This document shows, piece after piece, positions 1 to 64,000 of a stretch of 64,000 bases of DNA. Below the pieces are notes generated by a model. It ran no database searches. It had not been told where the DNA came from and worked only from the letters and a program-made list of their open reading frames with translations. The DNA is from Streptococcaceae bacterium AM104-57 (lineage in GTDB: Bacteria; Bacillota; Bacilli; Lactobacillales; Streptococcaceae). Positions within the stretch are counted from its first letter, which is position 1. Each line of letters begins with the position of its first letter. The stretch spans positions 1 to 64,000 of the forward strand of contig JAQDPW010000002.1 of NCBI GenBank assembly GCA_027659245.1, written 5' to 3'. Position numbers and translations under genes: made by a program.

Positions 1-549
1 GCTTCTTTAGGAATGGAAGGTAGCTTACTTTTCCGTCTTTCTTTGAATTTAACGGCTCTGGCTAGGTCAATAGGAGCGATAGACAGGTAATCTTTTCGGA
101 TGTGTCGATAGACAGTTGAGGAGCTGACATCAAGGTTATGAGTTTTGAGGATATGATAGATGTGTTGTCCCTTTTTAACCCCATCAGAAATGACTTTGTC
201 CATGTCCCAGAAGGTCTTGGAATTGAGAGGAGTTCCTTCACGAGATTCAACAAGAGTTTGTTCGTACTGCTTTTGAGCTTGCTTAGCGAGATAGAAGATT
301 TTCTGATAGCCACAGTTTTGTCTTCTTTTAGGGCATCCATTACAGACAAAGGTAGCTTTATCAAGCAGAGGGCAAGGGAGTTTATCACATGTAGACTGTC
401 GGACTTGTCTGTTTCGTTTGACTTCTTTGGAAACAGTAGTCGGGTCTTTTAGAATAAGTTGGCCAATAGCTTTGAAGGTTTCACCTCGCTCTAAGCCTAG
501 TTGGATATCATTACGGTCTGAAAGGGCAAGATGTTTATGTTTTGTCATA
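1..549 (-). mobile_element. IS30-family transposase, 5' part, cut by window edge
   Basis: An open frame of 183 codons runs on the minus strand from ATG at 549-547 to base 1 without a stop, so the gene continues outside the window. It begins MTKHKHLALSDRNDIQLGLE and carries an N-terminal helix-turn-helix (LERGETFKAIGQLILKDPTT), then a cysteine pair region (CPLLDKATFVCNGCPKRRQNC). This is the usual N-terminal layout of IS30-family transposases from streptococci; the DDE catalytic core would lie beyond the edge. The reading frame seen is intact. The element lies directly upstream of, and divergent from, dnaG. The terminal inverted repeat was not located with confidence in 550-670. Confidence 0.8.
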
Positions 550-671
550 GTGGACCTCATTTCTAACTCAAACGTCTCACACTTAATTCCACCATAAAAA
601 TCCGTTTTAGACTAATTTCCACTTTGGTCAGGCAAGTGGAAGTTACTTTGAGAAGTTAGCATAGGAAATGG

Positions 672-700
672 TTTACTTTTTTTCAGAAATAAGCTATACT
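672..700 (+). promoter_or_regulatory. Promoter for dnaG-rpoD operon
   Basis: TTTACT (672-677), a 17-nt spacer and TATACT (695-700) form a good vegetative promoter. A second AT-rich hexamer (TAAAAT, about 718-723) lies too close to the gene to be the main start. The promoter sits between the IS30 end and dnaG, so the operon does not depend on the element. Confidence 0.65.
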
Positions 701-737
701 AGTTAGAGTAAACTGTGATAAAATGGAGGTATTGTCT

Positions 738-2498
738 ATGGTTGACAAGAGACTCATCGAAGAGATCAAAAACAATACCAATATTGTCGAAATCATAGGA
801 GAAGTGATTTCCTTACAAAAATCTGGACGGAACTTTTTAGGGCTCTGTCCTTTTCATGGTGAAAAGACCCCTTCCTTCAACGTGGTCGAAGATAAGCAAT
901 TTTACCACTGTTTTGGATGTGGTCGTTCTGGAGATGTTTTTAAGTTTATCGAGGAGTATCAGCAGGTAAGCTTTGCGGATGCAGTGAGGATATTAGCTGA
1001 GAGACTTGGGATTCAGATGGCAGCGCCTGTTCAAGGTTCTGTACAGCCTAGGTCACCCCATCAAAATCTCTACGATATGCATGACAAGGCTGCTCGGTTT
1101 TATCATGCCATCCTCATGACAACTAAGATGGGTGAAGAGGCGAGAAACTATCTCTATAAACGTGGCTTAACAGATGATGTTCTAAAGCATTTTATGATTG
1201 GTTTGGCTCCAGCAGAACGCTCTTATCTCTATCAACGTTTAGCAGATGATTATAGCGAAAATGACTTGCTGGATTCAGGTTTGTTTTACCTATCTGAGAG
1301 TAACCAATTCTTTGATACCTTTCATAATCGCATTATGTTCCCGCTCTCAAATGATCAAGGAAAGGTGATTGCCTTTTCTGGTCGAGTATGGCAGGAGGCC
1401 GATTCTCAAACTGGAAAGTATAAAAATAGTCGAGCGACGGCAATTTTTAACAAGAGTTACGAATTATATCATTTGGAGAGGGGAAAAAAAGGATCGGGCA
1501 AGGCTCCTGAAATCTACCTGATGGAAGGGTTTATGGATGTCATTGCGGCTTATCGCGCTGGTATTGAAAATGCAGTTGCTTCTATGGGTACCGCACTGAC
1601 GAGTGAACATGTGGAGCATCTGAAACGCTTTACTAAAAAGGTTATCGTCACTTATGACGGAGATAAGGCTGGGCAAGCTGCCACAGCGAAAGCCTTGGAT
1701 GAGCTTAAAGATTTACCTGTCCAAGTCGTCCAGATTCCTGACGCAATGGATCCGGATGAATATCTGCAGAAAAACTCTCCTCAAGACTTAGCTTATCTAT
1801 TAACCAATACACGCATTAGTCCTGTTGAGTTTTACATTCATCATTTCAGACCTGAAAATAGTGAAAATCTACAAGCTCAGATTGAATTTATAGAGAAAAT
1901 TGCCCCCTTAATCGCCAAGGAACCCTCTATCACAGCTCAGAATTCCTACATTCACATTTTGACGGATCACTTGCCATCTTTTGACTATCAGCAAGTCGAA
2001 CATATTGTCAATGAAAGTCGTGTCAGACAGAGAAAGGAGAAGGTCAAGGAGACCTATAGTCCGAGTCCTGTCACTATGTCTGTTACCAAGCAGCTGACAG
2101 CAGTGATGAGAGCGGAAGCCCATATCCTCTACCGAATGATGGAACATCCCTTGGTGCTTAATGACTATCGTTTAAGAGAGGATTTTATCTTTGAAACTCC
2201 AGAGTTTCAGACCTTGTATGGACTCTTGATTGATAATGGAAGTATCTCATCTGAGGATTTGGCTCATCAGACTATAGAAGTGGAGAGTGCGTGGTATCAA
2301 GTCCTAGCCTTAGATTTGCCACCTGAGATGTCCCCTCACGAGTTAGCCGAAGTGGAAAAGTCTAGAAAAAGAGCTCTTTTGAATCAGGAAAATCTGCAAA
2401 TTAAAAAGAAAGTTCAGGAAGCTAGCCATGTCGGTGATACAGACACCGCATTAGAAGAGCTAGAACGCTTAATTGCCCAAAAAAGAAGAATGGAGTAA
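738..2498 (+). CDS. dnaG: DNA primase DnaG
   Basis: Synthesises RNA primers at the replication fork together with the DnaB-type helicase. The 586-aa product has the CHC2 zinc-binding domain at the N terminus (Cys37, His40, Cys58, Cys61), then the catalytic Toprim region with EGFMDVIAA and [10 protein letters not shown] (acidic metal-binding residues), and a helicase-interacting C-terminal part. I chose ATG 738 (MVDKRLIEE) over the upstream in-frame ATG 723, because GGAGG at 725-729 is then a well placed ribosome binding site; this start gives the length I recall for the pneumococcal protein. rpoD follows after 2 nt, the classic macromolecular-synthesis arrangement without rpsU. Confidence 0.97.
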
Positions 2499-2500
2499 GA

Positions 2501-3610
2501 ATGGCAACAAAACAAAAAGAAGTAACAACCTTTGACGTCCAAGTAGCGGAATTTATTCGCAATCATAAAAAAACTGGTACAGCAACTGATGATGAAATCA
2601 ATAACGCCCTCGTAATTCCCTTCACTTTAGATGTGGAAGGTATTGAGAATCTTTTGCAACGCATTCAAGATGCTGGTATCTCAATTACGGACAACGAAGG
2701 AAATCCAAGTGCGCGTGTTTTGAGCACTGAGGAAGAACCAGAGTTGACTGATGAAGATTTGATTGGTTCAACCTCTGCTAAGGTCAATGACCCTGTCCGT
2801 ATGTATTTGAAAGAAATCGGGGTTGTGCCTCTGCTTACAAATGAAGAGGAAAAAGAGTTGGCCCTTGCTGTTGAAGCAGGTGACATCGAAGCGAAACAAC
2901 GCCTTGCAGAAGCTAACCTTCGTCTGGTTGTTTCTATCGCTAAACGTTATGTTGGACGTGGAATGCAGTTCCTTGACTTGATCCAAGAAGGAAACATGGG
3001 CTTGATGAAGGCCGTTGATAAATTTGACTACTCTAAAGGTTTCAAATTCTCAACTTACGCAACTTGGTGGATTCGTCAAGCCATTACTCGTGCCATTGCT
3101 GACCAAGCTCGTACCATCCGTATCCCAGTTCACATGGTGGAAACCATTAACAAGCTTGTTCGTGAACAACGTAATCTTCTTCAAGAATTGGGACAAGATC
3201 CGACTCCTGAACAAATTGCTGAACGTATGGGTATGACATCGGATAAGGTTCGTGAAATCCTCAAGATTGCCCAAGAACCGGTTTCCCTTGAGACGCCAAT
3301 CGGTGAAGAGGACGACAGCCATCTTGGTGATTTTATCGAGGACGAAGTGATTGAAAATCCAGTGGACTACACAACTCGTATCGTCTTGCGTGAACAGTTG
3401 GATGAAGTGTTAGACACATTGACTGATCGTGAAGAAAATGTCTTGCGTCTCCGCTTTGGTCTTGATGATGGGAAAATGCGTACTCTTGAAGATGTTGGTA
3501 AAGTCTTTAACGTAACGCGTGAACGTATCCGTCAGATTGAAGCCAAAGCTTTGAGAAAACTTCGCCAGCCAAGTCGAAGCAAACCACTTCGTGATTTCAT
3601 TGAAGATTAA
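2501..3610 (+). CDS. rpoD: Primary sigma factor RpoD (sigma A)
   Basis: The housekeeping sigma subunit of RNA polymerase. At 369 aa it has the length usual for low-GC Gram-positives. Visible are region 1.2 ([11 protein letters not shown]), regions 2.1-2.4 with [33 protein letters not shown] and [17 protein letters not shown] (-10 recognition), region 3 ([12 protein letters not shown]), and the region 4.2 helix-turn-helix [20 protein letters not shown] (-35 recognition). The gene starts 2 nt after dnaG, with GGAG overlapping the dnaG stop, so translation is probably coupled. Confidence 0.98.
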
Positions 3611-3627
3611 GTTAAAGGAGAGTGAAG

Positions 3628-3957
3628 ATGGCTTACACAGAAGAACAGATTGAAAATATCAAAACACGTATTTTAACAGCCCTAGAAGAAGTGATTGACC
3701 CAGAATTGGGAATTGATATCGTCAATCTAGGCTTGATCTACGAGATTCGTTTTGATGGCGATACAGGTGAGACTGAAATTGATATGACCTTAACAACCAT
3801 GGGTTGTCCCTTGGCAGATCTCTTAACCGACCAAATCTATGATGCTATGACGGACGTTCCAGAGGTTACTAACGTTGAAGTCAAATTAGTTTGGTATCCA
3901 GCTTGGACGGTTGAAAAAATGAGCCGTTATGCTCGTATCGCTTTAGGTATCAAGTAA
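3628..3957 (+). CDS. MIP18/PaaD-like (DUF59) iron-sulfur assembly family protein
   Basis: A 109-aa single-domain protein of the MIP18 (DUF59) family, whose members (SufT, PaaD, eukaryotic CIA2) help deliver or mature Fe-S clusters. The family signature is clear: EVIDPELGIDIVNLGLIYEI near the N terminus, and TTMGCPLADLLTDQI with the single conserved Cys. The start is ATG 3628, with AAAGGAGAG at 3614-3622; a GTG six bases upstream is less likely. It is 17 nt behind rpoD and ends just before a terminator, so it closes the operon. The exact client in streptococci, which lack a large Fe-S proteome, is unknown to me. Confidence 0.85.
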   Translation: MAYTEEQIENIKTRILTALEEVIDPELGIDIVNLGLIYEIRFDGDTGETEIDMTLTTMGCPLADLLTDQIYDAMTDVPEVTNVEVKLVWYPAWTVEKMSRYARIALGIK

Positions 3958-3967
3958 ATAAATTATA

Positions 3968-4025
3968 AAAAGAGAAATAGTGTAGACGCCAGGAAATTCC
4001 CAGCTTTTATACTATCTCTCTTTTA
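3968..4025 (+). terminator. Terminator of the dnaG-rpoD operon
   Basis: The arm AGAGAAATAGT (3971-3981) pairs with ACTATCTCTCT (4011-4021) with one mismatch, followed by TTTT. The long apical loop makes it imperfect, but the U tract and position fit an intrinsic terminator. Confidence 0.6.
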
Positions 4026-4050
4026 ATTTGCTGATTTTATTTGAAGAAAA

Positions 4051-4059
4051 TGGTATAAT
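4051..4059 (+). promoter_or_regulatory. Extended -10 promoter directly in front of cpoA
   Basis: TG-G-TATAAT (4051-4059) is a perfect extended -10. Seven bases separate it from ATG 4067, which places the expected transcription start at or within a base of the start codon. No -35 hexamer at standard spacing is obvious (TTGCTG at 4028 is 20 nt away). Confidence 0.6.
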
Positions 4060-4066
4060 GGTTACT

Positions 4067-5110
4067 ATGGAAAAAGAGAAATTACGCATCAATATGCTAA
4101 GTTCAAGTGAAAAAGTGGCGGGCCAAGGTGTGTCTGGTGCATACCGTGAACTGGTACAGCTTTTAAAACGAGATGCGAAAGACCAACTGATCGTAACAGA
4201 AAATCTTCCAATCGAAGCGGACGTTACTCATTTTCATACCATTGATTTCCCCTATTATTTATCGACCTTTCAGAAAAAACGTTCTGGACGTAAGATTGGC
4301 TATGTTCACTTCTTACCTGATACCTTGGAAGGTAGTTTGAAGATTCCATTCTTCTTAAAGGGGATTGTCAAACGCTATGTATTTTCTTTTTATGACCGTA
4401 TGGAGCATCTGGTTGTGGTCAATCCTACTTTCATTGAGGATTTGGTGGCTGCTGGAATTCCACGTGAAAAAGTGACCTATATTCCTAACTTTGTCAATAA
4501 AGAAAAATGGCATTCACTTCCTATAGAGCAAGTTGAACAACTTCGTAAAGATATGGGAATTGATGAGAATCAGTTTGTAGTCGTTGGTGCAGGTCAGGTT
4601 CAGAAGCGTAAAGGAATAGATGACTTTATCACTCTAGCTGAGGAATTACCTGATATCACTTTTATTTGGGCTGGTGGCTTCTCTTTTGGGGGAATAACCG
4701 ATGGTTATGAACGCTATAAAAAGATTATGGATAATCCTCCAGAGAATCTGATTTTCCCTGGGATTGTTGATCCAGAACGGATGAGAGAACTCTATGCCTT
4801 GGCTGATCTTTTCTTGCTTCCAAGTTATAACGAGCTCTTTCCAATGACTATTTTAGAGGCAGCAAGTTGTGAAGCTCCCATTATGCTTCGTGATTTGGAT
4901 CTATACAAGGTCATTCTGGAGGGAAATTACAGACCAACTACTGATGTGGATGAGATGAAAGAAGCTATATTGGACTATCGGGAGCATCCAGAAGCTCTGA
5001 GAGAATTGAAAGAAAAGGCAAAGGCTATTTCAAGAGAATACTCAGAAGAGCATTTGCTTGAAATCTGGCTTAAATTTTATCGGGAGCAAGCAGCTTTAGG
5101 AAAAAAATGA
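4067..5110 (+). CDS. cpoA: Glycolipid glycosyltransferase CpoA (GT4)
   Basis: A GT-B, GT4-family transferase matching pneumococcal CpoA, which adds the second sugar (galactose) to glucosyl-diacylglycerol to make the glycolipid that also anchors lipoteichoic acid. The acceptor half carries GQGVSGAYRELV. The nucleotide-sugar half shows VVGAGQVQKRKGIDDFI, then SYNELFPMTILEAASCEAP, the GT4 EX7E-type signature. Candidate starts are ATG 4067 (MEKEKLRINML, 347 aa) and ATG 4058, which lies inside the -10 hexamer and so cannot be in a transcript from that promoter. No Shine-Dalgarno precedes 4067. The partner transferase starts 8 nt downstream. Confidence 0.88.
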   Translation: MEKEKLRINMLSSSEKVAGQGVSGAYRELVQLLKRDAKDQLIVTENLPIEADVTHFHTIDFPYYLSTFQKKRSGRKIGYVHFLPDTLEGSLKIPFFLKGIVKRYVFSFYDRMEHLVVVNPTFIEDLVAAGIPREKVTYIPNFVNKEKWHSLPIEQVEQLRKDMGIDENQFVVVGAGQVQKRKGIDDFITLAEELPDITFIWAGGFSFGGITDGYERYKKIMDNPPENLIFPGIVDPERMRELYALADLFLLPSYNELFPMTILEAASCEAPIMLRDLDLYKVILEGNYRPTTDVDEMKEAILDYREHPEALRELKEKAKAISREYSEEHLLEIWLKFYREQAALGKK

Positions 5111-5118
5111 GGTAGTAT

Positions 5119-6435
5119 ATGCGAATTGGATTATTTACAGATACTTATTTCCCACAGGTGTCGGGTGTTGCGACCAGTATTCGAACCTTAAAAACAGAGC
5201 TTGAAAAGCAAGGACATGCAGTCTTTATCTTCACGACAACCGATAAGGATGTCAATCGTTATGAAGACTGGCAGATTATCCGTATCCCTAGTGTTCCTTT
5301 CTTTGCCTTTAAGGATCGACGTTTCGCCTATCGTGGATTTACAAAAGCTCTTGAGATTGCTAAACAGTATCAACTAGACATTATTCATACGCAAACTGAA
5401 TTTTCTCTTGGTTTATTAGGGATTTGGATTGCGCGTGAATTGCAGATTCCAGTCATTCACACCTATCATACCCAGTATGAAGACTATGTTCACTACATTG
5501 CTAAGGGCTTGTTAATTCGTCCTAGCATGGTCAAGTATCTTGTAAGGGGATTTCTTCATGATGTTGATGGAGTGATTTGTCCAAGTGAAATTGTGCGAGA
5601 CCTCCTATCAGATTATAAGGTCAAAGTAGAAAAACGAGTTATTCCTACAGGGATTGAGCTAGCCAAGTTTGAACGACCTGAGATTGGACCAGAACATATC
5701 GTAGACTTACGTGATAAATTAGGCATTAAGAAAGATGAAAAGATGCTTCTTAGTCTTTCCCGGGTGTCTTACGAAAAGAACATTCAAGCTGTTTTGGCAG
5801 CACTTCCAGATGTTCTAAAAGAAGAGCAAAATGTTAAATTAGTCGTTGCTGGAGATGGACCTTATCTGGAAAACCTCAAGGAGCAAGCAGAAGATTTGCA
5901 GATTCAGGATTCTGTTATCTTTACAGGTATGATCGCTCCAAGCGAGACAGCACTTTACTATAAGGCGGCTGATTTCTTCATTTCAGCTTCAACTAGTGAG
6001 ACGCAAGGCTTGACCTATCTTGAAAGTCTTGCAAGTAAGACTCCGGTAATAGCTCATGGAAATCCTTATCTAGATAATTTGATTAGCGATAAGATGTTTG
6101 GAACTCTTTATTATGAAGAGAGAGATTTAGCAGGGGCTATTTTAGAAGCTTTAATTGCAACTCCAAAGATGGATGAAAAACTTTTGGCTGAAAAATTGTA
6201 TGAAATTTCAGCTGAGAATTTTGCTAAGAGAGTCCATGAGTTTTATTTGGATGCTATCATCTCAAACAATTTTGAAAAAGAATTAACTCGTGATGAGCCG
6301 ATGACACAACGGATTTTAAAGACAGTATTTTACTTGCCACAGCAGGCAGTTTCAGTTCCAGTCAAAAGTTCTAAACGAATGTTAAAAGCATCCAAGAAAC
6401 AGTTGAATGATTTGAGAGATTATTGGAATGACTAA
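5119..6435 (+). CDS. 1,2-diacylglycerol 3-alpha-glucosyltransferase (GT4)
   Basis: A 438-aa GT4 transferase, the partner of CpoA in pneumococcus; it puts the first glucose on diacylglycerol at the membrane. It begins MRIGLFTDTYFPQVSGVATSIRT, the typical N-terminal GT4 loop. It continues with VVAGDGPYLENLKEQ (nucleotide-sugar site) and SASTSETQGLTYLESLASKTP, the E-X7-E catalytic motif. The C-terminal 60 residues are basic (KSSKRMLKASKKQLNDL), fitting peripheral membrane binding. Ribosome binding site GAGGT lies at 5109-5113, 8 nt after the cpoA stop. Because the two transferases form one short operon, precursor and second-step enzyme would be made together. Confidence 0.87.
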   Translation: MRIGLFTDTYFPQVSGVATSIRTLKTELEKQGHAVFIFTTTDKDVNRYEDWQIIRIPSVPFFAFKDRRFAYRGFTKALEIAKQYQLDIIHTQTEFSLGLLGIWIARELQIPVIHTYHTQYEDYVHYIAKGLLIRPSMVKYLVRGFLHDVDGVICPSEIVRDLLSDYKVKVEKRVIPTGIELAKFERPEIGPEHIVDLRDKLGIKKDEKMLLSLSRVSYEKNIQAVLAALPDVLKEEQNVKLVVAGDGPYLENLKEQAEDLQIQDSVIFTGMIAPSETALYYKAADFFISASTSETQGLTYLESLASKTPVIAHGNPYLDNLISDKMFGTLYYEERDLAGAILEALIATPKMDEKLLAEKLYEISAENFAKRVHEFYLDAIISNNFEKELTRDEPMTQRILKTVFYLPQQAVSVPVKSSKRMLKASKKQLNDLRDYWND

Positions 6436-6461
6436 GGTCTTCGAAGAAAGGAAATGAAGAA

Positions 6462-6653
6462 ATGAAAAAGAAATTTATGAGAAGCAGTCGAGATCAAAAA
6501 ATTGGTGGAGTATGCGCTGGTTTAGCTAATTATTTTGATATTGATCCGACAATCGTACGTGTGATCTGGGGAGTTCTAGCTTTTTGTTATGGTAGCGGAC
6601 TTATTGCTTACTTAATCTTGTGGGCAATTGCTCCAGTCTCGGAAGAGTATTAA
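6462..6653 (+). CDS. PspC-domain small membrane protein
   Basis: A 63-aa protein that is essentially one PspC domain: RSSRDQKIGGVCAGLANYFDIDPTIVRVIW, then a hydrophobic helix (GVLAFCYGSGLIAYLILWAIAP). PspC (phage-shock C) domains sit in the inner membrane and often sense or bind envelope-stress partners. GAAAGG at 6446-6451 is the ribosome binding site. It follows the glycolipid transferase by 26 nt and may be co-transcribed. No partner PspA is in the window. Confidence 0.8.
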   Translation: MKKKFMRSSRDQKIGGVCAGLANYFDIDPTIVRVIWGVLAFCYGSGLIAYLILWAIAPVSEEY

Positions 6654-6683
6654 AAATAGGGAATTTTAGAAAAGGAGAAAATA

Positions 6684-6818
6684 ATGGCATTTGGTGATAA
6701 TGGAAAACGTAAAAAAACATTTTTTGAGAAATTGACACTATTCGTCGTTTTGATTATGTTGTTCGTAACCTTAGCAGGTATCTTTGCTACAGCCATCGGT
6801 GTATTTAGCAGATTTTAA
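6684..6818 (+). CDS. DUF4044-type 44-aa membrane protein
   Basis: A very short gene preceded by AAGGAG (6672-6677) at good spacing. The product begins MAFGDNGKRKKTFFEKLTLF and then has one hydrophobic helix (FVVLIMLFVTLAGIFATAIGVF). The basic N terminus followed by a single transmembrane span is the DUF4044 pattern seen in lactic-acid bacteria. Function unknown. It lies 30 nt after the PspC gene, so the two small membrane proteins probably share a message with the glycolipid transferases. Confidence 0.75.
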   Translation: MAFGDNGKRKKTFFEKLTLFVVLIMLFVTLAGIFATAIGVFSRF

Positions 6819-6855
6819 AATGCTAGATTTTCTAGCAAGTAGTAATAGTTGGTGA

Positions 6856-6877
6856 CTGGGATTTCCCAGCCCTTTTT
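6856..6877 (+). terminator. Intrinsic terminator before obgE
   Basis: CTGGGA-TT-TCCCAG (6856-6869) is a perfect stem followed by CCCTTTTT. A second small hairpin (GCTAGATTTTCTAGC, 6822-6836) lies just upstream. Confidence 0.8.
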
Positions 6878-6893
6878 AAAGTGAGAAAAGAAT

Positions 6894-8204
6894 ATGAGTA
6901 TGTTTTTAGATACAGCCAAGATTAAGGTCAAGGCTGGAAATGGCGGTGATGGGATGGTTGCCTTTCGCCGTGAAAAATATGTCCCTAATGGAGGACCATG
7001 GGGTGGTGACGGTGGCCGTGGTGGTAACGTTGTTTTCGTTGTAGATGAAGGTTTACGTACCCTTATGGATTTCCGTTACAATCGTCATTTTAAAGCCCAG
7101 TCAGGTGAAAAAGGAATGACTAAAGGAATGCACGGACGCGGTGCAGAAGACTTGATTGTCCGAGTACCTCAAGGTACAACTGTGCGTGATGCAGAAACTG
7201 GAAAAGTTATCACTGACTTGATTGAGCACGGCCAAGAGTTTATCGTTGCTCACGGTGGTCGAGGTGGTCGTGGGAATATCCGTTTTGCGACACCAAAAAA
7301 TCCTGCTCCAGAGATCTCTGAGAATGGAGAACCAGGTCAGGAACGTGAGTTACAGTTAGAACTTAAAATCCTTGCGGATGTTGGTTTGGTTGGCTTCCCT
7401 TCAGTTGGAAAATCAACTCTGCTCAGCGTAATTACCTCTGCAAAACCTAAAATCGGTGCCTACCACTTTACAACAATCGTTCCTAATCTTGGTATGGTCC
7501 GTACTCAATCAGGTGAGTCATTTGCAGTGGCAGACCTTCCTGGTTTGATCGAAGGTGCTAGTCAAGGTGTGGGCTTGGGAACTCAGTTCCTTCGCCATAT
7601 TGAGCGTACTCGCGTTATCCTTCACATCATTGATATGTCAGCCAGTGAAGGACGTGATCCTTACGAAGATTATCTAGCTATTAACAAAGAGTTGGAATCT
7701 TATAACCTTCGTCTTATGGAACGTCCCCAAATCATTGTTGCTAATAAGATGGATATGCCAGAAAGCAAAGAAAACCTTGAAGAATTCAAGAAAAAATTGG
7801 CAGCTAACTATGATGAGTTCGAGGACTTACCAGCCATCTTCCCAATCTCTGGTTTGACTAAGCAAGGTCTTGCACCTTTACTAGATGCAACAGCTGAACT
7901 TCTTGATAAGACACCAGAATTTCTTCTTTATGATGAGTCAGAGATGGAAGAAGAAGTTTATTATGGCTTTGACGAAGATGAAAAACCATTTGAAATTAGT
8001 CGTGATGACGATGCAACTTGGGTACTTTCAGGTGAAAAACTCATTAAACTCTTTAACATGACTAACTTTGATCGTGATGAGTCTGTCATGAAGTTTGCTC
8101 GTCAGTTGCGTGGTATGGGTGTTGATGAAGCTCTCCGTGCCCGTGGTGCCAAGGATGGAGATCTAGTTCGTATCGGCAAATTTGAGTTTGAGTTTGTAGA
8201 CTAG
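6894..8204 (+). CDS. obgE: Obg GTPase (ribosome assembly, CgtA)
   Basis: An essential GTPase that binds the 50S subunit and takes part in ribosome assembly and stress signalling. The 436-aa order is the glycine-rich Obg fold ([14 protein letters not shown] ... [14 protein letters not shown]), the G domain with P-loop GFPSVGKST, switch [12 protein letters not shown] and NKMD, then the C-terminal OCT domain ending [20 protein letters not shown] 6894 (MSMFLD) and 6900 are both possible; the first matches the pneumococcal annotation I recall. The ribosome binding site is weak (GAGAAAAG). A terminator ends only 16 nt upstream, and I see no promoter between it and the gene. Confidence 0.97.
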
Positions 8205-8213
8205 GAGATAGCT

Positions 8214-8378
8214 ATGGGAGATAAACCGATATCTTTCCGAGATGCTGATGGAAATTTTGTTTCTGCAGCAGACGTCTGGAATGAGAAAAAATTAGAAGAA
8301 CTCTTTAATCGTCTCAATCCAAATCGTGCTTTGAGACTAGCAAGAACTAAAAAGCAAGCTGAAAATAGCAAATCATAA
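8214..8378 (+). CDS. Conserved 54-aa hypothetical protein after obgE
   Basis: ATG 8214 follows AGGAGATAG by a few bases and lies 9 nt after the obgE stop. The product starts MGDKPISFRDADGNFVSAAD and ends with a basic tail (RALRLARTKKQAENSKS). It has no signal peptide or membrane span, and I recognise no domain. The tight spacing, good ribosome binding site and a terminator 5 nt after the stop argue that it is a real gene in the obg transcription unit. Confidence 0.65.
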   Translation: MGDKPISFRDADGNFVSAADVWNEKKLEELFNRLNPNRALRLARTKKQAENSKS

Positions 8379-8382
8379 AATT

Positions 8383-8412
8383 AACCCGTGATGATAGTCA
8401 TCACGGGTTTTT
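8383..8412. terminator. Strong terminator between obgE unit and argR
   Basis: A 12-bp perfect stem (AACCCGTGATGA / TCATCACGGGTT) with a TAG loop is followed by TTTTTG on the plus strand and TTAATTTTATG on the minus strand. It can serve both converging units. Confidence 0.9.
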
Positions 8413-8413
8413 G

Positions 8414-8884
8414 TTACCGATCAAAAAATAGAGGTGGTGCAAATTGTTTGAGGCGTTCAAAGCAAGATTGAGCTTGTTCTTTATCCTCGCAGATAACCAA
8501 ACAGACATCATTGCCACAGATAGTAGCCACAATTTCAGGGAAGTTTAGGGCATCTAAGATGGATCCAAAGGATTGTGCCAAACCTGGATAGGTTTTGATG
8601 ACAACCTGGTGTTGAACAGGATGCATCATGTAGAGAGCTTCCTCCATATACACTTCTAGCCGTTTTTCCCACTTTGATGTGGAACCAGTGTTGATTGCAT
8701 AATAGGAGTGTTCACCTTCACGAATTTTAGAGAGGTTCATCAGATTGATGTCTCGTGAAAGCGTTGCTTGTGTGACATGGACTCCGTTTTCAATCAGTAG
8801 TTCTTGTAGCTCAGTTTGGGTATGAATCTTTTGCTTAGTGATTAGGGCTCGGATGAGCTGGTGTCTTTGTTCGGCCTTGTTCAT
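8414..8884 (-). CDS. argR: ArgR/AhrC-family arginine repressor
   Basis: A transcription factor that senses arginine and controls arginine synthesis and catabolism genes. At 156 aa it has the family length. It has an N-terminal winged helix ([20 protein letters not shown] ... [10 protein letters not shown], the ArgR SR-type recognition helix), then the C-terminal oligomerisation and ligand domain with [11 protein letters not shown] near the arginine-binding Asp region. The SD AGGGAGGT at about 8893-8900 fixes the start and lies inside the end of pepX, whose frame overlaps this gene by 50 bp. The pairing argR-pepX is also pneumococcal. Streptococci carry several ArgR paralogues; which one this is cannot be told from the window alone. 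Confidence 0.9.
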
Positions 8885-11174
8885 CTACAGTTACCTCCCT
8901 TTGAAAAGGTATTTCAAGATTGGACTGTGCGAGATCGACAGTCAAGTGATAGTTTGTATTGTCACGTATAGTGATTTCAAAGTCTGTAGTATAGAGCACC
9001 AGACGAAGTGTATCGTCTTTCTGAAGTTTGTAGATAGTTGGTTGCAGTTCAAATTGGAACTCCATCCATTCATCTGCTTTGATCTCTTCGATTTTCAGCA
9101 AATCATGACGGTTCTGAAGGTTGAGATAGCCTTTGGTGATGACGCGCTGAGCATTTGGGCTAAATGGTAGCTCGCAAAGATTTTCCAGCATATGGTAACG
9201 ACCATTATCAATAGTACGAGCAGACAAGACTCCTGGATACGGTTGTAGGTATTTCTTTTGACCAAGTTCGAGAAGTTGGGCAGATAGTAAGCCTTTGTTT
9301 GTACTTGACTTGAGTCGTAGGTTAAGTTTGACACGGCCATTGATATGAAGATCTTCAGTCACTGGAAGATCAATGGTAATCTGATTCACCTTACTTTGAT
9401 AAAGTTCATTGTTAAAGGTTTGGTAAGTCTTTCCAAATCGTTCGAAGTCAGAATCTTGGTAATGATTTTCAATGACAGCTTCCTCAGTACCTAAAGAGAA
9501 AGTTTTATGGTCAGTTTGATTTCCAAAATCTTCAAGTGACAGCCAGGTTTGAGGAGCAGTATTGTCTTGCCAAACGACTCTTGGAAGTTGGTAGTCAGTT
9601 TCTTGGTCCAATAATTTCTGCGTCAAAAGAGCATTCATGGATTCACGGAAATCAATAGACTGCCAATTGTTCATATAGACATGGGCGCCGTTATGGTAAA
9701 AGAGATGTTTCTTAATATTGCTTGGAAGAGCATTGAACATTTGATAGACATGAAGTGGTTTGACATTCCAGTCTTGCGAACCGTGTGTAAAAACAACCTC
9801 AGCTTTGACCTTGTGGGCATTAAGTAGGTAGTTTCTGTCATGCCAGAATTGGTTATAATCCCCAGTTTTACGGTCTAGATTTTTCTTCAGTTCTTCTATG
9901 GAATCTTTATGAGCCTCGTTTCCACGAATATAGTCCCCAGCTAAAAGATTACGAGAATAAGTTAATTCATCTAATGAATCGAAGTCCTCACCTGGATAGC
10001 CTCCAGGGCTTGTTACGAGACCATTTTCACGATAATAGTTGTACCAAGAAGAAATACCTGCTTCAGCAATGATGACCTCTAAACCATCAACTCCTGTAGT
10101 AGCAAGACCATTAGACATTGTTCCTAGATAAGAAAGACCAGTAGTGGCGACTTTACCGTTGGACCAGTCAGCCTTGACTTGACGTTTACGACTACTGTCT
10201 GTAAAGGCGCGACAACGGCCATTGAGCCAATCAATGACATTTTTATAGGCTTCAACTTGTCGGTAGTCACCATTAGTCATCTGACCTTGAGAATCCCTGG
10301 TACCAAGACCTGATACATAGATATTGGCAAATCCTCTTGGAAGGAAGTAGTCGTTAAGTGTGTAGCTGCTATTGATATGAGTCAGTTTTTCTTCAGCTTC
10401 TGAAACGAAGTCTGCTTGGCCAACTGGCTCAACAAAACTAATACTTGGTTCTTCTAAGCCAATCTCGTGAGGTTCTTTGACTGCTAACTCCCCTTCCATT
10501 TTGTAAAGGGCCTTATCACTAGCTTTATCATTGGTTCCTTGATGGTAAGGACTTGCAGTCATGACTGCTGGAATTTTGCCATTGTAAGTCGGACGGATGA
10601 TGCTAACCTTGACTAAATCAGGTAGACCATCATTATCAGAATCAATACGACTTTCTACATAAACAACTTCACGAATGGCATTGTTTACAGAGAAGGTAGC
10701 CAAACTCTTTCCATTGAAGTAGTGGTAATCATTGTCCTCAGGGATAAGATCATCACTAACTAGCTGATCAATCAAGGTATTTCCCTTTTTAGTGCGCGTG
10801 TTAAGGAGTTGATAGAGATTGTCAATCAAGTCTCCATAGACAATAGGAAATCCTGTCTCTTGATGAAAGGTTTGAGCATCTTCGAAGTCTATAAGGTAGC
10901 TAAATCCAAGCAACTGAAAAACTACTGTATAAAAGATTTCTGCAGTTAATTCACGATCAGAATTGAAGAAAGTGAGTAGGTCAGTTTCCTTATCAACCGC
11001 CAAAGTTGAGAGGGGATAGTCGGTATTTTTATAATTAAAAAAACAAGTTCTAACAAAAACGTCAAACTGTTCCTTAGCTGAATCTGTTGGATCAAGCTTG
11101 AATCCAAGACTGGATAGTTCCTGTAAAGCCTGTTGCTGAGTTACAGGATAGTAACTGAATTGATTAAAACGCAT
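8835..11174 (-). CDS. pepX: X-prolyl dipeptidyl aminopeptidase PepX
   Basis: A cytoplasmic S15-family serine peptidase that removes X-Pro dipeptides from peptides taken up by the cell. The 779-aa chain has the N-terminal Lactobacillales PepX domain, the alpha/beta-hydrolase core with [11 protein letters not shown] around the nucleophile Ser, [10 protein letters not shown] (Asp) and [11 protein letters not shown] (His), and a C-terminal jelly-roll domain. I recall the pneumococcal protein as 757 aa, ending near LTVDLAQS; this one runs about 20 residues longer ([12 protein letters not shown]...), into argR. RBS AAAGGAGG precedes the ATG. A promoter with extended -10 lies upstream at 11207-11215 (minus strand). 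Confidence 0.95.
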
Positions 11175-11206
11175 AGATGCCTCCTTTGAAGAATCATTCT
11201 AAATTT

Positions 11207-11215
11207 ATTATATCA
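11207..11215 (-). promoter_or_regulatory. Extended -10 promoter for pepX
   Basis: On the minus strand, TG-A-TATAAT (hexamer complement at 11207-11212) lies about 33 nt before the pepX start, with AAAGGAGG in between. The -35 region is poor. Confidence 0.5.
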
Positions 11216-11395
11216 AAAAAGAAGGGAAAATGATAGAAAATACAAGTAACTGTTATAATAAACTAAAAAGGATGACTTCGTGAAATGGAATATAAAAAGA
11301 CAGATTCGAGGAATCTATTAAATTAAAAATACAAAATTCATAGATTTGAAAAATAATTGAAATATTTTAGCTTGCAGGCTTAATATAAAATAAAA

Positions 11396-11441
11396 AACTA
11401 GCCATGGAATTAGTAGTAGCTACTAAAATCTATGACTAGTT
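11396..11441 (-). terminator. Terminator of the LacR-type repressor gene
   Basis: On the minus strand, the arms AACTAGTCAT and ATGGCTAGTT pair around an inner TTAGTAGCTACTA palindrome and are followed by TTTTTTATTTT. The stem begins 8 nt after the gene's stop. Confidence 0.75.
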
Positions 11442-11448
11442 GTAGAGT

Positions 11449-12216
11449 TTAAGGTTTAGATTTGATAATTTTAGTTTGTTTAGATAGGGATAGGAGTGTT
11501 TCGTCACTTAATTTTGAATCAGTGATAATGGTGTCGATATCTGAGATATTGTAAAATGTGAAGAAATCAAATTTATCAAATTTGCTATGGTCAGCTAGGA
11601 GATATTTTTTATTAGCGTTTTCTAGTGCTAATTTCTGTGCTTCACCTTCGTCTTCACTAAAAGTAGCGATAGCATGATCCTTGATACCATTACAACTAAC
11701 GAAGGCTTTTGAAAATTGCAAACTAGCGATATCTTGAAGGGTTAAAGTACCTACAAATGCTCCAGTAATTGAACGATAATTACCACCGATTAGAATGAGA
11801 TCAGTTAGCTTACGCTCGTTTAGAATGAGAAATACAGGCAAACTATTGGTAACAACACGAATGTTATCGATAGAAAGCTCACGCGCAAAGAACTCTAAGG
11901 TAGTACCTGGACCGATAAAAATAGTTTCTCTTTCTTCAACTAAGTGACTGGCAAAGCGAGCAATTTCTTGTTTTTCTGCTGTCTGTAACCCCTGTTTTTC
12001 AACGTTAGAACGCTCATTGTTTAACAAAGAACCTGTTCGAAGTTTTTCGGCTCCACCATGAACACGAACCAGTAAATCTTTATCTGCCAACTCTTGTAAA
12101 TAACGTCTAGCAGTCATATCTGAAATATCTAGGCGACTCATAATCTCTTTAACAGTGATCGTTCCTTTTGTATTAACAATTTCTAAGATAGTATCTAATT
12201 TTTCTTGCTTAAGCAT
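11449..12216 (-). CDS. lacR: DeoR/LacR-family sugar-operon repressor
   Basis: A 255-aa DeoR-family regulator: N-terminal winged helix (ILEIVNTKGTITVKEIMSRLDISDMTARRYLQEL ... VRVHGGAE), then a C-terminal phosphosugar-sensing domain (IFIGPGTTLEFFA, VVTNSLPVFLILNE, LIGGNYR, GAFVG). The same gene type follows nrdF in pneumococcus and there controls the tagatose-6-phosphate lactose operon, but no lac gene is in this window, so the target is an inference. The ribosome binding site GGAGGTGATCC is a near-complete complement of the 16S 3' end. A promoter TTGATT-17-TATTAT lies just upstream on the minus strand. Confidence 0.78.
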   Translation of the reverse strand: MLKQEKLDTILEIVNTKGTITVKEIMSRLDISDMTARRYLQELADKDLLVRVHGGAEKLRTGSLLNNERSNVEKQGLQTAEKQEIARFASHLVEERETIFIGPGTTLEFFARELSIDNIRVVTNSLPVFLILNERKLTDLILIGGNYRSITGAFVGTLTLQDIASLQFSKAFVSCNGIKDHAIATFSEDEGEAQKLALENANKKYLLADHSKFDKFDFFTFYNISDIDTIITDSKLSDETLLSLSKQTKIIKSKP

Positions 12217-12296
12217 CGGATCACCTCCATATCTAATACTATAATACCATAAACTAGAAAATCAATCAATTTAAAGAACAAAAATAAACAAAAACA

Positions 12297-12334
12297 AAAA
12301 AACATCTGAGTTTTTAAACAAAGTCAGATGTTTT
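12297..12334 (-). terminator. Terminator of nrdF
   Basis: AACATCTGA (12301-12309) pairs with TCAGATGTT (12324-12332); on the minus strand the stem is followed by TTTTTTTGTTTTTG. It separates nrdF from the upstream region of the LacR gene. Confidence 0.85.
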
Positions 12335-12348
12335 CGTAAAGTCTTGTA

Positions 12349-13311
12349 TTAATCTAGACCATAGTTATAGTCGTCATCTTGCATAGCTTCAACTTCACCA
12401 AGTAGGTAACCATTACCAACTTGAGAGAAGAAGTCGTGGTTTGATGTGCCAGTTGAAATCCCGTTCATAACAATTGGGTTTACATCGTCTGCTGAGTCTG
12501 GGAAGAGTGGATCTTGCCCCAAGTTCATAAGAGCCTTATTAGCATTGTAACGAAGGAAGGTTTTAACCTCTTCAGTCCATCCAACACCGTCATAGAGGCT
12601 CTCTGTGTAGCCTTCTTCATTCTCATAAAGAGTATAAAGGAGATCATACATCCAATCCTTGAGTTTTTCTTGTTCGTCTTCAGGTAATTCGTTGAAACCA
12701 AGCTGGAACTTGTAGCCGATGTAGGTTCCGTGTACAGACTCATCACGAATGATCAACTTGATGATCTCAGCTACGTTGGCCAACTTGTTGTTTCCAAGAT
12801 AGTAGAGAGGAGTGAAGAAACCAGAGTAGAAGAGGAAGGTTTCAAGGAAAACACTAGCTACTTTCTTTTCAAGTGGAGTTCCGTTTAGGTAGATTTCGTT
12901 GACGATCTCAGCCTTCTTTTGTAGGTAAGGATTGGTATCAGTCCATTCGAAAATTTCATCAATTTCAGACTTGGTATTCAAGGTTGAGAAGATAGAAGAA
13001 TAAGATTTGGCATGAACAGATTCCATAAATTGGATGTTATTGAAAACAGCTTCCTCATGTGGTGTACGGATGTCTGCGCGAAGGGCTTGAACCCCAGTTT
13101 CAGATTGCATGGTGTCAAGAAGGGTCAAACCTCCAAAAACTTTACCAACAAGGTCTTTTTCCTTGTTAGAAAGCTTTCTCCAGTCATCTAAGTCGTTTGA
13201 CAAGGGGATACGCGTATCGAGCCAAAATTGCTCCGTCAGTTTTTCCCAAGTTGATTTGTCGATGACATCTTCGATGGCATTCCAGTTAATGGCTTTGTAG
13301 TAAGTTTTCAT
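12349..13311 (-). CDS. nrdF: Class Ib ribonucleotide reductase beta subunit NrdF
   Basis: Supplies the tyrosyl radical (Mn/Fe cofactor) for NrdE. The 320-aa ferritin-like protein begins MKTYYKAINWNAIEDVIDKS. It has the metal ligands in helices around DTMQSETGVQAL, NIQFMESVHAKSYSSIF and IIRDESVHGTYIGYKFQ, and ends MQDDDYNYGLD, the kind of C-terminal tail that docks on NrdE. It is separated from nrdE by a terminator and has its own probable extended -10 (TG-A-TAAAAT, minus strand, about 13359-13367). The activator flavodoxin NrdI, required in class Ib systems, is not in this window. Confidence 0.96.
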   Translation of the reverse strand: MKTYYKAINWNAIEDVIDKSTWEKLTEQFWLDTRIPLSNDLDDWRKLSNKEKDLVGKVFGGLTLLDTMQSETGVQALRADIRTPHEEAVFNNIQFMESVHAKSYSSIFSTLNTKSEIDEIFEWTDTNPYLQKKAEIVNEIYLNGTPLEKKVASVFLETFLFYSGFFTPLYYLGNNKLANVAEIIKLIIRDESVHGTYIGYKFQLGFNELPEDEQEKLKDWMYDLLYTLYENEEGYTESLYDGVGWTEEVKTFLRYNANKALMNLGQDPLFPDSADDVNPIVMNGISTGTSNHDFFSQVGNGYLLGEVEAMQDDDYNYGLD

Positions 13312-13389
13312 TTGAAATCTCTTTCTGTGTTTAGTATCGCGAACTCACAATTATCTCTATTTTATCATAATCCTAGAGTAGTTTCGCAC

Positions 13390-13415
13390 AAAAAGTCGGA
13401 AGCCCGACTTTTTTG
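13390..13415 (-). terminator. Terminator between nrdE and nrdF
   Basis: A symmetrical stem AAAAAGTCGG / CCGACTTTTT with a short loop and a T-run on both strands, positioned after nrdE and before the nrdF promoter. It would reduce nrdHE transcript reaching nrdF. Confidence 0.85.
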
Positions 13416-13504
13416 TTTTTCCATAGTATAGATGCTTATTCCAGTTTAGTTTAGCAGGGTGAATGAATACTAATCTGAGAAGAAGTAGTTTCCTCAAGCA
13501 AAGA

Positions 13505-15664
13505 TTAAATCACACAGCTCTCACATTGGTTAGCACCAACTTCACCGCCGTCATCTGTGTAGGTACGAACGTAGTAGATAGACTTAATGCCCTTGTTAAA
13601 GGCGTAGTTACGAAGGATAGACAAGTCACGTGTCGTTTGTTTGTTTTCTTTCTTCCATTCGTAAAGTCCTGTTGGAATATCACTACGCATGAAGAGAGTG
13701 AGTGAAAGTCCTTGGTCCACGTGCTCTGTTGCAGCTGCGTACACATCGATGACCTTACGCATATCCATATCGTAAGCAGAAGTATAGTAAGGAATCGTTT
13801 CTGTTGATAATCCTGCAGCAGGGTAGTAGATCTTACCAATTTTCTTCTCTTGGCGTTCTTCGATACGTTGCGTAATTGGATGGATAGAAGCAGATACATC
13901 GTTGATATAACTGATAGAACCATTTGGCGCTACAGCAAGGCGGTTTTGGTGGTAAAGACCATCTGTTTTAACTTTATCTCGAAGTTCAGCCCAATCAGCA
14001 GCACTAGGAATAAAGATATCTTTGAAGAGTTCTTTAACACGGTCTGATTTCGGAAGAAATTCTCCAGTCAAATACTTATCAAAGTAGCTTCCGTTAGCAT
14101 AGTCTGATTTCTCAAAGTTGTGGAAGGTAACACCACGTTCACGTGCGATATTGTTTGACTCAACCAAGGTCCAGTAGTTCATAAGCATAAAGTAAATGCT
14201 TGTAAATTCAACGGACTCAGGTGATCCATATTCGATTAATTGTTGGGCAAGGTAGCTGTGAAGTCCCATAGCACCAAGTCCAAAGGTGTGTGCTTGGCTA
14301 TTTCCATGGTTAATCGTAGGTACAGCTACGATGTGTGAACTATCTGTAACGAAAGTAAGAGCACGAACCATGGCGCGGATAGAACGCCCAAAGTCAGGTG
14401 AAGTCATCATGTTTACCACGTTTGTTGAACCGAGGTTACATGAAACATCAGTACCCATTTTTAGGAATTCTTGAGCATCGTTGATTAGACTTGGTTCTTG
14501 GACTTGAAGAATCTCAGAACACAAGTTACTCATGATAATTTTACCATCAACAGGATTTGCACGGTTAGCCGTATCAATATTGACTACATAAGGATAACCA
14601 GATTCTTGTTGCAATTTAGAAATTTCAGTTTCCAAATCACGCGCCTTGATTTTTGTCTTACGGATGTTTGGATTTGCCACCAGTTCATCGTATTTTTCTG
14701 TGATATCGATGTAGTTGAACGGCACACCGTATTCAAGCTCTACAGAATAAGGGCTGAAGAGGTACATTTCTTCATTTTTGCGAGCCAATTCGTAGAATTT
14801 ATCTGGTACCACAACACCAAGCGAGAGAGTCTTGACACGAACTTTTTCATCGGCATTTTCCTTCTTAGTTGAAAGGAAAGCGATAATGTCTGGGTGGAAA
14901 ACGTTGAGGTAAACAACCCCAGCACCTTGACGTTGCCCAAGTTGGTTTGAGTAAGAGAAGCTATCTTCGAAAAGCTTCATAACTGGAACGACGCCAGAAG
15001 CTGCTCCTTCATAACCTTTGATAGGAGCTCCAGCTTCACGAAGATTGCTGAGTGAAATTCCGACGCCACCACCGATACGTGAAAGTTGAAGAGCTGAGTT
15101 GATAGAACGTCCAATAGAGTTCATATCATCTGTTACCTGAATCAAGAAACATGATACCAATTCACCACGACGTGCACGGCCTGCATTCAAGAAAGAAGGT
15201 GTAGCAGGTTGATAACGTTGGTGGATAATTTCATTAGCGATATCAATAGCAATCGCTTCATCACCATCAGCAAAGTAAAGGGCATTAAAGAAGACGCGGT
15301 CTTCCATGCTTTCAAGGTAGTATTCCCCGTCATTAGTTTTCAAAGCATATTGATTGTAAAACTTGTATGCTGCCATGAAAGACTTGAATTGGAAGTTTTG
15401 GTCTTTGATAAATTGAGATAGTTCTTCCAAAAATTCTGGACGGTATTTCTTGATAAATGCTGTTTCAATATAGTTATGTTCAATAAGGAAATTTATTTTA
15501 TCCGTAATTGAATTAAAAACCATTGTATTAGGTACAACATTTTCTTTAAAGAAGGCTTCAAGAGCTTCCTTGTCTTTGTGAAGCATGATTTGTCCATTCA
15601 CAGGACGGTTAATTTCGTTATTAAGACGGAAGTAAGTCACATCTTCAAGTTGTTTTAATCCCAT
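13505..15664 (-). CDS. nrdE: Class Ib ribonucleotide reductase alpha subunit NrdE
   Basis: The catalytic subunit that reduces ribonucleoside diphosphates to deoxy forms under aerobic conditions. At 719 aa it has the class Ib length. It lacks the N-terminal ATP cone of class Ia and ends QCESCVI, with the two C-terminal cysteines that pass electrons from NrdH. Other visible elements are the substrate-site RIGGGVGISLSNLR, NLCSEI (active-site Cys) and the radical-transfer region SISYINDVSASIHP. The start at 15664 has AAAGGAT upstream. A small hairpin (15691-15715) lies between nrdH and nrdE and may tune expression. Confidence 0.97.
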   Translation of the reverse strand: MGLKQLEDVTYFRLNNEINRPVNGQIMLHKDKEALEAFFKENVVPNTMVFNSITDKINFLIEHNYIETAFIKKYRPEFLEELSQFIKDQNFQFKSFMAAYKFYNQYALKTNDGEYYLESMEDRVFFNALYFADGDEAIAIDIANEIIHQRYQPATPSFLNAGRARRGELVSCFLIQVTDDMNSIGRSINSALQLSRIGGGVGISLSNLREAGAPIKGYEGAASGVVPVMKLFEDSFSYSNQLGQRQGAGVVYLNVFHPDIIAFLSTKKENADEKVRVKTLSLGVVVPDKFYELARKNEEMYLFSPYSVELEYGVPFNYIDITEKYDELVANPNIRKTKIKARDLETEISKLQQESGYPYVVNIDTANRANPVDGKIIMSNLCSEILQVQEPSLINDAQEFLKMGTDVSCNLGSTNVVNMMTSPDFGRSIRAMVRALTFVTDSSHIVAVPTINHGNSQAHTFGLGAMGLHSYLAQQLIEYGSPESVEFTSIYFMLMNYWTLVESNNIARERGVTFHNFEKSDYANGSYFDKYLTGEFLPKSDRVKELFKDIFIPSAADWAELRDKVKTDGLYHQNRLAVAPNGSISYINDVSASIHPITQRIEERQEKKIGKIYYPAAGLSTETIPYYTSAYDMDMRKVIDVYAAATEHVDQGLSLTLFMRSDIPTGLYEWKKENKQTTRDLSILRNYAFNKGIKSIYYVRTYTDDGGEVGANQCESCVI

Positions 15665-15728
15665 AAAAAATCCTTTATCTAATTAAGAAAGGCTTCTAAG
15701 GTAGACATAGAAGCTTTTGTCCTGATTC

Positions 15729-15947
15729 TTAAGCAAGTTGTTTGAGTTTACCTGGCTGGAAACCAGAGAAAACTTCTGTCGGCGTCTGAATGATAGGAGC
15801 GGCACTAAAGCCAAGCTCTTTTACTTGATCGATGTATTCAGGCTGTTCATCAAGATTGATTTCTTTATATTCAACATTATTACTGTCCAAAAAGCGTTTG
15901 GTCATTTTACATTGGACACAGTTGTTTTTAGAATATACGGTTACCAT
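15729..15947 (-). CDS. nrdH: Glutaredoxin-like NrdH redoxin
   Basis: A 72-aa thioredoxin-fold protein that feeds electrons to NrdE. The redox pair is C-V-Q-C (Cys10 and Cys13), followed by KMTKRFLDSNNVEYKEINLDEQPEYIDQVKELGF and the cis-Pro segment SAAPIIQT, typical of NrdH rather than glutaredoxin. It is the first gene of nrdHE, with GAGGAC as ribosome binding site, a strong promoter and NrdR-like boxes upstream. Confidence 0.93.
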   Translation of the reverse strand: MVTVYSKNNCVQCKMTKRFLDSNNVEYKEINLDEQPEYIDQVKELGFSAAPIIQTPTEVFSGFQPGKLKQLA

Positions 15948-15982
15948 TGTGTAAGTCCTCTTTAAAAATTAATTACTTTCTT

Positions 15983-16010
15983 AGTATATCAGAAAAAAAA
16001 ACTTTGTCAA
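15983..16010 (-). promoter_or_regulatory. Promoter of nrdHE
   Basis: On the minus strand, TTGACA (complement 16005-16010), a 16-nt spacer and TATACT (complement 15983-15988) form a near-consensus promoter. Confidence 0.85.
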
Positions 16011-16017
16011 CTTTCTA

Positions 16018-16075
16018 AAACTAAATCTTGTGTAATTGTTTTACTGATTTTACCTACAAACACAATATATAGTGT
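16018..16075. promoter_or_regulatory. Pair of NrdR-type boxes between nrdH and ptsH
   Basis: ACACAATATATAGTGT (16060-16075) is a full match to the NrdR consensus ACACWATATATWGTGT. A second, weaker copy, AAACTAAATCTTGTGT (16018-16033, 13 of 16 positions), lies 42 bp away, about four helical turns, next to the nrdH -35. NrdR is the nucleotide-sensing repressor of nrd operons. The nrdR gene itself is not in the window. Confidence 0.75.
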
Positions 16076-16216
16076 AGATTTTGAAAACAACTAGCGAAAA
16101 AGCATTATTTCAATGATTAGGATTTTCACCAAAACTACATACTGTGTTTTGCTAAATATTATAGAAGATTTTCTGCAAGTTATCTGAAAGGAAATTGAAG
16201 AAAGTCCATAAAATAC
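16076..16216. other. Intergenic stretch between the nrd regulatory sites and the ptsH promoter
   Basis: The nrdH-ptsH gap (15948-16309) holds the nrdH promoter, the NrdR boxes and the ptsH promoter. In the remaining AT-rich 140 bases I see no further gene, hairpin or clear catabolite-response element. Confidence 0.5.
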
Positions 16217-16245
16217 TTGAAAAATATCAATGAAGGTGATATAAT
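16217..16245 (+). promoter_or_regulatory. Promoter of ptsHI
   Basis: TTGAAA (16217-16222), a 17-nt spacer and TATAAT (16240-16245). The predicted leader is about 58 nt and ends with AAAGGAG in front of ptsH. Confidence 0.88.
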
Positions 16246-16309
16246 ACTAAATTGTAAGGGTTATCAGATATGTAACTCAACAAGAAAACTATTAAAGGAG
16301 AGTCAAACT

Positions 16310-16573
16310 ATGGCTTCTAAAGATTTCCACGTAGTGGCAGAAACAGGTATTCACGCACGTCCAGCAACATTGTTGGTACAAACTGCTAGCAAATTTGCTT
16401 CAGATATCACTCTTGAGTACAAAGGTAAATCAGTTAACCTTAAATCTATCATGGGTGTAATGAGTCTTGGTGTTGGTCAAGGTGCTGACGTTACAATCAC
16501 TGCTGAAGGTGCAGACGCTGATGACGCTATCGCTGCAATCTCAGAAACAATGGAAAAAGAAGGATTGGCATAA
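16310..16573 (+). CDS. ptsH: Phosphocarrier protein HPr
   Basis: The general phosphocarrier of the sugar phosphotransferase system. The 87-aa protein has His15 in TGIHARPA (phosphorylated by enzyme I) and Ser46 in [12 protein letters not shown] (phosphorylated by HPr kinase for CcpA-dependent catabolite control). ATG 16310 is fixed by AAAGGAG at 16294-16300; upstream in-frame codons lie in the leader or promoter. ptsI follows after 4 nt. Codon choice is strongly biased (GGT, GCT, GAA), as expected for a very highly expressed gene. Confidence 0.98.
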
Positions 16574-16577
16574 GGAA

Positions 16578-18311
16578 ATGACAGAAATGCTTAAAGGAAT
16601 CGCAGCATCTGACGGTGTTGCAGTTGCAAAAGCATATCTACTCGTTCAACCGGATTTATCATTCGAGACTGTTACAGTCGAAGATACAAATGCAGAAGAG
16701 GCTCGTTTGGATGTTGCTCTTGAAGCTTCTCAAAACGAGCTTTCTCTTATCCGCGAGAAGGCTGTAGGTACGCTTGGTGAAGAAGCGGCACAAGTATTTG
16801 ACGCCCACTTGATGGTTCTTGCTGACCCTGAATTAATCGGTCAAATCAAAGAAACTATCCGTGCTAAGAAAGTGAATGCAGAAGCAGGTCTGAAAGAAGT
16901 TACAGACATGTTTATCACAATCTTTGAAGGCATGGAAGACAACCCATACATGCAAGAACGTGCAGCGGATATCCGCGACGTAACAAAACGTGTATTGGCT
17001 AACCTCCTTGGTAAAAAATTGCCAAACCCAGCTTCTATCAATGAAGAAGTGATCGTGATTGCTCACGACTTGACTCCCTCTGATACAGCTCAATTGGACA
17101 AAAACTTTGTAAAAGCTTTTGTAACAAATATTGGTGGTCGTACAAGTCACTCAGCTATCATGGCTCGTACACTTGAAATCGCTGCAGTTTTGGGTACAAA
17201 CAATATCACTGAACTCGTTAATGACGGTGAACTTCTTGCTGTTAACGGTATTACAGGTGAAGTGATTATCAACCCTAGTGAAGAACAAGCGGCTGCATTC
17301 AAAGCAGCTGGTGAAGCTTACGCTCAACAAAAAGCTGAATGGGCACTCTTGAAGGATGCTCAAACAGTTACTGCTGACGGTAAACACTTCGAATTGGCTG
17401 CCAACATTGGTACTCCAAAAGACGTTGAAGGTGTTAATGAAAATGGTGCAGAAGTTGTAGGTCTCTACCGTACAGAGTTCTTGTACATGGATTCTCAAGA
17501 CTTCCCAACTGAAGACGAACAGTACGAAGCGTACAAGGCTGTTCTTGAAGGAATGAACGGTAAACCAGTTGTCGTCCGTACAATGGATATCGGTGGTGAC
17601 AAGGAGCTTCCTTACTTCGATATGCCACATGAAATGAACCCATTCCTTGGTTTCCGTGCTCTTCGTATCTCTATCTCTGAAACTGGAGATGCAATGTTCC
17701 GCACTCAAATCCGTGCTCTTCTTCGTGCTTCTGTACACGGTCAATTGCGTATCATGTTCCCAATGGTTGCGCTTTTGAAAGAATTCCGTGCAGCTAAAGC
17801 AGTCTTCGATGAAGAAAAAGCTAACCTTCTTGCTGAAGGTGTTGCAGTTGCGGATGATATCCAAGTTGGTATCATGATTGAAATTCCTGCGGCAGCTATG
17901 CTTGCGGACCAATTTGCAAAAGAAGTTGACTTCTTCTCAATTGGTACAAATGACTTGATCCAATACACAATGGCAGCAGACCGTATGAACGAGCAAGTTT
18001 CATACCTTTATCAACCATATAACCCATCAATCCTTCGTTTGATCAACAACGTTATCAAAGCAGCTCACGCTGAAGGTAAATGGGCTGGTATGTGTGGTGA
18101 GATGGCTGGTGACCAAACAGCTGTTCCACTTCTTGTCGGAATGGGCTTGGATGAGTTCTCTATGTCAGCAACATCTGTACTTCGTACACGTAGCTTGATG
18201 AAGAAACTCGACACTGCTAAAATGCAAGAATACGCTAACCGTGCTCTTACTGAATGTTCAACAATGGAAGAAGTTCTTGAACTTTCTAAAGAATACGTTA
18301 ACTTCGATTAA
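16578..18311 (+). CDS. ptsI: PTS enzyme I
   Basis: Transfers phosphate from phosphoenolpyruvate to HPr at the head of the PTS. The 577-aa product ([20 protein letters not shown]) has the HPr-binding N domain, the phospho-histidine in [13 protein letters not shown] (His191), the PEP-binding barrel with YRTEFLYM and GFRALRI, and [14 protein letters not shown] with the catalytic CGEMAGD. ATG 16578 lies 4 nt after the ptsH stop with AAGGAA overlapping that stop; more upstream codons in the same frame would lie inside ptsH and are not credible. Confidence 0.98.
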
Positions 18312-18319
18312 TCAATTAC

Positions 18320-18353
18320 AAATCCTTGTAGCTTCTAGCTATGAGGATTTTTT
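18320..18353 (+). terminator. Terminator of ptsHI
   Basis: AAATCCTTGTAGCT / AGCTATGAGGATTT with an inner stem TAGCT-TCT-AGCTA, followed by TTTTCTTC. Confidence 0.85.
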
Positions 18354-18435
18354 CTTCTATTTTGTAGAAAACTCCATCTGTAAAATTTATCAAAAATATG
18401 GTAAAATAGACAAGGGAAAAAACAAGGAGGCTACA

Positions 18436-19074
18436 ATGCAAAATAGACCAATCATTATCGGAGTAACAGGTGGATCTGGAGGAGGAAAGACAAGCGTATC
18501 TAAAGCAATCTTGTCGCATTTTCCAAATGAAAAAATCTCTATGATTGAGCATGATTCCTACTATAAAGATCAATCTCATCTAACCTTTGAAGAGCGTATC
18601 AAGACCAACTATGACCATCCTTTTGCTTTTGATACTGATTTGATGATTGAGCAAATTAAGGAATTGTTGGCGGGGCGTCCTGTAGATATTCCTACCTATG
18701 ACTACGCTGCTCATACTAGAAGTTCAAAATCCTATCGCCAAGAACCTCAAGATGTCTTTATTGTAGAAGGAATTTTAGTGTTGGAAGATAAACGTCTTCG
18801 TGATTTGATGGATATCAAGATTTTCGTAGATACAGATGATGACGTTCGTATCATTCGCCGTATTAAACGTGATATGGAAGAACGTGGTCGTAGCCTGGAT
18901 AGCGTTATTGACCAGTATCTTGGTGTGGTAAAACCCATGTATCATCAATTTATTGAGCCAACAAAGCGTTATGCAGATATCGTTATTCCAGAAGGAGTGA
19001 CCAATACAGTAGCTATTGATTTGCTAACAACAAAGATTGAAAAGATTTTAGAAGAAGCACGTCTTGCCCAATAA
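18436..19074 (+). CDS. udk: Uridine/cytidine kinase
   Basis: Phosphorylates uridine and cytidine in pyrimidine salvage. The 212-aa protein begins [20 protein letters not shown] with the P-loop at residues 12-18. It shows the substrate motif HDSYYKDQ, the DHPFAFD segment and YDYAAHTR, and [13 protein letters not shown] of the lid. ATG 18436 has AAGGAGG at 18424-18430. An extended -10 (TG-G-TAAAAT, about 18397-18405) sits just after the ptsI terminator and probably drives the gene. Confidence 0.96.
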
Positions 19075-19251
19075 TAAGCAGATAAAAAGGCTGTGGGAAA
19101 GTAAAGATTTTATCAAGATTGAACCTTTTTCTCATATCCGTGAATCTTTATAATCATGCTTTTAGATAGAGAAAAATATTGTTTCAAAGGATTTTTTGAC
19201 TCTTTAAGATTCACTAAATGCTGGAGTAGAGTTTCAGCGCAAATAAAAATC
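19075..19251. other. Intergenic stretch between udk and dispersed repeat A
   Basis: About 175 bases with no ORF that has a ribosome binding site. The phrase GGCTGTGGGA resembles fragments of the streptococcal dispersed repeat that follows. Nothing else is recognised. Confidence 0.4.
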
Positions 19252-19428
19252 GAGAGTGGGACAGAAATCGGTAATTCGTTAGAATTCGATTTCGTCGTCC
19301 CACCTCCGCACAGTTGAGTAGGGCTGTAAAAGCTGATGAAATCAGCGTAGTAGAGCCCTACTCAACCACTGCGTCTTACTCGACAATCCAAAGACAATTG
19401 AGAGGCTAGGACTTTTGTCCCAGCCTCT
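19252..19428. repeat. Dispersed intergenic repeat, copy A (complete)
   Basis: Starts GAGAGTGGGACAGAAATCGG and ends GTCCCAGCCTCT. It contains several stems: GTGGGAC...GTCCCAC, a nested GAGTAGGGCT...AGCCCTACTC around GCTGATGAAATCAGC, and a terminal AGAGGCTAGGAC / GTCCCAGCCTCT hairpin (19401-19428) followed by TATTTTTTG, which can act as terminator for udk. A closely matching copy lies at 23144-23308; shortened relatives lie at 38080-38250 and 40660-40829. It is not BOX or RUP as I know them. Confidence 0.8.
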
Positions 19429-19991
19429 TATTTTTTGATTTTTTCAAGTCTCGGAACAATAACTAGAGTAAGTATTGCTGAGATAATCAGTTCTGCGATA
19501 GAGTTTGTTGAGATAACAGTAGCTAATAGTTTCTGGATATTTCCATCAAAAACATTTCCAAAGAGGAAGAAGATACCTCCTAGTACAAATACAGTATTAG
19601 TAAGTGAACCGAGAGCTCCCGCAAAGATAAGCCCCGCCTTGTTTCTGAGGAGTTTATAGACAAAGTATGGTGTTAAACCAATTAAGATACGAGGAATAAT
19701 AGCAATAGCAAGTGAAGCTAGATTCCCATTTGGTACAAAAGGAGAGAAGAGGTAGCTAGTTGGGAGAATAGTGATCGTATTGACAGTCAAGCTAATCATT
19801 CCCATCAAGAAACCTAAGATAGCCCCAATCCGTGGTCCGTAGATGATACTAGCAATGATGACCGGGATATGGACAATGGTTGGTTTAATTGGAAATGGCA
19901 AGACATTAAAGACAATAGAGCTCAGCAAATGAATGACAATCATGCTGGCAAAAAAGATAGCAATAGGAGCAATATTAGAGCGTTTGTTCAT
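19428..19991 (-). CDS. panT: ECF transporter S component, probable pantothenate (PanT)
   Basis: A 187-aa integral membrane protein with about six hydrophobic segments and the S-component signature KPTIVHIPVIIASIIYGPRIGAILGFLMG. The substrate-binding subunit of an energy-coupling factor transporter works with a shared EcfAAT module encoded elsewhere. Pantothenate is inferred from its overlap (17 bp) with coaC and from the order coaB-coaC-panT, which would feed imported vitamin B5 into CoA synthesis. The stop overlaps the end of dispersed repeat A. Confidence 0.78.
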   Translation of the reverse strand: MNKRSNIAPIAIFFASMIVIHLLSSIVFNVLPFPIKPTIVHIPVIIASIIYGPRIGAILGFLMGMISLTVNTITILPTSYLFSPFVPNGNLASLAIAIIPRILIGLTPYFVYKLLRNKAGLIFAGALGSLTNTVFVLGGIFFLFGNVFDGNIQKLLATVISTNSIAELIISAILTLVIVPRLEKIKK

Positions 19992-20526
19992 GAAGTTTTT
20001 CCTTTATCTGTTGTAAAATAGTATCAAGATCAGCGAGAGCACCATGTCCTACATCGCCACAGGCCAGTAGGGACTCTTTTGGAGCAATAATTGAATAACC
20101 ATAAGTTTCTAAAGTTTTTAAGTTTGTTTGAGTTGCTGGATGGTCATACATTTTGGTATTCATAGCAGGTGCCACTAGTTTTGGAATATAGTGGGGCAAG
20201 GCAAGAGCAGTAGAGGTTACCATGTTGTCAGCTAGGCCTTGAGCTAGTTTAGCGATTGTATTGGCCGTTGCAGGAACTACGATAAATAAATCTGTTTCTT
20301 TGCCAAGTTCGATATGATTGACTTTGTCAGGATAAGGTTCCTGCATAACATCCAGATGTACCGTATTTTGAGATAGGACTTGAAGGGTTAAAGGTTGGAT
20401 AAAAGCAGTCGCAGCCTGGGTCATAAGTACAGTAACAGAATGCCCCTGTTTCTTCAAGTTACTAACCAAATCAGCAGCCTTGTAAGAAGCAATAGAGCCT
20501 GTAACAGCGAGTATAATACGAGCCAT
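19975..20526 (-). CDS. coaC: Phosphopantothenoylcysteine decarboxylase CoaC
   Basis: A flavoprotein that decarboxylates 4'-phosphopantothenoylcysteine in CoA synthesis. At 183 aa it shows the HFCD-family flavin site (ILAVTGSIASYKAADLV, VVPATANTIAKLAQGLADN), the PAMNTKMY substrate loop and the lid CGDVGHGALAD with the catalytic Cys. In streptococci CoaB and CoaC are separate proteins, unlike the fused CoaBC of E. coli; here coaB lies 11 nt upstream. Confidence 0.95.
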   Translation of the reverse strand: MARIILAVTGSIASYKAADLVSNLKKQGHSVTVLMTQAATAFIQPLTLQVLSQNTVHLDVMQEPYPDKVNHIELGKETDLFIVVPATANTIAKLAQGLADNMVTSTALALPHYIPKLVAPAMNTKMYDHPATQTNLKTLETYGYSIIAPKESLLACGDVGHGALADLDTILQQIKEKLHEQTL

Positions 20527-20537
20527 AATTTTCCTTT

Positions 20538-21227
20538 CTAACGATCAAGTTCTTGAATTCTCTTGGTTAACAAGACAGCAATTTCTTGCTTACTAGTAGC
20601 AAGCTGATAATCTTTTTCTTCTACTAGATAAGCCAGGTGCTGATTTGTATTAATCTGAGTGAGGTCATTAGCGACAATCAAGTCAGCTTGATTCTTTTCA
20701 AGACTTTCTCTAGCGATTTGAATCAGATGTTCCTTAGTAACATCGACAAGGAGTTTAAAACCAATGAGATGGATACTTGGATTCCATTCTTTGACAAGAG
20801 AAATAATTTTGGGATTTTTCGTGAGAAAAAGGACTTGCACCTCATCCTTAGAGGAGATCTTTGTTTCCATATTTTTCTTATGCAAAAACTCACTTAAATC
20901 TTGACTTGCCTGAACTTCATTGAGACCAGTCATGTAAACAGGACTATAGTCAGATACTGCCATGGAATGAATCAAAACTTGATAATCAGGAACAATCCGT
21001 TTCATCTGTCGAAGTAAATCGGAAGTGTTTTTGATTTCAATGATGGATAAATTTGAGCGTGGTGCTGGTTTCAATGCTTGTTGTGTAGTAATCAGACAAA
21101 CCTGATGCCCAGCCTTCAGTAAAGTCTCAGTTATAACTTTACCAAGTCTACCAGTAGAGTGGTTGGTAATGGAGCGAACTCTATCAATGGCTTCGCTTGT
21201 ACCACCAGATGTAACTAAAATTTTCAT
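20538..21227 (-). CDS. coaB: Phosphopantothenate-cysteine ligase CoaB
   Basis: Joins cysteine to 4'-phosphopantothenate before the CoaC step. The 229-aa protein starts MKILVTSGGTSEAIDRVRSI and has NHSTGRLGK, HSMAVSDYSP and the NDLTQINTN segment of the nucleotide-binding fold. I use ATG 21227; the upstream ATG at 21242 lies within the -10 hexamer. No Shine-Dalgarno precedes ATG 21227, and the -10 TACAAT ends 6 nt before it, so a leaderless message is likely. First gene of coaB-coaC-panT. Confidence 0.92.
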   Translation of the reverse strand: MKILVTSGGTSEAIDRVRSITNHSTGRLGKVITETLLKAGHQVCLITTQQALKPAPRSNLSIIEIKNTSDLLRQMKRIVPDYQVLIHSMAVSDYSPVYMTGLNEVQASQDLSEFLHKKNMETKISSKDEVQVLFLTKNPKIISLVKEWNPSIHLIGFKLLVDVTKEHLIQIARESLEKNQADLIVANDLTQINTNQHLAYLVEEKDYQLATSKQEIAVLLTKRIQELDR

Positions 21228-21233
21228 AGAACT

Positions 21234-21262
21234 ATTGTACAAAAAAATGAGCAGTAAGTAAA
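21234..21262 (-). promoter_or_regulatory. Promoter touching the coaB start codon
   Basis: On the minus strand, TTTACT, a 17-nt spacer and TACAAT (complement 21234-21239) precede ATG 21227 by only 6 bases, so transcription should begin on the start codon. Confidence 0.6.
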
Positions 21263-21371
21263 ATGAAAGCGATAGAATATTATGTGAAATCCAAGCTTTT
21301 AACTATAGTTAAAACCTATAAAGGCATATAAAAATTTAAATAGTAGCCGATAAATCCTTTAAGGGCGCTAT

Positions 21372-21384
21372 ATTTACGAACGTT
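21372..21384 (+). promoter_or_regulatory. Weak PurBox-like site upstream of fhs
   Basis: ATTTACGAACGTT agrees with 11 of 13 positions of the PurBox AWWWCCGAACWWT bound by PurR activators in lactic-acid bacteria, and lies about 50 bp before the fhs -10. One of the two mismatches is in the core. Confidence 0.3.
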
Positions 21385-21418
21385 ATTAAGCTTTATGACT
21401 GTTAAAAATCTTATTTTA

Positions 21419-21427
21419 TGATATAAT
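21419..21427 (+). promoter_or_regulatory. Extended -10 promoter of fhs
   Basis: TG-A-TATAAT, with the hexamer at 21422-21427, lies 32 nt before the fhs start; AGAGGAG follows as ribosome binding site. Confidence 0.65.
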
Positions 21428-21459
21428 GAATTAACACATTTGAGGTAGAGGAGTTTTGA

Positions 21460-23130
21460 ATGAAAACAGATATTGAAATTGCACAGAGTATCGAGCTAAA
21501 ACCAATCGTTGATGTTGTAGAGAAACTTGGCATCTCTTACGATGATTTGGAGTTGTATGGAAAATACAAGGCTAAGCTTAGCTTTGATAAAATTCGTGAA
21601 GTGGAAAGTAATCCAGTCGGAAAATTGATCCTAGTTACAGCTATCAATCCAACACCTGCTGGTGAAGGAAAATCAACTATCACTATCGGACTTGCTGATG
21701 CTTTGAATAAGATTGGTAAGAAAACCATGATTGCTATCCGCGAACCTTCTCTTGGACCAGTCATGGGGATTAAAGGTGGTGCAGCTGGTGGTGGTTATGC
21801 CCAAGTTTTACCAATGGAAGACATCAACCTTCATTTTACTGGAGATATGCATGCCATTACAACTGCAAACAATGCTCTCTCTGCCTTGATTGACAATCAT
21901 TTGCATCAAGGAAATGAACTTGGAATTGACCAACGTCGTATTCTTTGGAAACGTGTTGTTGACTTAAACGACCGTGCTCTTCGTCATGTAACTGTTGGAC
22001 TTGGTGGTCCTCTTAATGGTATTCCTCGCGAAGATGGATTTGATATCACTGTTGCTTCAGAAATCATGGCTATCCTTTGCTTGGCAACTGATATTGAAGA
22101 TTTAAAACGTCGTTTGGCCAATATCGTCATTGGTTACCGTTATGACCGTACACCTGTTTCAGTGGGTGATCTACAGGTTGAAGGTGCCTTGGCATTGATT
22201 TTGAAAGATGCTATCAAACCAAACTTGGTTCAAACAATCTATGGTACACCTGCCTTTGTGCATGGTGGCCCATTTGCCAATATTGCTCACGGATGTAACT
22301 CAGTTTTGGCTACAACTACAGCCCTTCACTTGGCTGATTATACAGTTACTGAAGCTGGTTTTGGTGCGGACCTTGGTGCTGAGAAATTCCTTGATATCAA
22401 GACACCAAACTTGCCAACATCTCCAGATGCAGTTGTCATTGTCGCAACCCTTCGTGCTCTTAAGATGAATGGTGGTGTGGCTAAAGACGCTCTTACAGAG
22501 GAAAATGTGGAGGCGGTTAGTGCAGGTTTTGCTAACTTGAAACGACACGTTGAGAATATCCGTAAGTTCGGTATTCCAGCAGTTGTTGCTATCAATGAAT
22601 TTGTTTCTGATACAGAAGCTGAAATCGCAGCCTTGAAAGAACTTTGTGCTTCAATCGATGTTCCAGTTGAACTAGCTAGCGTATGGGCTGATGGAGCAGA
22701 AGGTGGAGTATCCCTTGCTGAAACGGTTGTCAATACTATCGCTGAAAATCCGGCAAACTACACACGTCTCTATGACAACGATCTTTCTGTCCAAGAAAAG
22801 ATTGAAAAGATTGTCACTGAAATCTATCGCGGAAGCAAAGTAAACTTCGAAAAGAAAGCTCAAACCCAAATTGCACAAATCGTACAAAATGGTTGGGATA
22901 AACTGCCAATCTGTATGGCTAAAACTCAATACAGTTTCTCAGATAATCCAAATGCTCTCGGAGCACCTGAAAACTTTGAAATTACTATTCGTGAATTGGT
23001 ACCAAAACTTGGTGCAGGCTTCATCGTTGCCTTAACTGGTGATGTCATGACCATGCCAGGACTTCCAAAACGTCCTGCCGCTCTCAACATGGATGTTGAA
23101 AGTGATGGAACTGTTCTTGGATTATTCTAA
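21460..23130 (+). CDS. fhs: Formate-tetrahydrofolate ligase
   Basis: An ATP-dependent enzyme making 10-formyl-tetrahydrofolate for purine synthesis and formyl-Met-tRNA. The 556-aa product has the P-loop [20 protein letters not shown] at about residue 63 onward, [23 protein letters not shown] and VATIRALK-type motifs ([16 protein letters not shown]). It ends [13 protein letters not shown], the usual C terminus. The start has AGAGGAG at good spacing. Its natural downstream terminator appears to have been cut by an insertion (see dispersed repeat copy B). Confidence 0.97.
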
Positions 23131-23143
23131 TTGAACAACAAAA

Positions 23144-23308
23144 GAGAGTGGGACAGAAATCGGTAATTCGTTAGAATTCGATTTGGTCGTCCCACCTCCG
23201 CACAGTTGAGTAGGGCTGTAAAAGCTGATGAAATCAGCATAGTAGAGTCCACTCAACCACTGCGTCTTGCTCGACAATCCAAAGACAATTGAGAGGCTAG
23301 GACTTTTG
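23144..23308. repeat. Dispersed intergenic repeat, copy B (truncated)
   Basis: Matches copy A nearly base for base from GAGAGTGGGAC to AGAGGCTAGGACTTTTGT, then stops exactly where copy A continues with CCCAGCCTCT. The right half of the terminal hairpin is therefore missing, and IS-like sequence starts at 23309. The internal GTGGGAC/GTCCCAC stem is retained. Confidence 0.85.
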
Positions 23309-23340
23309 TTGAACTGCACCCTAAAAGTTAGACAGAAAAA
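23309..23340. mobile_element. IS3-family-like end fragment
   Basis: TGAACTGCACCCTAAAAGTTAGACA (read across 23309-23333) resembles the terminal inverted repeat of IS3/IS150-type elements, which commonly begin TG.ACTG.ACCC.AAAAGTTAGACA. No transposase of that family follows, so this is at most a remnant end. Confidence 0.45.
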
Positions 23341-23469
23341 ATCGGCTCTTTTCTACCATTTGTCAAGTATATCAAGGGCTTTAAGTGAAAAAAGAGATAA
23401 GACAGTAGCTATTCTGAGGTTACTGTCTTATTTTTACCACTTATTGATCCATAAAAGTGCATGCTAAAA
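23341..23469. other. Non-coding stretch between IS3-like end and IS110
   Basis: AT-rich. It contains an imperfect hairpin (ATAAGACAGTAGCTATTC...GAGGTTACTGTCTTAT, about 23397-23432) that resembles a terminator but lies in no clear transcription unit. No gene is supported. Confidence 0.4.
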
Positions 23470-23504
23470 AACACCTCATCTGGTATTTTTTGAAACAAGG
23501 TGTT
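23470..23504 (-). terminator. Possible terminator after IS110 transposase
   Basis: On the minus strand, AACACCT and AGGTGTT pair over a roughly 20-nt loop and are followed by TTTTTAGC. It may mark the downstream end of the IS110 transcript. Confidence 0.5.
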
Positions 23505-23527
23505 ATAATAATACGGCATAGATGACC

Positions 23528-24730
23528 TTATCGATTTTGGGTCAAAGAGTAATCGTAAAGTTTGTTATGCGTAATGAGGTAATACATTGTTCGAATGAGA
23601 CGATGTATAGAGGCAATCGCATGTGGCTTGGTTGAAGCTATTGTCGATTGTCTTTTTCGTTTCTCATAAAAGTCGGCGATATGGCAGGGATTGGTATGAC
23701 TAGCTGAAGCGATGTTATGAATGCACTTGAACAAGATTTTTCTGGCATAGGGATTACCTCGCTTAGTAATGTGTTCCTTGGCGAGAAAGTTCCCAGATTC
23801 ATAGTGTCTCAGGTCAATGCCAATAAAAGCGTTGATTTGATTGGTAGACTGAAAGCGACGAATATCTCCCAATTCGCCAATGATAGATGTCGCTGTGGTT
23901 TCTGCGATGCCAGGAATTGATCGTAAGATGTCATACTCTGGTAAAGGCTGAGCTAGAGCTACCATATCGTCTAAGACAACCTGTCTGTGCTCAGAAAGAC
24001 GAAGCAATTCTTGAGCATAGTAACGAACCTCTTCAAGCATTGGGGAGATTTTCTTGACCGCACAAAAAGATTGTTTAGCGAGTTTTAGAAGTTTATCAGT
24101 CAGGTAAGCAATACGCTTTTCAGAGATTCGTTTGGAGGTAGATTGACGGATAATCTTACACAATTCATTTTGAGATAGGTTTACTACAAACTCTTTGCAT
24201 GGAAAAGCCATCACTAAATTCCAATATTGCTCTCCAGTTGGTGTAGATAAGAGATTTTCCAATTCAGGAAAGGTGACTTGTAAGACCTTGTGTAGACGGT
24301 TTTTAGCTCTAACAATGTCTTCTGTAAGATTTTGATAGAAACGGCTTAAATCACGCAGGTGTTGATAAACTTCTTCCTGCGCATAAGTTGGTTTACGATT
24401 GAGTATAAACTGAGAATGAGCCAACTTTTCAGCGTCAATTTTGTCTGTTTTACGAACACGCAGACTGTCCAATTGCTTCTTGGCTTCCAGAGGATTCAGC
24501 TGTGTATAAGCGTAGCCGTATTCCTCAAGAAAGGCTCGAAGACGCCGAGAATAGACACCAGTAGCTTCAAATATAATCTCAGGGTTATGAACAGTTTTCA
24601 AGTCATTCAAAAGACGATTGAAACCAATGGCGTCATTGAGCATAGTGTATCCATGAATCTTTTCACCGTTGACTAAAATTGCCACCTCAGAACTTGCCTT
24701 ACTCACATCAATCCCAAATACTGTACGCAT
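23528..24730 (-). mobile_element. IS110-family transposase (DEDD recombinase), intact frame
   Basis: A 400-aa IS110-family recombinase. The N-terminal RuvC-like DEDD domain starts FGIDVSKASSEVAIL and includes IFEATGVYSRRL and KTDKIDAEKLA. The C-terminal transposase_20 domain has IPGIAETTATSIIGELGDI, FIGIDLRHYESG (the serine region) and HITKRGNPYAR. I start at ATG 24730, with AGAGGTAAT upstream, rather than at an ATG 96 bases earlier in the non-coding end. No frameshift or early stop is seen, so it may be active. IS110 elements lack classical inverted repeats and are now known to carry a bridge RNA in a non-coding end; see 24731-24960. Confidence 0.9.
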
Positions 24731-24962
24731 GATATTACCTCTTTTGTCTTGAATAATTCCGTGTTTTAGTGATTTTATTTTCAATACGCGACGTCTAGCG
24801 TCCCACATACTTTGATCAAATTCCACCTAAAACAGGTGTCTTGCCAGTTTGTCAAGCGACGTCTAGCGCCAAAGAGCCCTACGACTTTACAAGACACCTC
24901 TACTTTAACATAAAGAAAAAGTAGTGAGTACTCTCTCCCGTCGGAGATTTTCTCACTACTAA
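24731..24962 (-). ncRNA. IS110 5' non-coding end, candidate bridge RNA
   Basis: About 230 bases upstream of the IS110 gene contain no gene but are structured. A 13-nt direct repeat, GCGACGTCTAGCG, occurs at 24788-24800 and 24856-24868, and a long hairpin with arms AGTAGTGAG (24920-24928) and CTCACTACT (24952-24960) encloses TCTCC-CGTC-GGAGA. In IS110-group elements the bridge RNA is encoded at this end, ahead of the recombinase. That this is such an RNA is inference from position and structure; element ends were not determined. Confidence 0.4.
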
Positions 24963-25001
24963 TCTTAGTATGTTTGTCAACTGTAGTGGGTTGAAGAAAA
25001 G

Positions 25002-25733
25002 CTAAGATCTGGAGAGGATGATTGATGTCCTCTCCATTTTTATATTCAGAGCGATAAAAATCCGTTTTTTGAAGTTTTCAAAGTTCCGAAAACCAAAGGC
25101 ATTTCGTTTGATAAGTTTGATGAGATTATTGGTCGCTTCCAATTTGGCGTTAGAATAGGGTAATTGAAGAGCGTTGACAATCTTGTCTTTATCCTTTAGA
25201 AAGGTTTTAAAGACAGTCTGAAAAAGAGGATGAACCTGCTTGAGATTGTCCTCAATGGGTCCGAAGAATTTCTTCGACTCCTTATTCTGGAAGTGAAAAA
25301 GTAAGAGTTGATAAAGATTATAGTGGAGTTTCAAGTCTTCTGAATAGCTCAAAAGCTTGTCTAGAATCTCTTTATTGGTTAGGTGCATACGAAAAGTAGG
25401 GCGATAAAAACGTTTATCGCTGAGTTTACGACTATCCTGTTGTATGAGCTCCCAGTAACGTTTAATAGCCTTGTATTCATGAGATTTTCGATCAAACTGA
25501 TTCATGATTTGAACACGCATACGACTCATAGCCCGGCTTAAGTGTTGGACAATATGGAAACGATCTTAGCATTCGGGAGTGAAACAGTCTGGGAGACTGT
25601 TTCAGCCTGAGCCTAGAAATCCGAAAGCGAAGCTGTTTAGCTAAGTCATAGTAAGGGCTAAACATATCCATAGTAATGATTCTCATGTGAGGAAGTTTAA
25701 GTATTTTAAAGAGTTTGACAATAAATATGGTAA
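25002..25733 (-). pseudogene. Broken ISL3-family transposase fragment
   Basis: The minus strand encodes the C-terminal part of an ISL3-family transposase in two frames. The first piece includes MRIITMDMFSPYYDLAKQL (frame of ATG 25686, with FIVKLFKILKLPH just before it). The second includes SRMRVQIMNQFDRKSHEYKA (25529 down to 25002), through NALQLPYSNAKLEATNNLIK to the end. The N-terminal half is absent. At the junction about 50 bp with a perfect palindrome have been inserted, and a few bases appear lost around GATCGT, where DRF of the usual LDRFHIVQHL should be. It cannot make transposase. Confidence 0.8.
25581..25603. repeat. 10-bp-stem palindrome inserted in ISL3 remnant
   Basis: GAAACAGTCT-GGG-AGACTGTTTC is a perfect inverted repeat inside a roughly 50-bp segment that interrupts the transposase reading frame between KQL and the expected FPNAKI-type sequence. 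Confidence 0.7.
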
Positions 25734-25740
25734 AATAAAG
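25729..25740 (+). promoter_or_regulatory. Probable extended -10 promoter for mod-res
   Basis: TATGG-TAAAAT (hexamer about 25735-25740) is a recognisable extended -10. TTGACA at about 25719 is too close to act as its -35. A transcript from here would carry the palindromic leader at 25763-25830. Confidence 0.45.
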
Positions 25741-25762
25741 GTATAAATTTTTAATAAGAAGC

Positions 25763-25830
25763 GAGGCTAGCCTCCATTGTTATATTCATAACAATGGAGG
25801 CTAGCCTCCATTGTTATATTCATAACAATG
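25763..25830. repeat. Two tandem copies of a 34-bp nested palindrome in the mod leader
   Basis: The unit 25763-25796 is repeated exactly at 25797-25830. Each unit is a 12-nt palindrome (GAGGCTAGCCTC) followed by a second palindrome (stem CATTGTTAT, ATTC loop, ATAACAATG). The order P-Q-P-Q lets the RNA form either two local hairpins per unit or one long hairpin with a 21-bp perfect stem (25763-25808). It lies about 35 bases before the mod start and its ribosome binding site. Confidence 0.85.
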
Positions 25831-25863
25831 GAATCCTAAAAGTCTCTCTTTATGAGGATAAAT

Positions 25864-27699
25864 ATGGATAATAACAGACAAAAAGAACTTCTCGAACTAT
25901 TAGCTCAGGCACAGGAAGAAGTCATGAACGGCAATGAGGTCTCTACGGAGTTTGCACGTGTACTCTTTCCCCCCGCACGAAAAGAATATGAATTAACCTA
26001 CTACGGCAAAGAAGGTGAACAATCTATTATCAGTCAAACTTTTGCCGTGCCTTTGCAAGAAAATCGAAGATTTGGTGAATCTACTGAAAGTGATTGGTTA
26101 AATAAAATTATTTTCGGCGATAATTTACAAGTCTTAAAAACTCTTGTAGAGATGAAGCATAGAGGTGAACTGAAAAATGCGGATGGTACTGACGGCGTGC
26201 GCTTGGTTTATATTGATCCACCGTTTGCGACAAAACAAGATTTTTCGAATAAAGATTCTAAAGCTTATTCTGATAAATTAGCTGGTGCAGAATTTTTAGA
26301 ATGGCTTAGAAAACGTCTTATCCTGCTACGAGAAGTGTTAGCTGATGACGGATCTATTTACGTACACTTGGATTGGCACAAGGCACATTACGTTAAAGTC
26401 TTGATGGATGAGATTTTTGGAGAGGGAAATTTTTGTAATGAGATAGTTTGGTATTATAGACGATGGAATATTGCAGGAAAATATTTTGCTCGAAATCATG
26501 ATACTATATTTTGGTATACAAAAAATAAAGGAAATCATGTTTTTAACCAGATGTATATTCCTAAATCAGAAAAATCTTCTGCTCAGGGGAAGGCTTGGAA
26601 AAGCGTTATTGGAGAAGACGGCAAACGACGGTCAATTCAAACAGATGAAAAGACCAAGGGTGTTCCTATGCCTGATACTTGGGAAATTTCAATGATTAAC
26701 CCAGTTGCCAAAGAGAGAATTGGATACCCTACTCAAAAACCAGAGAAATTGCTTGAACGAATTATTAAATCATCATCAAATAATGGAGATTTAATTCTCG
26801 ATTGTTTTGGAGGTTCGGGAACGACTGCGGCAGTGGCAGAGAAGTTGGGTAGACGATGGATTACTGTAGATGCAGGGAAGTTATCTATTTATACTATTCA
26901 AAAAAGAATATTAGGAAATGAATCACATAAACCTTTTGCAGTTTATGATGCAGGTCTGTATGATAATGAAAAACTAAATGATTTTAATAGTACACAGTGG
27001 AAACAGTTTGCCATGGCTTTATACAATGTTCAACCTTCTTATCAGTCAATCAAAGGACTTTCTTTTGATGGGATGAAAGATGGTTCTCTAGTTAAAGTTT
27101 ATTCCCTTAATGAATTAAATGGAATGGGAGCAAAAATATCAGAAGATACTTTGGAACAGATTTATTCTCGCTTAGGTTCAGCTGCCCCTAATGAGATATT
27201 CATTATTGCTCCTCAAGGGAAATTTACTTTTGCAGTAGATGAGTATGATAATGACGGTGAGTGGAATACAATATTTAATATTCTTCGTGTTCCATATTCA
27301 ATGTACCAAAAATTTACTGAGAATTTCAAAGGTACTTTACAGGCAGACGATACTGACTCGGTAAATGCGGTTGTTGATGCTTACGGATTTGATTTTATGC
27401 GAAAACCCAAAGTTGATTTTGAAATTATTGGAGAAATACTAAGGGTTAATTCTTTTGAATCATTTTCTAGATTGAAAGGCAAAGAAAATATAAGTGGTTT
27501 TGAGGCGTTCTCAATGCTTTTAGTTGATTTAACGTATGATAATAAAGCCTTCAATGTGGATAAAGTATATTACCATAAAGATTTCGATGAAAATCAATCT
27601 ATAACATTTGATGAAAGTCAAATTGGTGGTCAAGCGATGTTTATATTTGTAGATAAATTTGGAAATGAGTTTGTAACAACGAGGGGAGAAATGGCATAA
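25864..27699 (+). CDS. mod: Type III restriction-modification system, methyltransferase Mod
   Basis: An N6-adenine methyltransferase that both protects host DNA and supplies the specificity of the type III complex with Res. The 611-aa chain has catalytic motif IV DPPF (residues 118-121) before the AdoMet-binding motif I (DCFGGSGTT, about 312-320), the beta-class order, with the target-recognition region between and after them. I start at ATG 25864, with GAGG at 25854-25857; ATG 25852 overlaps that ribosome binding site. res follows with a 1-nt overlap. No simple-sequence repeat of the kind that phase-switches many mod genes is seen in the frame. Visibly more AT-rich than the flanking housekeeping genes. 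Confidence 0.93.
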   Translation: MDNNRQKELLELLAQAQEEVMNGNEVSTEFARVLFPPARKEYELTYYGKEGEQSIISQTFAVPLQENRRFGESTESDWLNKIIFGDNLQVLKTLVEMKHRGELKNADGTDGVRLVYIDPPFATKQDFSNKDSKAYSDKLAGAEFLEWLRKRLILLREVLADDGSIYVHLDWHKAHYVKVLMDEIFGEGNFCNEIVWYYRRWNIAGKYFARNHDTIFWYTKNKGNHVFNQMYIPKSEKSSAQGKAWKSVIGEDGKRRSIQTDEKTKGVPMPDTWEISMINPVAKERIGYPTQKPEKLLERIIKSSSNNGDLILDCFGGSGTTAAVAEKLGRRWITVDAGKLSIYTIQKRILGNESHKPFAVYDAGLYDNEKLNDFNSTQWKQFAMALYNVQPSYQSIKGLSFDGMKDGSLVKVYSLNELNGMGAKISEDTLEQIYSRLGSAAPNEIFIIAPQGKFTFAVDEYDNDGEWNTIFNILRVPYSMYQKFTENFKGTLQADDTDSVNAVVDAYGFDFMRKPKVDFEIIGEILRVNSFESFSRLKGKENISGFEAFSMLLVDLTYDNKAFNVDKVYYHKDFDENQSITFDESQIGGQAMFIFVDKFGNEFVTTRGEMA

Positions 27700-30236
27700 T
27701 GGAATATAAAGATAGTGATTTAGTCCTAGAAGTTAGTAAAAACGTAAACCCTGTAGTTTGGGACGAAGGATTTTTTAAAAATTTCTTTGATATGCTATTT
27801 GGAAAAAGAAACTATCAGAAAGAAGCAGCTGAAACTGCTTTACGTTTTCTCAACTCTGGTGAATATAAAGATATAACAGCATTAGCAAAAGAAAATTTTG
27901 AAAAGAATCAAGTCATAAGAGCAAGATGGAACAATGATTTTAATTTGATGCAAGATGATTTAGATTTATCTGACAAGCTGTCAGCAACCTTAGATTTAGC
28001 TACAGGAACAGGGAAGTCATATGTTATGTTTGCGATAGCGCTTGTTATGCTTGCCACAAAAAAAGTTTCTCGAGTTCTGGTATTAGTTCCTAGCGTAACC
28101 ATTGAAAATGAGCTGACTCAAAAATTTAAAAACCTTCTAGGAAATTTACAACTTCTTAAAACTCTAGGAGATAATTTTGTACCACCTCAAATTTTAAATG
28201 GCGATAGTACACTTGTGGAAAATTCCATTGCTGTTGAAAATCGAAATGCTATTTATAAAGCTCAAGCAACTAGAAATTCTATAGTTGATAGTTTAAAGGG
28301 AAATGGCGAAAATACACTTATATTGAATGATGAAGTTCACCATGTTTATTATTCTGAATCGAATGAGTGGAGAAGCTTTATTGAAGATGAAAGTAGTAAT
28401 AATATCAATTTCAAATATGTTATTGGCGTAACAGGAACTGCCTATAAAGGAAAGAATAAAAGTGGGAATGACTACTTTTCAAATGTTATCTATCGTTTCT
28501 CTCTTCGTGATGCAATAGAACAGGGGTTTGTTAAGGATATAGAATACATTTCAAAAGAAGATATTCCAAAAGATAAGGACGAGAGATGGCAAGTAATTTT
28601 GAATTCTCATAACCAAATTGCATCGCAAGTTCCTGAAGAACTTGGTATTAAGCCCATTACAATTATTGTGACGTCCAAACAGAATCTTGCTGATAGTAAA
28701 GCGAAAGCTTTTAAAAAATTTTTACAAACACAAAGAGAGCTGACTGATGCAGAAGTTAATGACATAGTTCTTTCAGTTCATAGTGGACAGAAAGCAGCTA
28801 TTGATAGAATGAAACTGTCTAAAGTTAATGAAAAAGGTAATCCAGTGGAATTTATCTTTAGTGTGTCAATGCTTACTGAAGGTTGGGATGTTAAGCGTGT
28901 ATTTCAGATTGTTCCAGATGACGAAAGAGCATTTAACTCAAAACTTTTGATTGCTCAAGTTCTTGGAAGAGGTTTGCGTGTTCCAGAGGGGTGGGATACT
29001 AGCAAGTGGGGTGCCCCGACAGTGACAGTTTTTAACCATGAAAAATGGTCTGCCAATGTAGAGGCACTTGTAAATGAGGTTCTGGAGATTAGACAGCGAA
29101 TCACTTTGTCTGTTAATAAAGAATCAAATTATAATTTCAGTTTGACGAATGTAAAATATTCTTCAAAAACTGACACTAAAGATTATCCTAAAATGGGTAC
29201 ATATAATTTATGGGAAAATGGTGTTAATTTACCAACAGATGATAAATTTGGGAAGAGTACTATTACCCTGACAGATATTAAGACAAAATCAGATAGAAAC
29301 TTCCAAACAACTTACGAGCATGAGCAGATTACAGTAAAAGAAATGGCGAATATTTTGTATAGCCGATTCGAGGATTTGGAAGACAGTGAGTATGCACAAG
29401 AATATCAGAACTTATGGTCAGTTTCAAAAATAAAAGCCATGATTGAAGAATCGTTGAAAAAAAGTGGAAATACTCATATTACAAAAAGTCTTAAGAATAA
29501 ATTTTTGTCGTCTATGAATGTTATTTTTAGGGATGGTTCAAAAGTAGTTAGTTACGACATTGAGCCGCAAGAATATTTTACCGTTTTAACTGTTAACTTA
29601 CCTAAAAATACTTCTGAAATAAGTGGATTTAGAATGAATAAAGTTCTTTTTTACGGCTCAGATTTGGAATCTAGTCTTTCATCTGATAAAGCTAGTTTAG
29701 ATACTTTCCGAGAACTAACAGACACATCAAATGGATATAAAGCGAAGAAAATTGAGAATAAATACAATTTTAAAACTCCTCAATTTGGGATTGTAACAAC
29801 AGGTAATCCTGAGAAAGAATTTTTAACTAAGCTCACTACTGATGAAGAAGTTATCAAAAGTATTGATTCGTTCATAAAATCCGATGACATGAGTTTTTAC
29901 AGTATTGACTATTCTTGGCAAAAAGGTACCCACCATAAGAATGGACAATTTAATCCAGACTGGTTTATTAAACAAGGTGATAATATTATTGCTGTAGAAA
30001 TTAAAGATAATTCACAAATTTCTGAACCAGATTCAGAGAATATTGGGAAAAACAAAGCAGCGATTAAACATTTTAATTTTATAAATGAAAAGCATGAATC
30101 AGAAGGTAATTTAACTAGATATAAATTTACATTTTTGACACCTAAAGATTTTGATATATTCTTTAAGAAACTCTCTGAGAAAGATATAATGAATTTCAAG
30201 AGTCAATTAGATGTTAAATTAGCTGACTCTAAATAA
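27699..30236 (+). CDS. res: Type III restriction-modification system, helicase-nuclease Res
   Basis: The ATP-dependent restriction subunit that translocates or slides after Mod finds its site, then cuts. The 845-aa protein has the SF2 Walker A DLATGTGKSYVMF (about residues 97-109), the Walker B box NDEVHH (about 209-214), motif III GVTGTAYKG, motif VI region QVLGRGLRVPE, and a C-terminal PD-(D/E)XK nuclease (PDWFIKQGDNIIAVEIKDN, about residues 752-770). Start ATG overlaps the mod stop (TAATG), so translation is coupled. Frame is intact. The gene is AT-rich and the pair sits between IS remnants and lysS, which indicates acquisition by transfer. Confidence 0.94.
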   Translation: MEYKDSDLVLEVSKNVNPVVWDEGFFKNFFDMLFGKRNYQKEAAETALRFLNSGEYKDITALAKENFEKNQVIRARWNNDFNLMQDDLDLSDKLSATLDLATGTGKSYVMFAIALVMLATKKVSRVLVLVPSVTIENELTQKFKNLLGNLQLLKTLGDNFVPPQILNGDSTLVENSIAVENRNAIYKAQATRNSIVDSLKGNGENTLILNDEVHHVYYSESNEWRSFIEDESSNNINFKYVIGVTGTAYKGKNKSGNDYFSNVIYRFSLRDAIEQGFVKDIEYISKEDIPKDKDERWQVILNSHNQIASQVPEELGIKPITIIVTSKQNLADSKAKAFKKFLQTQRELTDAEVNDIVLSVHSGQKAAIDRMKLSKVNEKGNPVEFIFSVSMLTEGWDVKRVFQIVPDDERAFNSKLLIAQVLGRGLRVPEGWDTSKWGAPTVTVFNHEKWSANVEALVNEVLEIRQRITLSVNKESNYNFSLTNVKYSSKTDTKDYPKMGTYNLWENGVNLPTDDKFGKSTITLTDIKTKSDRNFQTTYEHEQITVKEMANILYSRFEDLEDSEYAQEYQNLWSVSKIKAMIEESLKKSGNTHITKSLKNKFLSSMNVIFRDGSKVVSYDIEPQEYFTVLTVNLPKNTSEISGFRMNKVLFYGSDLESSLSSDKASLDTFRELTDTSNGYKAKKIENKYNFKTPQFGIVTTGNPEKEFLTKLTTDEEVIKSIDSFIKSDDMSFYSIDYSWQKGTHHKNGQFNPDWFIKQGDNIIAVEIKDNSQISEPDSENIGKNKAAIKHFNFINEKHESEGNLTRYKFTFLTPKDFDIFFKKLSEKDIMNFKSQLDVKLADSK

Positions 30237-30272
30237 TTTTTTACTAAAAATCTATCTTTTTCGGAAACACAT

Positions 30273-30306
30273 AAATGACAGTAGAAAATCTGCTGTCATT
30301 TTTTGC
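30273..30306 (+). terminator. Terminator of mod-res
   Basis: AAATGACAG...CTGTCATTT (with inner TAGA/TCTG partial pairing) followed by TTTTTG, 36 nt after the res stop. Confidence 0.85.
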
Positions 30307-30462
30307 TGCCCAGAAACTAAAAAACTTCCCTTAGAATAGTCCAAGAGAAGCTGTAAGTCATTACAAGTTTTTACAACTATTTGTATAAGATGTGGTAAAT
30401 TTTTGGTAAGTTTTGCCATTCACACTCATAAAACCTTGATATAACAACGTTTTTGAGCTGTC

Positions 30463-31962
<1,500 letters not shown>

Positions 31963-32064
31963 CTAGTTTTTACTCAATACTTGATAGGATGAGTCTATAT
32001 TGCGATACTCCCATTTTAACATAAATGTCAAATAAATTCACGGATATTCTACAAAATATGAAAA

Positions 32065-32089
32065 GAACTTAACAGTGATTGCTAAGTTC
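32065..32089 (-). terminator. Terminator after the phosphatase gene
   Basis: GAACTTA/TAAGTTC stem; on the minus strand it is followed by TTTTCATATTTTG. It lies 5 nt beyond the end of the gene at 32094. Confidence 0.6.
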
Positions 32090-32093
32090 AGTT

Positions 32094-32714
32094 CTAAGTT
32101 TGATAAGAAGTGTCATTCCAGACTATAAGATTGAAGTTTTCAAAGTCGGATGTTTCAAGAACGGTAACACTAGCATTTGCTAGACCACCATCTTTTCTAA
32201 GTAGAGGAACATCGTAACCTAGCAGAGTTTGTATACTTGCTGTGAGATTGGCTCCGTGACCGACAATTAAAACATGATCAAAATCTTGATCTTGAAGTGA
32301 TTTAACAAAATTGATAGTTCGTTGTGTTGTTTGATAGACAGACTCTGCACCAAACATAGTCGAATCAAACTTAGCTAGATTGGTACGAAAAGCTTTTAAT
32401 TGCTCGGGATAGATGGCTTCTAAGGTTGCAAATTTTGCACCTTCAAGTTTCCCGAGTTGCCACTCTCTTAGAGAGGTTATTTCTACTAAAGGACAACTGT
32501 TTTTCAGTTGACTTTGGATAATTTGAGCAGAAGTTTTAGCCCGAGGAAGATCACTAGAATAAATCACATCAAATGGAGTTTCTTGGAGATACTGCCCCAA
32601 TTTTTTTAAGGTCTCAATGGATTTCTCAAGGAGTGGTGAGTCACCACTTGCCCCTTGAAAACGTCCTTCAAGATTCCAAAGAGTTTTACCGTGGCGAACA
32701 AAGTATAGTTTCAT
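32094..32714 (-). CDS. Histidine phosphatase (phosphoglycerate mutase family)
   Basis: A 206-aa member of the histidine phosphatase superfamily. The catalytic RHG motif is at LYFVRHGKTLWNLEGRFQGASGD, the second-His region at VLIVGHGANLTA, and SSDLPRAKTSAQII is the typical middle segment. Members annotated gpmB are often phosphatases of sugar phosphates or nucleotides rather than mutases; the substrate cannot be told. It starts 3 nt after ybaK ends, with AGAAGGACA as ribosome binding site, and so belongs to the DUF368-ybaK unit. Confidence 0.87.
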   Translation of the reverse strand: MKLYFVRHGKTLWNLEGRFQGASGDSPLLEKSIETLKKLGQYLQETPFDVIYSSDLPRAKTSAQIIQSQLKNSCPLVEITSLREWQLGKLEGAKFATLEAIYPEQLKAFRTNLAKFDSTMFGAESVYQTTQRTINFVKSLQDQDFDHVLIVGHGANLTASIQTLLGYDVPLLRKDGGLANASVTVLETSDFENFNLIVWNDTSYQT

Positions 32715-32717
32715 TGA

Positions 32718-33197
32718 TCATTGTCCTTCTAAAATATCTGCAAAGTCTGCTTTAACAAAGCATGCAAGGTCTTTTGGGTTGATAATAATACTATGCCCAA
32801 CTTCACCTGCCGAAACGATCATTTTTTCAAGCTCAAGTGCACTTTGATCGATAAAGATAGGGTAGTTATGTCTTTGACGAATTCCAACGGGATTATTGGC
32901 ACCGTGGATATAGCCTGTTGTTTTTTCTAGGTCTTTTTGCGGAATCATGCTGACTTTCTTATTACCAGAAATCTTTGCAAGCTTCTTTTCAGAAAGGTGT
33001 TCAGTGATAGGAAGGATGCCGATAATGGGTCCAGTCTTATCTCCCAAAAGGGCTAAAGTCTTGAAAATCTGGCTTTTATCGTAATCTTGAGGTAACTCAC
33101 CTTCTAAAGCATTAATTTGAATTCCTTTATGATTAATCCCTGCCTTGGTTAAAATTTGTTGGACCAAGGTTTTCTTGACTTTTATTTTTTTTGCCAT
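32718..33197 (-). CDS. ybaK: Cys-tRNA(Pro)/Cys-tRNA(Cys) deacylase YbaK family
   Basis: A 159-aa YbaK/EbsC-type trans-editing protein that hydrolyses Cys mis-attached to tRNA-Pro. Visible are the N-terminal segment VQQILTKAGI, KTLALLGDKTGPIIGILPI with the conserved lysine region, KKVSMIPQKDLEKTTGYIHGANNPVGIRQ and a C-terminal SAGEVGHSIIINPKDL with the glycine-rich substrate loop. Its start codon overlaps the stop of the DUF368 gene at 33197. Confidence 0.88.
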   Translation of the reverse strand: MAKKIKVKKTLVQQILTKAGINHKGIQINALEGELPQDYDKSQIFKTLALLGDKTGPIIGILPITEHLSEKKLAKISGNKKVSMIPQKDLEKTTGYIHGANNPVGIRQRHNYPIFIDQSALELEKMIVSAGEVGHSIIINPKDLACFVKADFADILEGQ

Positions 33198-34039
33198 TAT
33201 TTATACTTATCCTCCAATTGACTCATCCAAATACCTAACCAAATACCTAGAGCGAAGAAAAAGGCAATGATGACATAAGACACAAGAGATAATCCACTGT
33301 AGCTGATGCTTTCAGCATTACCAGCATTTGGAATGAGGATTAAGATTGTACTTGAAAGAACAATTCCGATGATAAAGTGGTAAACACGAGATTGATAGAC
33401 ACGGAGAGCGTAGTCCATAAATTTTGAAAAAATGACAAGAGTAGCAAGTGCTCCAATTCCTATTGGAAGGAAGGTTCCGAATAAATCAAAAGTCTTAAAT
33501 CCAGTTAGCATTGGACTATAAAGACCAAGAATTAAAAGTAGATTAGAAGGGCTGAGTCCTGGCACTAAAATTCCAAGTGCCAATAAGCATCCAGCAAGAG
33601 TAAAGTTAAGGAAACTAGCTGACAACGATCCGACGACAAAGTTTAAGGCGTAGAGGGCAATACCTGAAAGGATAAAAGTTGCCCAAAACCAAATGAGATC
33701 AATCTTATCTCTCTCGGAATCACGGGTAGATTCTTTGACAAGACTTGGAATAGTTCCGATGATGGCACCAGCAAAACTCCACAAGACATATACTTGATAA
33801 TTTTCGAGAAGGTACTCAATAGGATATGAGAAAAGGCCGATACCTAGGAGCATTCCAATACCGACAGGTAGGAAAAAGAGTAGATCTTCTTTTAAATTCT
33901 TGAAAGGATGGGCAAGGAAACGAATCATTCTTTCATAAATTCCCAAGATAGCGGCAAGAACACCACCAGAAATACCTGGTAGAATAAAACCGAGAGCAAT
34001 AACAATTCCCTTAATAATTTTTGATAGCCATGATAACAT
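33197..34039 (-). CDS. DUF368 polytopic membrane protein (PopT-type undecaprenyl-phosphate translocase)
   Basis: A 280-aa protein with about eight hydrophobic segments. Family signatures are KGIVIALGFILPGISGGVLAAILGIYERMI at the N terminus and the pseudo-repeat LVPGLSPSNLLLILGLYSPML in the middle, two P-G-(I/L)-S motifs in inverted-repeat halves. DUF368 proteins were shown in other Gram-positives to recycle undecaprenyl phosphate across the membrane for wall synthesis. That role here is by family. It heads the DUF368-ybaK-phosphatase unit. Confidence 0.82.
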   Translation of the reverse strand: MLSWLSKIIKGIVIALGFILPGISGGVLAAILGIYERMIRFLAHPFKNLKEDLLFFLPVGIGMLLGIGLFSYPIEYLLENYQVYVLWSFAGAIIGTIPSLVKESTRDSERDKIDLIWFWATFILSGIALYALNFVVGSLSASFLNFTLAGCLLALGILVPGLSPSNLLLILGLYSPMLTGFKTFDLFGTFLPIGIGALATLVIFSKFMDYALRVYQSRVYHFIIGIVLSSTILILIPNAGNAESISYSGLSLVSYVIIAFFFALGIWLGIWMSQLEDKYK

Positions 34040-34108
34040 AAAGATCCTCCAAAATTCAAATTAGTTTAAAGATATTTATAGTATTTCCATACTACAAAAT
34101 AAAGAAAA

Positions 34109-34136
34109 GCAAGCAGAAAGCAATGTCTGACTTGCT
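34109..34136 (-). terminator. Weak terminator after the GH25 gene
   Basis: AGCAAG/CTTGCT six-bp stem with a 16-nt loop; on the minus strand followed by TTTCTTTATTTTG. It lies about 15 nt past the GH25 stop. Confidence 0.45.
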
Positions 34137-34150
34137 CATTGTGATAGTGA

Positions 34151-34951
34151 TTAAGGATTTAAAAACAATTTTCTAAAGGTTTCTTCCTTGTTCTTTGATG
34201 AAGAAATAATGTTCAAATCGAGGTAATGTTCAAATCCACCAAGATTTCCATGGGAAGTGTATTGGTGGAGATCATAGTTAAGATCTGTATTGGGAGCATT
34301 CTCGTAGTAACCTGAGTTGGTTCCATAGGAAGGTATCCAGATAGCCGAGTAATTATCAACGCTGATACTATGTTCCTCCATAAAGTAAACACCAACATAG
34401 ATACCAATATTTTTTGCTCCCAATGAAGCTAATTTAGCACGAAAGGCCTCAACACCCTTGTTCATGTCAGACATAGTCTTGTCTTCAACATCCAACCAAT
34501 AGTAGCTAGGATTATAGGGAGAAGCAGCATTATAGAAAACTTCGGCAGCTTTTTCCATTTCTTCGATATTTTTACCAGCTACAAAGGCATAAACAGCGAC
34601 TGGAATATTCCGTTTTTGAAATTCTGTGATATGTTCTTTATAAGCCTTATCAACCCCATTTTTAAATGAAGCATCGTTTTCAACAGAAGCTTGAGCTCCA
34701 CTATGAACCCGAACGATTGCACCTGAAATATTTTGAGTTAAGGTGTCATAACTGATCTCTGATGGTCTTTGCCAGCCAGAAACATCAATAATCGGCTTGT
34801 TGATATTATGTAAAGCTTGAGTTTCTACTTGAACTGGATTTTGCTTTGTTTTGACTGGATGGTCTTCGAACTTGGGTCTATTGATGATTAAAATACCCAC
34901 GAGAGTAGCTAATACAGTAAAAATAAAAACAGGATTTATTTTCTTTCTCAT
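34151..34951 (-). CDS. Membrane-anchored GH25 muramidase (lysozyme family)
   Basis: The 266-aa protein has an N-terminal signal anchor (INPVFIFTVLATLVGILII), then a GH25 barrel: IDVSGWQRPSEISYDT (first catalytic Asp region), GAIVRVHSG, VAVYAFV, YWLDVED (catalytic DxE) and IGIYVGVYFM. It would cut the glycan strand of peptidoglycan outside the cell. It lacks choline-binding or SH3 repeats, so it is not a secreted autolysin of the usual kind. No Shine-Dalgarno is seen; a TTGATT-17-TACACT promoter ends 8 nt before the ATG, so the message may be leaderless. Divergent from glmU. Confidence 0.85.
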   Translation of the reverse strand: MRKKINPVFIFTVLATLVGILIINRPKFEDHPVKTKQNPVQVETQALHNINKPIIDVSGWQRPSEISYDTLTQNISGAIVRVHSGAQASVENDASFKNGVDKAYKEHITEFQKRNIPVAVYAFVAGKNIEEMEKAAEVFYNAASPYNPSYYWLDVEDKTMSDMNKGVEAFRAKLASLGAKNIGIYVGVYFMEEHSISVDNYSAIWIPSYGTNSGYYENAPNTDLNYDLHQYTSHGNLGGFEHYLDLNIISSSKNKEETFRKLFLNP

Positions 34952-34959
34952 ACTTTTAT

Positions 34960-36488
<1,529 letters not shown>

Positions 36489-36497
36489 GAGCTAACG

Positions 36498-37061
36498 ATG
36501 GAATTCGAAGAAAAGACTATAAGTCGTAAAGAAATCTATAAAGGACCGATCTTCCAATTGGTTCAAGACCAGGTTGAACTACCTTCTGGCAAAGGTAGAG
36601 CGCAACGTGATTTGATTTTCCACAATGGAGCAGTTTGTGTCCTTGCAGTCACTCCAGAAAATAAGATTGTCCTTGTTAAACAATATCGCAAGGCGATTGA
36701 AAAAGTCTCTTATGAAATTCCTGCAGGTAAACTTGAAATCGTGGAGAATGCAGATCCAGAAACAGCAGCTCTTCGTGAGTTAGAGGAAGAAGCAGCCTAT
36801 ACTGGAAAATTAAGCCTTGTCTATGATTTTTACTCAGCGATTGGATTTTGTAACGAGCGCTTAAAACTTTACTTGGCAAGTGATTTGACAAAAGTTGAAA
36901 ATCCTCGTCCTCAGGATGAAGATGAGACTTTAGAGCTACTCGAGGTCAGTCTTGACCAAGCTAAAGAACTGATCCAGTCAGGAGATATTTGTGATGCTAA
37001 GACCATTATGGCTATCCAGTACTGGGAATTACAAATAAATAGTGGAGGAGCCCATGGGTAA
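36498..37061 (+). CDS. Nudix hydrolase, ADP-ribose pyrophosphatase type
   Basis: A 187-aa Nudix protein of the ADP-sugar pyrophosphatase group. It has the beta-grasp N terminus and the Nudix box [23 protein letters not shown]. The box has two more residues between its first Glu and RE than the textbook spacing, a feature I also recall in the pneumococcal homologue. The downstream [15 protein letters not shown] is typical of ADP-ribose pyrophosphatases. AGGAG lies 8 nt before ATG. Its C-terminal codons overlap the ribosome binding site and start of macP. Confidence 0.9.
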
Positions 37062-37365
37062 ACCTTTATTAACAGATGAAATGATTGAACGCGCTAATCG
37101 AGGAGAGGACATCTCAGGTCCTCCTTTGGTTGACGATGAGGAAACTAAGATTTTACCGACTTCTTCTCAAAATTTTGGCTATTCGCGAACCAGAGATCAT
37201 GGTTTTAGTCAGGATACACTGACTATCGAAGTTGAACCTTCTATTCACAAAAGTCGTCGGATTGAAAATACTAAGAGAAATGTCTTTAATTCTAAATTAA
37301 ACAAGATTCTTTTTGCAGTCATTTTTCTTTTGATTTTGTTAATTCTAGCAATGAGATTTATTTAA
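37054..37365 (+). CDS. macP: MacP, activator of class A PBP2a
   Basis: A 103-aa single-pass membrane protein with a long cytoplasmic N terminus and one C-terminal helix ([20 protein letters not shown]). Length, membrane topology, the start [19 protein letters not shown] and the position between the glmU-nudix pair and mtnN match pneumococcal MacP, a divisome-localised cofactor needed for PBP2a and phosphorylated by the kinase StkP on a threonine near residue 32. Here Thr31 in DDEETKIL is the corresponding site. ATG 37054 follows GGAGGAG and overlaps the nudix stop. Confidence 0.88.
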
Positions 37366-37375
37366 GGGGCCTATC

Positions 37376-38071
37376 ATGAAAATTGGAATTATTGCAGCTA
37401 TGCCAGAAGAACTAGCTTACTTGCTTCAACACTTGGACGATGCCAGTGACGAAAAGGTTCTGGGAAATAGCTATCATACTGGTAAGATTGGTTCTGTTGA
37501 GCTTGTACTTGTAGAAAGTGGTATTGGTAAAGTCATGTCTGCGATGAGTGTCGCTATCTTAGCGGATCACTTTCAAGTCGATGCAGTGATTAATACTGGT
37601 TCTGCTGGTGCAGTGGCAAGTGGAATCGCAGTAGGGGATGTAGTGATTGCAGACAAGCTTGCCTATCACGATGTTGATGTGACTGCCTTTGGCTATGATT
37701 ACGGTCAAATGGCTCAACAGCCTCTCTATTTTGAATCAGACAAAAAGTTTATCAGTTTGATTCAAGAGAGTTTGTCTAAACTGGAACAAACTTGGCATTT
37801 AGGTTTGATTGCGACAGGAGACAGTTTTGTTGCTGGAGAAGATAAAATCAAAGCGATAAAAGAGCACTTCCCTCAAGTTCTTGCTGTAGAGATGGAAGGG
37901 GCAGCTATTGCTCAAGCAGCTCATGCTTTGAACCTACCTTTCTTAGTCGTTCGTGCCATGAGTGACAATGCCAACCATGAAGCATCTGTTTCTTTTGATG
38001 AATTTATCGTAGAAGCAGGACGTCGTTCTGCCCAAGCCCTAATGACGCTTTTGCAGTCAATAAAGGATTAA
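37376..38071 (+). CDS. mtnN: 5'-methylthioadenosine/S-adenosylhomocysteine nucleosidase
   Basis: Cleaves MTA and SAH, detoxifying products of AdoMet use and giving the precursor of autoinducer-2. The 231-aa enzyme begins MKIGIIAAMPEELAYLLQHL and has NTGSAGAVASGIAVGDVVIA, AVEMEGAAIAQAAH (substrate-binding Met-Glu) and VRAMSDNA with the catalytic Asp. Last gene of the glmU unit. Confidence 0.97.
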   Translation: MKIGIIAAMPEELAYLLQHLDDASDEKVLGNSYHTGKIGSVELVLVESGIGKVMSAMSVAILADHFQVDAVINTGSAGAVASGIAVGDVVIADKLAYHDVDVTAFGYDYGQMAQQPLYFESDKKFISLIQESLSKLEQTWHLGLIATGDSFVAGEDKIKAIKEHFPQVLAVEMEGAAIAQAAHALNLPFLVVRAMSDNANHEASVSFDEFIVEAGRRSAQALMTLLQSIKD

Positions 38072-38079
38072 TAGGAGAA

Positions 38080-38250
38080 TTACTGCGTCTTGCTCGACAA
38101 TCAAAAGAGAATTGAGTGGTTGGGCAAAAACTCAATTTCAGGAGCAAATGAAGTAAATCTTCCCACAATAAAACGCATAGTACCAAGGTTTTTCAACACC
38201 TGATATTATGCGTTTTTTGATTTTAAAGACTTTTGTCCCAGCCTCTTCTT
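38080..38250. repeat. Degenerate dispersed repeat, copy C, with internal terminator
   Basis: Shares TACTGCGTCTTGCTCGACAATC and the closing GACTTTTGTCCCAGCCTCTT with copy A, but the middle differs. The segment AAAACGCATA...TATGCGTTTTTT (38170-38218) is a long hairpin with U tract, the probable terminator of the glmU-mtnN unit. Confidence 0.65.
38170..38218 (+). terminator. Terminator after mtnN
   Basis: AAAACGCATA (38170-38179) pairs with TATGCGTTTT (38207 onward), with an inner partially paired region and TTTTTTG after the stem. Confidence 0.75.
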
Positions 38251-38307
38251 ATCTTGCCAACTAAAATAATCAGAAGAGTTCTAAGAAAAGTTATTTTTCA
38301 GCTTTTT

Positions 38308-38316
38308 TGATATAAT
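38308..38316 (+). promoter_or_regulatory. Extended -10 promoter of pcrA
   Basis: TG-A-TATAAT with the hexamer at 38311-38316; the gene start is about 34 nt downstream with GGAAGAG between. Confidence 0.6.
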
Positions 38317-38349
38317 AGAAACATTGACTTGAAGAATAAGGAAGAGAAA

Positions 38350-40638
38350 ATGAACGAATTATTAAAGGGAATGAATGACTGTCAAGCTGAGGCTGTTCAA
38401 ACGACTGAAGGTCCGCTGCTTATCATGGCGGGTGCTGGATCTGGTAAGACTCGTGTTTTAACCCACCGTATTGCCTACTTAATTGATGAAAAGTTGGTAA
38501 ACCCATGGAATATCTTGGCCATTACCTTTACCAATAAGGCTGCGCGTGAAATGAAGGAACGTGCTTATGGACTCAATCCAGCTACTCAGGATTGTTTGAT
38601 CGCGACCTTCCACTCTATGTGCGTGCGTATCCTACGGCGCGATGCCGACCACATTGGCTACAATCGCAATTTCACGATTGTGGATCCAGGGGAGCAGCGA
38701 ACGCTCATGAAACGCATCCTCAAGCAGTTAAACTTGGATCCTAAAAAATGGAATGAACGCACCATTTTGGGAACCATTTCCAATGCTAAGAATGATCTGA
38801 TTGACGATGTGGCTTATGCTGCCCAGGCAGGAGATATGTACACGCAAATTGTAGCTAAGTGTTATACGGCTTATCAGAAAGAACTTCGTCAGTCAGAGTC
38901 AGTGGACTTTGACGACTTGATCATGTTGACTTTGCGGCTCTTTGACCAAAATCCTGATGTTTTGACTTATTATCAGCAGAAGTTCCAGTACATCCACGTT
39001 GATGAGTATCAAGATACCAACCATGCCCAGTATCAATTAGTCAAACTTTTGGCTTCTCGCTTCCGAAATATCTGTGTAGTTGGGGATGCAGACCAGTCTA
39101 TCTATGGTTGGCGTGGTGCTGATATGCAGAATATCTTGGACTTTGAGAAGGATTATCCTCAAGCCAAGGTTGTTTTGTTGGAGGAAAATTACCGCTCAAC
39201 CAAAACCATCCTCCAAGCAGCTAATGATGTCATCAAAAACAATAAAAATCGCCGTCCAAAGAACCTATGGACTCAAAATGCGGATGGGGAACAAATTATC
39301 TATTATCGTGCTAATGATGAACAAGACGAGGCTGTTTTTGTAGCCAAAACCATCGATGAACTTGGTCGTAGTCAAAACTTCCTTCATAAAGACTTTGCAG
39401 TACTTTACCGTACCAATGCCCAATCTCGTACTATTGAAGAAGCTTTGCTTAAGTCCAATATTCCTTATACCATGGTTGGTGGAACAAAATTCTACAGCCG
39501 TAAGGAAATTCGTGATATTATCGCCTATCTGAATCTCATCTCCAATTTGAGTGACAATATCAGTTTTGAACGCATCATCAATGAACCTAAACGTGGCGTT
39601 GGCCCTGGAACAGTAGAGAAAATTCGTGATTTTGCTAATATACAAAACATGTCCATGTTAGATGCTTCAGCTAACATCATGTTGTCAGGGATAAAAGGTA
39701 AGGCAGCTCAGTCGATCTGGGATTTTGCCAATATGATTCTTGATTTGCGGGAGCAACTGGACCAATTAAGCATCACCGAACTTGTTGAAGGGATATTGGA
39801 AAAGACAGGCTACGTGGATATTCTTAATGCACAGGCTACTTTGGAAAGTAAGGCTCGCGTCGAAAATATCGAAGAGTTTCTTTCTGTTACCAAGAATTTC
39901 GATGATAATCCAGATAATCAGGAAGAAGAATCTGGCTTGGATAAACTCAGTCGCTTCCTCAATGACTTGGCCTTGATTGCTGATACAGACTCTGGCAGTC
40001 AAGAGACATCAGAAGTAACCTTGATGACGCTCCATGCTGCCAAGGGACTGGAGTTTCCAGTTGTATTCTTGATTGGGATGGAAGAAAATGTCTTTCCACT
40101 TAGTCGCGCAGCAGAAGACATGGATGAACTAGAAGAGGAACGCCGTCTAGCCTATGTTGGTATCACGCGCGCAGAAAAAATCCTTTATCTGACCAACGCT
40201 AACTCACGCTTGTTGTTTGGACGTACGAACTATAATCGCCCAACACGTTTTATCAATGAGATTAGTTCAGATTTATTGACCTATCAAGGTTTGGCTCGTC
40301 CAGCCAATAGTAGCTTCAAAGCATCCTATAGTAGTGGAGGTGTCGCCTTTGGTCAAGGCATGAGCCTAGCTCAAGCTCTACAAGATCGCAAACGCAACGC
40401 AACACCAAGATCCATTGAATCAAAAGGACTACCTTTTGGACAATTTGCTGCTGGATCAAAATCGGCTTCTAGTGAGACAAGCTGGTCTATTGGTGATATT
40501 GCCCTTCATAAGAAATGGGGCGAAGGAACTGTTCTAGAAGTTTCAGGAAGTGGATCTACTCAGGAATTGAAAATCAATTTCCCAGAAGTTGGCCTCAAAA
40601 AACTCCTAGCCAGTGTAGCACCGATTGAGAAGAAGTAA
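38350..40638 (+). CDS. pcrA: ATP-dependent DNA helicase PcrA
   Basis: An essential SF1A 3'-5' helicase in repair, replication restart and removal of recombination filaments. The 762-aa protein has the UvrD fold: LLIMAGAGSGKTRVLTHRIAYL (Walker A), [24 protein letters not shown] (Walker B), GDADQSIYGWRGAD, TLMTLHAAKGLEFPVVFL and EERRLAYVGITRAE, with a C-terminal Tudor-like RNA polymerase-binding segment (GDIALHKKWGEGTVLEVSG). ATG 38350 (MNELLKG) is preferred over a codon 21 bases upstream because GGAAGAG precedes it. Confidence 0.97.
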   Translation: MNELLKGMNDCQAEAVQTTEGPLLIMAGAGSGKTRVLTHRIAYLIDEKLVNPWNILAITFTNKAAREMKERAYGLNPATQDCLIATFHSMCVRILRRDADHIGYNRNFTIVDPGEQRTLMKRILKQLNLDPKKWNERTILGTISNAKNDLIDDVAYAAQAGDMYTQIVAKCYTAYQKELRQSESVDFDDLIMLTLRLFDQNPDVLTYYQQKFQYIHVDEYQDTNHAQYQLVKLLASRFRNICVVGDADQSIYGWRGADMQNILDFEKDYPQAKVVLLEENYRSTKTILQAANDVIKNNKNRRPKNLWTQNADGEQIIYYRANDEQDEAVFVAKTIDELGRSQNFLHKDFAVLYRTNAQSRTIEEALLKSNIPYTMVGGTKFYSRKEIRDIIAYLNLISNLSDNISFERIINEPKRGVGPGTVEKIRDFANIQNMSMLDASANIMLSGIKGKAAQSIWDFANMILDLREQLDQLSITELVEGILEKTGYVDILNAQATLESKARVENIEEFLSVTKNFDDNPDNQEEESGLDKLSRFLNDLALIADTDSGSQETSEVTLMTLHAAKGLEFPVVFLIGMEENVFPLSRAAEDMDELEEERRLAYVGITRAEKILYLTNANSRLLFGRTNYNRPTRFINEISSDLLTYQGLARPANSSFKASYSSGGVAFGQGMSLAQALQDRKRNATPRSIESKGLPFGQFAAGSKSASSETSWSIGDIALHKKWGEGTVLEVSGSGSTQELKINFPEVGLKKLLASVAPIEKK

Positions 40639-40659
40639 GTTATCTAAATGAATAAGATT

Positions 40660-40829
40660 GAGGTTGGGACAAAAGATCCCGACATTACTTTTTATTAGCA
40701 ATGAAACTTTGACGCGGTAGCTGATTGAACTTTTTGTTCGTCTTTTAGACTCCAAAAAGCTCCTAATCATCCTCGCGAGGCTGGGACTACGAAATCGAGA
40801 CTTTGTCTATCGATTTCTGTCCCACCGCC
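40660..40829. repeat. Dispersed repeat relative, copy D
   Basis: Begins GAGGTTGGGACAAAAG and closes with a strong hairpin, GAGGCTGGGACTACGAAATCGA ... TCGATTTCTGTCCCACC (arms split at 40777-40829). It shares these GGGAC/GTCCC elements with copies A and B, but not the middle. It fills the gap of about 314 bases between pcrA and the SemiSWEET gene; nothing else was recognised there. Confidence 0.6.
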
Positions 40830-40952
40830 ATTTTTACGAATACTCTTATCACAATCTTGTGATAATTTAAATTTTCATAACAAAAAGTTTTTTTGCTCAC
40901 ACGATTTTAGAAAATAGTGTATAATTGAGATTGTTTTTGAAAGGAGAAGAAA

Positions 40953-41213
40953 ATGGCTGAAAAACAAATGAAAACTTTAGGTTGGATTGCAACCTTTATG
41001 TCTGTAATGATGTATGTCTCTTATATTCCTCAAATTATGAACAACCTTGCGGGTCAAAAAGGGAATTTTATCCAACCAGCAGTAGCTGCACTTAACTGTA
41101 GTCTTTGGGTATACTACGGACTCTTTAAAAAAGAACGTGATATTCCTTTGGCGGCAGCCAATGCACCAGGTATTGTTTTTGGACTTATCACCGCTTTGAC
41201 AGCTTTAATTTAA
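40953..41213 (+). CDS. SemiSWEET sugar transporter
   Basis: An 86-aa three-helix membrane protein of the MtN3/SWEET family, which works as a dimer and passes sugars by facilitated diffusion. The PQ-loop signature YISYIPQI-type occurs as YVSYIPQIMNN in helix 1. Helix 2 has the conserved NCSLWVYYGL and helix 3 NAPGIVFGLITALTAL. AAGGAG precedes the ATG. It has its own AT-rich upstream region with a -10-like TATAAT at about 40919-40924. Confidence 0.9.
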   Translation: MAEKQMKTLGWIATFMSVMMYVSYIPQIMNNLAGQKGNFIQPAVAALNCSLWVYYGLFKKERDIPLAAANAPGIVFGLITALTALI

Positions 41214-41318
41214 TATAGCTAATGAACTCTTCTTCGTATTTAAGCATGAAGGAGAGTTTTTCTTTATCCGAAATTCCTAAAAAAACATGATATAATACTA
41301 TTAGAAAGGTTGGTGTTT

Positions 41319-42020
41319 ATGGCTAGAATACTTATCGTTGAAGATAATAATGAGATTCAAGAAATTTTGAGAACTCTTCTTTCTGAGGAGCATGAGGTGA
41401 TTCAGGCTTTTTCTGGCACTGAAGGAATGATTCGATTTGAGCAAGGCGGCATTGATCTAATCTTGTTAGACATTATGCTTCCAGGTAAAAATGGTGATCA
41501 GGTTTTAAAAGCCATTAGACACGATAGTTCAGTTCCTGTCATGATGCTAACTGCCCTAAGCGATAAAAAGCTCATCAGCCAATATCTCTTAGATGGTGCT
41601 AATGATTATATTGTAAAGCCTTTTGATTTGGATGAAGTTTTTGCTAGGGTTACGGTACAATTACGTCAAAAAAGTGACAAGCAAGCAGCTGAAATTGAAC
41701 ATCCAGACAAGTTGATTCAACAGTTAAAAAATATTCAATTTGATGCAGATAGTTTTGAAATCAAAAATTGCCAGGAAACTATTCGCCTAGCTAAGAAAGA
41801 ATGTTTGATTCTCCAAACCTTACTGGGACATCCTAAGAAAATTTTTACGAAAGAAGAACTCTATGAGTTGGTCTGGGAGGATACTTATTTACCAGGCGAC
41901 AATACTCTCAACACTCATTTAAGTAACCTCCGTAAAAAATTAAGCCAACTAGACCCAGAGCAAGAGTATATTGAAACTATCTGGGGAGTTGGTGTTCGGT
42001 TAAAAGGAGATGAGCAATGA
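41319..42020 (+). CDS. OmpR-family response regulator
   Basis: A 233-aa two-domain regulator. The receiver domain begins MARILIVEDNNEIQEILRTL, has the phospho-acceptor Asp51 in LILLDIMLPGKNG, then MMLTALSD (Thr) and DDYIVKPF-type NDYIVKPFDLDE (Lys). The winged-helix DNA-binding domain contains LAKKECLILQTLLGHPKKIFTKEELYELVW and NTLNTHLSNLRKKL. ATG 41319 is set by AGAAAGG. The histidine kinase gene overlaps by 4 nt. Its likely target is the ABC operon facing it. Confidence 0.92.
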   Translation: MARILIVEDNNEIQEILRTLLSEEHEVIQAFSGTEGMIRFEQGGIDLILLDIMLPGKNGDQVLKAIRHDSSVPVMMLTALSDKKLISQYLLDGANDYIVKPFDLDEVFARVTVQLRQKSDKQAAEIEHPDKLIQQLKNIQFDADSFEIKNCQETIRLAKKECLILQTLLGHPKKIFTKEELYELVWEDTYLPGDNTLNTHLSNLRKKLSQLDPEQEYIETIWGVGVRLKGDEQ

Positions 42021-42895
42021 TCTATATTTTACTTTCTTTGCTATTGCTGGTTATTATCCTATTGACGATAGGGTTGATTCGCTATCATCTAGCACTCGTA
42101 AACTTGAGCCAACAAGTTGAAGACAAGATTCATACTGGAAGTATGAAGAGAATCGGAGTGTCAACTTTCTCAAAGGATTTTTTACATCTTTACCAGCAAA
42201 TCAATCATCTCTTTCAAGAAGTTGAACAGTCACGGTTGATTATGAAACGTGAAAAACAGACTTTGGACATGGCTATTAGCAATATTGCACACGATATTCG
42301 GACACCTTTAACGATAGCGTCAGGTTATACTCAGCAATTGCTTAAAACAGAAAATCCTGAGTCTGAGAGTTTGAAAAAAATTGCTCATCATCTCAATCAA
42401 GTTTCAAAATGTCTAGAGGCTCTTTTGGACTATCGTCGATTAATGGAAGGAGCAGTTCAACCTGACTTATCTGAGTTAGAAGTTTCAACATTTATGACGC
42501 AAAAATTATTGACCTATTATGATTCTTTTCAGACGGCAAAGATTAACCTTGATTTGCAAGTAGAACCTGGTTTGTATTTACTGACAGACTCGGATTTATT
42601 AGACCGTATGTTGCAAAATCTCATTGGCAACGTGTTAAAACATGGGAAGGATGAAGCGAGATTTTCTTTGAAGGTAGTGGACAATCACATTTGTCTGGAA
42701 ATTGCTAATCTGGTCAAACAACCGATTCGTAAAATTGAAAATCTCAGTCAACGATTTTACTCTGAAAACCTCTCAGATACAGAAGAATCCTCTGGTTTAG
42801 GCCTTTATATTACTGAAGAACTATCCCATCTCCTTGGTGCAGAACTACAACTAAGTACTGATGGTGCTTGGTTTACAGTTAAGATACTCTTTTAA
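42017..42895 (+). CDS. Sensor histidine kinase with minimal input region
   Basis: A 292-aa HisKA-type kinase. It has one strong N-terminal membrane helix (YILLSLLLLVIILLTIGLI), essentially no extracellular domain, then about 50 cytoplasmic residues, the phospho-His in NIAHDIRTPLT (His92), N box MLQNLIGNVLKHG and G box EESSGLGLYITEEL. Kinases of this type beside BcrA-like transporters in Firmicutes usually take their signal from the membrane or the transporter. No PAS, HAMP or extracellular sensor is seen. Confidence 0.88.
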   Translation: MIYILLSLLLLVIILLTIGLIRYHLALVNLSQQVEDKIHTGSMKRIGVSTFSKDFLHLYQQINHLFQEVEQSRLIMKREKQTLDMAISNIAHDIRTPLTIASGYTQQLLKTENPESESLKKIAHHLNQVSKCLEALLDYRRLMEGAVQPDLSELEVSTFMTQKLLTYYDSFQTAKINLDLQVEPGLYLLTDSDLLDRMLQNLIGNVLKHGKDEARFSLKVVDNHICLEIANLVKQPIRKIENLSQRFYSENLSDTEESSGLGLYITEELSHLLGAELQLSTDGAWFTVKILF

Positions 42896-42903
42896 AACAA
42901 GCA

Positions 42904-42934
42904 ACCTCCTCTTTTTGAACAGAGGAGGTCATTT
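42904..42934. terminator. Bidirectional terminator between kinase and ABC permease
   Basis: ACCTCCTCT/AGAGGAGGT perfect nine-bp stem with an 8-nt loop. CATTTTTAT follows on the plus strand; the minus-strand side (TGCTTGTTTT) is weaker. Confidence 0.85.
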
Positions 42935-43693
42935 TTATAAGCTTTTCTTTTTGAAAACAGCAAGTCCACTGATAGTGAAGAATAGAATAACAGTCACTGT
43001 AACGACAATGGTGTATAGAACAGCTTGACTATAGGCAGTCATGGCATAGGCAAAATTCAAGGATAAATAGCGTAAAATCTCGATATCTGGAAAGATAAGC
43101 ATCGGCGTTGAAAGCAAGATAGAACTGATTAAATAGCCTATGAAAACAGCCAAATAAGAATGAGTCACATAGAGAATGAAGGAAACAATGGAAAGCCAAG
43201 CAAGAAGACATAGGAATTGAAGACCAATTGTTAGAAGGAGATTGCCAATAAATCCTTCTGGCATCGTGCCAACCCCGTTTAGGATAGTTGCTGGTACAAA
43301 AGCAATAACCAGACTAATAAGAATTTGCATTAGAGCGATACTTGCTAATACTACAGACTTGGCTAGGAAGAATTCTGTACGAGAAACACCCACTGTCAAA
43401 CTATTTTTATAGAGTTTTCCGATAAGATCAACTCCTAGAACTAAGCAAGCAAGGATAATGCAGAGGAAAACTAGGTTTGAACCTTGACTAGATGCGTTAA
43501 TCAGGGCTTGAATACCATCCCAGCCTTTACTTGGAAGTTCAGTTTCTGGAGGTGTTGTATCAACTGACATTAGATGTCCTGTAGCCCCAATAGTAGCTCC
43601 CATTAACATGAGTGCAAAGAGAACAATTTCTGTAATCCAAAATCCTTTGGAACGGAAAAGACGGTAAAAGTCTGCTTGAATTGTATGTATCAT
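42935..43693 (-). CDS. ABC transporter permease, BcrB/ABC-2 type
   Basis: A 252-aa membrane protein with about six spans. The first span follows MIHTIQADFYRLFRSKGFWITEI and a loop of about 40 residues outside. It is an ABC-2 family permease of the kind coupled to BcrA-type ATPases in bacitracin and lantibiotic self-protection. It starts 10 nt after the ATPase gene. Substrate is unknown. Confidence 0.85.
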   Translation of the reverse strand: MIHTIQADFYRLFRSKGFWITEIVLFALMLMGATIGATGHLMSVDTTPPETELPSKGWDGIQALINASSQGSNLVFLCIILACLVLGVDLIGKLYKNSLTVGVSRTEFFLAKSVVLASIALMQILISLVIAFVPATILNGVGTMPEGFIGNLLLTIGLQFLCLLAWLSIVSFILYVTHSYLAVFIGYLISSILLSTPMLIFPDIEILRYLSLNFAYAMTAYSQAVLYTIVVTVTVILFFTISGLAVFKKKSL

Positions 43694-43703
43694 GATCTTC
43701 CTC

Positions 43704-44615
43704 CTATTTTACTAATTGTGTGAAGTATTCTTCAAGATTTTGACGAGCATAGTAGATCTCATCCACGGCAACATCTGATAGAGTTAGTTCTTTGAGAATA
43801 CGTTTGACATCTTCTTGTTCATGACTAAAAATATGAATCTCATTGTCTGAATTAACAACTTTAAATTCAAGATGCACTTTGTCTTTTAAGATTTGACTAG
43901 CTTTTTCTTTGTCACTTGTTTTTAGAACAATATAGTCTTCATTCAGTGTCTCAAATTCAGCCTTACTGATTTCTCGAATGATTTTCCCTTGGTCTAAAAT
44001 TCCAAAGCGATTGGCAACCAGATAGAGTTCTGACAAGATATGACTAGAGATGAGAATTGTTATTCCTAATTCTTGATTCAGACGTTGAATCATTTGACGA
44101 AACTCTTTGATACCGATTGGGTCGAGACCATTGATGGGTTCATCAAGGATGAGAAAGTCTGGTTTTGATAGGAGGGCAATAGCAATACCTAGGCGTTGTT
44201 TCATCCCAAGAGAGAAATCTCGAAAAACTTTTCTACCTGTATCTGTTAAACCTACATACTTTAATGTTTCCTGAATGACTTGATCAGCATTTGGGATATG
44301 TCGAATAGTACAATAGTATTTAAGATTTTGATAGGCTGTTAAATGATTATGAGCTACTGGAGATTCAATGACTGAACCTACACGAGATAGGGCTTTTGTG
44401 CATTCCTTATAACCTTGACTGGAAAAGAGGGAAATAGTTCCATGATCAGCAGCTAATAATTGGGTAATGATTTTAATCAGAGTAGTTTTACCAGCACCAT
44501 TCTTTCCGATAAGCCCATAGATATCTCCTTCTTTCACTGAGAGATTAAGATCTTGTAGAATGGGTTGTTTGCCAAATTGTTTGGACAAGCCATGGATTTC
44601 GAGGACTGTTTTCAT
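43704..44615 (-). CDS. ABC transporter ATPase, BcrA type
   Basis: A 303-aa ATPase: Walker A IGKNGAGKTTLIKI, signature DFSLGMKQRLGIA, Walker B LLSKPDFLILDEPINGLDP, H-loop ILISSH, then a C-terminal extension of about 80 residues typical of BcrA/LanF proteins. With the permease it should form an exporter or sensor-exporter for membrane-active peptides. Ribosome binding site is AAAGGAGAA. A BOX element lies 22 bases upstream, and a probable promoter with direct repeats lies beyond it. Confidence 0.9.
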   Translation of the reverse strand: MKTVLEIHGLSKQFGKQPILQDLNLSVKEGDIYGLIGKNGAGKTTLIKIITQLLAADHGTISLFSSQGYKECTKALSRVGSVIESPVAHNHLTAYQNLKYYCTIRHIPNADQVIQETLKYVGLTDTGRKVFRDFSLGMKQRLGIAIALLSKPDFLILDEPINGLDPIGIKEFRQMIQRLNQELGITILISSHILSELYLVANRFGILDQGKIIREISKAEFETLNEDYIVLKTSDKEKASQILKDKVHLEFKVVNSDNEIHIFSHEQEDVKRILKELTLSDVAVDEIYYARQNLEEYFTQLVK

Positions 44616-44636
44616 AGTTTTCTCCTTTATCCTTTA

Positions 44637-44789
44637 ATACTCAATGAAAATCAAAGAGCAAACTAGGAAGCGAGCCGCAGGCTGCTCAAAGCACTGCTTT
44701 GAGGTTGTAGATAAGACTGACGAAGTCAGTCACATATATCATCCAAGGCGAAGCTGACGTGGTTTGAATTTGATTTTGGAAGAGTATAA
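44637..44789 (-). repeat. BOX element (boxA-boxB-boxC)
   Basis: On the minus strand it reads ATACTCTTCCAAAATCAAAT ... CCACGTCAGCTTCGCC (boxA), then GACTGACTTCGTCAGTC ... ACAACCTCAAAGCAGTG (boxB), then GCTTTGAGCAGCCTGCGGCT ... TTCATTGAGTAT (boxC). This is the mosaic stem-loop repeat known from pneumococcus. It lies in the same orientation as the ABC operon and immediately in front of it, so it is probably in that transcript's leader. Confidence 0.92.
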
Positions 44790-44811
44790 GATGTTTTATT
44801 TTTATAACTCT

Positions 44812-44866
44812 AGTATAAAGCATAGATATCAAAGAATCGTCAAGCATTTCTAAAGAGTTTCTAAAG
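44812..44866 (-). promoter_or_regulatory. Probable regulated promoter of the ABC operon with direct repeats
   Basis: On the minus strand the order is CTTTAGAAA, CT, CTTTAGAAA (complements 44858-44866 and 44847-44855, an 11-bp pitch), then TTGACG (complement 44838-44843), then a TATACT (complement 44812-44817). The spacer is 20 nt, longer than usual. Tandem half-sites at one helical turn upstream of a poor promoter are typical of OmpR-family activation. Confidence 0.5.
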
Positions 44867-44888
44867 TTTTTAAATTTCTAAAAAATAA

Positions 44889-44925
44889 AAGCCCAGTTGG
44901 CTAGAAATACTAGTTGACTGGGCTT
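44889..44925 (-). terminator. Terminator of the HAD phosphatase gene
   Basis: AAGCCCAGT...ACTGGGCTT with an inner CTAG/CTAG pair; on the minus strand followed by TTATTTTTTAG. It starts 6 nt past the stop. Confidence 0.88.
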
Positions 44926-44930
44926 ATTTT

Positions 44931-45740
44931 CTACAAAATATATTTCTCAATAGCGCGTGCAACACCATCTTCTTCATTGCTGGCAGTTACGGCATCAGCG
45001 AGAGATTTGACGTGGTCGCTGGCATTTCCCATGGCGATCCCCAGCCCAGCAAACTCTAACATCTCAATGTCGTTATTGGCATCACCCATAGCCATGATTT
45101 CAGAAGGTTGAATATCTAAAATCTCAGCCAAACGAGAAAGAGCAGAAGCCTTGGTTGTGCCAAGTGGCATGGCTTCGTAGATCACTGGTTGAGAACGAAC
45201 ACCACTAAATTTTTGACAAAGTTCTTCAGCGAATCTATTTTCAAAGTCATCCGTTTGTTCTTGTGTACCTAAGAACATACCCTGGAACATGCGATATTTA
45301 CCACTGGTAGCTTCATCTAGTGAAATTTCAGTCAGGTCAGAAAAGACGAGTGTCGCATCGTATTTTACGATAGGATTTGGTTCGCCTCCGAGAACGAAGT
45401 AGTGTTCCTCGTCAAAGAGAGTCAATTGAACCTCACTTTTTTCTGCAAGGTCATTCAGGTATTCAATGTCTGATTTGCTAAGTTCCCGCCAGTCAACAAG
45501 GCTCCAATCACTGGTTTGGTGGGTAGAACAACCATTGTTGACGATGACGTATTCATTCTGCAAATCAAGACCAAGTTTCTTATAGTAGGGAAGAACTCCA
45601 AAGAGAGGTCGTCCAGTACATAGAACCAGTTTGACACCTTTTTCGATAGCCTTATGAATGGCATCAATATGAGCCTGAGGAATTTCCTTGGCTTCATTTA
45701 GTAGAGTTCCATCCATATCCAGAGCAAGTAGTTTAATCAT
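44931..45740 (-). CDS. Cof-type HAD-superfamily phosphatase
   Basis: A 269-aa Cof/IIB HAD hydrolase. The nucleophile loop is LLALDMDGTLL (Asp8 and Asp10), motif II LVLCTGRP, and motif III/IV IMAMGDANNDIEML with a conserved Lys upstream (GTTKASAL). Relatives dephosphorylate sugar phosphates, flavin or pyridoxal phosphates; the substrate here is not evident. AAAGGAC precedes the ATG, and it is a single-gene unit with its own terminator. Confidence 0.9.
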   Translation of the reverse strand: MIKLLALDMDGTLLNEAKEIPQAHIDAIHKAIEKGVKLVLCTGRPLFGVLPYYKKLGLDLQNEYVIVNNGCSTHQTSDWSLVDWRELSKSDIEYLNDLAEKSEVQLTLFDEEHYFVLGGEPNPIVKYDATLVFSDLTEISLDEATSGKYRMFQGMFLGTQEQTDDFENRFAEELCQKFSGVRSQPVIYEAMPLGTTKASALSRLAEILDIQPSEIMAMGDANNDIEMLEFAGLGIAMGNASDHVKSLADAVTASNEEDGVARAIEKYIL

Positions 45741-45880
45741 AGTATGTCCTTTTCACGTGTTTTGCCTATATTATAGCATATTTTGAGGCAAATAAGTCTA
45801 AAGCTGAGTGAAATGCCATTTCTATTTAGGTTTTTAGTAGATAGATAACAAATAATGGATAAAAAAGCAGAGGTCTTATC

Positions 45881-46552
45881 ATGAAAAGAAGAGCAGTACA
45901 GATTTTACTAGCCTTGTTAGTAATCGTTTATAGGAAGACATGGTTTTGGTGGATTTTTAATCACTTTACAGCTAGATTTGTAGCTGCTAGTCGAGAATTT
46001 TTTCAAATTCTTGCTTTTTTAGAGTTTAGTGTAAGTCTTATAGCTATTCTTTATTTACTAGTATTCGAAGGTAGAAAAATGCTTGAGTTGAAGCGGAAAT
46101 GGAGATATCTAGTTTATTTGCTTCTTGCTTATGGAGTCAGTTATATTTCAGATATTGTGTTTTCTTTTTTAACCCCAGCAACGTCCAATCAAATCGCTTT
46201 AAATGAAATGATTGAGATGACAGGGCGACAAGAGTTGCTATATTTTTTGCTTATTACTTGTCTGCTAGGACCAATTTCAGAAGAATTGGTTTACCGAGGA
46301 GTTCTTATGAATACATTTTTGAAAGATTCACCTTGGTATGGAGATGTTTTACTATCAGCCTGTTTCTTTGGATATGTGCATGTAGCTGATGGTATAATAC
46401 CACTAGCCTTTTTCACCTATGCAAGTGGAGGAGCAATTTTAGCATTCCTCTACCGAAAAACTCATTCTCTCTATTACCCTATTTTACTTCATATCATGAT
46501 CAACATTACTGCATTTTGGGATTTATGGGTACTCTTGTTTTCTGGTAGTTAA
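45881..46552 (+). CDS. CPBP-family intramembrane protease
   Basis: A 223-aa polytopic membrane protein with the CAAX protease/bacteriocin-processing signature: motif 1 SEELVYRGVLMN (Glu-Glu-x-x-x-Arg), motif 2 FGYVHVAD (His) and motif 3 HIMINITAF (His and Asn). In lactobacilli such proteins (Abi) often give bacteriocin self-immunity. No bacteriocin precursor with a double-glycine leader is seen beside it. Basic N terminus (MKRRAVQ). GAGG lies before the ATG. Confidence 0.85.
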   Translation: MKRRAVQILLALLVIVYRKTWFWWIFNHFTARFVAASREFFQILAFLEFSVSLIAILYLLVFEGRKMLELKRKWRYLVYLLLAYGVSYISDIVFSFLTPATSNQIALNEMIEMTGRQELLYFLLITCLLGPISEELVYRGVLMNTFLKDSPWYGDVLLSACFFGYVHVADGIIPLAFFTYASGGAILAFLYRKTHSLYYPILLHIMINITAFWDLWVLLFSGS

Positions 46553-46563
46553 TAACTATAAAA

Positions 46564-46588
46564 GGTCGGATTTTATTCCGACTTTTTT
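46564..46588 (+). terminator. Terminator after the CPBP gene
   Basis: GGTCGGA / TCCGACTT stem with a short loop and TTTTTTG tail. Confidence 0.85.
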
Positions 46589-46643
46589 GATATGGGATAG
46601 GTTAAAATTAGGGCTTTATATCAATCTGTTTTTACTTAAAAAA

Positions 46644-46652
46644 TGATATAAT
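46644..46652 (+). promoter_or_regulatory. Extended -10 promoter of rexBA
   Basis: TG-A-TATAAT (hexamer 46647-46652). The first in-frame ATG (46661) is only 8 nt further on, while the ATG with a ribosome binding site is at 46685. Confidence 0.6.
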
Positions 46653-46684
46653 AAAAGGTAATGACAAAAACAAACGAGGCAGAG

Positions 46685-49600
46685 ATGAAACTACTTTATA
46701 CCGATATTCGGACTTCTTTGACAGAAATCCTAACCAAGGAGGCTCAGGGATTGGTCGCCCAAGGCAAACGAGTCTTTTACATTGCCCCTAACTCTCTTTC
46801 TTTTGAAAAGGAACGTGCCGTGCTGGAGTGCTTGAGCCAGCAGGCTTCTTTTGCTATTACAGTCACGCGCTTTGCTCAAATGGCTCGTTATCTGGTTTTA
46901 AATGATATTCCTGAGAGGTCAAGTCTCGATGATATCGGTCTTGGTATGGCTTTCTATAAGTGTCTGTCTGAGATAGACGCTAAGGATTTACGTGTTTACG
47001 GGGCTATTAAACAAGATCCCCAATTTATCCAGCAACTGATTGAGATTTATCATGAAATTTCAACTGCAAAGATGAGTTTTTTGGACTTGGAAAGTTTGAC
47101 AGATGCTGATAAACGCTCTGATTTACTCTTGATTTTTGAAAAGATAACAGCGTATTTAAATCAAGGTAAAGTTTCACAAGGAAGTTCATTATCCTATCTG
47201 ATTGATGCTATCGAAGAAAACAAGGTAAGTAGTGATTTTAGCAAGATTGCCCTAGTCATTGATGGATTTACCCGTTTTTCTGCAGAAGAGGAACACCTAG
47301 TGGATTTGCTTCATCGTAAGGGTGTTGAGATTATTATAGGCGTATATGCAACTAAGAAAGCTTATAATAGCCCTTTTAGTGAAGGGAACCTCTATCAAGC
47401 CAGTGTTGAGTTTTTACGTCATTTAGCTTTTAAATATCAGACCAAGGCAGAAGATGCCTGTCAAGAACATAAAAACCTTGATGCTTTTGCCAAGGCCTCA
47501 AAATTACTGGAAAGTGCTTATGATTATTCTGAAATTAGCTTAGACGTGAATGACGAAGATAGAGAAGACTTGCAAATCTGGTCTTGTCTGACACAGAAAG
47601 AGGAGCTGGAGCTAGTTGCACGTAGTATTCGCCAGAAATTGCACCAAGAACCTGAACTAAGCTATAAAAATTTTCGTATCTTACTAGGAGATGTAGAGTC
47701 TTATAAACTGTCCTTGCAAACAATTTTTAATCAATATCAGATTCCTTTCTATCTGGGGAAAAGCGAGTCTATGGCTCATCATCCTTTGACTCAATTTGTA
47801 GAATCCATCGGACGTCTCAAACGATACAATTTCCGTCAGGAAGATTTGATTAATCTCTTGCGAACCGGCTTATACACCGACCTTACTCAAGAAGAAATCG
47901 ATAGCTTTGAACAATATATCCGCTATTTAGGTATTGATGGACTTTCTAACTTTAAACAAGAATTTACAAAAAATCATCATGGAAAATTTGATTTAGAAAA
48001 ATTAAATGAGCTGCGTGTCCGTGTCCTAAATCCACTAGAAACTTTATTATCCAGTCGTAAACAAAAGGCTGAAAATATCCTTGCAAAATGGAACAACTTT
48101 TTGAAAGATTCTCATTTGACCAAGCAGTTACAAACCTTATCTGCAACGATGGAAGTAGCGGAGCAAGAAAGACAAGAGGAGGTCTGGAAGGCCTTTTGCC
48201 ACGTAATGGAGCAATTTGCAACCGTGTTTGAAGGTTCCCAGGTCACTTTAGATGATTTCTTGGCTCTTCTTCATTCAGGGATGTCCTTATCAAATTATCG
48301 TACAATCCCAGCAACGGTAGATACGGTTCTGGTGCAAAGTTATGATTTGATTTCGCCTTTGACTTCTGATTACATCTATGCACTTGGCTTAACCCAGGAT
48401 CATCTACCTAAAATCACCCAAAATACTAGTCTTTTAAGTGATGAAGAAAGAGAAGTGCTAAACCAAGCAACTCAAGAAGGTTCACAATTACTGATTGCAA
48501 GTCAAGAGAACCTCAAGAAGAATCGCTATACCATGCTTTCTTTGGTCAACTCGGCTAGGAAGGAATTGGTCTTATCGGCACCTAGTTTACTCAATGAAAA
48601 TGAGAGTAAAGAGTCAGTTTATCTGAAAGAATTGCAGGATTTTGGTTTTTCCAAGATTGAAAAGAGAATCGATCGAAGAAACCTATCAAAGGATGATATT
48701 GGTTCTTATCACAGTCTTTTGTCTAGTCTTGTTGCTTATCACCAGCAAGGTGATACGGAGACAAGTGAGCAAGACTTAACCTTTATTAAGGTTCTAGCTC
48801 GTGTTATGGGGAGAAAATTAGAAGATCAAGGTCTTGATAATCCCGTCCTACCAACAAGTCCGAAAAGCAAGGCTTTAGCTAATGATACACTGGAAGCCTT
48901 GTATCCTCAAGATCAAGATTTCTATCTATCAACTTCGGGATTGACAGAGTTTTATCGAAACGAATACAGTTATTTCCTTCGTTATGTCTTAGGCTTACAG
49001 GAAGAATTGCGTCTACGACCTGATGCTCGAAGCCATGGGAATTTCTTGCATCGTATTTTTGAACGCGCTATGAAACTTCCTGTTGATACACCTTTTGACC
49101 GACGTTTAGAACAAGCAATTTCTGAAACCAGTCAAGAACGTGAGTTTCAAGCCATTTATCAAGAAAGTTTGGAAGCCCAATTAACCAAGGAAGTTCTTTT
49201 AGATGTAGCGCGTGCAACTGGGCACATTCTTCGTCACAATTCTGAAATTGAAACAATTCAGGAAGAGGCAGTCTTTGGTGGTAAGGAACAAACTTTTGTT
49301 CAGTTAGAAAACGGCAGAAATGTCTATGTCCGTGGTAAAGTCGACCGTATAGATCGCTTAAAGACAAGTGAAGCTATTGGTGTTGTTGATTACAAATCTT
49401 CTCTAACTCAGTTTAACTTCCCTCTCTTTTATAACGGCCTTAATTCACAATTACCAACCTATCTGGCTGCACTTAAGAAAGAAGGGAATACAGACTTCTT
49501 TGGTGCTATGTATTTAGAGATGGCTGAGCCAGTTCAGTCCTTACAAACTGTTAAAACTCTTTCAAAGGCTTTAGCAGAAACGACTAAGAGTATGAAATAT

Positions 49601-49936
49601 CAAGGGTTATTTCTCGAAAAAGAGATAAAGAACCTTGGGGAACTATATAATAAAAACAAGACCTATCAGTTGTCTGATGAGGAATTCCAGTTATTGCTGG
49701 ACTATAACGCCCTTATTTATAAGAAAGCAGCAGAGAAGATTTTATCTGGTGAATTTGCGATTAACCCTTATACAGAAAACGGTAGAAGCATTGCACCCTA
49801 TGTTCAACAATATCAAGCTATTACAGGTTTTGAAGCCAATTATCATTTAAGTCAGGCGAGATTTTTAGAGAAAGTTGCCAAGAGCAATGCCAAGGAAGCA
49901 TGGTTTAATAAAATCAGAGAGGAGTTGGAGCGATGA
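46685..49936 (+). CDS. rexB: RexB, AddB-type subunit of the recombination helicase-nuclease
   Basis: Second nuclease and scaffold subunit of RexAB (AddAB), which resects double-strand breaks for RecA. The 1083-aa chain has a degenerate N-terminal helicase-like part ([20 protein letters not shown]) and a C-terminal PD-(D/E)XK nuclease ([12 protein letters not shown] ... [13 protein letters not shown]). The cysteines that bind an Fe-S cluster in Bacillus AddB are absent: the C-terminal nuclease part has no Cys. I chose ATG 46685 (MKLLYTD), with GAGG at 46675-46678, which matches the pneumococcal start; an in-frame ATG at 46661 would add 8 residues. It overlaps rexA by 4 nt. Confidence 0.94.
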
Positions 49937-52900
49937 AATTTTTATCCCAAGAAGAGATTGCAGCCTTGCAAGTAGCAGAAGCTCAGTCTAACAAGAAACC
50001 CAAGAAAACTGCTGAGCAAATTCAAGCTATCTACAGTTCTGGTCAAAATATTCTGGTCTCAGCATCAGCTGGCTCAGGAAAAACCTTTGTCATGGCTGAA
50101 CGAATTCTTGATCAACTAACGCGTGGAGTAGAAATTCGCCAACTCTTTATCTCAACTTTTACGGTAAAGGCAGCAACCGAGTTAAAAGAACGCTTGGAAA
50201 AGAAAATCAGCCAACAAATCCAAGAGACTCAAGATTTGGAGCTAAAAAAGCATCTTGGAAGACAATTAGCTGATTTACCAAACGCTGCTATCGGAACTAT
50301 GGACTCTTTTACTCAGAAGTTCCTAACCAAACATGGCTATCTTCTCGATCTAGCTCCAAACTTCCGCATTCTTCAGAATGAAAGTGAGCAACTCCTCTTA
50401 AAAAACGAAGTCTTTCGGCAGGTTTTTGAAAAACACTACCAAGGTAAGGAAAAAGAACAGTTTAGTCAGCTAGTCAAAAACTTTGCAGGTAAAAGCAAGG
50501 ATGCGCGTGGATTGCGTAAACAGGTCTATATGATTTATGACTTTTTGCAATCTACAAGTAATCCTCAGGCCTGGCTACAGGAATCTTTCTTAAAAGGATT
50601 CGAAATGGCCGATTTTACGAGTTCTAAAGAAAAACTCGCAGATGCTATAAAAGAAAAACTTTGGGATTTAGAAAGCTTTTTCCGTTACCATTTAGAGAAT
50701 GATGCCAAAGAATTTGGAAAAGCAGCCTACTTAGAAGCTGTCCAACAAGTTCTTGATGAAATTGGAGCTTTAACCAACGAATCAACTTTTCATCAATATC
50801 AAGAAGTTCTAGAGCGAGTTGTGAGTATTTCTAAGGATAAGGGTGGCCGTGCTCTTACAAATGCTAGTCGCAAGGCTGAACTCCTAGAACTGAAAGAAGC
50901 ATACAACCAAGAGAGAAAAGATAAGTTTGAAAAACTAATTGCACTAAATGACCAAATTACTTTATTAAAATTCCAGGAAAAATATCATCAAGAGTCTTGG
51001 GACTTAGCAAAGACTTTTCAAGTTTTCATGAGTGATTTTGTTGATGCCTATCGAAAGCGTAAGCGTGAAGAAAATGCCTTCGAATTTGCGGATATTAGTC
51101 ACTATACCATTAAGATATTGGAAAACTTCCCTCAGGTACGTCAAGAGTATCAGGAACGTTTCCACGAAGTCATGGTCGATGAGTACCAAGATACCAATCA
51201 TATCCAGGAAAGAATGTTGGAGCTCCTCTCTAACGGGCATAACCGTTTTATGGTAGGAGATATTAAGCAGTCTATTTATCGTTTTAGACAGGCAGATCCC
51301 CAAATCTTCAACGAAAAATTTCATAGATTTTCTCAAGATGGCAAAGAAGGTCAGTTAATTCTGCTTAAAGAAAATTTCCGTAGTAGTTCAGAAGTACTAA
51401 ATGCTACCAATGACGTCTTTAAACATCTCATGGATGAGAAGGTTGGAGAGATTACTTATGATGGTATGCATCAACTTGTTTTTGGGAATACTGATATTCA
51501 AGCAAATCCTGAAAACAAGGCAGAAGTTCTCTTATATGATGAGGATGAAGCTGGCGATACTGATGACGAAGAAAATCTTGCAACCAACAAATTAACTGGT
51601 GAAATGCGGATGGTGCTTAAGGAGATAATTCATCTTCATAATGATAAAGGTGTGCCATTCAAGGATATTGCTCTTTTGACTGCAAGCAGAAGTCGCAATG
51701 ACCAGGTTCTACTTGCCTTGTCTGAGTATGGGATTCCAGTCAAGACAGATGGTGCTCAAAGCAACTATTTACAGTCTTTAGAAGTCCAAGTTATGTTAGA
51801 CACTCTTCGAGTCATCCATAACCCTCTCCAAGACTTCGCTTTAGTAGCTCTCATGAAGTCTCCTATGTTTAGCTTTGATGAAGATGAATTGGCTCGTCTA
51901 GCTCTTCAAAATTCTGAGGATAAGGTTCAAGAGAACTTTTATGAAAAACTAGTCAATGCTCAAACAAAAACTAGTATCCAAAAGGATTTAATAAAATCTG
52001 AACTCCATAAAAAGCTAAACCTTTTCTTGGAAACTGTTAATTCTTGGCGTTTGTTCTCAAAAACGCATTCGCTCTATGACCTTATTTGGAAAATCTATAG
52101 CGAACGTTTCTACTATGATTATGTTGGTGCTTTACCAAATGGTCAGGCTAGACAGGCAAACCTCTATGCCCTAGCACTACGAGCTGACCAGTTTGAAAAG
52201 AGTAATTTTAAAGGCTTATCACGTTTCATAACTATGATTGATCAAGTCTTGGAAGCCAAGCACGACCTTGCCAGCGTCACTGTAGCTCCACCTAAGGATG
52301 CTGTAGAGCTTATGAGTATTCATAAGAGTAAGGGGCTTGAGTTTCCTTATGTCTTTATCCTCAATATTGATCAGCAATTTAATAAGCAAGATTCCATGTC
52401 TGAAGTTATCCTAAGTCGTAAAAATGGCCTTGGTCTTAAGTACGTAGCTAGAGTAGCTACAAATGCCAAAGAGGAATATGTTCCAACTACGATTAAGTTA
52501 TCGATTCCAAGCTTGACTTATAGTCAAAATGAGGAAGAGCTCCAATTAGCAAGCTATTCTGAGTTGATGCGTTTGCTTTATGTAGCCATGACTCGTGCTG
52601 AGAAAAAATTATATTTAGTCGGGAAAGGTTCTCGAGAAAAGTTGGAGTCTAAAGAATATCCAACAAATGGAAAAGGTCTTTTGACTCGAGAAACTAGACT
52701 AGATGCTACTAATTTCCAGGATTGGATTTGGGCCATCTATCAAGCGTTTTCTAAAGAGGATTTGCACTTCACTGTACGTTTTGAGGGTGAAGAACAACTG
52801 ACAGAAGAAGCTATCGGTAAATTGGAAACTAAAAGCCTGCTCCAAGATCTTTCTCAGGCAAGCAACCGTCAGTCTGATACCATTAAGGAAGCTTTAGAAA

Positions 52901-53583
52901 TGCTGAAAGAAGTGGAAGTCTATAATCAAGTCCACCGAGCAGCAATTAATCTTCCAAGTGTTCAAACGCCAAGTCAAATTAAAAAATTCTATGAACCTGT
53001 CATGGATATGGAAGGAGTGGTAGTAGCTGGTCAATCTAAACCAAAAGAAAATACTATTCAGTTTGAACTTCCAGACTTCTCCAAGACATTAAAAGTCACT
53101 GGAGCTGAAATTGGTAGTGCTACCCATGAACTCATGCAACGAATCAATCTCGATAAAAAACCTACTTTGGAAACCCTGACAGAAGCCTTGGAGCAAGTTC
53201 AGGCTAGTACAGCTGTTAAAGATAAAGTTAATCTAGAAAAAATCTTGTCCTTCTTTGATACAGCTATTGGTCAAGAGATTCTTGCAAATCAAGATAGACT
53301 TTATCGAGAACAACCCTTCTCTATGTTAAAAAGAGATGCTAAGAGTCAGGAAGACTTTGTTGTTCGTGGGATTTTAGATGGTTATCTAGTTTATGAGGAT
53401 AAAATTGTTCTCTTTGACTACAAGACAGACCGTTATGAGCATGCTAGTCAGCTTGTTGAACGCTATCGAGGACAACTAGATCTCTATGCAGAAGCCTTGT
53501 CTCGTTCTTACCAAATAAATCAAGTTGAAAAATATTTAATCTTACTTGGTAAAGATATGGTTGAGGTGGTCGAAGTTAACTAA
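49933..53583 (+). CDS. rexA: RexA, AddA-type helicase-nuclease subunit
   Basis: The motor subunit of RexAB. The 1216-aa UvrD-type protein has [20 protein letters not shown] (Walker A, about residues 35-54), [28 protein letters not shown] (Walker B), [33 protein letters not shown] and [17 protein letters not shown], and ends with a nuclease domain ([22 protein letters not shown]) containing the D-x(n)-D-Y-K catalytic set. ATG overlaps the rexB stop (ATGA), so the subunits are translationally coupled. Confidence 0.96.
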
Positions 53584-53589
53584 TCTTGT

Positions 53590-53620
53590 AAAAACTATTG
53601 CCTTAACGGCAGTAGTTTTT
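53590..53620 (+). terminator. Terminator of rexBA
   Basis: AAAACTATTGCC / GGCAGTAGTTTT with one mismatch and TTTATTTATTTT following. Confidence 0.85.
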
Positions 53621-53672
53621 ATTTATTTTCAGTTATGGTATACTAGTTTCAGAAAAGGATGTTAAAGAAACT

Positions 53673-54170
53673 ATGTCAAAAGAAATCGATATCGAATATT
53701 ATCATCAACTAGCCTTGCAAAAACAAAAAGAGCATCGGAAGTTTTTAGGAAATCTGAAAAAGAAAGCACCTAAAAATTTGGATAAAATTGCCCTTGAAAT
53801 CCATCAAGAAGTTTTTACTGAAATTGATTGTACAGCCTGCGCTAACTGTTGCAAGAGTCTTGGTCCAGACTTCAAAGAAGCAGATATCACACGTATTGCC
53901 AAGTATTTTAAAATGAAATTGCCAGCCTTTGAAGCTGAGTTTTTGCAAGTAGATGAAGACGGTGATAAAGTCTTTAAGTCAATGCCTTGTCCCTTCTTAG
54001 GAGGCGATAATCTTTGTTCCATCTACGACGTCCGTCCCAAAGCCTGTCGTGAATTTCCACATACTGACCGTAAGAAGATTTACCAAATCAATAATCTTAC
54101 TATTAAAAATACTCTAACCTGCCCCGCAGCTTATCTCTTTGTTGAAAGATTAAGAGAGAAGATAGATTAA
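53673..54170 (+). CDS. YkgJ-family cysteine cluster protein
   Basis: A 165-aa protein with the zinc- or iron-sulfur-binding pattern of the YkgJ/UPF0153 family: DCTACANCCKSLGPDF, CPFLGGDNLCSIYDVRPKACREFP and a late Cys in TLTCPAAY. The N terminus is charged and helical. The family has no firm function. It has its own -10 (TATACT, about 53639-53644) and AAGGAT in front of the ATG, and is separated from rexA by a terminator. Confidence 0.85.
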   Translation: MSKEIDIEYYHQLALQKQKEHRKFLGNLKKKAPKNLDKIALEIHQEVFTEIDCTACANCCKSLGPDFKEADITRIAKYFKMKLPAFEAEFLQVDEDGDKVFKSMPCPFLGGDNLCSIYDVRPKACREFPHTDRKKIYQINNLTIKNTLTCPAAYLFVERLREKID

Positions 54171-54195
54171 GAACTATCATTGTATGATAAGATAC

Positions 54196-54229
54196 ATCCT
54201 CAGATACAGATATTATTTGAGGATTTTTG
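54196..54229 (+). terminator. Terminator after the cysteine cluster gene
   Basis: ATCCTCA / TGAGGAT stem with a 15-nt loop, followed by TTTTGTATATTTATTTTT. Confidence 0.7.
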
Positions 54230-54269
54230 TATATTTATTTTTATCTGAAAATTCAAACTATATTTCTTA

Positions 54270-54354
54270 TTAAGCGATATGTCTTTTCTTTAAGCTTAAA
54301 GTTTTTTAAACCTAATCTTAAAGAAAACTGATATAAGGTATCTTTAAGCGATGT
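54270..54354 (+). promoter_or_regulatory. Repeated elements upstream of the glycan operon
   Basis: CTTTAAGCTTAAAG (54288-54301) is a perfect 14-nt palindrome. TTAAGCGATAT (54270-54280) and TTAAGCGATGT (54344-54354) are direct repeats 74 bp apart, and CTTAAAG and CTTTAAG half-sites recur between them. A -10-like TATACT overlaps the end of this region. This looks like an operator for an unknown regulator. Confidence 0.4.
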
Positions 54355-54394
54355 TCTGTATAGTTATACCATCATCAAAGAAAGAGGTATCGAT

Positions 54395-55438
54395 ATGAAC
54401 TACATAGTCATTCCAGCTTATCAAGCAGATAAGCAACTTATCAAACTCATCGAAAAAATTCACGAAAAGAGTGATTTTCATATCTTAGTCATAGACGACG
54501 GCAGTTCATCAGAGTGCCAAAAAATCTTTGATAAAGCAAAACAATTTGCTACTGTCATTCGTCACCAAGTGAACCAAGGTAAAGGGCAGGCTCTAAAAAC
54601 AGCCTTTACTTATATCCAAGAACAAAACATTTATGGTACGGTTGTCACAGCAGATGCGGATGGACAGCACAAGGTATGGGATATTTTCCGCACGGCTAAT
54701 AAAGCTTCCGAAAATCCAAACAAGCTAATCTTGGGTGTACGTGCCTTTTCTGGTAAAGTTCCCCTTCGTAGCCGTTTTGGTAACAGCTTAACCAAAGCTC
54801 TCTTTAAACTTCAAACTGGAGTAGGAGTAACAGATACGCAGACAGGTCTTCGTGCTTTTACTACAAACTTGATACCGTTTATGCTTAAGATTGAAGGCCA
54901 ACGTTATGAATATGAAATGAATATGTTGCTCGAAGCAACGATAGAATACGAGATTTTAGAAGTTCCTATTGAAACTGTCTATATCAACGATAATGAGGCT
55001 TCACACTTCCGTCCAATCCAAGACGGGCTCATGATTTATAAAAATATCTTTAAATTTGCCTTATCATCTCTCAGTAGCTTTCTTGTAGACTATGTCGTTT
55101 ACGCCCTAGCAATCTTGATTTTGCCGACAGTTCCGACGAGTCTACGAATCTTTCTAGCAAACGGAGTAGCTCGTGTAACTAGCTCTATTTTCAACTATTC
55201 TACAAATAAGAAACTAGTCTTTAAAAATGACGATAGCCTTGTGAAAACAGGGATGGGTTACTTTGGTCTAGCAGTCGGACTCTTTGTCTTAGACACGCTA
55301 CTGATTCGTCTCTTCTTTACAGTCTTTGGTATCAACCTTCTGATTGCCAAAGTTATCGTCGGCATCCTTCTCTTCGCTGTCTCTTGGACAGTGCAGAAGA
55401 AATTCATCTTTAAGGAAAGGACATCAACTGTATTATGA
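54395..55438 (+). CDS. GT2 glycosyltransferase fused to a GtrA-type membrane domain
   Basis: A 347-aa fusion. Residues 1 to about 210 are a GT2 (dolichol-phosphate-mannose synthase-like) transferase: MNYIVIPAYQADKQLIKLIE, ILVIDDGSSSE, NQGKGQALKTAF and TADADGQH (the D-x-D-type site). Residues about 215-340 hold four hydrophobic helices of the GtrA/DPMS type, with NYSTNKKLVFK and VQKKFIFKE, the family's N-x(n)-K-F-x-F signature. Such pairs make a polyprenyl-phosphate sugar and move it outward. GAGGT precedes the ATG. It overlaps the next gene by 4 nt. The final transferase that would use the sugar is not in the operon. Confidence 0.88.
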   Translation: MNYIVIPAYQADKQLIKLIEKIHEKSDFHILVIDDGSSSECQKIFDKAKQFATVIRHQVNQGKGQALKTAFTYIQEQNIYGTVVTADADGQHKVWDIFRTANKASENPNKLILGVRAFSGKVPLRSRFGNSLTKALFKLQTGVGVTDTQTGLRAFTTNLIPFMLKIEGQRYEYEMNMLLEATIEYEILEVPIETVYINDNEASHFRPIQDGLMIYKNIFKFALSSLSSFLVDYVVYALAILILPTVPTSLRIFLANGVARVTSSIFNYSTNKKLVFKNDDSLVKTGMGYFGLAVGLFVLDTLLIRLFFTVFGINLLIAKVIVGILLFAVSWTVQKKFIFKERTSTVL

Positions 55439-56346
55439 AATTTTTAAAGAAACGCTATGCTTACGCCTCAGTTCTTGGCATACTCTTGACAGGATCCTTT
55501 AGTTATTCCATGCTAAAGACCTTTGTCCTTGCTGAAACGATCTCGACAGTTGCCACAACTAGCACAAGTTCCAATGCTGCAGCAGCAAGTCAAGCTGCTA
55601 AGACAGCTACTGTCACTGACTCTAGTTATAAAGATGACAATATTTCCGTCAATTTGTCTGAAACGACGGTCAATAATACACAAGTCTACGTTGCTGATAT
55701 TACTCTGAGCTCATCAGATTATCTTAAAACTGCCTTTGCTCAAAATGCTTATGGAACTAACGTAACTGCAAAAACCTCTGTAACCGCAGCTGACAACAAT
55801 GCCATTTTAGCAGTAAACGGGGACTACTATGGTGCTAACTCTACAGGTTATGTTATCCGTAATGGCGTTGTTTATCGTGATACTGTTCGTGAAGATTCTA
55901 GTAATGGCGACTTAGCTATTTATAAAGACGGCTCTTTTAAGATTATTTACGAAGATCAGATCTCAGCTGAGCAACTAGTAAATGACGGTGTCGTCAATCT
56001 CTTGGCTTTTGGACCAGCCTTGGTCGAAAATGGTGAAATTGCAGTTGATACCAATACAGAAGTAGGACAAGCAATGGCTTCAAATCCTCGTTCAGCGATT
56101 GGTATGATCGATGAAAACCACTATATCATCGTTGTTTCAGACGGACGTACTTCTGAAAGTGAAGGTCTCTCTTTGTACCAGCTAGCTGAAGTTATGAAAT
56201 CCTATGGTGCAAAAACAGCCTACAACCTTGATGGTGGTGGAGCATCTACACTTTACTTCAACGGTCAGGTTATCAATAAACCAACGACTGGAGGAAACAA
56301 AATTTCAGAAAGGGCGGTGAGTGACATTGTCTACATCGGTTATTAA
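55435..56346 (+). CDS. Secreted/anchored phosphodiester glycosidase (NAGPA domain)
   Basis: A 303-aa protein with an N-terminal signal or anchor helix (YASVLGILLTGSFSYSMLKTFVLA), an Ala/Ser/Thr-rich linker, and a NAGPA domain. The domain contains AILAVNGDYYGANSTGYVIRNG, FGPALVENGEI, SAIGMIDENHYIIVVSDGR and TAYNLDGGGASTLYFNGQVINKP, the conserved N-L-D-G-G-G-S-type loop. Domain members cleave sugar-phosphate diesters, such as uncovering GlcNAc-P linkages in eukaryotes, and occur in bacterial exopolysaccharide loci. Its ATG overlaps the upstream stop (ATGA), so it is coupled to the GT2-GtrA gene. Confidence 0.86.
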   Translation: MKFLKKRYAYASVLGILLTGSFSYSMLKTFVLAETISTVATTSTSSNAAAASQAAKTATVTDSSYKDDNISVNLSETTVNNTQVYVADITLSSSDYLKTAFAQNAYGTNVTAKTSVTAADNNAILAVNGDYYGANSTGYVIRNGVVYRDTVREDSSNGDLAIYKDGSFKIIYEDQISAEQLVNDGVVNLLAFGPALVENGEIAVDTNTEVGQAMASNPRSAIGMIDENHYIIVVSDGRTSESEGLSLYQLAEVMKSYGAKTAYNLDGGGASTLYFNGQVINKPTTGGNKISERAVSDIVYIGY

Positions 56347-56773
56347 TCCCAGCGAGAAACGGTTTAAAAAAACAGTCATTTCTTATACACTAATCACTAT
56401 TTTCTTCTTTGCATTTTCTAGAATTTATGAAGCTTTTAGTTTTGGAGAAACTTCTGTTCATATGCACTATTTATTTGCAGCACCTCTTGTAGGGGGGATT
56501 CTACTAGCAATCTTTCTCAAGGTTCTCCCTCATTTCTCTCGTATTAGTCTAAATCTATGGAATTCGGCAGTAGCGATTATTACAGCAGGTACACTTTTCC
56601 GCGGGATTGTCAATCTTTCAGGACGCTCTACAACCTTGGATAGACCCTACTGGTATGTTGGGATTGATTTTGCAATACTAGCGATTGTCACTATTTTCAT
56701 CAATCCAAACCTTTGGAAGAGTACTAGCAAAGTAACTAAAACAAAACGCAAAGAAGTCTATGGGCAGGCATAA
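56321..56773 (+). CDS. Small polytopic membrane protein of the glycan operon
   Basis: A 150-aa protein with four probable membrane helices (VISYTLITIFFFAFSRIY; YLFAAPLVGGILLAIFLKVL; NSAVAIITAGTLFRGIVNL; YVGIDFAILAIVTIFI) and a basic tail. It starts with GTG 56321 (or TTG 56327) inside the last codons of the glycosidase gene, with GAAAGGGCGG as ribosome binding site, so the frame is real though no family is recognised. The 26-bp overlap ties it to the operon. Confidence 0.7.
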   Translation: MTLSTSVINPSEKRFKKTVISYTLITIFFFAFSRIYEAFSFGETSVHMHYLFAAPLVGGILLAIFLKVLPHFSRISLNLWNSAVAIITAGTLFRGIVNLSGRSTTLDRPYWYVGIDFAILAIVTIFINPNLWKSTSKVTKTKRKEVYGQA

Positions 56774-56781
56774 TGTTATTA

Positions 56782-56819
56782 AAAAAGTAGTCGTTCAGCG
56801 GATGTTCGACTACTTTTTA
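56782..56819 (+). terminator. Terminator of the glycan operon
   Basis: AAAAAGTAGTCG / CGACTACTTTTT perfect 12-bp stem with a 13-nt loop. Confidence 0.92.
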
Positions 56820-56860
56820 TGCCTTTTATTTCTAAAATATTGTAGAAATATTACAAGTTT

Positions 56861-56914
56861 CTTTCTAATTTAAGTTACTACTTTCTAATTTAAAATAATA
56901 TTGTATAATATAAT
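56861..56914 (+). promoter_or_regulatory. lytB promoter region with 20-bp-spaced direct repeats
   Basis: CTTTCTAATTTAA occurs at 56861-56873 and again at 56881-56893, exactly 20 bp apart. Directly downstream, overlapping TATAAT hexamers lie at 56904-56909 and 56909-56914. Just upstream, TTGTA-GAAATAT-TACAA (56840-56856) is an inverted repeat. The layout suggests a dimeric activator or repressor site at the promoter. Confidence 0.5.
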
Positions 56915-56985
56915 GTATAAATACCGTTTTCAATACAATATTTAAAAAAACAAATCCAAATCTAGGTATTTGCAAGGAGAAAAGA

Positions 56986-59352
56986 ATGAAAAAAGTATTG
57001 CTGGCAAGTACGATTGCCCTCTCTATGGCAGGTTTTGCAAAAACGACCGTCTATGCCGAGGATTCTCAAGCTACCAATAATGTTCAATCATCAGAAAAGA
57101 TTGCTACGAATACAGTCAACAATGAGAAGAAAAATCAAAGCGAAGCTGAAAAAGCAACTTCTCAAACTCCAGAGACCAAAGAACAACCTTCAAAAGAAGC
57201 AGTAGTAGAGGTAGTTAACAAAGAAGGTTGGCAAAAAAAAAATAACCAATGGCGTTATTATGAGAATAATCAGCCAGTTTCGAATTGGAAAAAGATAGCC
57301 GGTGTTTGGTACTATTTCAATCAAGATGGCATCATGCTTAGTAACACTATCTTTAATGATTACCTATTGAATAATAGCGGTGCTTTGGCAGAATCTTCTT
57401 GGGTAAAAATTGACAACCAGTGGTATTATGCCACTGAGGACGGGAAAGTTACTCGTAATAATTGGAAAAAGATAGCCGGTGTTTGGTATCGATTCAATGA
57501 AAATGGTATCATGATCAGTAATGCTGTTTACGATGACTATCTATTCAAATCAAGCGGAGCCTTGGCTGAAAATAGCTGGGTAAAAATTGCTGATAAATGG
57601 TACTTCGGTAATGAAGATGGGAAAATTACTCGTAATAGTTGGAAAAAAATAGCTGGAGTCTGGTACTATTTTAATCAAGGTGGTATCATGCTTAGTAATA
57701 CTATCTTTAATGATTATCTACTGAATAATAGCGGTGCTATGGCAGAATCTTCTTGGGTAAAAATTGCTGATAAATGGTACTATGCCAATGAAGATGGGAA
57801 AGTTACTCGTAATACTTGGAAAAAGATAGCCGGTGTTTGGTATCGATTTGATGAATCTGGCACAATGTTAAGCAATACTATTTATAATGATTATCTTCTC
57901 AAAAGTAGTGGAGCTATGGTGGAAAATGCCTGGTTAAAACTTGAGGATAAGTGGTATTATGCTACAGAATCAGGAAAAATTATTCGCGACAAGTGGGAGA
58001 AAATAGCAGAAGCCTGGTATCGTTTTGATGATAGAGGTATCATGTTAAGTCAGACCATCTATAACGATTATCTTATCAAGACTAGTGGAGTTATGGCTGA
58101 AAATGAATGGGTAAAAATTGCAGATAAGCAGTATTACGCCGAAGCATCTGGTAAAATCACACGAAACAAATGGGAAAAAATAAAAAATAGCTGGTATCAC
58201 TTTGATACCGAAGGTGTTATGGAAAGTAGCACTTGGAAAGATAAATACTATCTCAAGGATAGTGGAGCTATGGCTGAGAACGAATGGATCTTTGATAAGA
58301 AATATAATAGCTGGTTCTACCTCAAGTCGGACGGCGCCTATGCTGAAAATCAATGGCAGGGTGCTTACTATCTAAAATCTGGTGGCTATATGGCTAAGAA
58401 TGAATGGATTTTTGATAAGAACTATGATGCTTGGTATTACCTCAAAGAGGATGGGGTATATGTAACAGGGACTTTCAAAATCAAAGGTAAAGACTATTCA
58501 TTCCAAAGCAATGGAAAATGGATTTCTGATCTAGCAGCATACTATAAAGTAAAACCAATAACAGCAAATGTATATAGCGCTTCTGGTGAGAAACTCAGCT
58601 ATATTTCGCAAGGAAGTATTGTAGCGATTGATGGAGCTGAAGCCAAAGACGGTCGACTTCCAGTCAAAATATCAGGACTTTCAGGATATATGAACAAGAG
58701 TGATCTAGTAGCGGTCAGCTCAGATAGTGACTTCATTCCTCATTATACTACTGATGGTCGTTATCTCTACCATGAGTTATCACCTTATGTTAGTATTCGA
58801 GTTGCACCACATAGTTCATCAATGACTATTGGTAAAAAATACTATTCAGCTGATGGTATTAACTTTGAAAACTTTACAGTTGAAAATCCTTTCTTATTTA
58901 GAGATTTAAGAAAACCAAGCAATTACACAGCTGAAGAATTAGATAAAGTCTATTCTCTTATGAATATCAAAGGAAGTCGTTTAGCAGGTAAAGGAGCAAT
59001 CTTTAAAGAAGCTGAAGAACGCTATCATATTAACGCTCTCTATCTAATCGCTCATAGTGCCCTAGAAAGTTCATGGGGACGTAGCCAAATTGCTAAGGAT
59101 AAAAACAACTTCTTCGGTATCGCTGCTTATGATACAACACCATATGATTCAGCAAAAAGCTTTGACGATGTTGACAAGGGTATCTTAGGCGCAGCTAAGT
59201 GGATTCGCGAAAATTACATCGATAATGGCAGAACATACCTTGGAAATAAAGCATCAGGTATGAATGTCCTCTATGCTTCAGATCCATATTGGGGAGAAAA
59301 AATTGCAAGCATCATGATGTCAATTAACAGCAAGCTTGGTGAAAAAGATTAA
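56986..59352 (+). CDS. lytB: LytB-type choline-binding endo-beta-N-acetylglucosaminidase
   Basis: A secreted wall hydrolase that separates daughter cells. The 788-aa order is a signal peptide (VLLASTIALSMAGFAKTTVYA, cleavage near residue 23), a low-complexity Glu/Lys/Thr linker, many choline-binding-like aromatic repeats (about residues 76-510; W-x-K-I-A-x-x-W-Y-x-F and W-V-K-I-A-D-K-W-Y-Y), an SH3-like segment, and a C-terminal GH73 domain. In GH73, LIAHSALESSWGRSQIAKD holds the catalytic Glu (about residue 696). Domain order matches pneumococcal LytB, but the repeat region is longer than the roughly 658-aa protein I recall. AAGGAG precedes the ATG. Confidence 0.9.
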   Translation: MKKVLLASTIALSMAGFAKTTVYAEDSQATNNVQSSEKIATNTVNNEKKNQSEAEKATSQTPETKEQPSKEAVVEVVNKEGWQKKNNQWRYYENNQPVSNWKKIAGVWYYFNQDGIMLSNTIFNDYLLNNSGALAESSWVKIDNQWYYATEDGKVTRNNWKKIAGVWYRFNENGIMISNAVYDDYLFKSSGALAENSWVKIADKWYFGNEDGKITRNSWKKIAGVWYYFNQGGIMLSNTIFNDYLLNNSGAMAESSWVKIADKWYYANEDGKVTRNTWKKIAGVWYRFDESGTMLSNTIYNDYLLKSSGAMVENAWLKLEDKWYYATESGKIIRDKWEKIAEAWYRFDDRGIMLSQTIYNDYLIKTSGVMAENEWVKIADKQYYAEASGKITRNKWEKIKNSWYHFDTEGVMESSTWKDKYYLKDSGAMAENEWIFDKKYNSWFYLKSDGAYAENQWQGAYYLKSGGYMAKNEWIFDKNYDAWYYLKEDGVYVTGTFKIKGKDYSFQSNGKWISDLAAYYKVKPITANVYSASGEKLSYISQGSIVAIDGAEAKDGRLPVKISGLSGYMNKSDLVAVSSDSDFIPHYTTDGRYLYHELSPYVSIRVAPHSSSMTIGKKYYSADGINFENFTVENPFLFRDLRKPSNYTAEELDKVYSLMNIKGSRLAGKGAIFKEAEERYHINALYLIAHSALESSWGRSQIAKDKNNFFGIAAYDTTPYDSAKSFDDVDKGILGAAKWIRENYIDNGRTYLGNKASGMNVLYASDPYWGEKIASIMMSINSKLGEKD
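57286..58170 (+). repeat. Five in-frame 177-bp tandem units within lytB
   Basis: The Trp codon that opens the motif W-(K/E)-K-I-A recurs at 57286, 57463, 57640, 57817, 57994 and 58171: five intervals of exactly 177 bp (59 codons). The first four units are very similar at DNA level; the fifth has drifted. Shorter choline-binding repeats follow. The array can expand or contract in frame by recombination. Confidence 0.92.
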
Positions 59353-59360
59353 AATTCATT

Positions 59361-59398
59361 AAAATCGATAACGACTGTAATAGTGGTTATCGATTTTG
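59361..59398 (+). terminator. Terminator of lytB
   Basis: AAAATCGATAAC / GTTATCGATTTT perfect 12-bp stem with a 13-nt loop and a GCTT tail. Confidence 0.88.
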
Positions 59399-59420
59399 CT
59401 TATCAAGAGAAACTTGAAAA

Positions 59421-59756
59421 ATGAACTTTATGAAGCAGAATTTCGAGAATACAAATAAAAGAGGAATTGATCTACGTGACTTAGGGATTGATGCATACGC
59501 TTATGATTATTCAGTAATCCCAGACTTACTTGATAATCTCAAAGCCAATAATCAAATTATACTAGGTGGGGATGTCTTTTGCTACAAGAATGGCCAATTG
59601 ACACATACTTATGATCATTGGTATTACGAGAAACAAGATCCAACTATTGATAGCAGTAAATCCATTTTTCAAACAGAAAAGTATATCAGCAACTATGTAA
59701 AAAATCATGGTAAACACTATTATTTTTCAATCGTTTTAGAGGAACCAATAGACTGA
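59421..59756 (+). CDS. Possible Imm40-like immunity protein (orphan)
   Basis: A 111-aa soluble acidic protein. The segment DLLDNLKANNQIILGGDVFCYKNGQLTHTYDHWYYEK resembles the Imm40 immunity family of polymorphic toxin systems, which has a G-G-D-V core followed by a Y-D-x-W-Y motif. This is recognition by eye only. No toxin or toxin C-terminal fragment is next to it. The ribosome binding site is weak (AAGAGAAACTTGAAAA), and a terminator separates it from lytB, so its promoter is unclear. It may be a remnant kept from a lost toxin locus. Confidence 0.5.
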   Translation: MNFMKQNFENTNKRGIDLRDLGIDAYAYDYSVIPDLLDNLKANNQIILGGDVFCYKNGQLTHTYDHWYYEKQDPTIDSSKSIFQTEKYISNYVKNHGKHYYFSIVLEEPID

Positions 59757-59781
59757 ATAGAGAGTCAAATAGGAGAAATCA

Positions 59782-59790
59782 TGATATAAT
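59782..59790 (+). promoter_or_regulatory. Extended -10 promoter of rbgA-rnhB
   Basis: TG-A-TATAAT with the hexamer at 59785-59790, giving a leader of about 93 nt before rbgA. No riboswitch-like structure was recognised in the leader. Confidence 0.6.
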
Positions 59791-59889
59791 AGAAGTTAGT
59801 GATTTATTTTTAGAAAAAAAGCTATCTATTGCTTACTCGAGAAAATAAAAAAATAGATAAAATCCAATCTGAGAAAGGAATTTTACATT

Positions 59890-60741
59890 ATGGCTATTAT
59901 TCAATGGTTTCCTGGCCACATGTCCAAGGCAAGAAGACAGGTTCAGGAAAATTTAAAATTTGTTGATTTTGTGACGATTTTGGTGGATGCCCGCTTGCCC
60001 TTGTCTAGTCAAAATCCGATGCTAACTAAAATTGTAGGAGATAAACCAAGGCTCCTGATTTTAAACAAGGCAGATCTAGCAGACCCAGTTCAAACGAAAG
60101 AATGGCGTCAGCACTTTGAATCACAAGGGATTCAAACCCTAGCTATTAACTCCAAAGAGCAGGTTACAGTTAAAGTTGTGACAGATGCAGCCAAAAAGCT
60201 TATGGCAGATAAGATTGCTCGTCAAAAAGAACGTGGTATACAAATCGAAACTTTGCGAACTATGATTATCGGGATTCCAAACGCTGGAAAATCTACATTG
60301 ATGAACCGATTAGCTGGTAAGAAAATTGCTGTAGTTGGTAACAAACCAGGTGTCACCAAGGGGCAACAATGGCTTAAAACCAATAAGGACCTTGAAATCT
60401 TGGACACTCCGGGGATTCTCTGGCCGAAATTCGAAGATGAAACTGTCGCTCTTAAACTTGCATTGACTGGAGCTATCAAAGACCAATTGCTTCCGATGGA
60501 TGAAGTGACGATTTTCGGTCTTAATTACTTTAAAACCCATTATCCCGATAAGCTTCAAGAACGTTTTAAACAAATGAATCTGGACGATGAAGCTCCTGAA
60601 ATTATCATGGACATGACTCGTATCCTTGGTTTCCGTGATGATTACGATCGTTTTTACAATCTCTTTGTCAAAGAAGTTCGTGATGGAAAACTTGGTAATT
60701 ACACATTAGATACATTGGATGATCTCAATGGCAACGATTAA
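59890..60741 (+). CDS. rbgA: Ribosome assembly GTPase RbgA (YlqF)
   Basis: A circularly permuted GTPase needed for late 50S assembly. The 283-aa protein starts [17 protein letters not shown]. The permuted order is visible: G4 LNKADL comes before G1 [16 protein letters not shown], then G3 LDTPGILWP, followed by a C-terminal RNA-binding tail. AGAAAGGA precedes ATG. The 3' end overlaps rnhB by 14 nt. Confidence 0.97.
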
Positions 60742-61507
60742 AGAAATAAAAGAAGAATTAGCAAGGATAACTGAACTTGAAAGTCCCTTGTTTAAGGAAT
60801 TTGAAAAAGACCCACGAACTGGCGTACAAAAGGAAATTCAAAAGCGTAAAAAAGCTATTCAAGCAGAAATTGATGAAAATCTCCGCTTAGAGGCTATGCT
60901 TAGCTATGAAAAAGAGCTTTACGAAAATGGAATAAGCTTCATTGCTGGAGTTGATGAAGTTGGTAGAGGTCCCTTAGCTGGTCCTGTTGTTGCTGCAGCA
61001 GTCATTCTGCCCAAAAATTGTAAAATAAAAGGCTTGAATGACAGTAAAAAGATTCCAAAGAAAAAACATCAAGAGATTTTTCAAGCCGTTAAGGACAATG
61101 CTTTAGCGATTGCTATTGGAATTATGGATAATCATGTCATTGATCAAGTCAATATCTACGAAGCGACGAAACTAGCCATGAAGGAAGCTATCTCTCAACT
61201 TGAACCTCAGCCAGAACATCTTTTGATTGATGCTATGAAATTGGATTTGCCGATTTCTCAAACATCCATCATCAAAGGGGATGCCAACTCCTTATCTATT
61301 GCAGCAGCATCTATCGTTGCGAAGGTTACAAGAGATAAGATCATGGCTAACTATGACGAAGAATTTCCAGGCTATGATTTTGCTCAAAATGCTGGCTATG
61401 GAACTGCTAAGCATCTAGAAGGAATTGAAAAGCACAGTGTCACACCTATTCATCGCACCAGTTTTGAACCGATAAAAACGATCGTTTCAGAAACTAGTAA
61501 AAGATAA
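60728..61507 (+). CDS. rnhB: Ribonuclease HII
   Basis: Removes ribonucleotides and RNA-DNA hybrids from DNA. The 259-aa enzyme has an N-terminal helical extension (residues 1-70) seen in streptococcal RnhB, then the catalytic core: [22 protein letters not shown] (first acidic pair), [23 protein letters not shown] and [22 protein letters not shown] 60728 ([11 protein letters not shown]) lies within the end of rbgA, and the short overlap implies coupled translation. Confidence 0.96.
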
Positions 61508-61522
61508 TTAAAGGAGAGAATT

Positions 61523-63073
61523 ATGGAGGAACAGTCGGAAATACTTAGTTCTAAGAAAGAATTTGCCTTCGCGTCCAGTACGATCTTAGCTCAAGTAGGG
61601 CGAGGTATTATTGTTGGATTAGTCGTAGGACTTATTGTAGGATCATTTCGATTTTTGATCGAAAAAGGCTTTCATATCGTTCAAGGATTTTATCAAGACC
61701 AAGAGAATCTGATACGGAATCTATTGATCATTTTATTGTTTTATATCCTCATTTGCTTACTTAGTGCCAAATTAACACGCTCAGAAAAAGATATCAAAGG
61801 TTCTGGTATTCCTCAAGTTGAAGCGGAGTTAAAAGGTCTCATGTCTCTCAACTGGTGGAGTGTCCTCTGGAAGAAATACATTCTAGGTATCTTGGCCATA
61901 GCGAGTGGGCTCATGTTAGGGCGTGAAGGTCCCAGTATTCAGCTAGGAGCCGTTGGAGGAAAAGGAATTGCAAAATGGCTTAAGTCTAGTCCTGTTGAGG
62001 AGAGATCTTTGATTGCTAGCGGAGCTGCTGCTGGACTTGCTGCAGCCTTTAATGCACCGATTGCGGGGTTATTATTTGTAGTAGAAGAAGTCTATCACCA
62101 TTTTTCACGATTCTTCTGGGTTTCTACCTTGGCTGCTAGTCTTGTAGCAAACTTTGTTTCCCTTCTCATCTTTGGCTTAACACCTGTACTTGATATGCCG
62201 GACAATATCCCTCTCATGGACTTGAGCCAATATTGGATTTATCTGGTGATGGGAATTTTTCTAGGACTCTCAGGTTTTCTCTATGGAAAAGCCGTTCTTA
62301 GCGTTGGAAAAGTATATGATTGGATTGGCCAAAAAATTTATATGGATAAGGCCTATTATCCTATTCTAGCCTTTCTTCTTATCATCCCAGTAGGAATCTT
62401 CCTGCCACAGATACTTGGTGGAGGCAATCAGGTTGTCTTATCCTTAACAGAACAGAATTTTAGTTTTCAAATTCTCTTGGCTTACTTTATTATTCGCTTT
62501 ATCTGGAGTATGATTAGTTATGGTAGTGGACTGCCAGGTGGTATTTTCTTGCCAATTTTAGCTTTAGGCTCCTTACTTGGTGCCCTGGTAGGTGTTATTT
62601 GTGTCAATCTTGGCCTCGTTACACAGCAGCAATTCCCTATCTTTGTGATTCTTGGAATGAGCGGTTATTTTGGAGCTATCTCAAAAGCACCTTTGACAGC
62701 TATGATTCTTGTGACGGAAATGGTTGGTGACATCCGCAATCTCATGCCTTTAGGGATGGTGACCCTAGTTGCCTATATTGTTATGGATCTGCTTAAAGGG
62801 GCACCCGTCTATGAAGCCATGCTAGAAAAAATGCTACCTGAATCAGCAACTGATGATGGAGAAGTTACCCTAATTGAAATTCCAGTATCAGATAAAATAG
62901 CTGGTAAGCAAGTACATGAACTCAATTTACCTCATAACGTACTTATCACAACCCAAGTACATAATGGGAAAAGTAAGACAGTTAATGGATCTACAAGGAT
63001 GTATCTAGGGGATATGATTCATCTCGTGATTCCAAAAAGTGAAATTGGAAAAGTGAAAGATTTGTTGTTGTAA
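61523..63073 (+). CDS. ClC-family chloride channel/transporter with TrkA-C domain
   Basis: A 516-aa membrane protein with the ClC selectivity motifs in order: GSGIPQVE, GREGPSIQLG, and GSGLPGGIFLP, within about ten or more helices. The C-terminal part (IPVSDKIAGKQVHELNLPHN ... GDMIHLVIPKSEIGKVKDLL) is a TrkA-C regulatory domain instead of the CBS pair of eukaryotic channels. In bacteria such proteins exchange chloride or fluoride for protons and may help acid tolerance. AAAGGAGAG precedes ATG, 15 nt after rnhB. Confidence 0.92.
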   Translation: MEEQSEILSSKKEFAFASSTILAQVGRGIIVGLVVGLIVGSFRFLIEKGFHIVQGFYQDQENLIRNLLIILLFYILICLLSAKLTRSEKDIKGSGIPQVEAELKGLMSLNWWSVLWKKYILGILAIASGLMLGREGPSIQLGAVGGKGIAKWLKSSPVEERSLIASGAAAGLAAAFNAPIAGLLFVVEEVYHHFSRFFWVSTLAASLVANFVSLLIFGLTPVLDMPDNIPLMDLSQYWIYLVMGIFLGLSGFLYGKAVLSVGKVYDWIGQKIYMDKAYYPILAFLLIIPVGIFLPQILGGGNQVVLSLTEQNFSFQILLAYFIIRFIWSMISYGSGLPGGIFLPILALGSLLGALVGVICVNLGLVTQQQFPIFVILGMSGYFGAISKAPLTAMILVTEMVGDIRNLMPLGMVTLVAYIVMDLLKGAPVYEAMLEKMLPESATDDGEVTLIEIPVSDKIAGKQVHELNLPHNVLITTQVHNGKSKTVNGSTRMYLGDMIHLVIPKSEIGKVKDLLL

Positions 63074-63141
63074 GAGTTTTTACATAATTTAGGTTATGCA
63101 AAAACCGCATTAAGAAAATTCCAAGGAGGACCTACATCATA

Positions 63142-63342
63142 ATGAAAATACTTTATGTTCTACATAAGTTTTATGGTGATTTTGAATTCATTAAAGAAAA
63201 GTGTAATGAAAAATACGAAGGTATCCTCATTAATATAAAGGAAGATAAAGATAAAGAATATAAAAGATGTGGCTTGGCAAAAATAACGCTGAAAAATAAG
63301 GATATTTTACCATCTTTTAAAAAATACTTATTGTTGCAATAG
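63142..63342 (+). CDS. Hypothetical 66-aa protein, AT-rich accessory region
   Basis: A small Lys/Glu/Asp-rich ORF, MKILYVLHKFYGDFEFIKEK and on, ending KKYLLLQ. AGGAGG at 63124-63129 is a strong Shine-Dalgarno, but 12 nt from the ATG, a little far. An imperfect hairpin (GTTTTTACATAA / TTATGCAAAAAC, 63076-63105) separates it from clcA. I do not recognise a family, and there is no signal or membrane segment. Base composition is visibly more AT-rich than clcA, as for the ATPase gene that follows. Confidence 0.5.
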   Translation: MKILYVLHKFYGDFEFIKEKCNEKYEGILINIKEDKDKEYKRCGLAKITLKNKDILPSFKKYLLLQ

Positions 63343-63448
63343 ATGACTGTCATTGCGGTTTATTATAATTCCCAAAGAGATGCCTAGCAGTAAAAAAGCC
63401 TTTCTACATAGAATTGTAAAGGAAAGATAGCTATTGAAGAATAAAGAG

Positions 63449-63534
63449 CATTATTTTCTCCATAAATTTAATTAAATTAATGTTTTTATGGTATAATGAA
63501 TTCAAAGTGAAAAGAATTTATGGAGAAAATAATG
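63449..63534 (+). promoter_or_regulatory. Perfect 20-bp inverted repeat flanking the promoter and covering the start of the ATPase gene
   Basis: The left arm CATTATTTTCTCCATAAATT (63449-63468) is the exact reverse complement of 63515-63534. The right arm contains the ribosome binding site GGAG (63522-63525) and the whole start codon ATG (63532-63534). Between the arms lies an extended -10 TG-G-TATAAT (hexamer 63492-63497) with an expected start near 63504, so RNA from that promoter would lack the left arm while read-through RNA would contain both arms. Confidence 0.85.
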
Positions 63535-64000
63535 AAAATCAGCATTGAAAAAATTGGAAAAATTCACCACTCAGATATAATAATTGACGGGCTTACTATT
63601 ATCGCTGGTAAAAACTCAACAGGAAAAAGCACAGTAAGCAAATCATTATTCGCTATCTTTAATTCATTTTTTAAAATTACACAGACGTATAGATCATATA
63701 AAGAACGAGCAATTAAAAGTAAAATATTAGATCTAGATAATTATTTGGACATTTTCTTTTTTAACGAAAATCCTATAGACCTTAATATAGTTGTTTTAAA
63801 ACTTATTTCAGCTCAGACAGAAGAAGATATTAAAAAAGTTTTTAACCTATATAGTTTAAATGAACAATTGTCTGAATCAAATTTTCAAAAGTTGATTTTG
63901 GATATATATAAAATAAACCAATCAACAATGCAACAGATGCTGTTCGAAGAAACCAATAATTATTTCGAATCAGAATTTTCATCTAACATAAATAATGTAA
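63532..64000 (+). CDS. AAA-type ATPase of an accessory system, 5' part, cut by window edge
   Basis: An open frame from ATG 63532 to the window end (156 codons seen, no stop). It begins MKISIEKIGKIHHSDIIIDG, followed by LTIIAGKNSTGKSTVSKSLF, a Walker A motif (G-K-N-S-T-G-K-S) in the N-terminal layout of the AAA_15/AAA_23 SMC-like or OLD-like ATPases found in many phage-defence systems. The visible part then becomes helical and charged. GGAG lies 6 nt before ATG. The rest of the gene and any partner lie outside the window, so the system cannot be named. Confidence 0.8.
   Translation, partial: MKISIEKIGKIHHSDIIIDGLTIIAGKNSTGKSTVSKSLFAIFNSFFKITQTYRSYKERAIKSKILDLDNYLDIFFFNENPIDLNIVVLKLISAQTEEDIKKVFNLYSLNEQLSESNFQKLILDIYKINQSTMQQMLFEETNNYFESEFSSNINNV

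Follow-up and report, generated by a model that had tools for sequence, protein, structure and literature searches.

The ATPase gene and its putative partner

The window analysed here is a stretch of 64,000 nucleotides, and its right-hand end holds a chloride channel gene, the remains of a mepB-like gene, an inverted repeat with a promoter between its arms and the first part of an ATPase gene (Table 1).

Table 1 Features at the right-hand end of the window
Feature	Coordinates	Strand	Details and basis
ClC-type chloride channel gene, co-directional upstream neighbour	61523..63073	+	Pfam Voltage_CLC, E 2.7e-95
Decayed MepB-like pseudogene	63142..63434	+	Open frame left at 63142-63342; BLAST to L010-L018, L030-L039
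Left (anti-SD/anti-AUG) arm of the inverted repeat	63449-63468	+	CATTATTTTCTCCATAAATT
Extended -10 element	63489-63497	+	TGGTATAAT; TG 63489-63490, TATAAT 63492-63497; perfect match
Right arm of the inverted repeat	63515-63534	+	AATTTATGGAGAAAATAATG; SD GGAG 63522-63525, terminates on ATG 63532-63534
AAA_15/AAA_21-type ATPase gene, first part (cut by the window end)	63532..64000	+	PADLOC, homologue alignment

The ATPase fragment within the window (160 aa) matches no Pfam family; its top PADLOC match is PD-T4-4_A (E 1.3e-9), overlapped by weaker matches to the ATPases of Septu, Gabija and PARIS. The three full-length distant homologues that were tested (417–436 aa) are AAA_15/AAA_21 proteins. 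The homologous loci L001, L009, L046 and L047 contain a second gene, ~180–200 aa long, which overlaps the 3′ end of the ATPase gene; its product has 132 homologues at E ≤ 0.001 and carries a conserved D...E-x-K motif, mostly in the form FIEFKNG, which we take to be reminiscent of PD-(D/E)xK nucleases. Pfam matches none of the three second-gene products tested. Judged by these homologues, the acquired ATPase cassette probably consists of two genes. On account of the PADLOC and AAA_15/AAA_21 matches and the motif-bearing second gene of the homologues, the label ‘defence ATPase’, which the first-pass annotation had proposed as probable, is a fair guess. For PD-T4-4 itself a PD(D/E)XK nuclease domain is tabulated (PMC10952713), and the likeness to our locus lies in the best PADLOC match of the ATPase and in the motif of the homologues’ second gene. 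The likeness is limited, however, in that the ATPase match is weak and common to the Septu, PARIS and Gabija ATPases, and in that the second genes of L009 and L046 match no PADLOC model (0/2).

A variable cargo slot at difSL and xerS

The mepB remnant immediately upstream of the cassette resembles different relatives in its two parts, which are separated by a deletion: up to 63327 it is similar to locus L010 (88%, including the end of the ClC gene), whose mepB-like copy is recognised by Pfam as MepB-like (E 2.3e-38), and from 63328 to 63434 to the copies in L030–L035 (79–86%). The similarity to fuller mepB-like copies reaches as far as 63434, which leaves 14 bp to the left arm, and the ATPase cassette begins at this break in the decayed gene. 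Because it does so, two rival explanations of the repeat, an invertible promoter and a scar of rearrangement, stay in contention, and we return to each of them below.

In L010 and similar relatives the ClC gene is followed by the mepB-like gene, difSL and xerS, the last two being identified by the difSL half-sites TTTCCGAAAA and TTTTCTTGAAA and the adjoining 356-aa recombinase, as set out in the published description (PMC5357621). A further 20 loci from relatives (L052–L071), all starting near the end of the ClC gene, were inspected, and in 19 of them difSL (0–1 mismatch, at locus positions 429–5803) is followed by xerS; the exception, L059, has neither within its 6.1 kb. The cargo between the ClC gene and difSL/xerS differs from relative to relative (16 of the 20 loci viewed), one example being a DNA methyltransferase predicted by eye in L067. 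This interval is, in this genus, a slot for variable cargo. The genus is presumably Streptococcus, to judge by the difSL/xerS pair of the relatives and by gene content. The window has no difSL site even when 3 mismatches are allowed, and the site of this genome should therefore lie beyond 64000, where the relatives lead one to expect xerS as well.

An inverted repeat around the promoter and start codon

The first-pass annotation had described a perfect 20-bp inverted repeat bracketing a promoter, with the ribosome binding site and the start codon in its right arm, and this description holds in full. The arms are complementary in 20 of 20 bp and enclose a loop of 46 nt, which makes the whole unit of arms and loop 86 bp long; they are identical, and the pairing does not extend outward beyond them. 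The list of open reading frames places the ATPase start at 63520; all seven close homologues (61–99% identical) begin at the codon at 63532, and the right arm consequently terminates exactly on the start codon.

This 20-bp repeat is real and exceptional. When the best repeat overlapping the SD or the start was scored, the observed value was 20, whereas 300 dinucleotide shuffles of the 300-bp region averaged 7.4 and never exceeded 12. As a background, ten other genomes of the genus were sampled in 40 stretches of 20 kb each (797,500 bp, N excluded); perfect inverted repeats of 12 bp or longer with loops of 20–120 numbered 10, the longest of them 16 bp, and none of the 10 lies over the SD or start of an ORF with 60 or more codons. 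Neither arm recurs in the window when up to 3 mismatches are allowed, where 0.03 matches would be expected by chance.

The loop contains the sole extended -10 element on the plus strand of 63000-63560 (counting elements with TG, with A as the second base of the hexamer and with no more than 2 mismatches to TATAAT). The -35 element of this promoter is poor, which is why a generic sigma-70 scan that demands both hexamers omits it; extended -10 promoters are able to work without a good -35. Judged from the position of the -10 element, transcription would start at ~63504 and hence downstream of the left arm. The left arm is situated just 5′ of the -35 region and the right arm just 3′ of the presumed transcription start.

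The placement of two perfect arms on either side of the promoter elements would also suit a paired protein-binding site, an operator in which hiding of the start codon is a side effect, or a target for a double-strand RNase that tunes mRNA stability; a 20-bp RNA duplex would be a substrate of RNase III. We consider an operator or RNase target very improbable. By eye the arms have no clear internal dyad symmetry, their centres are 66 bp apart, a non-integral number of helical turns, and the arm is not found at up to 1 mismatch in any of the 59 relatives searched, which rules out an operator that is widespread among them.

A second reading of the same geometry takes the arms as recombination sites, so that flipping of the 46-bp loop would turn the promoter away from the gene and subject it to phase variation; the SD and ATG would survive such an inversion because both arms are identical. 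Perfect inverted repeats bracketing a promoter are what this reading calls for. It has a streptococcal precedent in SZO08560 of S. zooepidemicus, where inverted repeats likewise stand either side of the promoter and where a recombinase gene is named next to the corresponding promoter in a different strain (PMC2654543). The slot of the relatives, moreover, is followed by the tyrosine recombinase gene xerS. The precedent differs in having 10-bp repeats at -170 to -55, a segment of ~115 bp (PMC2654543), and our loop of 46 bp between 20-bp arms is far shorter. Inspection by eye of the 50 ORFs of at least 150 aa in the window revealed no site-specific recombinase. When the arms were compared with difSL as candidate XerS half-sites the best alignment left 6 of 20 positions mismatched, which 2.6% of 2000 shuffles equalled, and this candidate was rejected as weak. 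On balance an invertible promoter is distinctly improbable.

Predicted folding of read-through and promoter-started RNA

The consequences of the repeat for the RNA were computed with ViennaRNA as the opening cost, i.e. the free energy in kcal/mol needed to free the SD–AUG region (63522-63534). For read-through RNA the first-pass annotation had predicted a hidden start, and the computation agrees: with seven 5′ ends from 62950 to 63449 the opening cost is 11.9–16.9 kcal/mol. It falls to 3.1 kcal/mol when half of the left arm is gone (5′ end 63460) and, with six 5′ ends between 63470 and 63510, to 1.5–2.7 kcal/mol. RNA started by the promoter itself at 63504 requires 2.6 kcal/mol, in line with the further claim that this transcript is open. 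The left arm accounts for the difference in the model, since 50 shuffles of this arm in RNA from 63300 bring the cost of read-through RNA down to a mean of 2.5 kcal/mol (range 1.6–6.2). RNAfold gives -27.5 kcal/mol for 63440-63560 (z -4.84; none of 200 shuffles is as good) and places both SD and AUG within a stem of 21 bp, as against -5.2 kcal/mol (z 0.28) for the RNA from 63504. The minus strand of the repeat region folds strikingly as well (z -5.66), as is expected of any inverted repeat. A known riboswitch or leader was also considered and rejected, there being no Rfam match to E 1 in 61000-64000.

Whether the closed state arises depends on transcription from upstream. Three upstream ORFs (59890-63073) are co-directional with the ATPase gene, and no terminator-like site was found in 62900-64000, which together make RNA read-through into the ATPase gene plausible; a weak A/T-rich hairpin (-7.0 kcal/mol) 3′ of the ClC gene might end part of it. 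Provided that read-through RNA is made, the modelled RNA switch follows near-inevitably from the sequence, and the predicted lock holds as physics.

A possible read-through lock on the cassette

We tentatively favour the view, at a little below even chances, that the repeat acts as a transposon-style read-through lock on the acquired ATPase cassette. RNA that enters from the ClC/mepB side would carry both arms, and these would pair into a hairpin of 20–21 bp that buries the SD and AUG; the read-through RNA would be closed and for this reason untranslated. The promoter in the loop, by contrast, would start RNA past the left arm, and this RNA would be open and translated. With read-through RNA closed and promoter RNA open, the cassette would obey its own promoter alone at any landing site. 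For the lock to operate, both RNAs would have to exist, the hairpin would have to block ribosomes in the cell and selection would have to keep the left arm. Selection is suggested by the exact fit of the repeat on the SD, the AUG and the promoter, by the perfection of the arms and by the position of an acquired cassette behind co-directional genes. The variable cargo in the slot of the relatives also favours a lock, as insulation from neighbours would pay there.

The transposases of IS10 and IS50 are protected from impinging transcription. These elements share with the ATPase locus an inverted repeat around the promoter, an SD that is hidden in read-through RNA and an open RNA from the internal promoter, the closed and open states being computed ones at the ATPase locus; the feature typical of a pit-like lock, one arm 5′ of the promoter and a second covering SD and AUG, is present here. 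There, however, the protected gene encodes a transposase, whereas here it belongs to an ATPase cassette. There is no sign that the arms are the ends of a mobile element, the pair being single-copy in the window and the arm absent at up to 1 mismatch from 59 relatives and at up to 2 from 119 loci, although a single-copy element would fit these counts. To our knowledge, the logic of the read-through lock has so far been known from transposases. A further likeness is offered by the tnp 5′-UTR of ISPpu9 in Pseudomonas putida, in which a leader structure also buries the RBS and its weakening raised a reporter 26-fold (PMC8450116). In ISPpu9 the fold is formed by the long leader of the gene itself and is opened by an sRNA (PMC8450116), whereas at the ATPase locus the choice of promoter would decide.

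A bolder version of the lock is doubtful: that the 86-bp promoter-leader unit is a portable RNA insulator, evolved independently of transposons, which sits on an acquired defence cassette in the difSL/xerS cargo slot and makes a potentially harmful ATPase operon unresponsive to whatever genes lie upstream. A lock of either kind, if real, would mean that defence-like cassettes can bring along on acquisition a means of insulating themselves from local transcription, which is a problem that every mobile toxic gene faces on landing. It also provides a sharp sequence signature with which the DNA upstream of other cargo genes can be screened.

Distribution of the repeat and origin of the left arm

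Homologue DNA was searched for in 284 genomes of the genus, 395 of the order, 398 of the class (E ≤ 1e-10) and 299 of the phylum (E ≤ 1e-20), sets that overlap, and in genome contigs, viral contigs, plasmids and phages. Among the matches listed, the genome and contig searches gave distant homologues; a pattern search of the genome contigs confirmed at least one relative, the phage search gave one record with a distant homologue, plasmids yielded no homologues, and there were no relatives among the viral-contig matches listed (600 pattern matches in one search). The repeat survey accordingly covers distant homologues, and the close homologues P0001–P0005 (75–99% identical) were compared as proteins alone.

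The upstream DNA was readable for 11 distant homologues, and in none of them does a comparable repeat precede the gene (best scores 5–9 against 20); the nearest of the 11 share ~61% over only 46 residues. L048 is included with its start set one codon late. The survey leaves out 15 loci: L004–L008, L042, L043 and L115–L119 are partial or match only in the later part of the protein, L044 is a weak match aligned from residue 16, L045 has no alignment row and L040 is the same place as L002. Since 0/11 distant homologues have a comparable repeat, it does not appear to be a property of the whole ATPase family. The first-pass annotation’s own rule thus refutes a lock that extends across the family, and what is left standing is a lock specific to this lineage.

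The arm is equally scarce outside the family. Apart from its absence from the 59 relatives at up to 1 mismatch, it has no match at up to 2 mismatches and two at 3 in 119 loci (1,130,202 bp, overlaps kept), and no pair of arms within 200 bp, at up to 4 mismatches each, occurs in these 119 loci; a dispersed repeat or MITE was rejected on the strength of these counts. When the surrounding DNA was compared with 279 genomes of the genus, the left arm remained uncovered among the matches listed. Searched in its own orientation, the left arm finds in each of the 20 slot loci of the relatives a best match with 5–7 mismatches, and the idea that the arm is an ancestral part of the slot was likewise abandoned. 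In the opposite orientation the best matches in the same loci have 4–7 mismatches, which is partly due to a resemblance of the ATPase leader to that of xerS (ATTTATGGAGAAAATACATGAAA in several relatives).

Two of these observations speak against selection for the left arm, namely the rearrangement break only 14 bp away, on account of which the arm may be accidental, and the lack of the repeat in all 11 distant homologues. Both would be expected of a rearrangement scar, in which replication template switching, as the cassette was joined to the broken mepB-like gene, copied 20 bp of the leader in inverted orientation; identical arms with no outward extension of the pairing are also what such an event would leave. 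The arm would then be recent and without a selected role, and it may disturb read-through expression. The scar would nevertheless have to explain why the copied stretch ends precisely on the AUG and lies just outside the promoter, as the lock requires; such a placement may have come about by chance, a possibility we do not favour, and we regard the scar as unlikely.

Two minor observations concern other loci. In two other genomes of the genus (L049:680-735 and L050:653-709) an extended -10 element and a leader similar to those of the ATPase gene precede genes that we assume to be Fic-like; a different repeat lies upstream of these genes, and neither locus has a match to the left arm. Within the window, long near-perfect palindromes are situated at 25754-25832, 5′ of what is presumably a type III restriction-modification locus (25852-30236) and near genes that we take to encode transposases.
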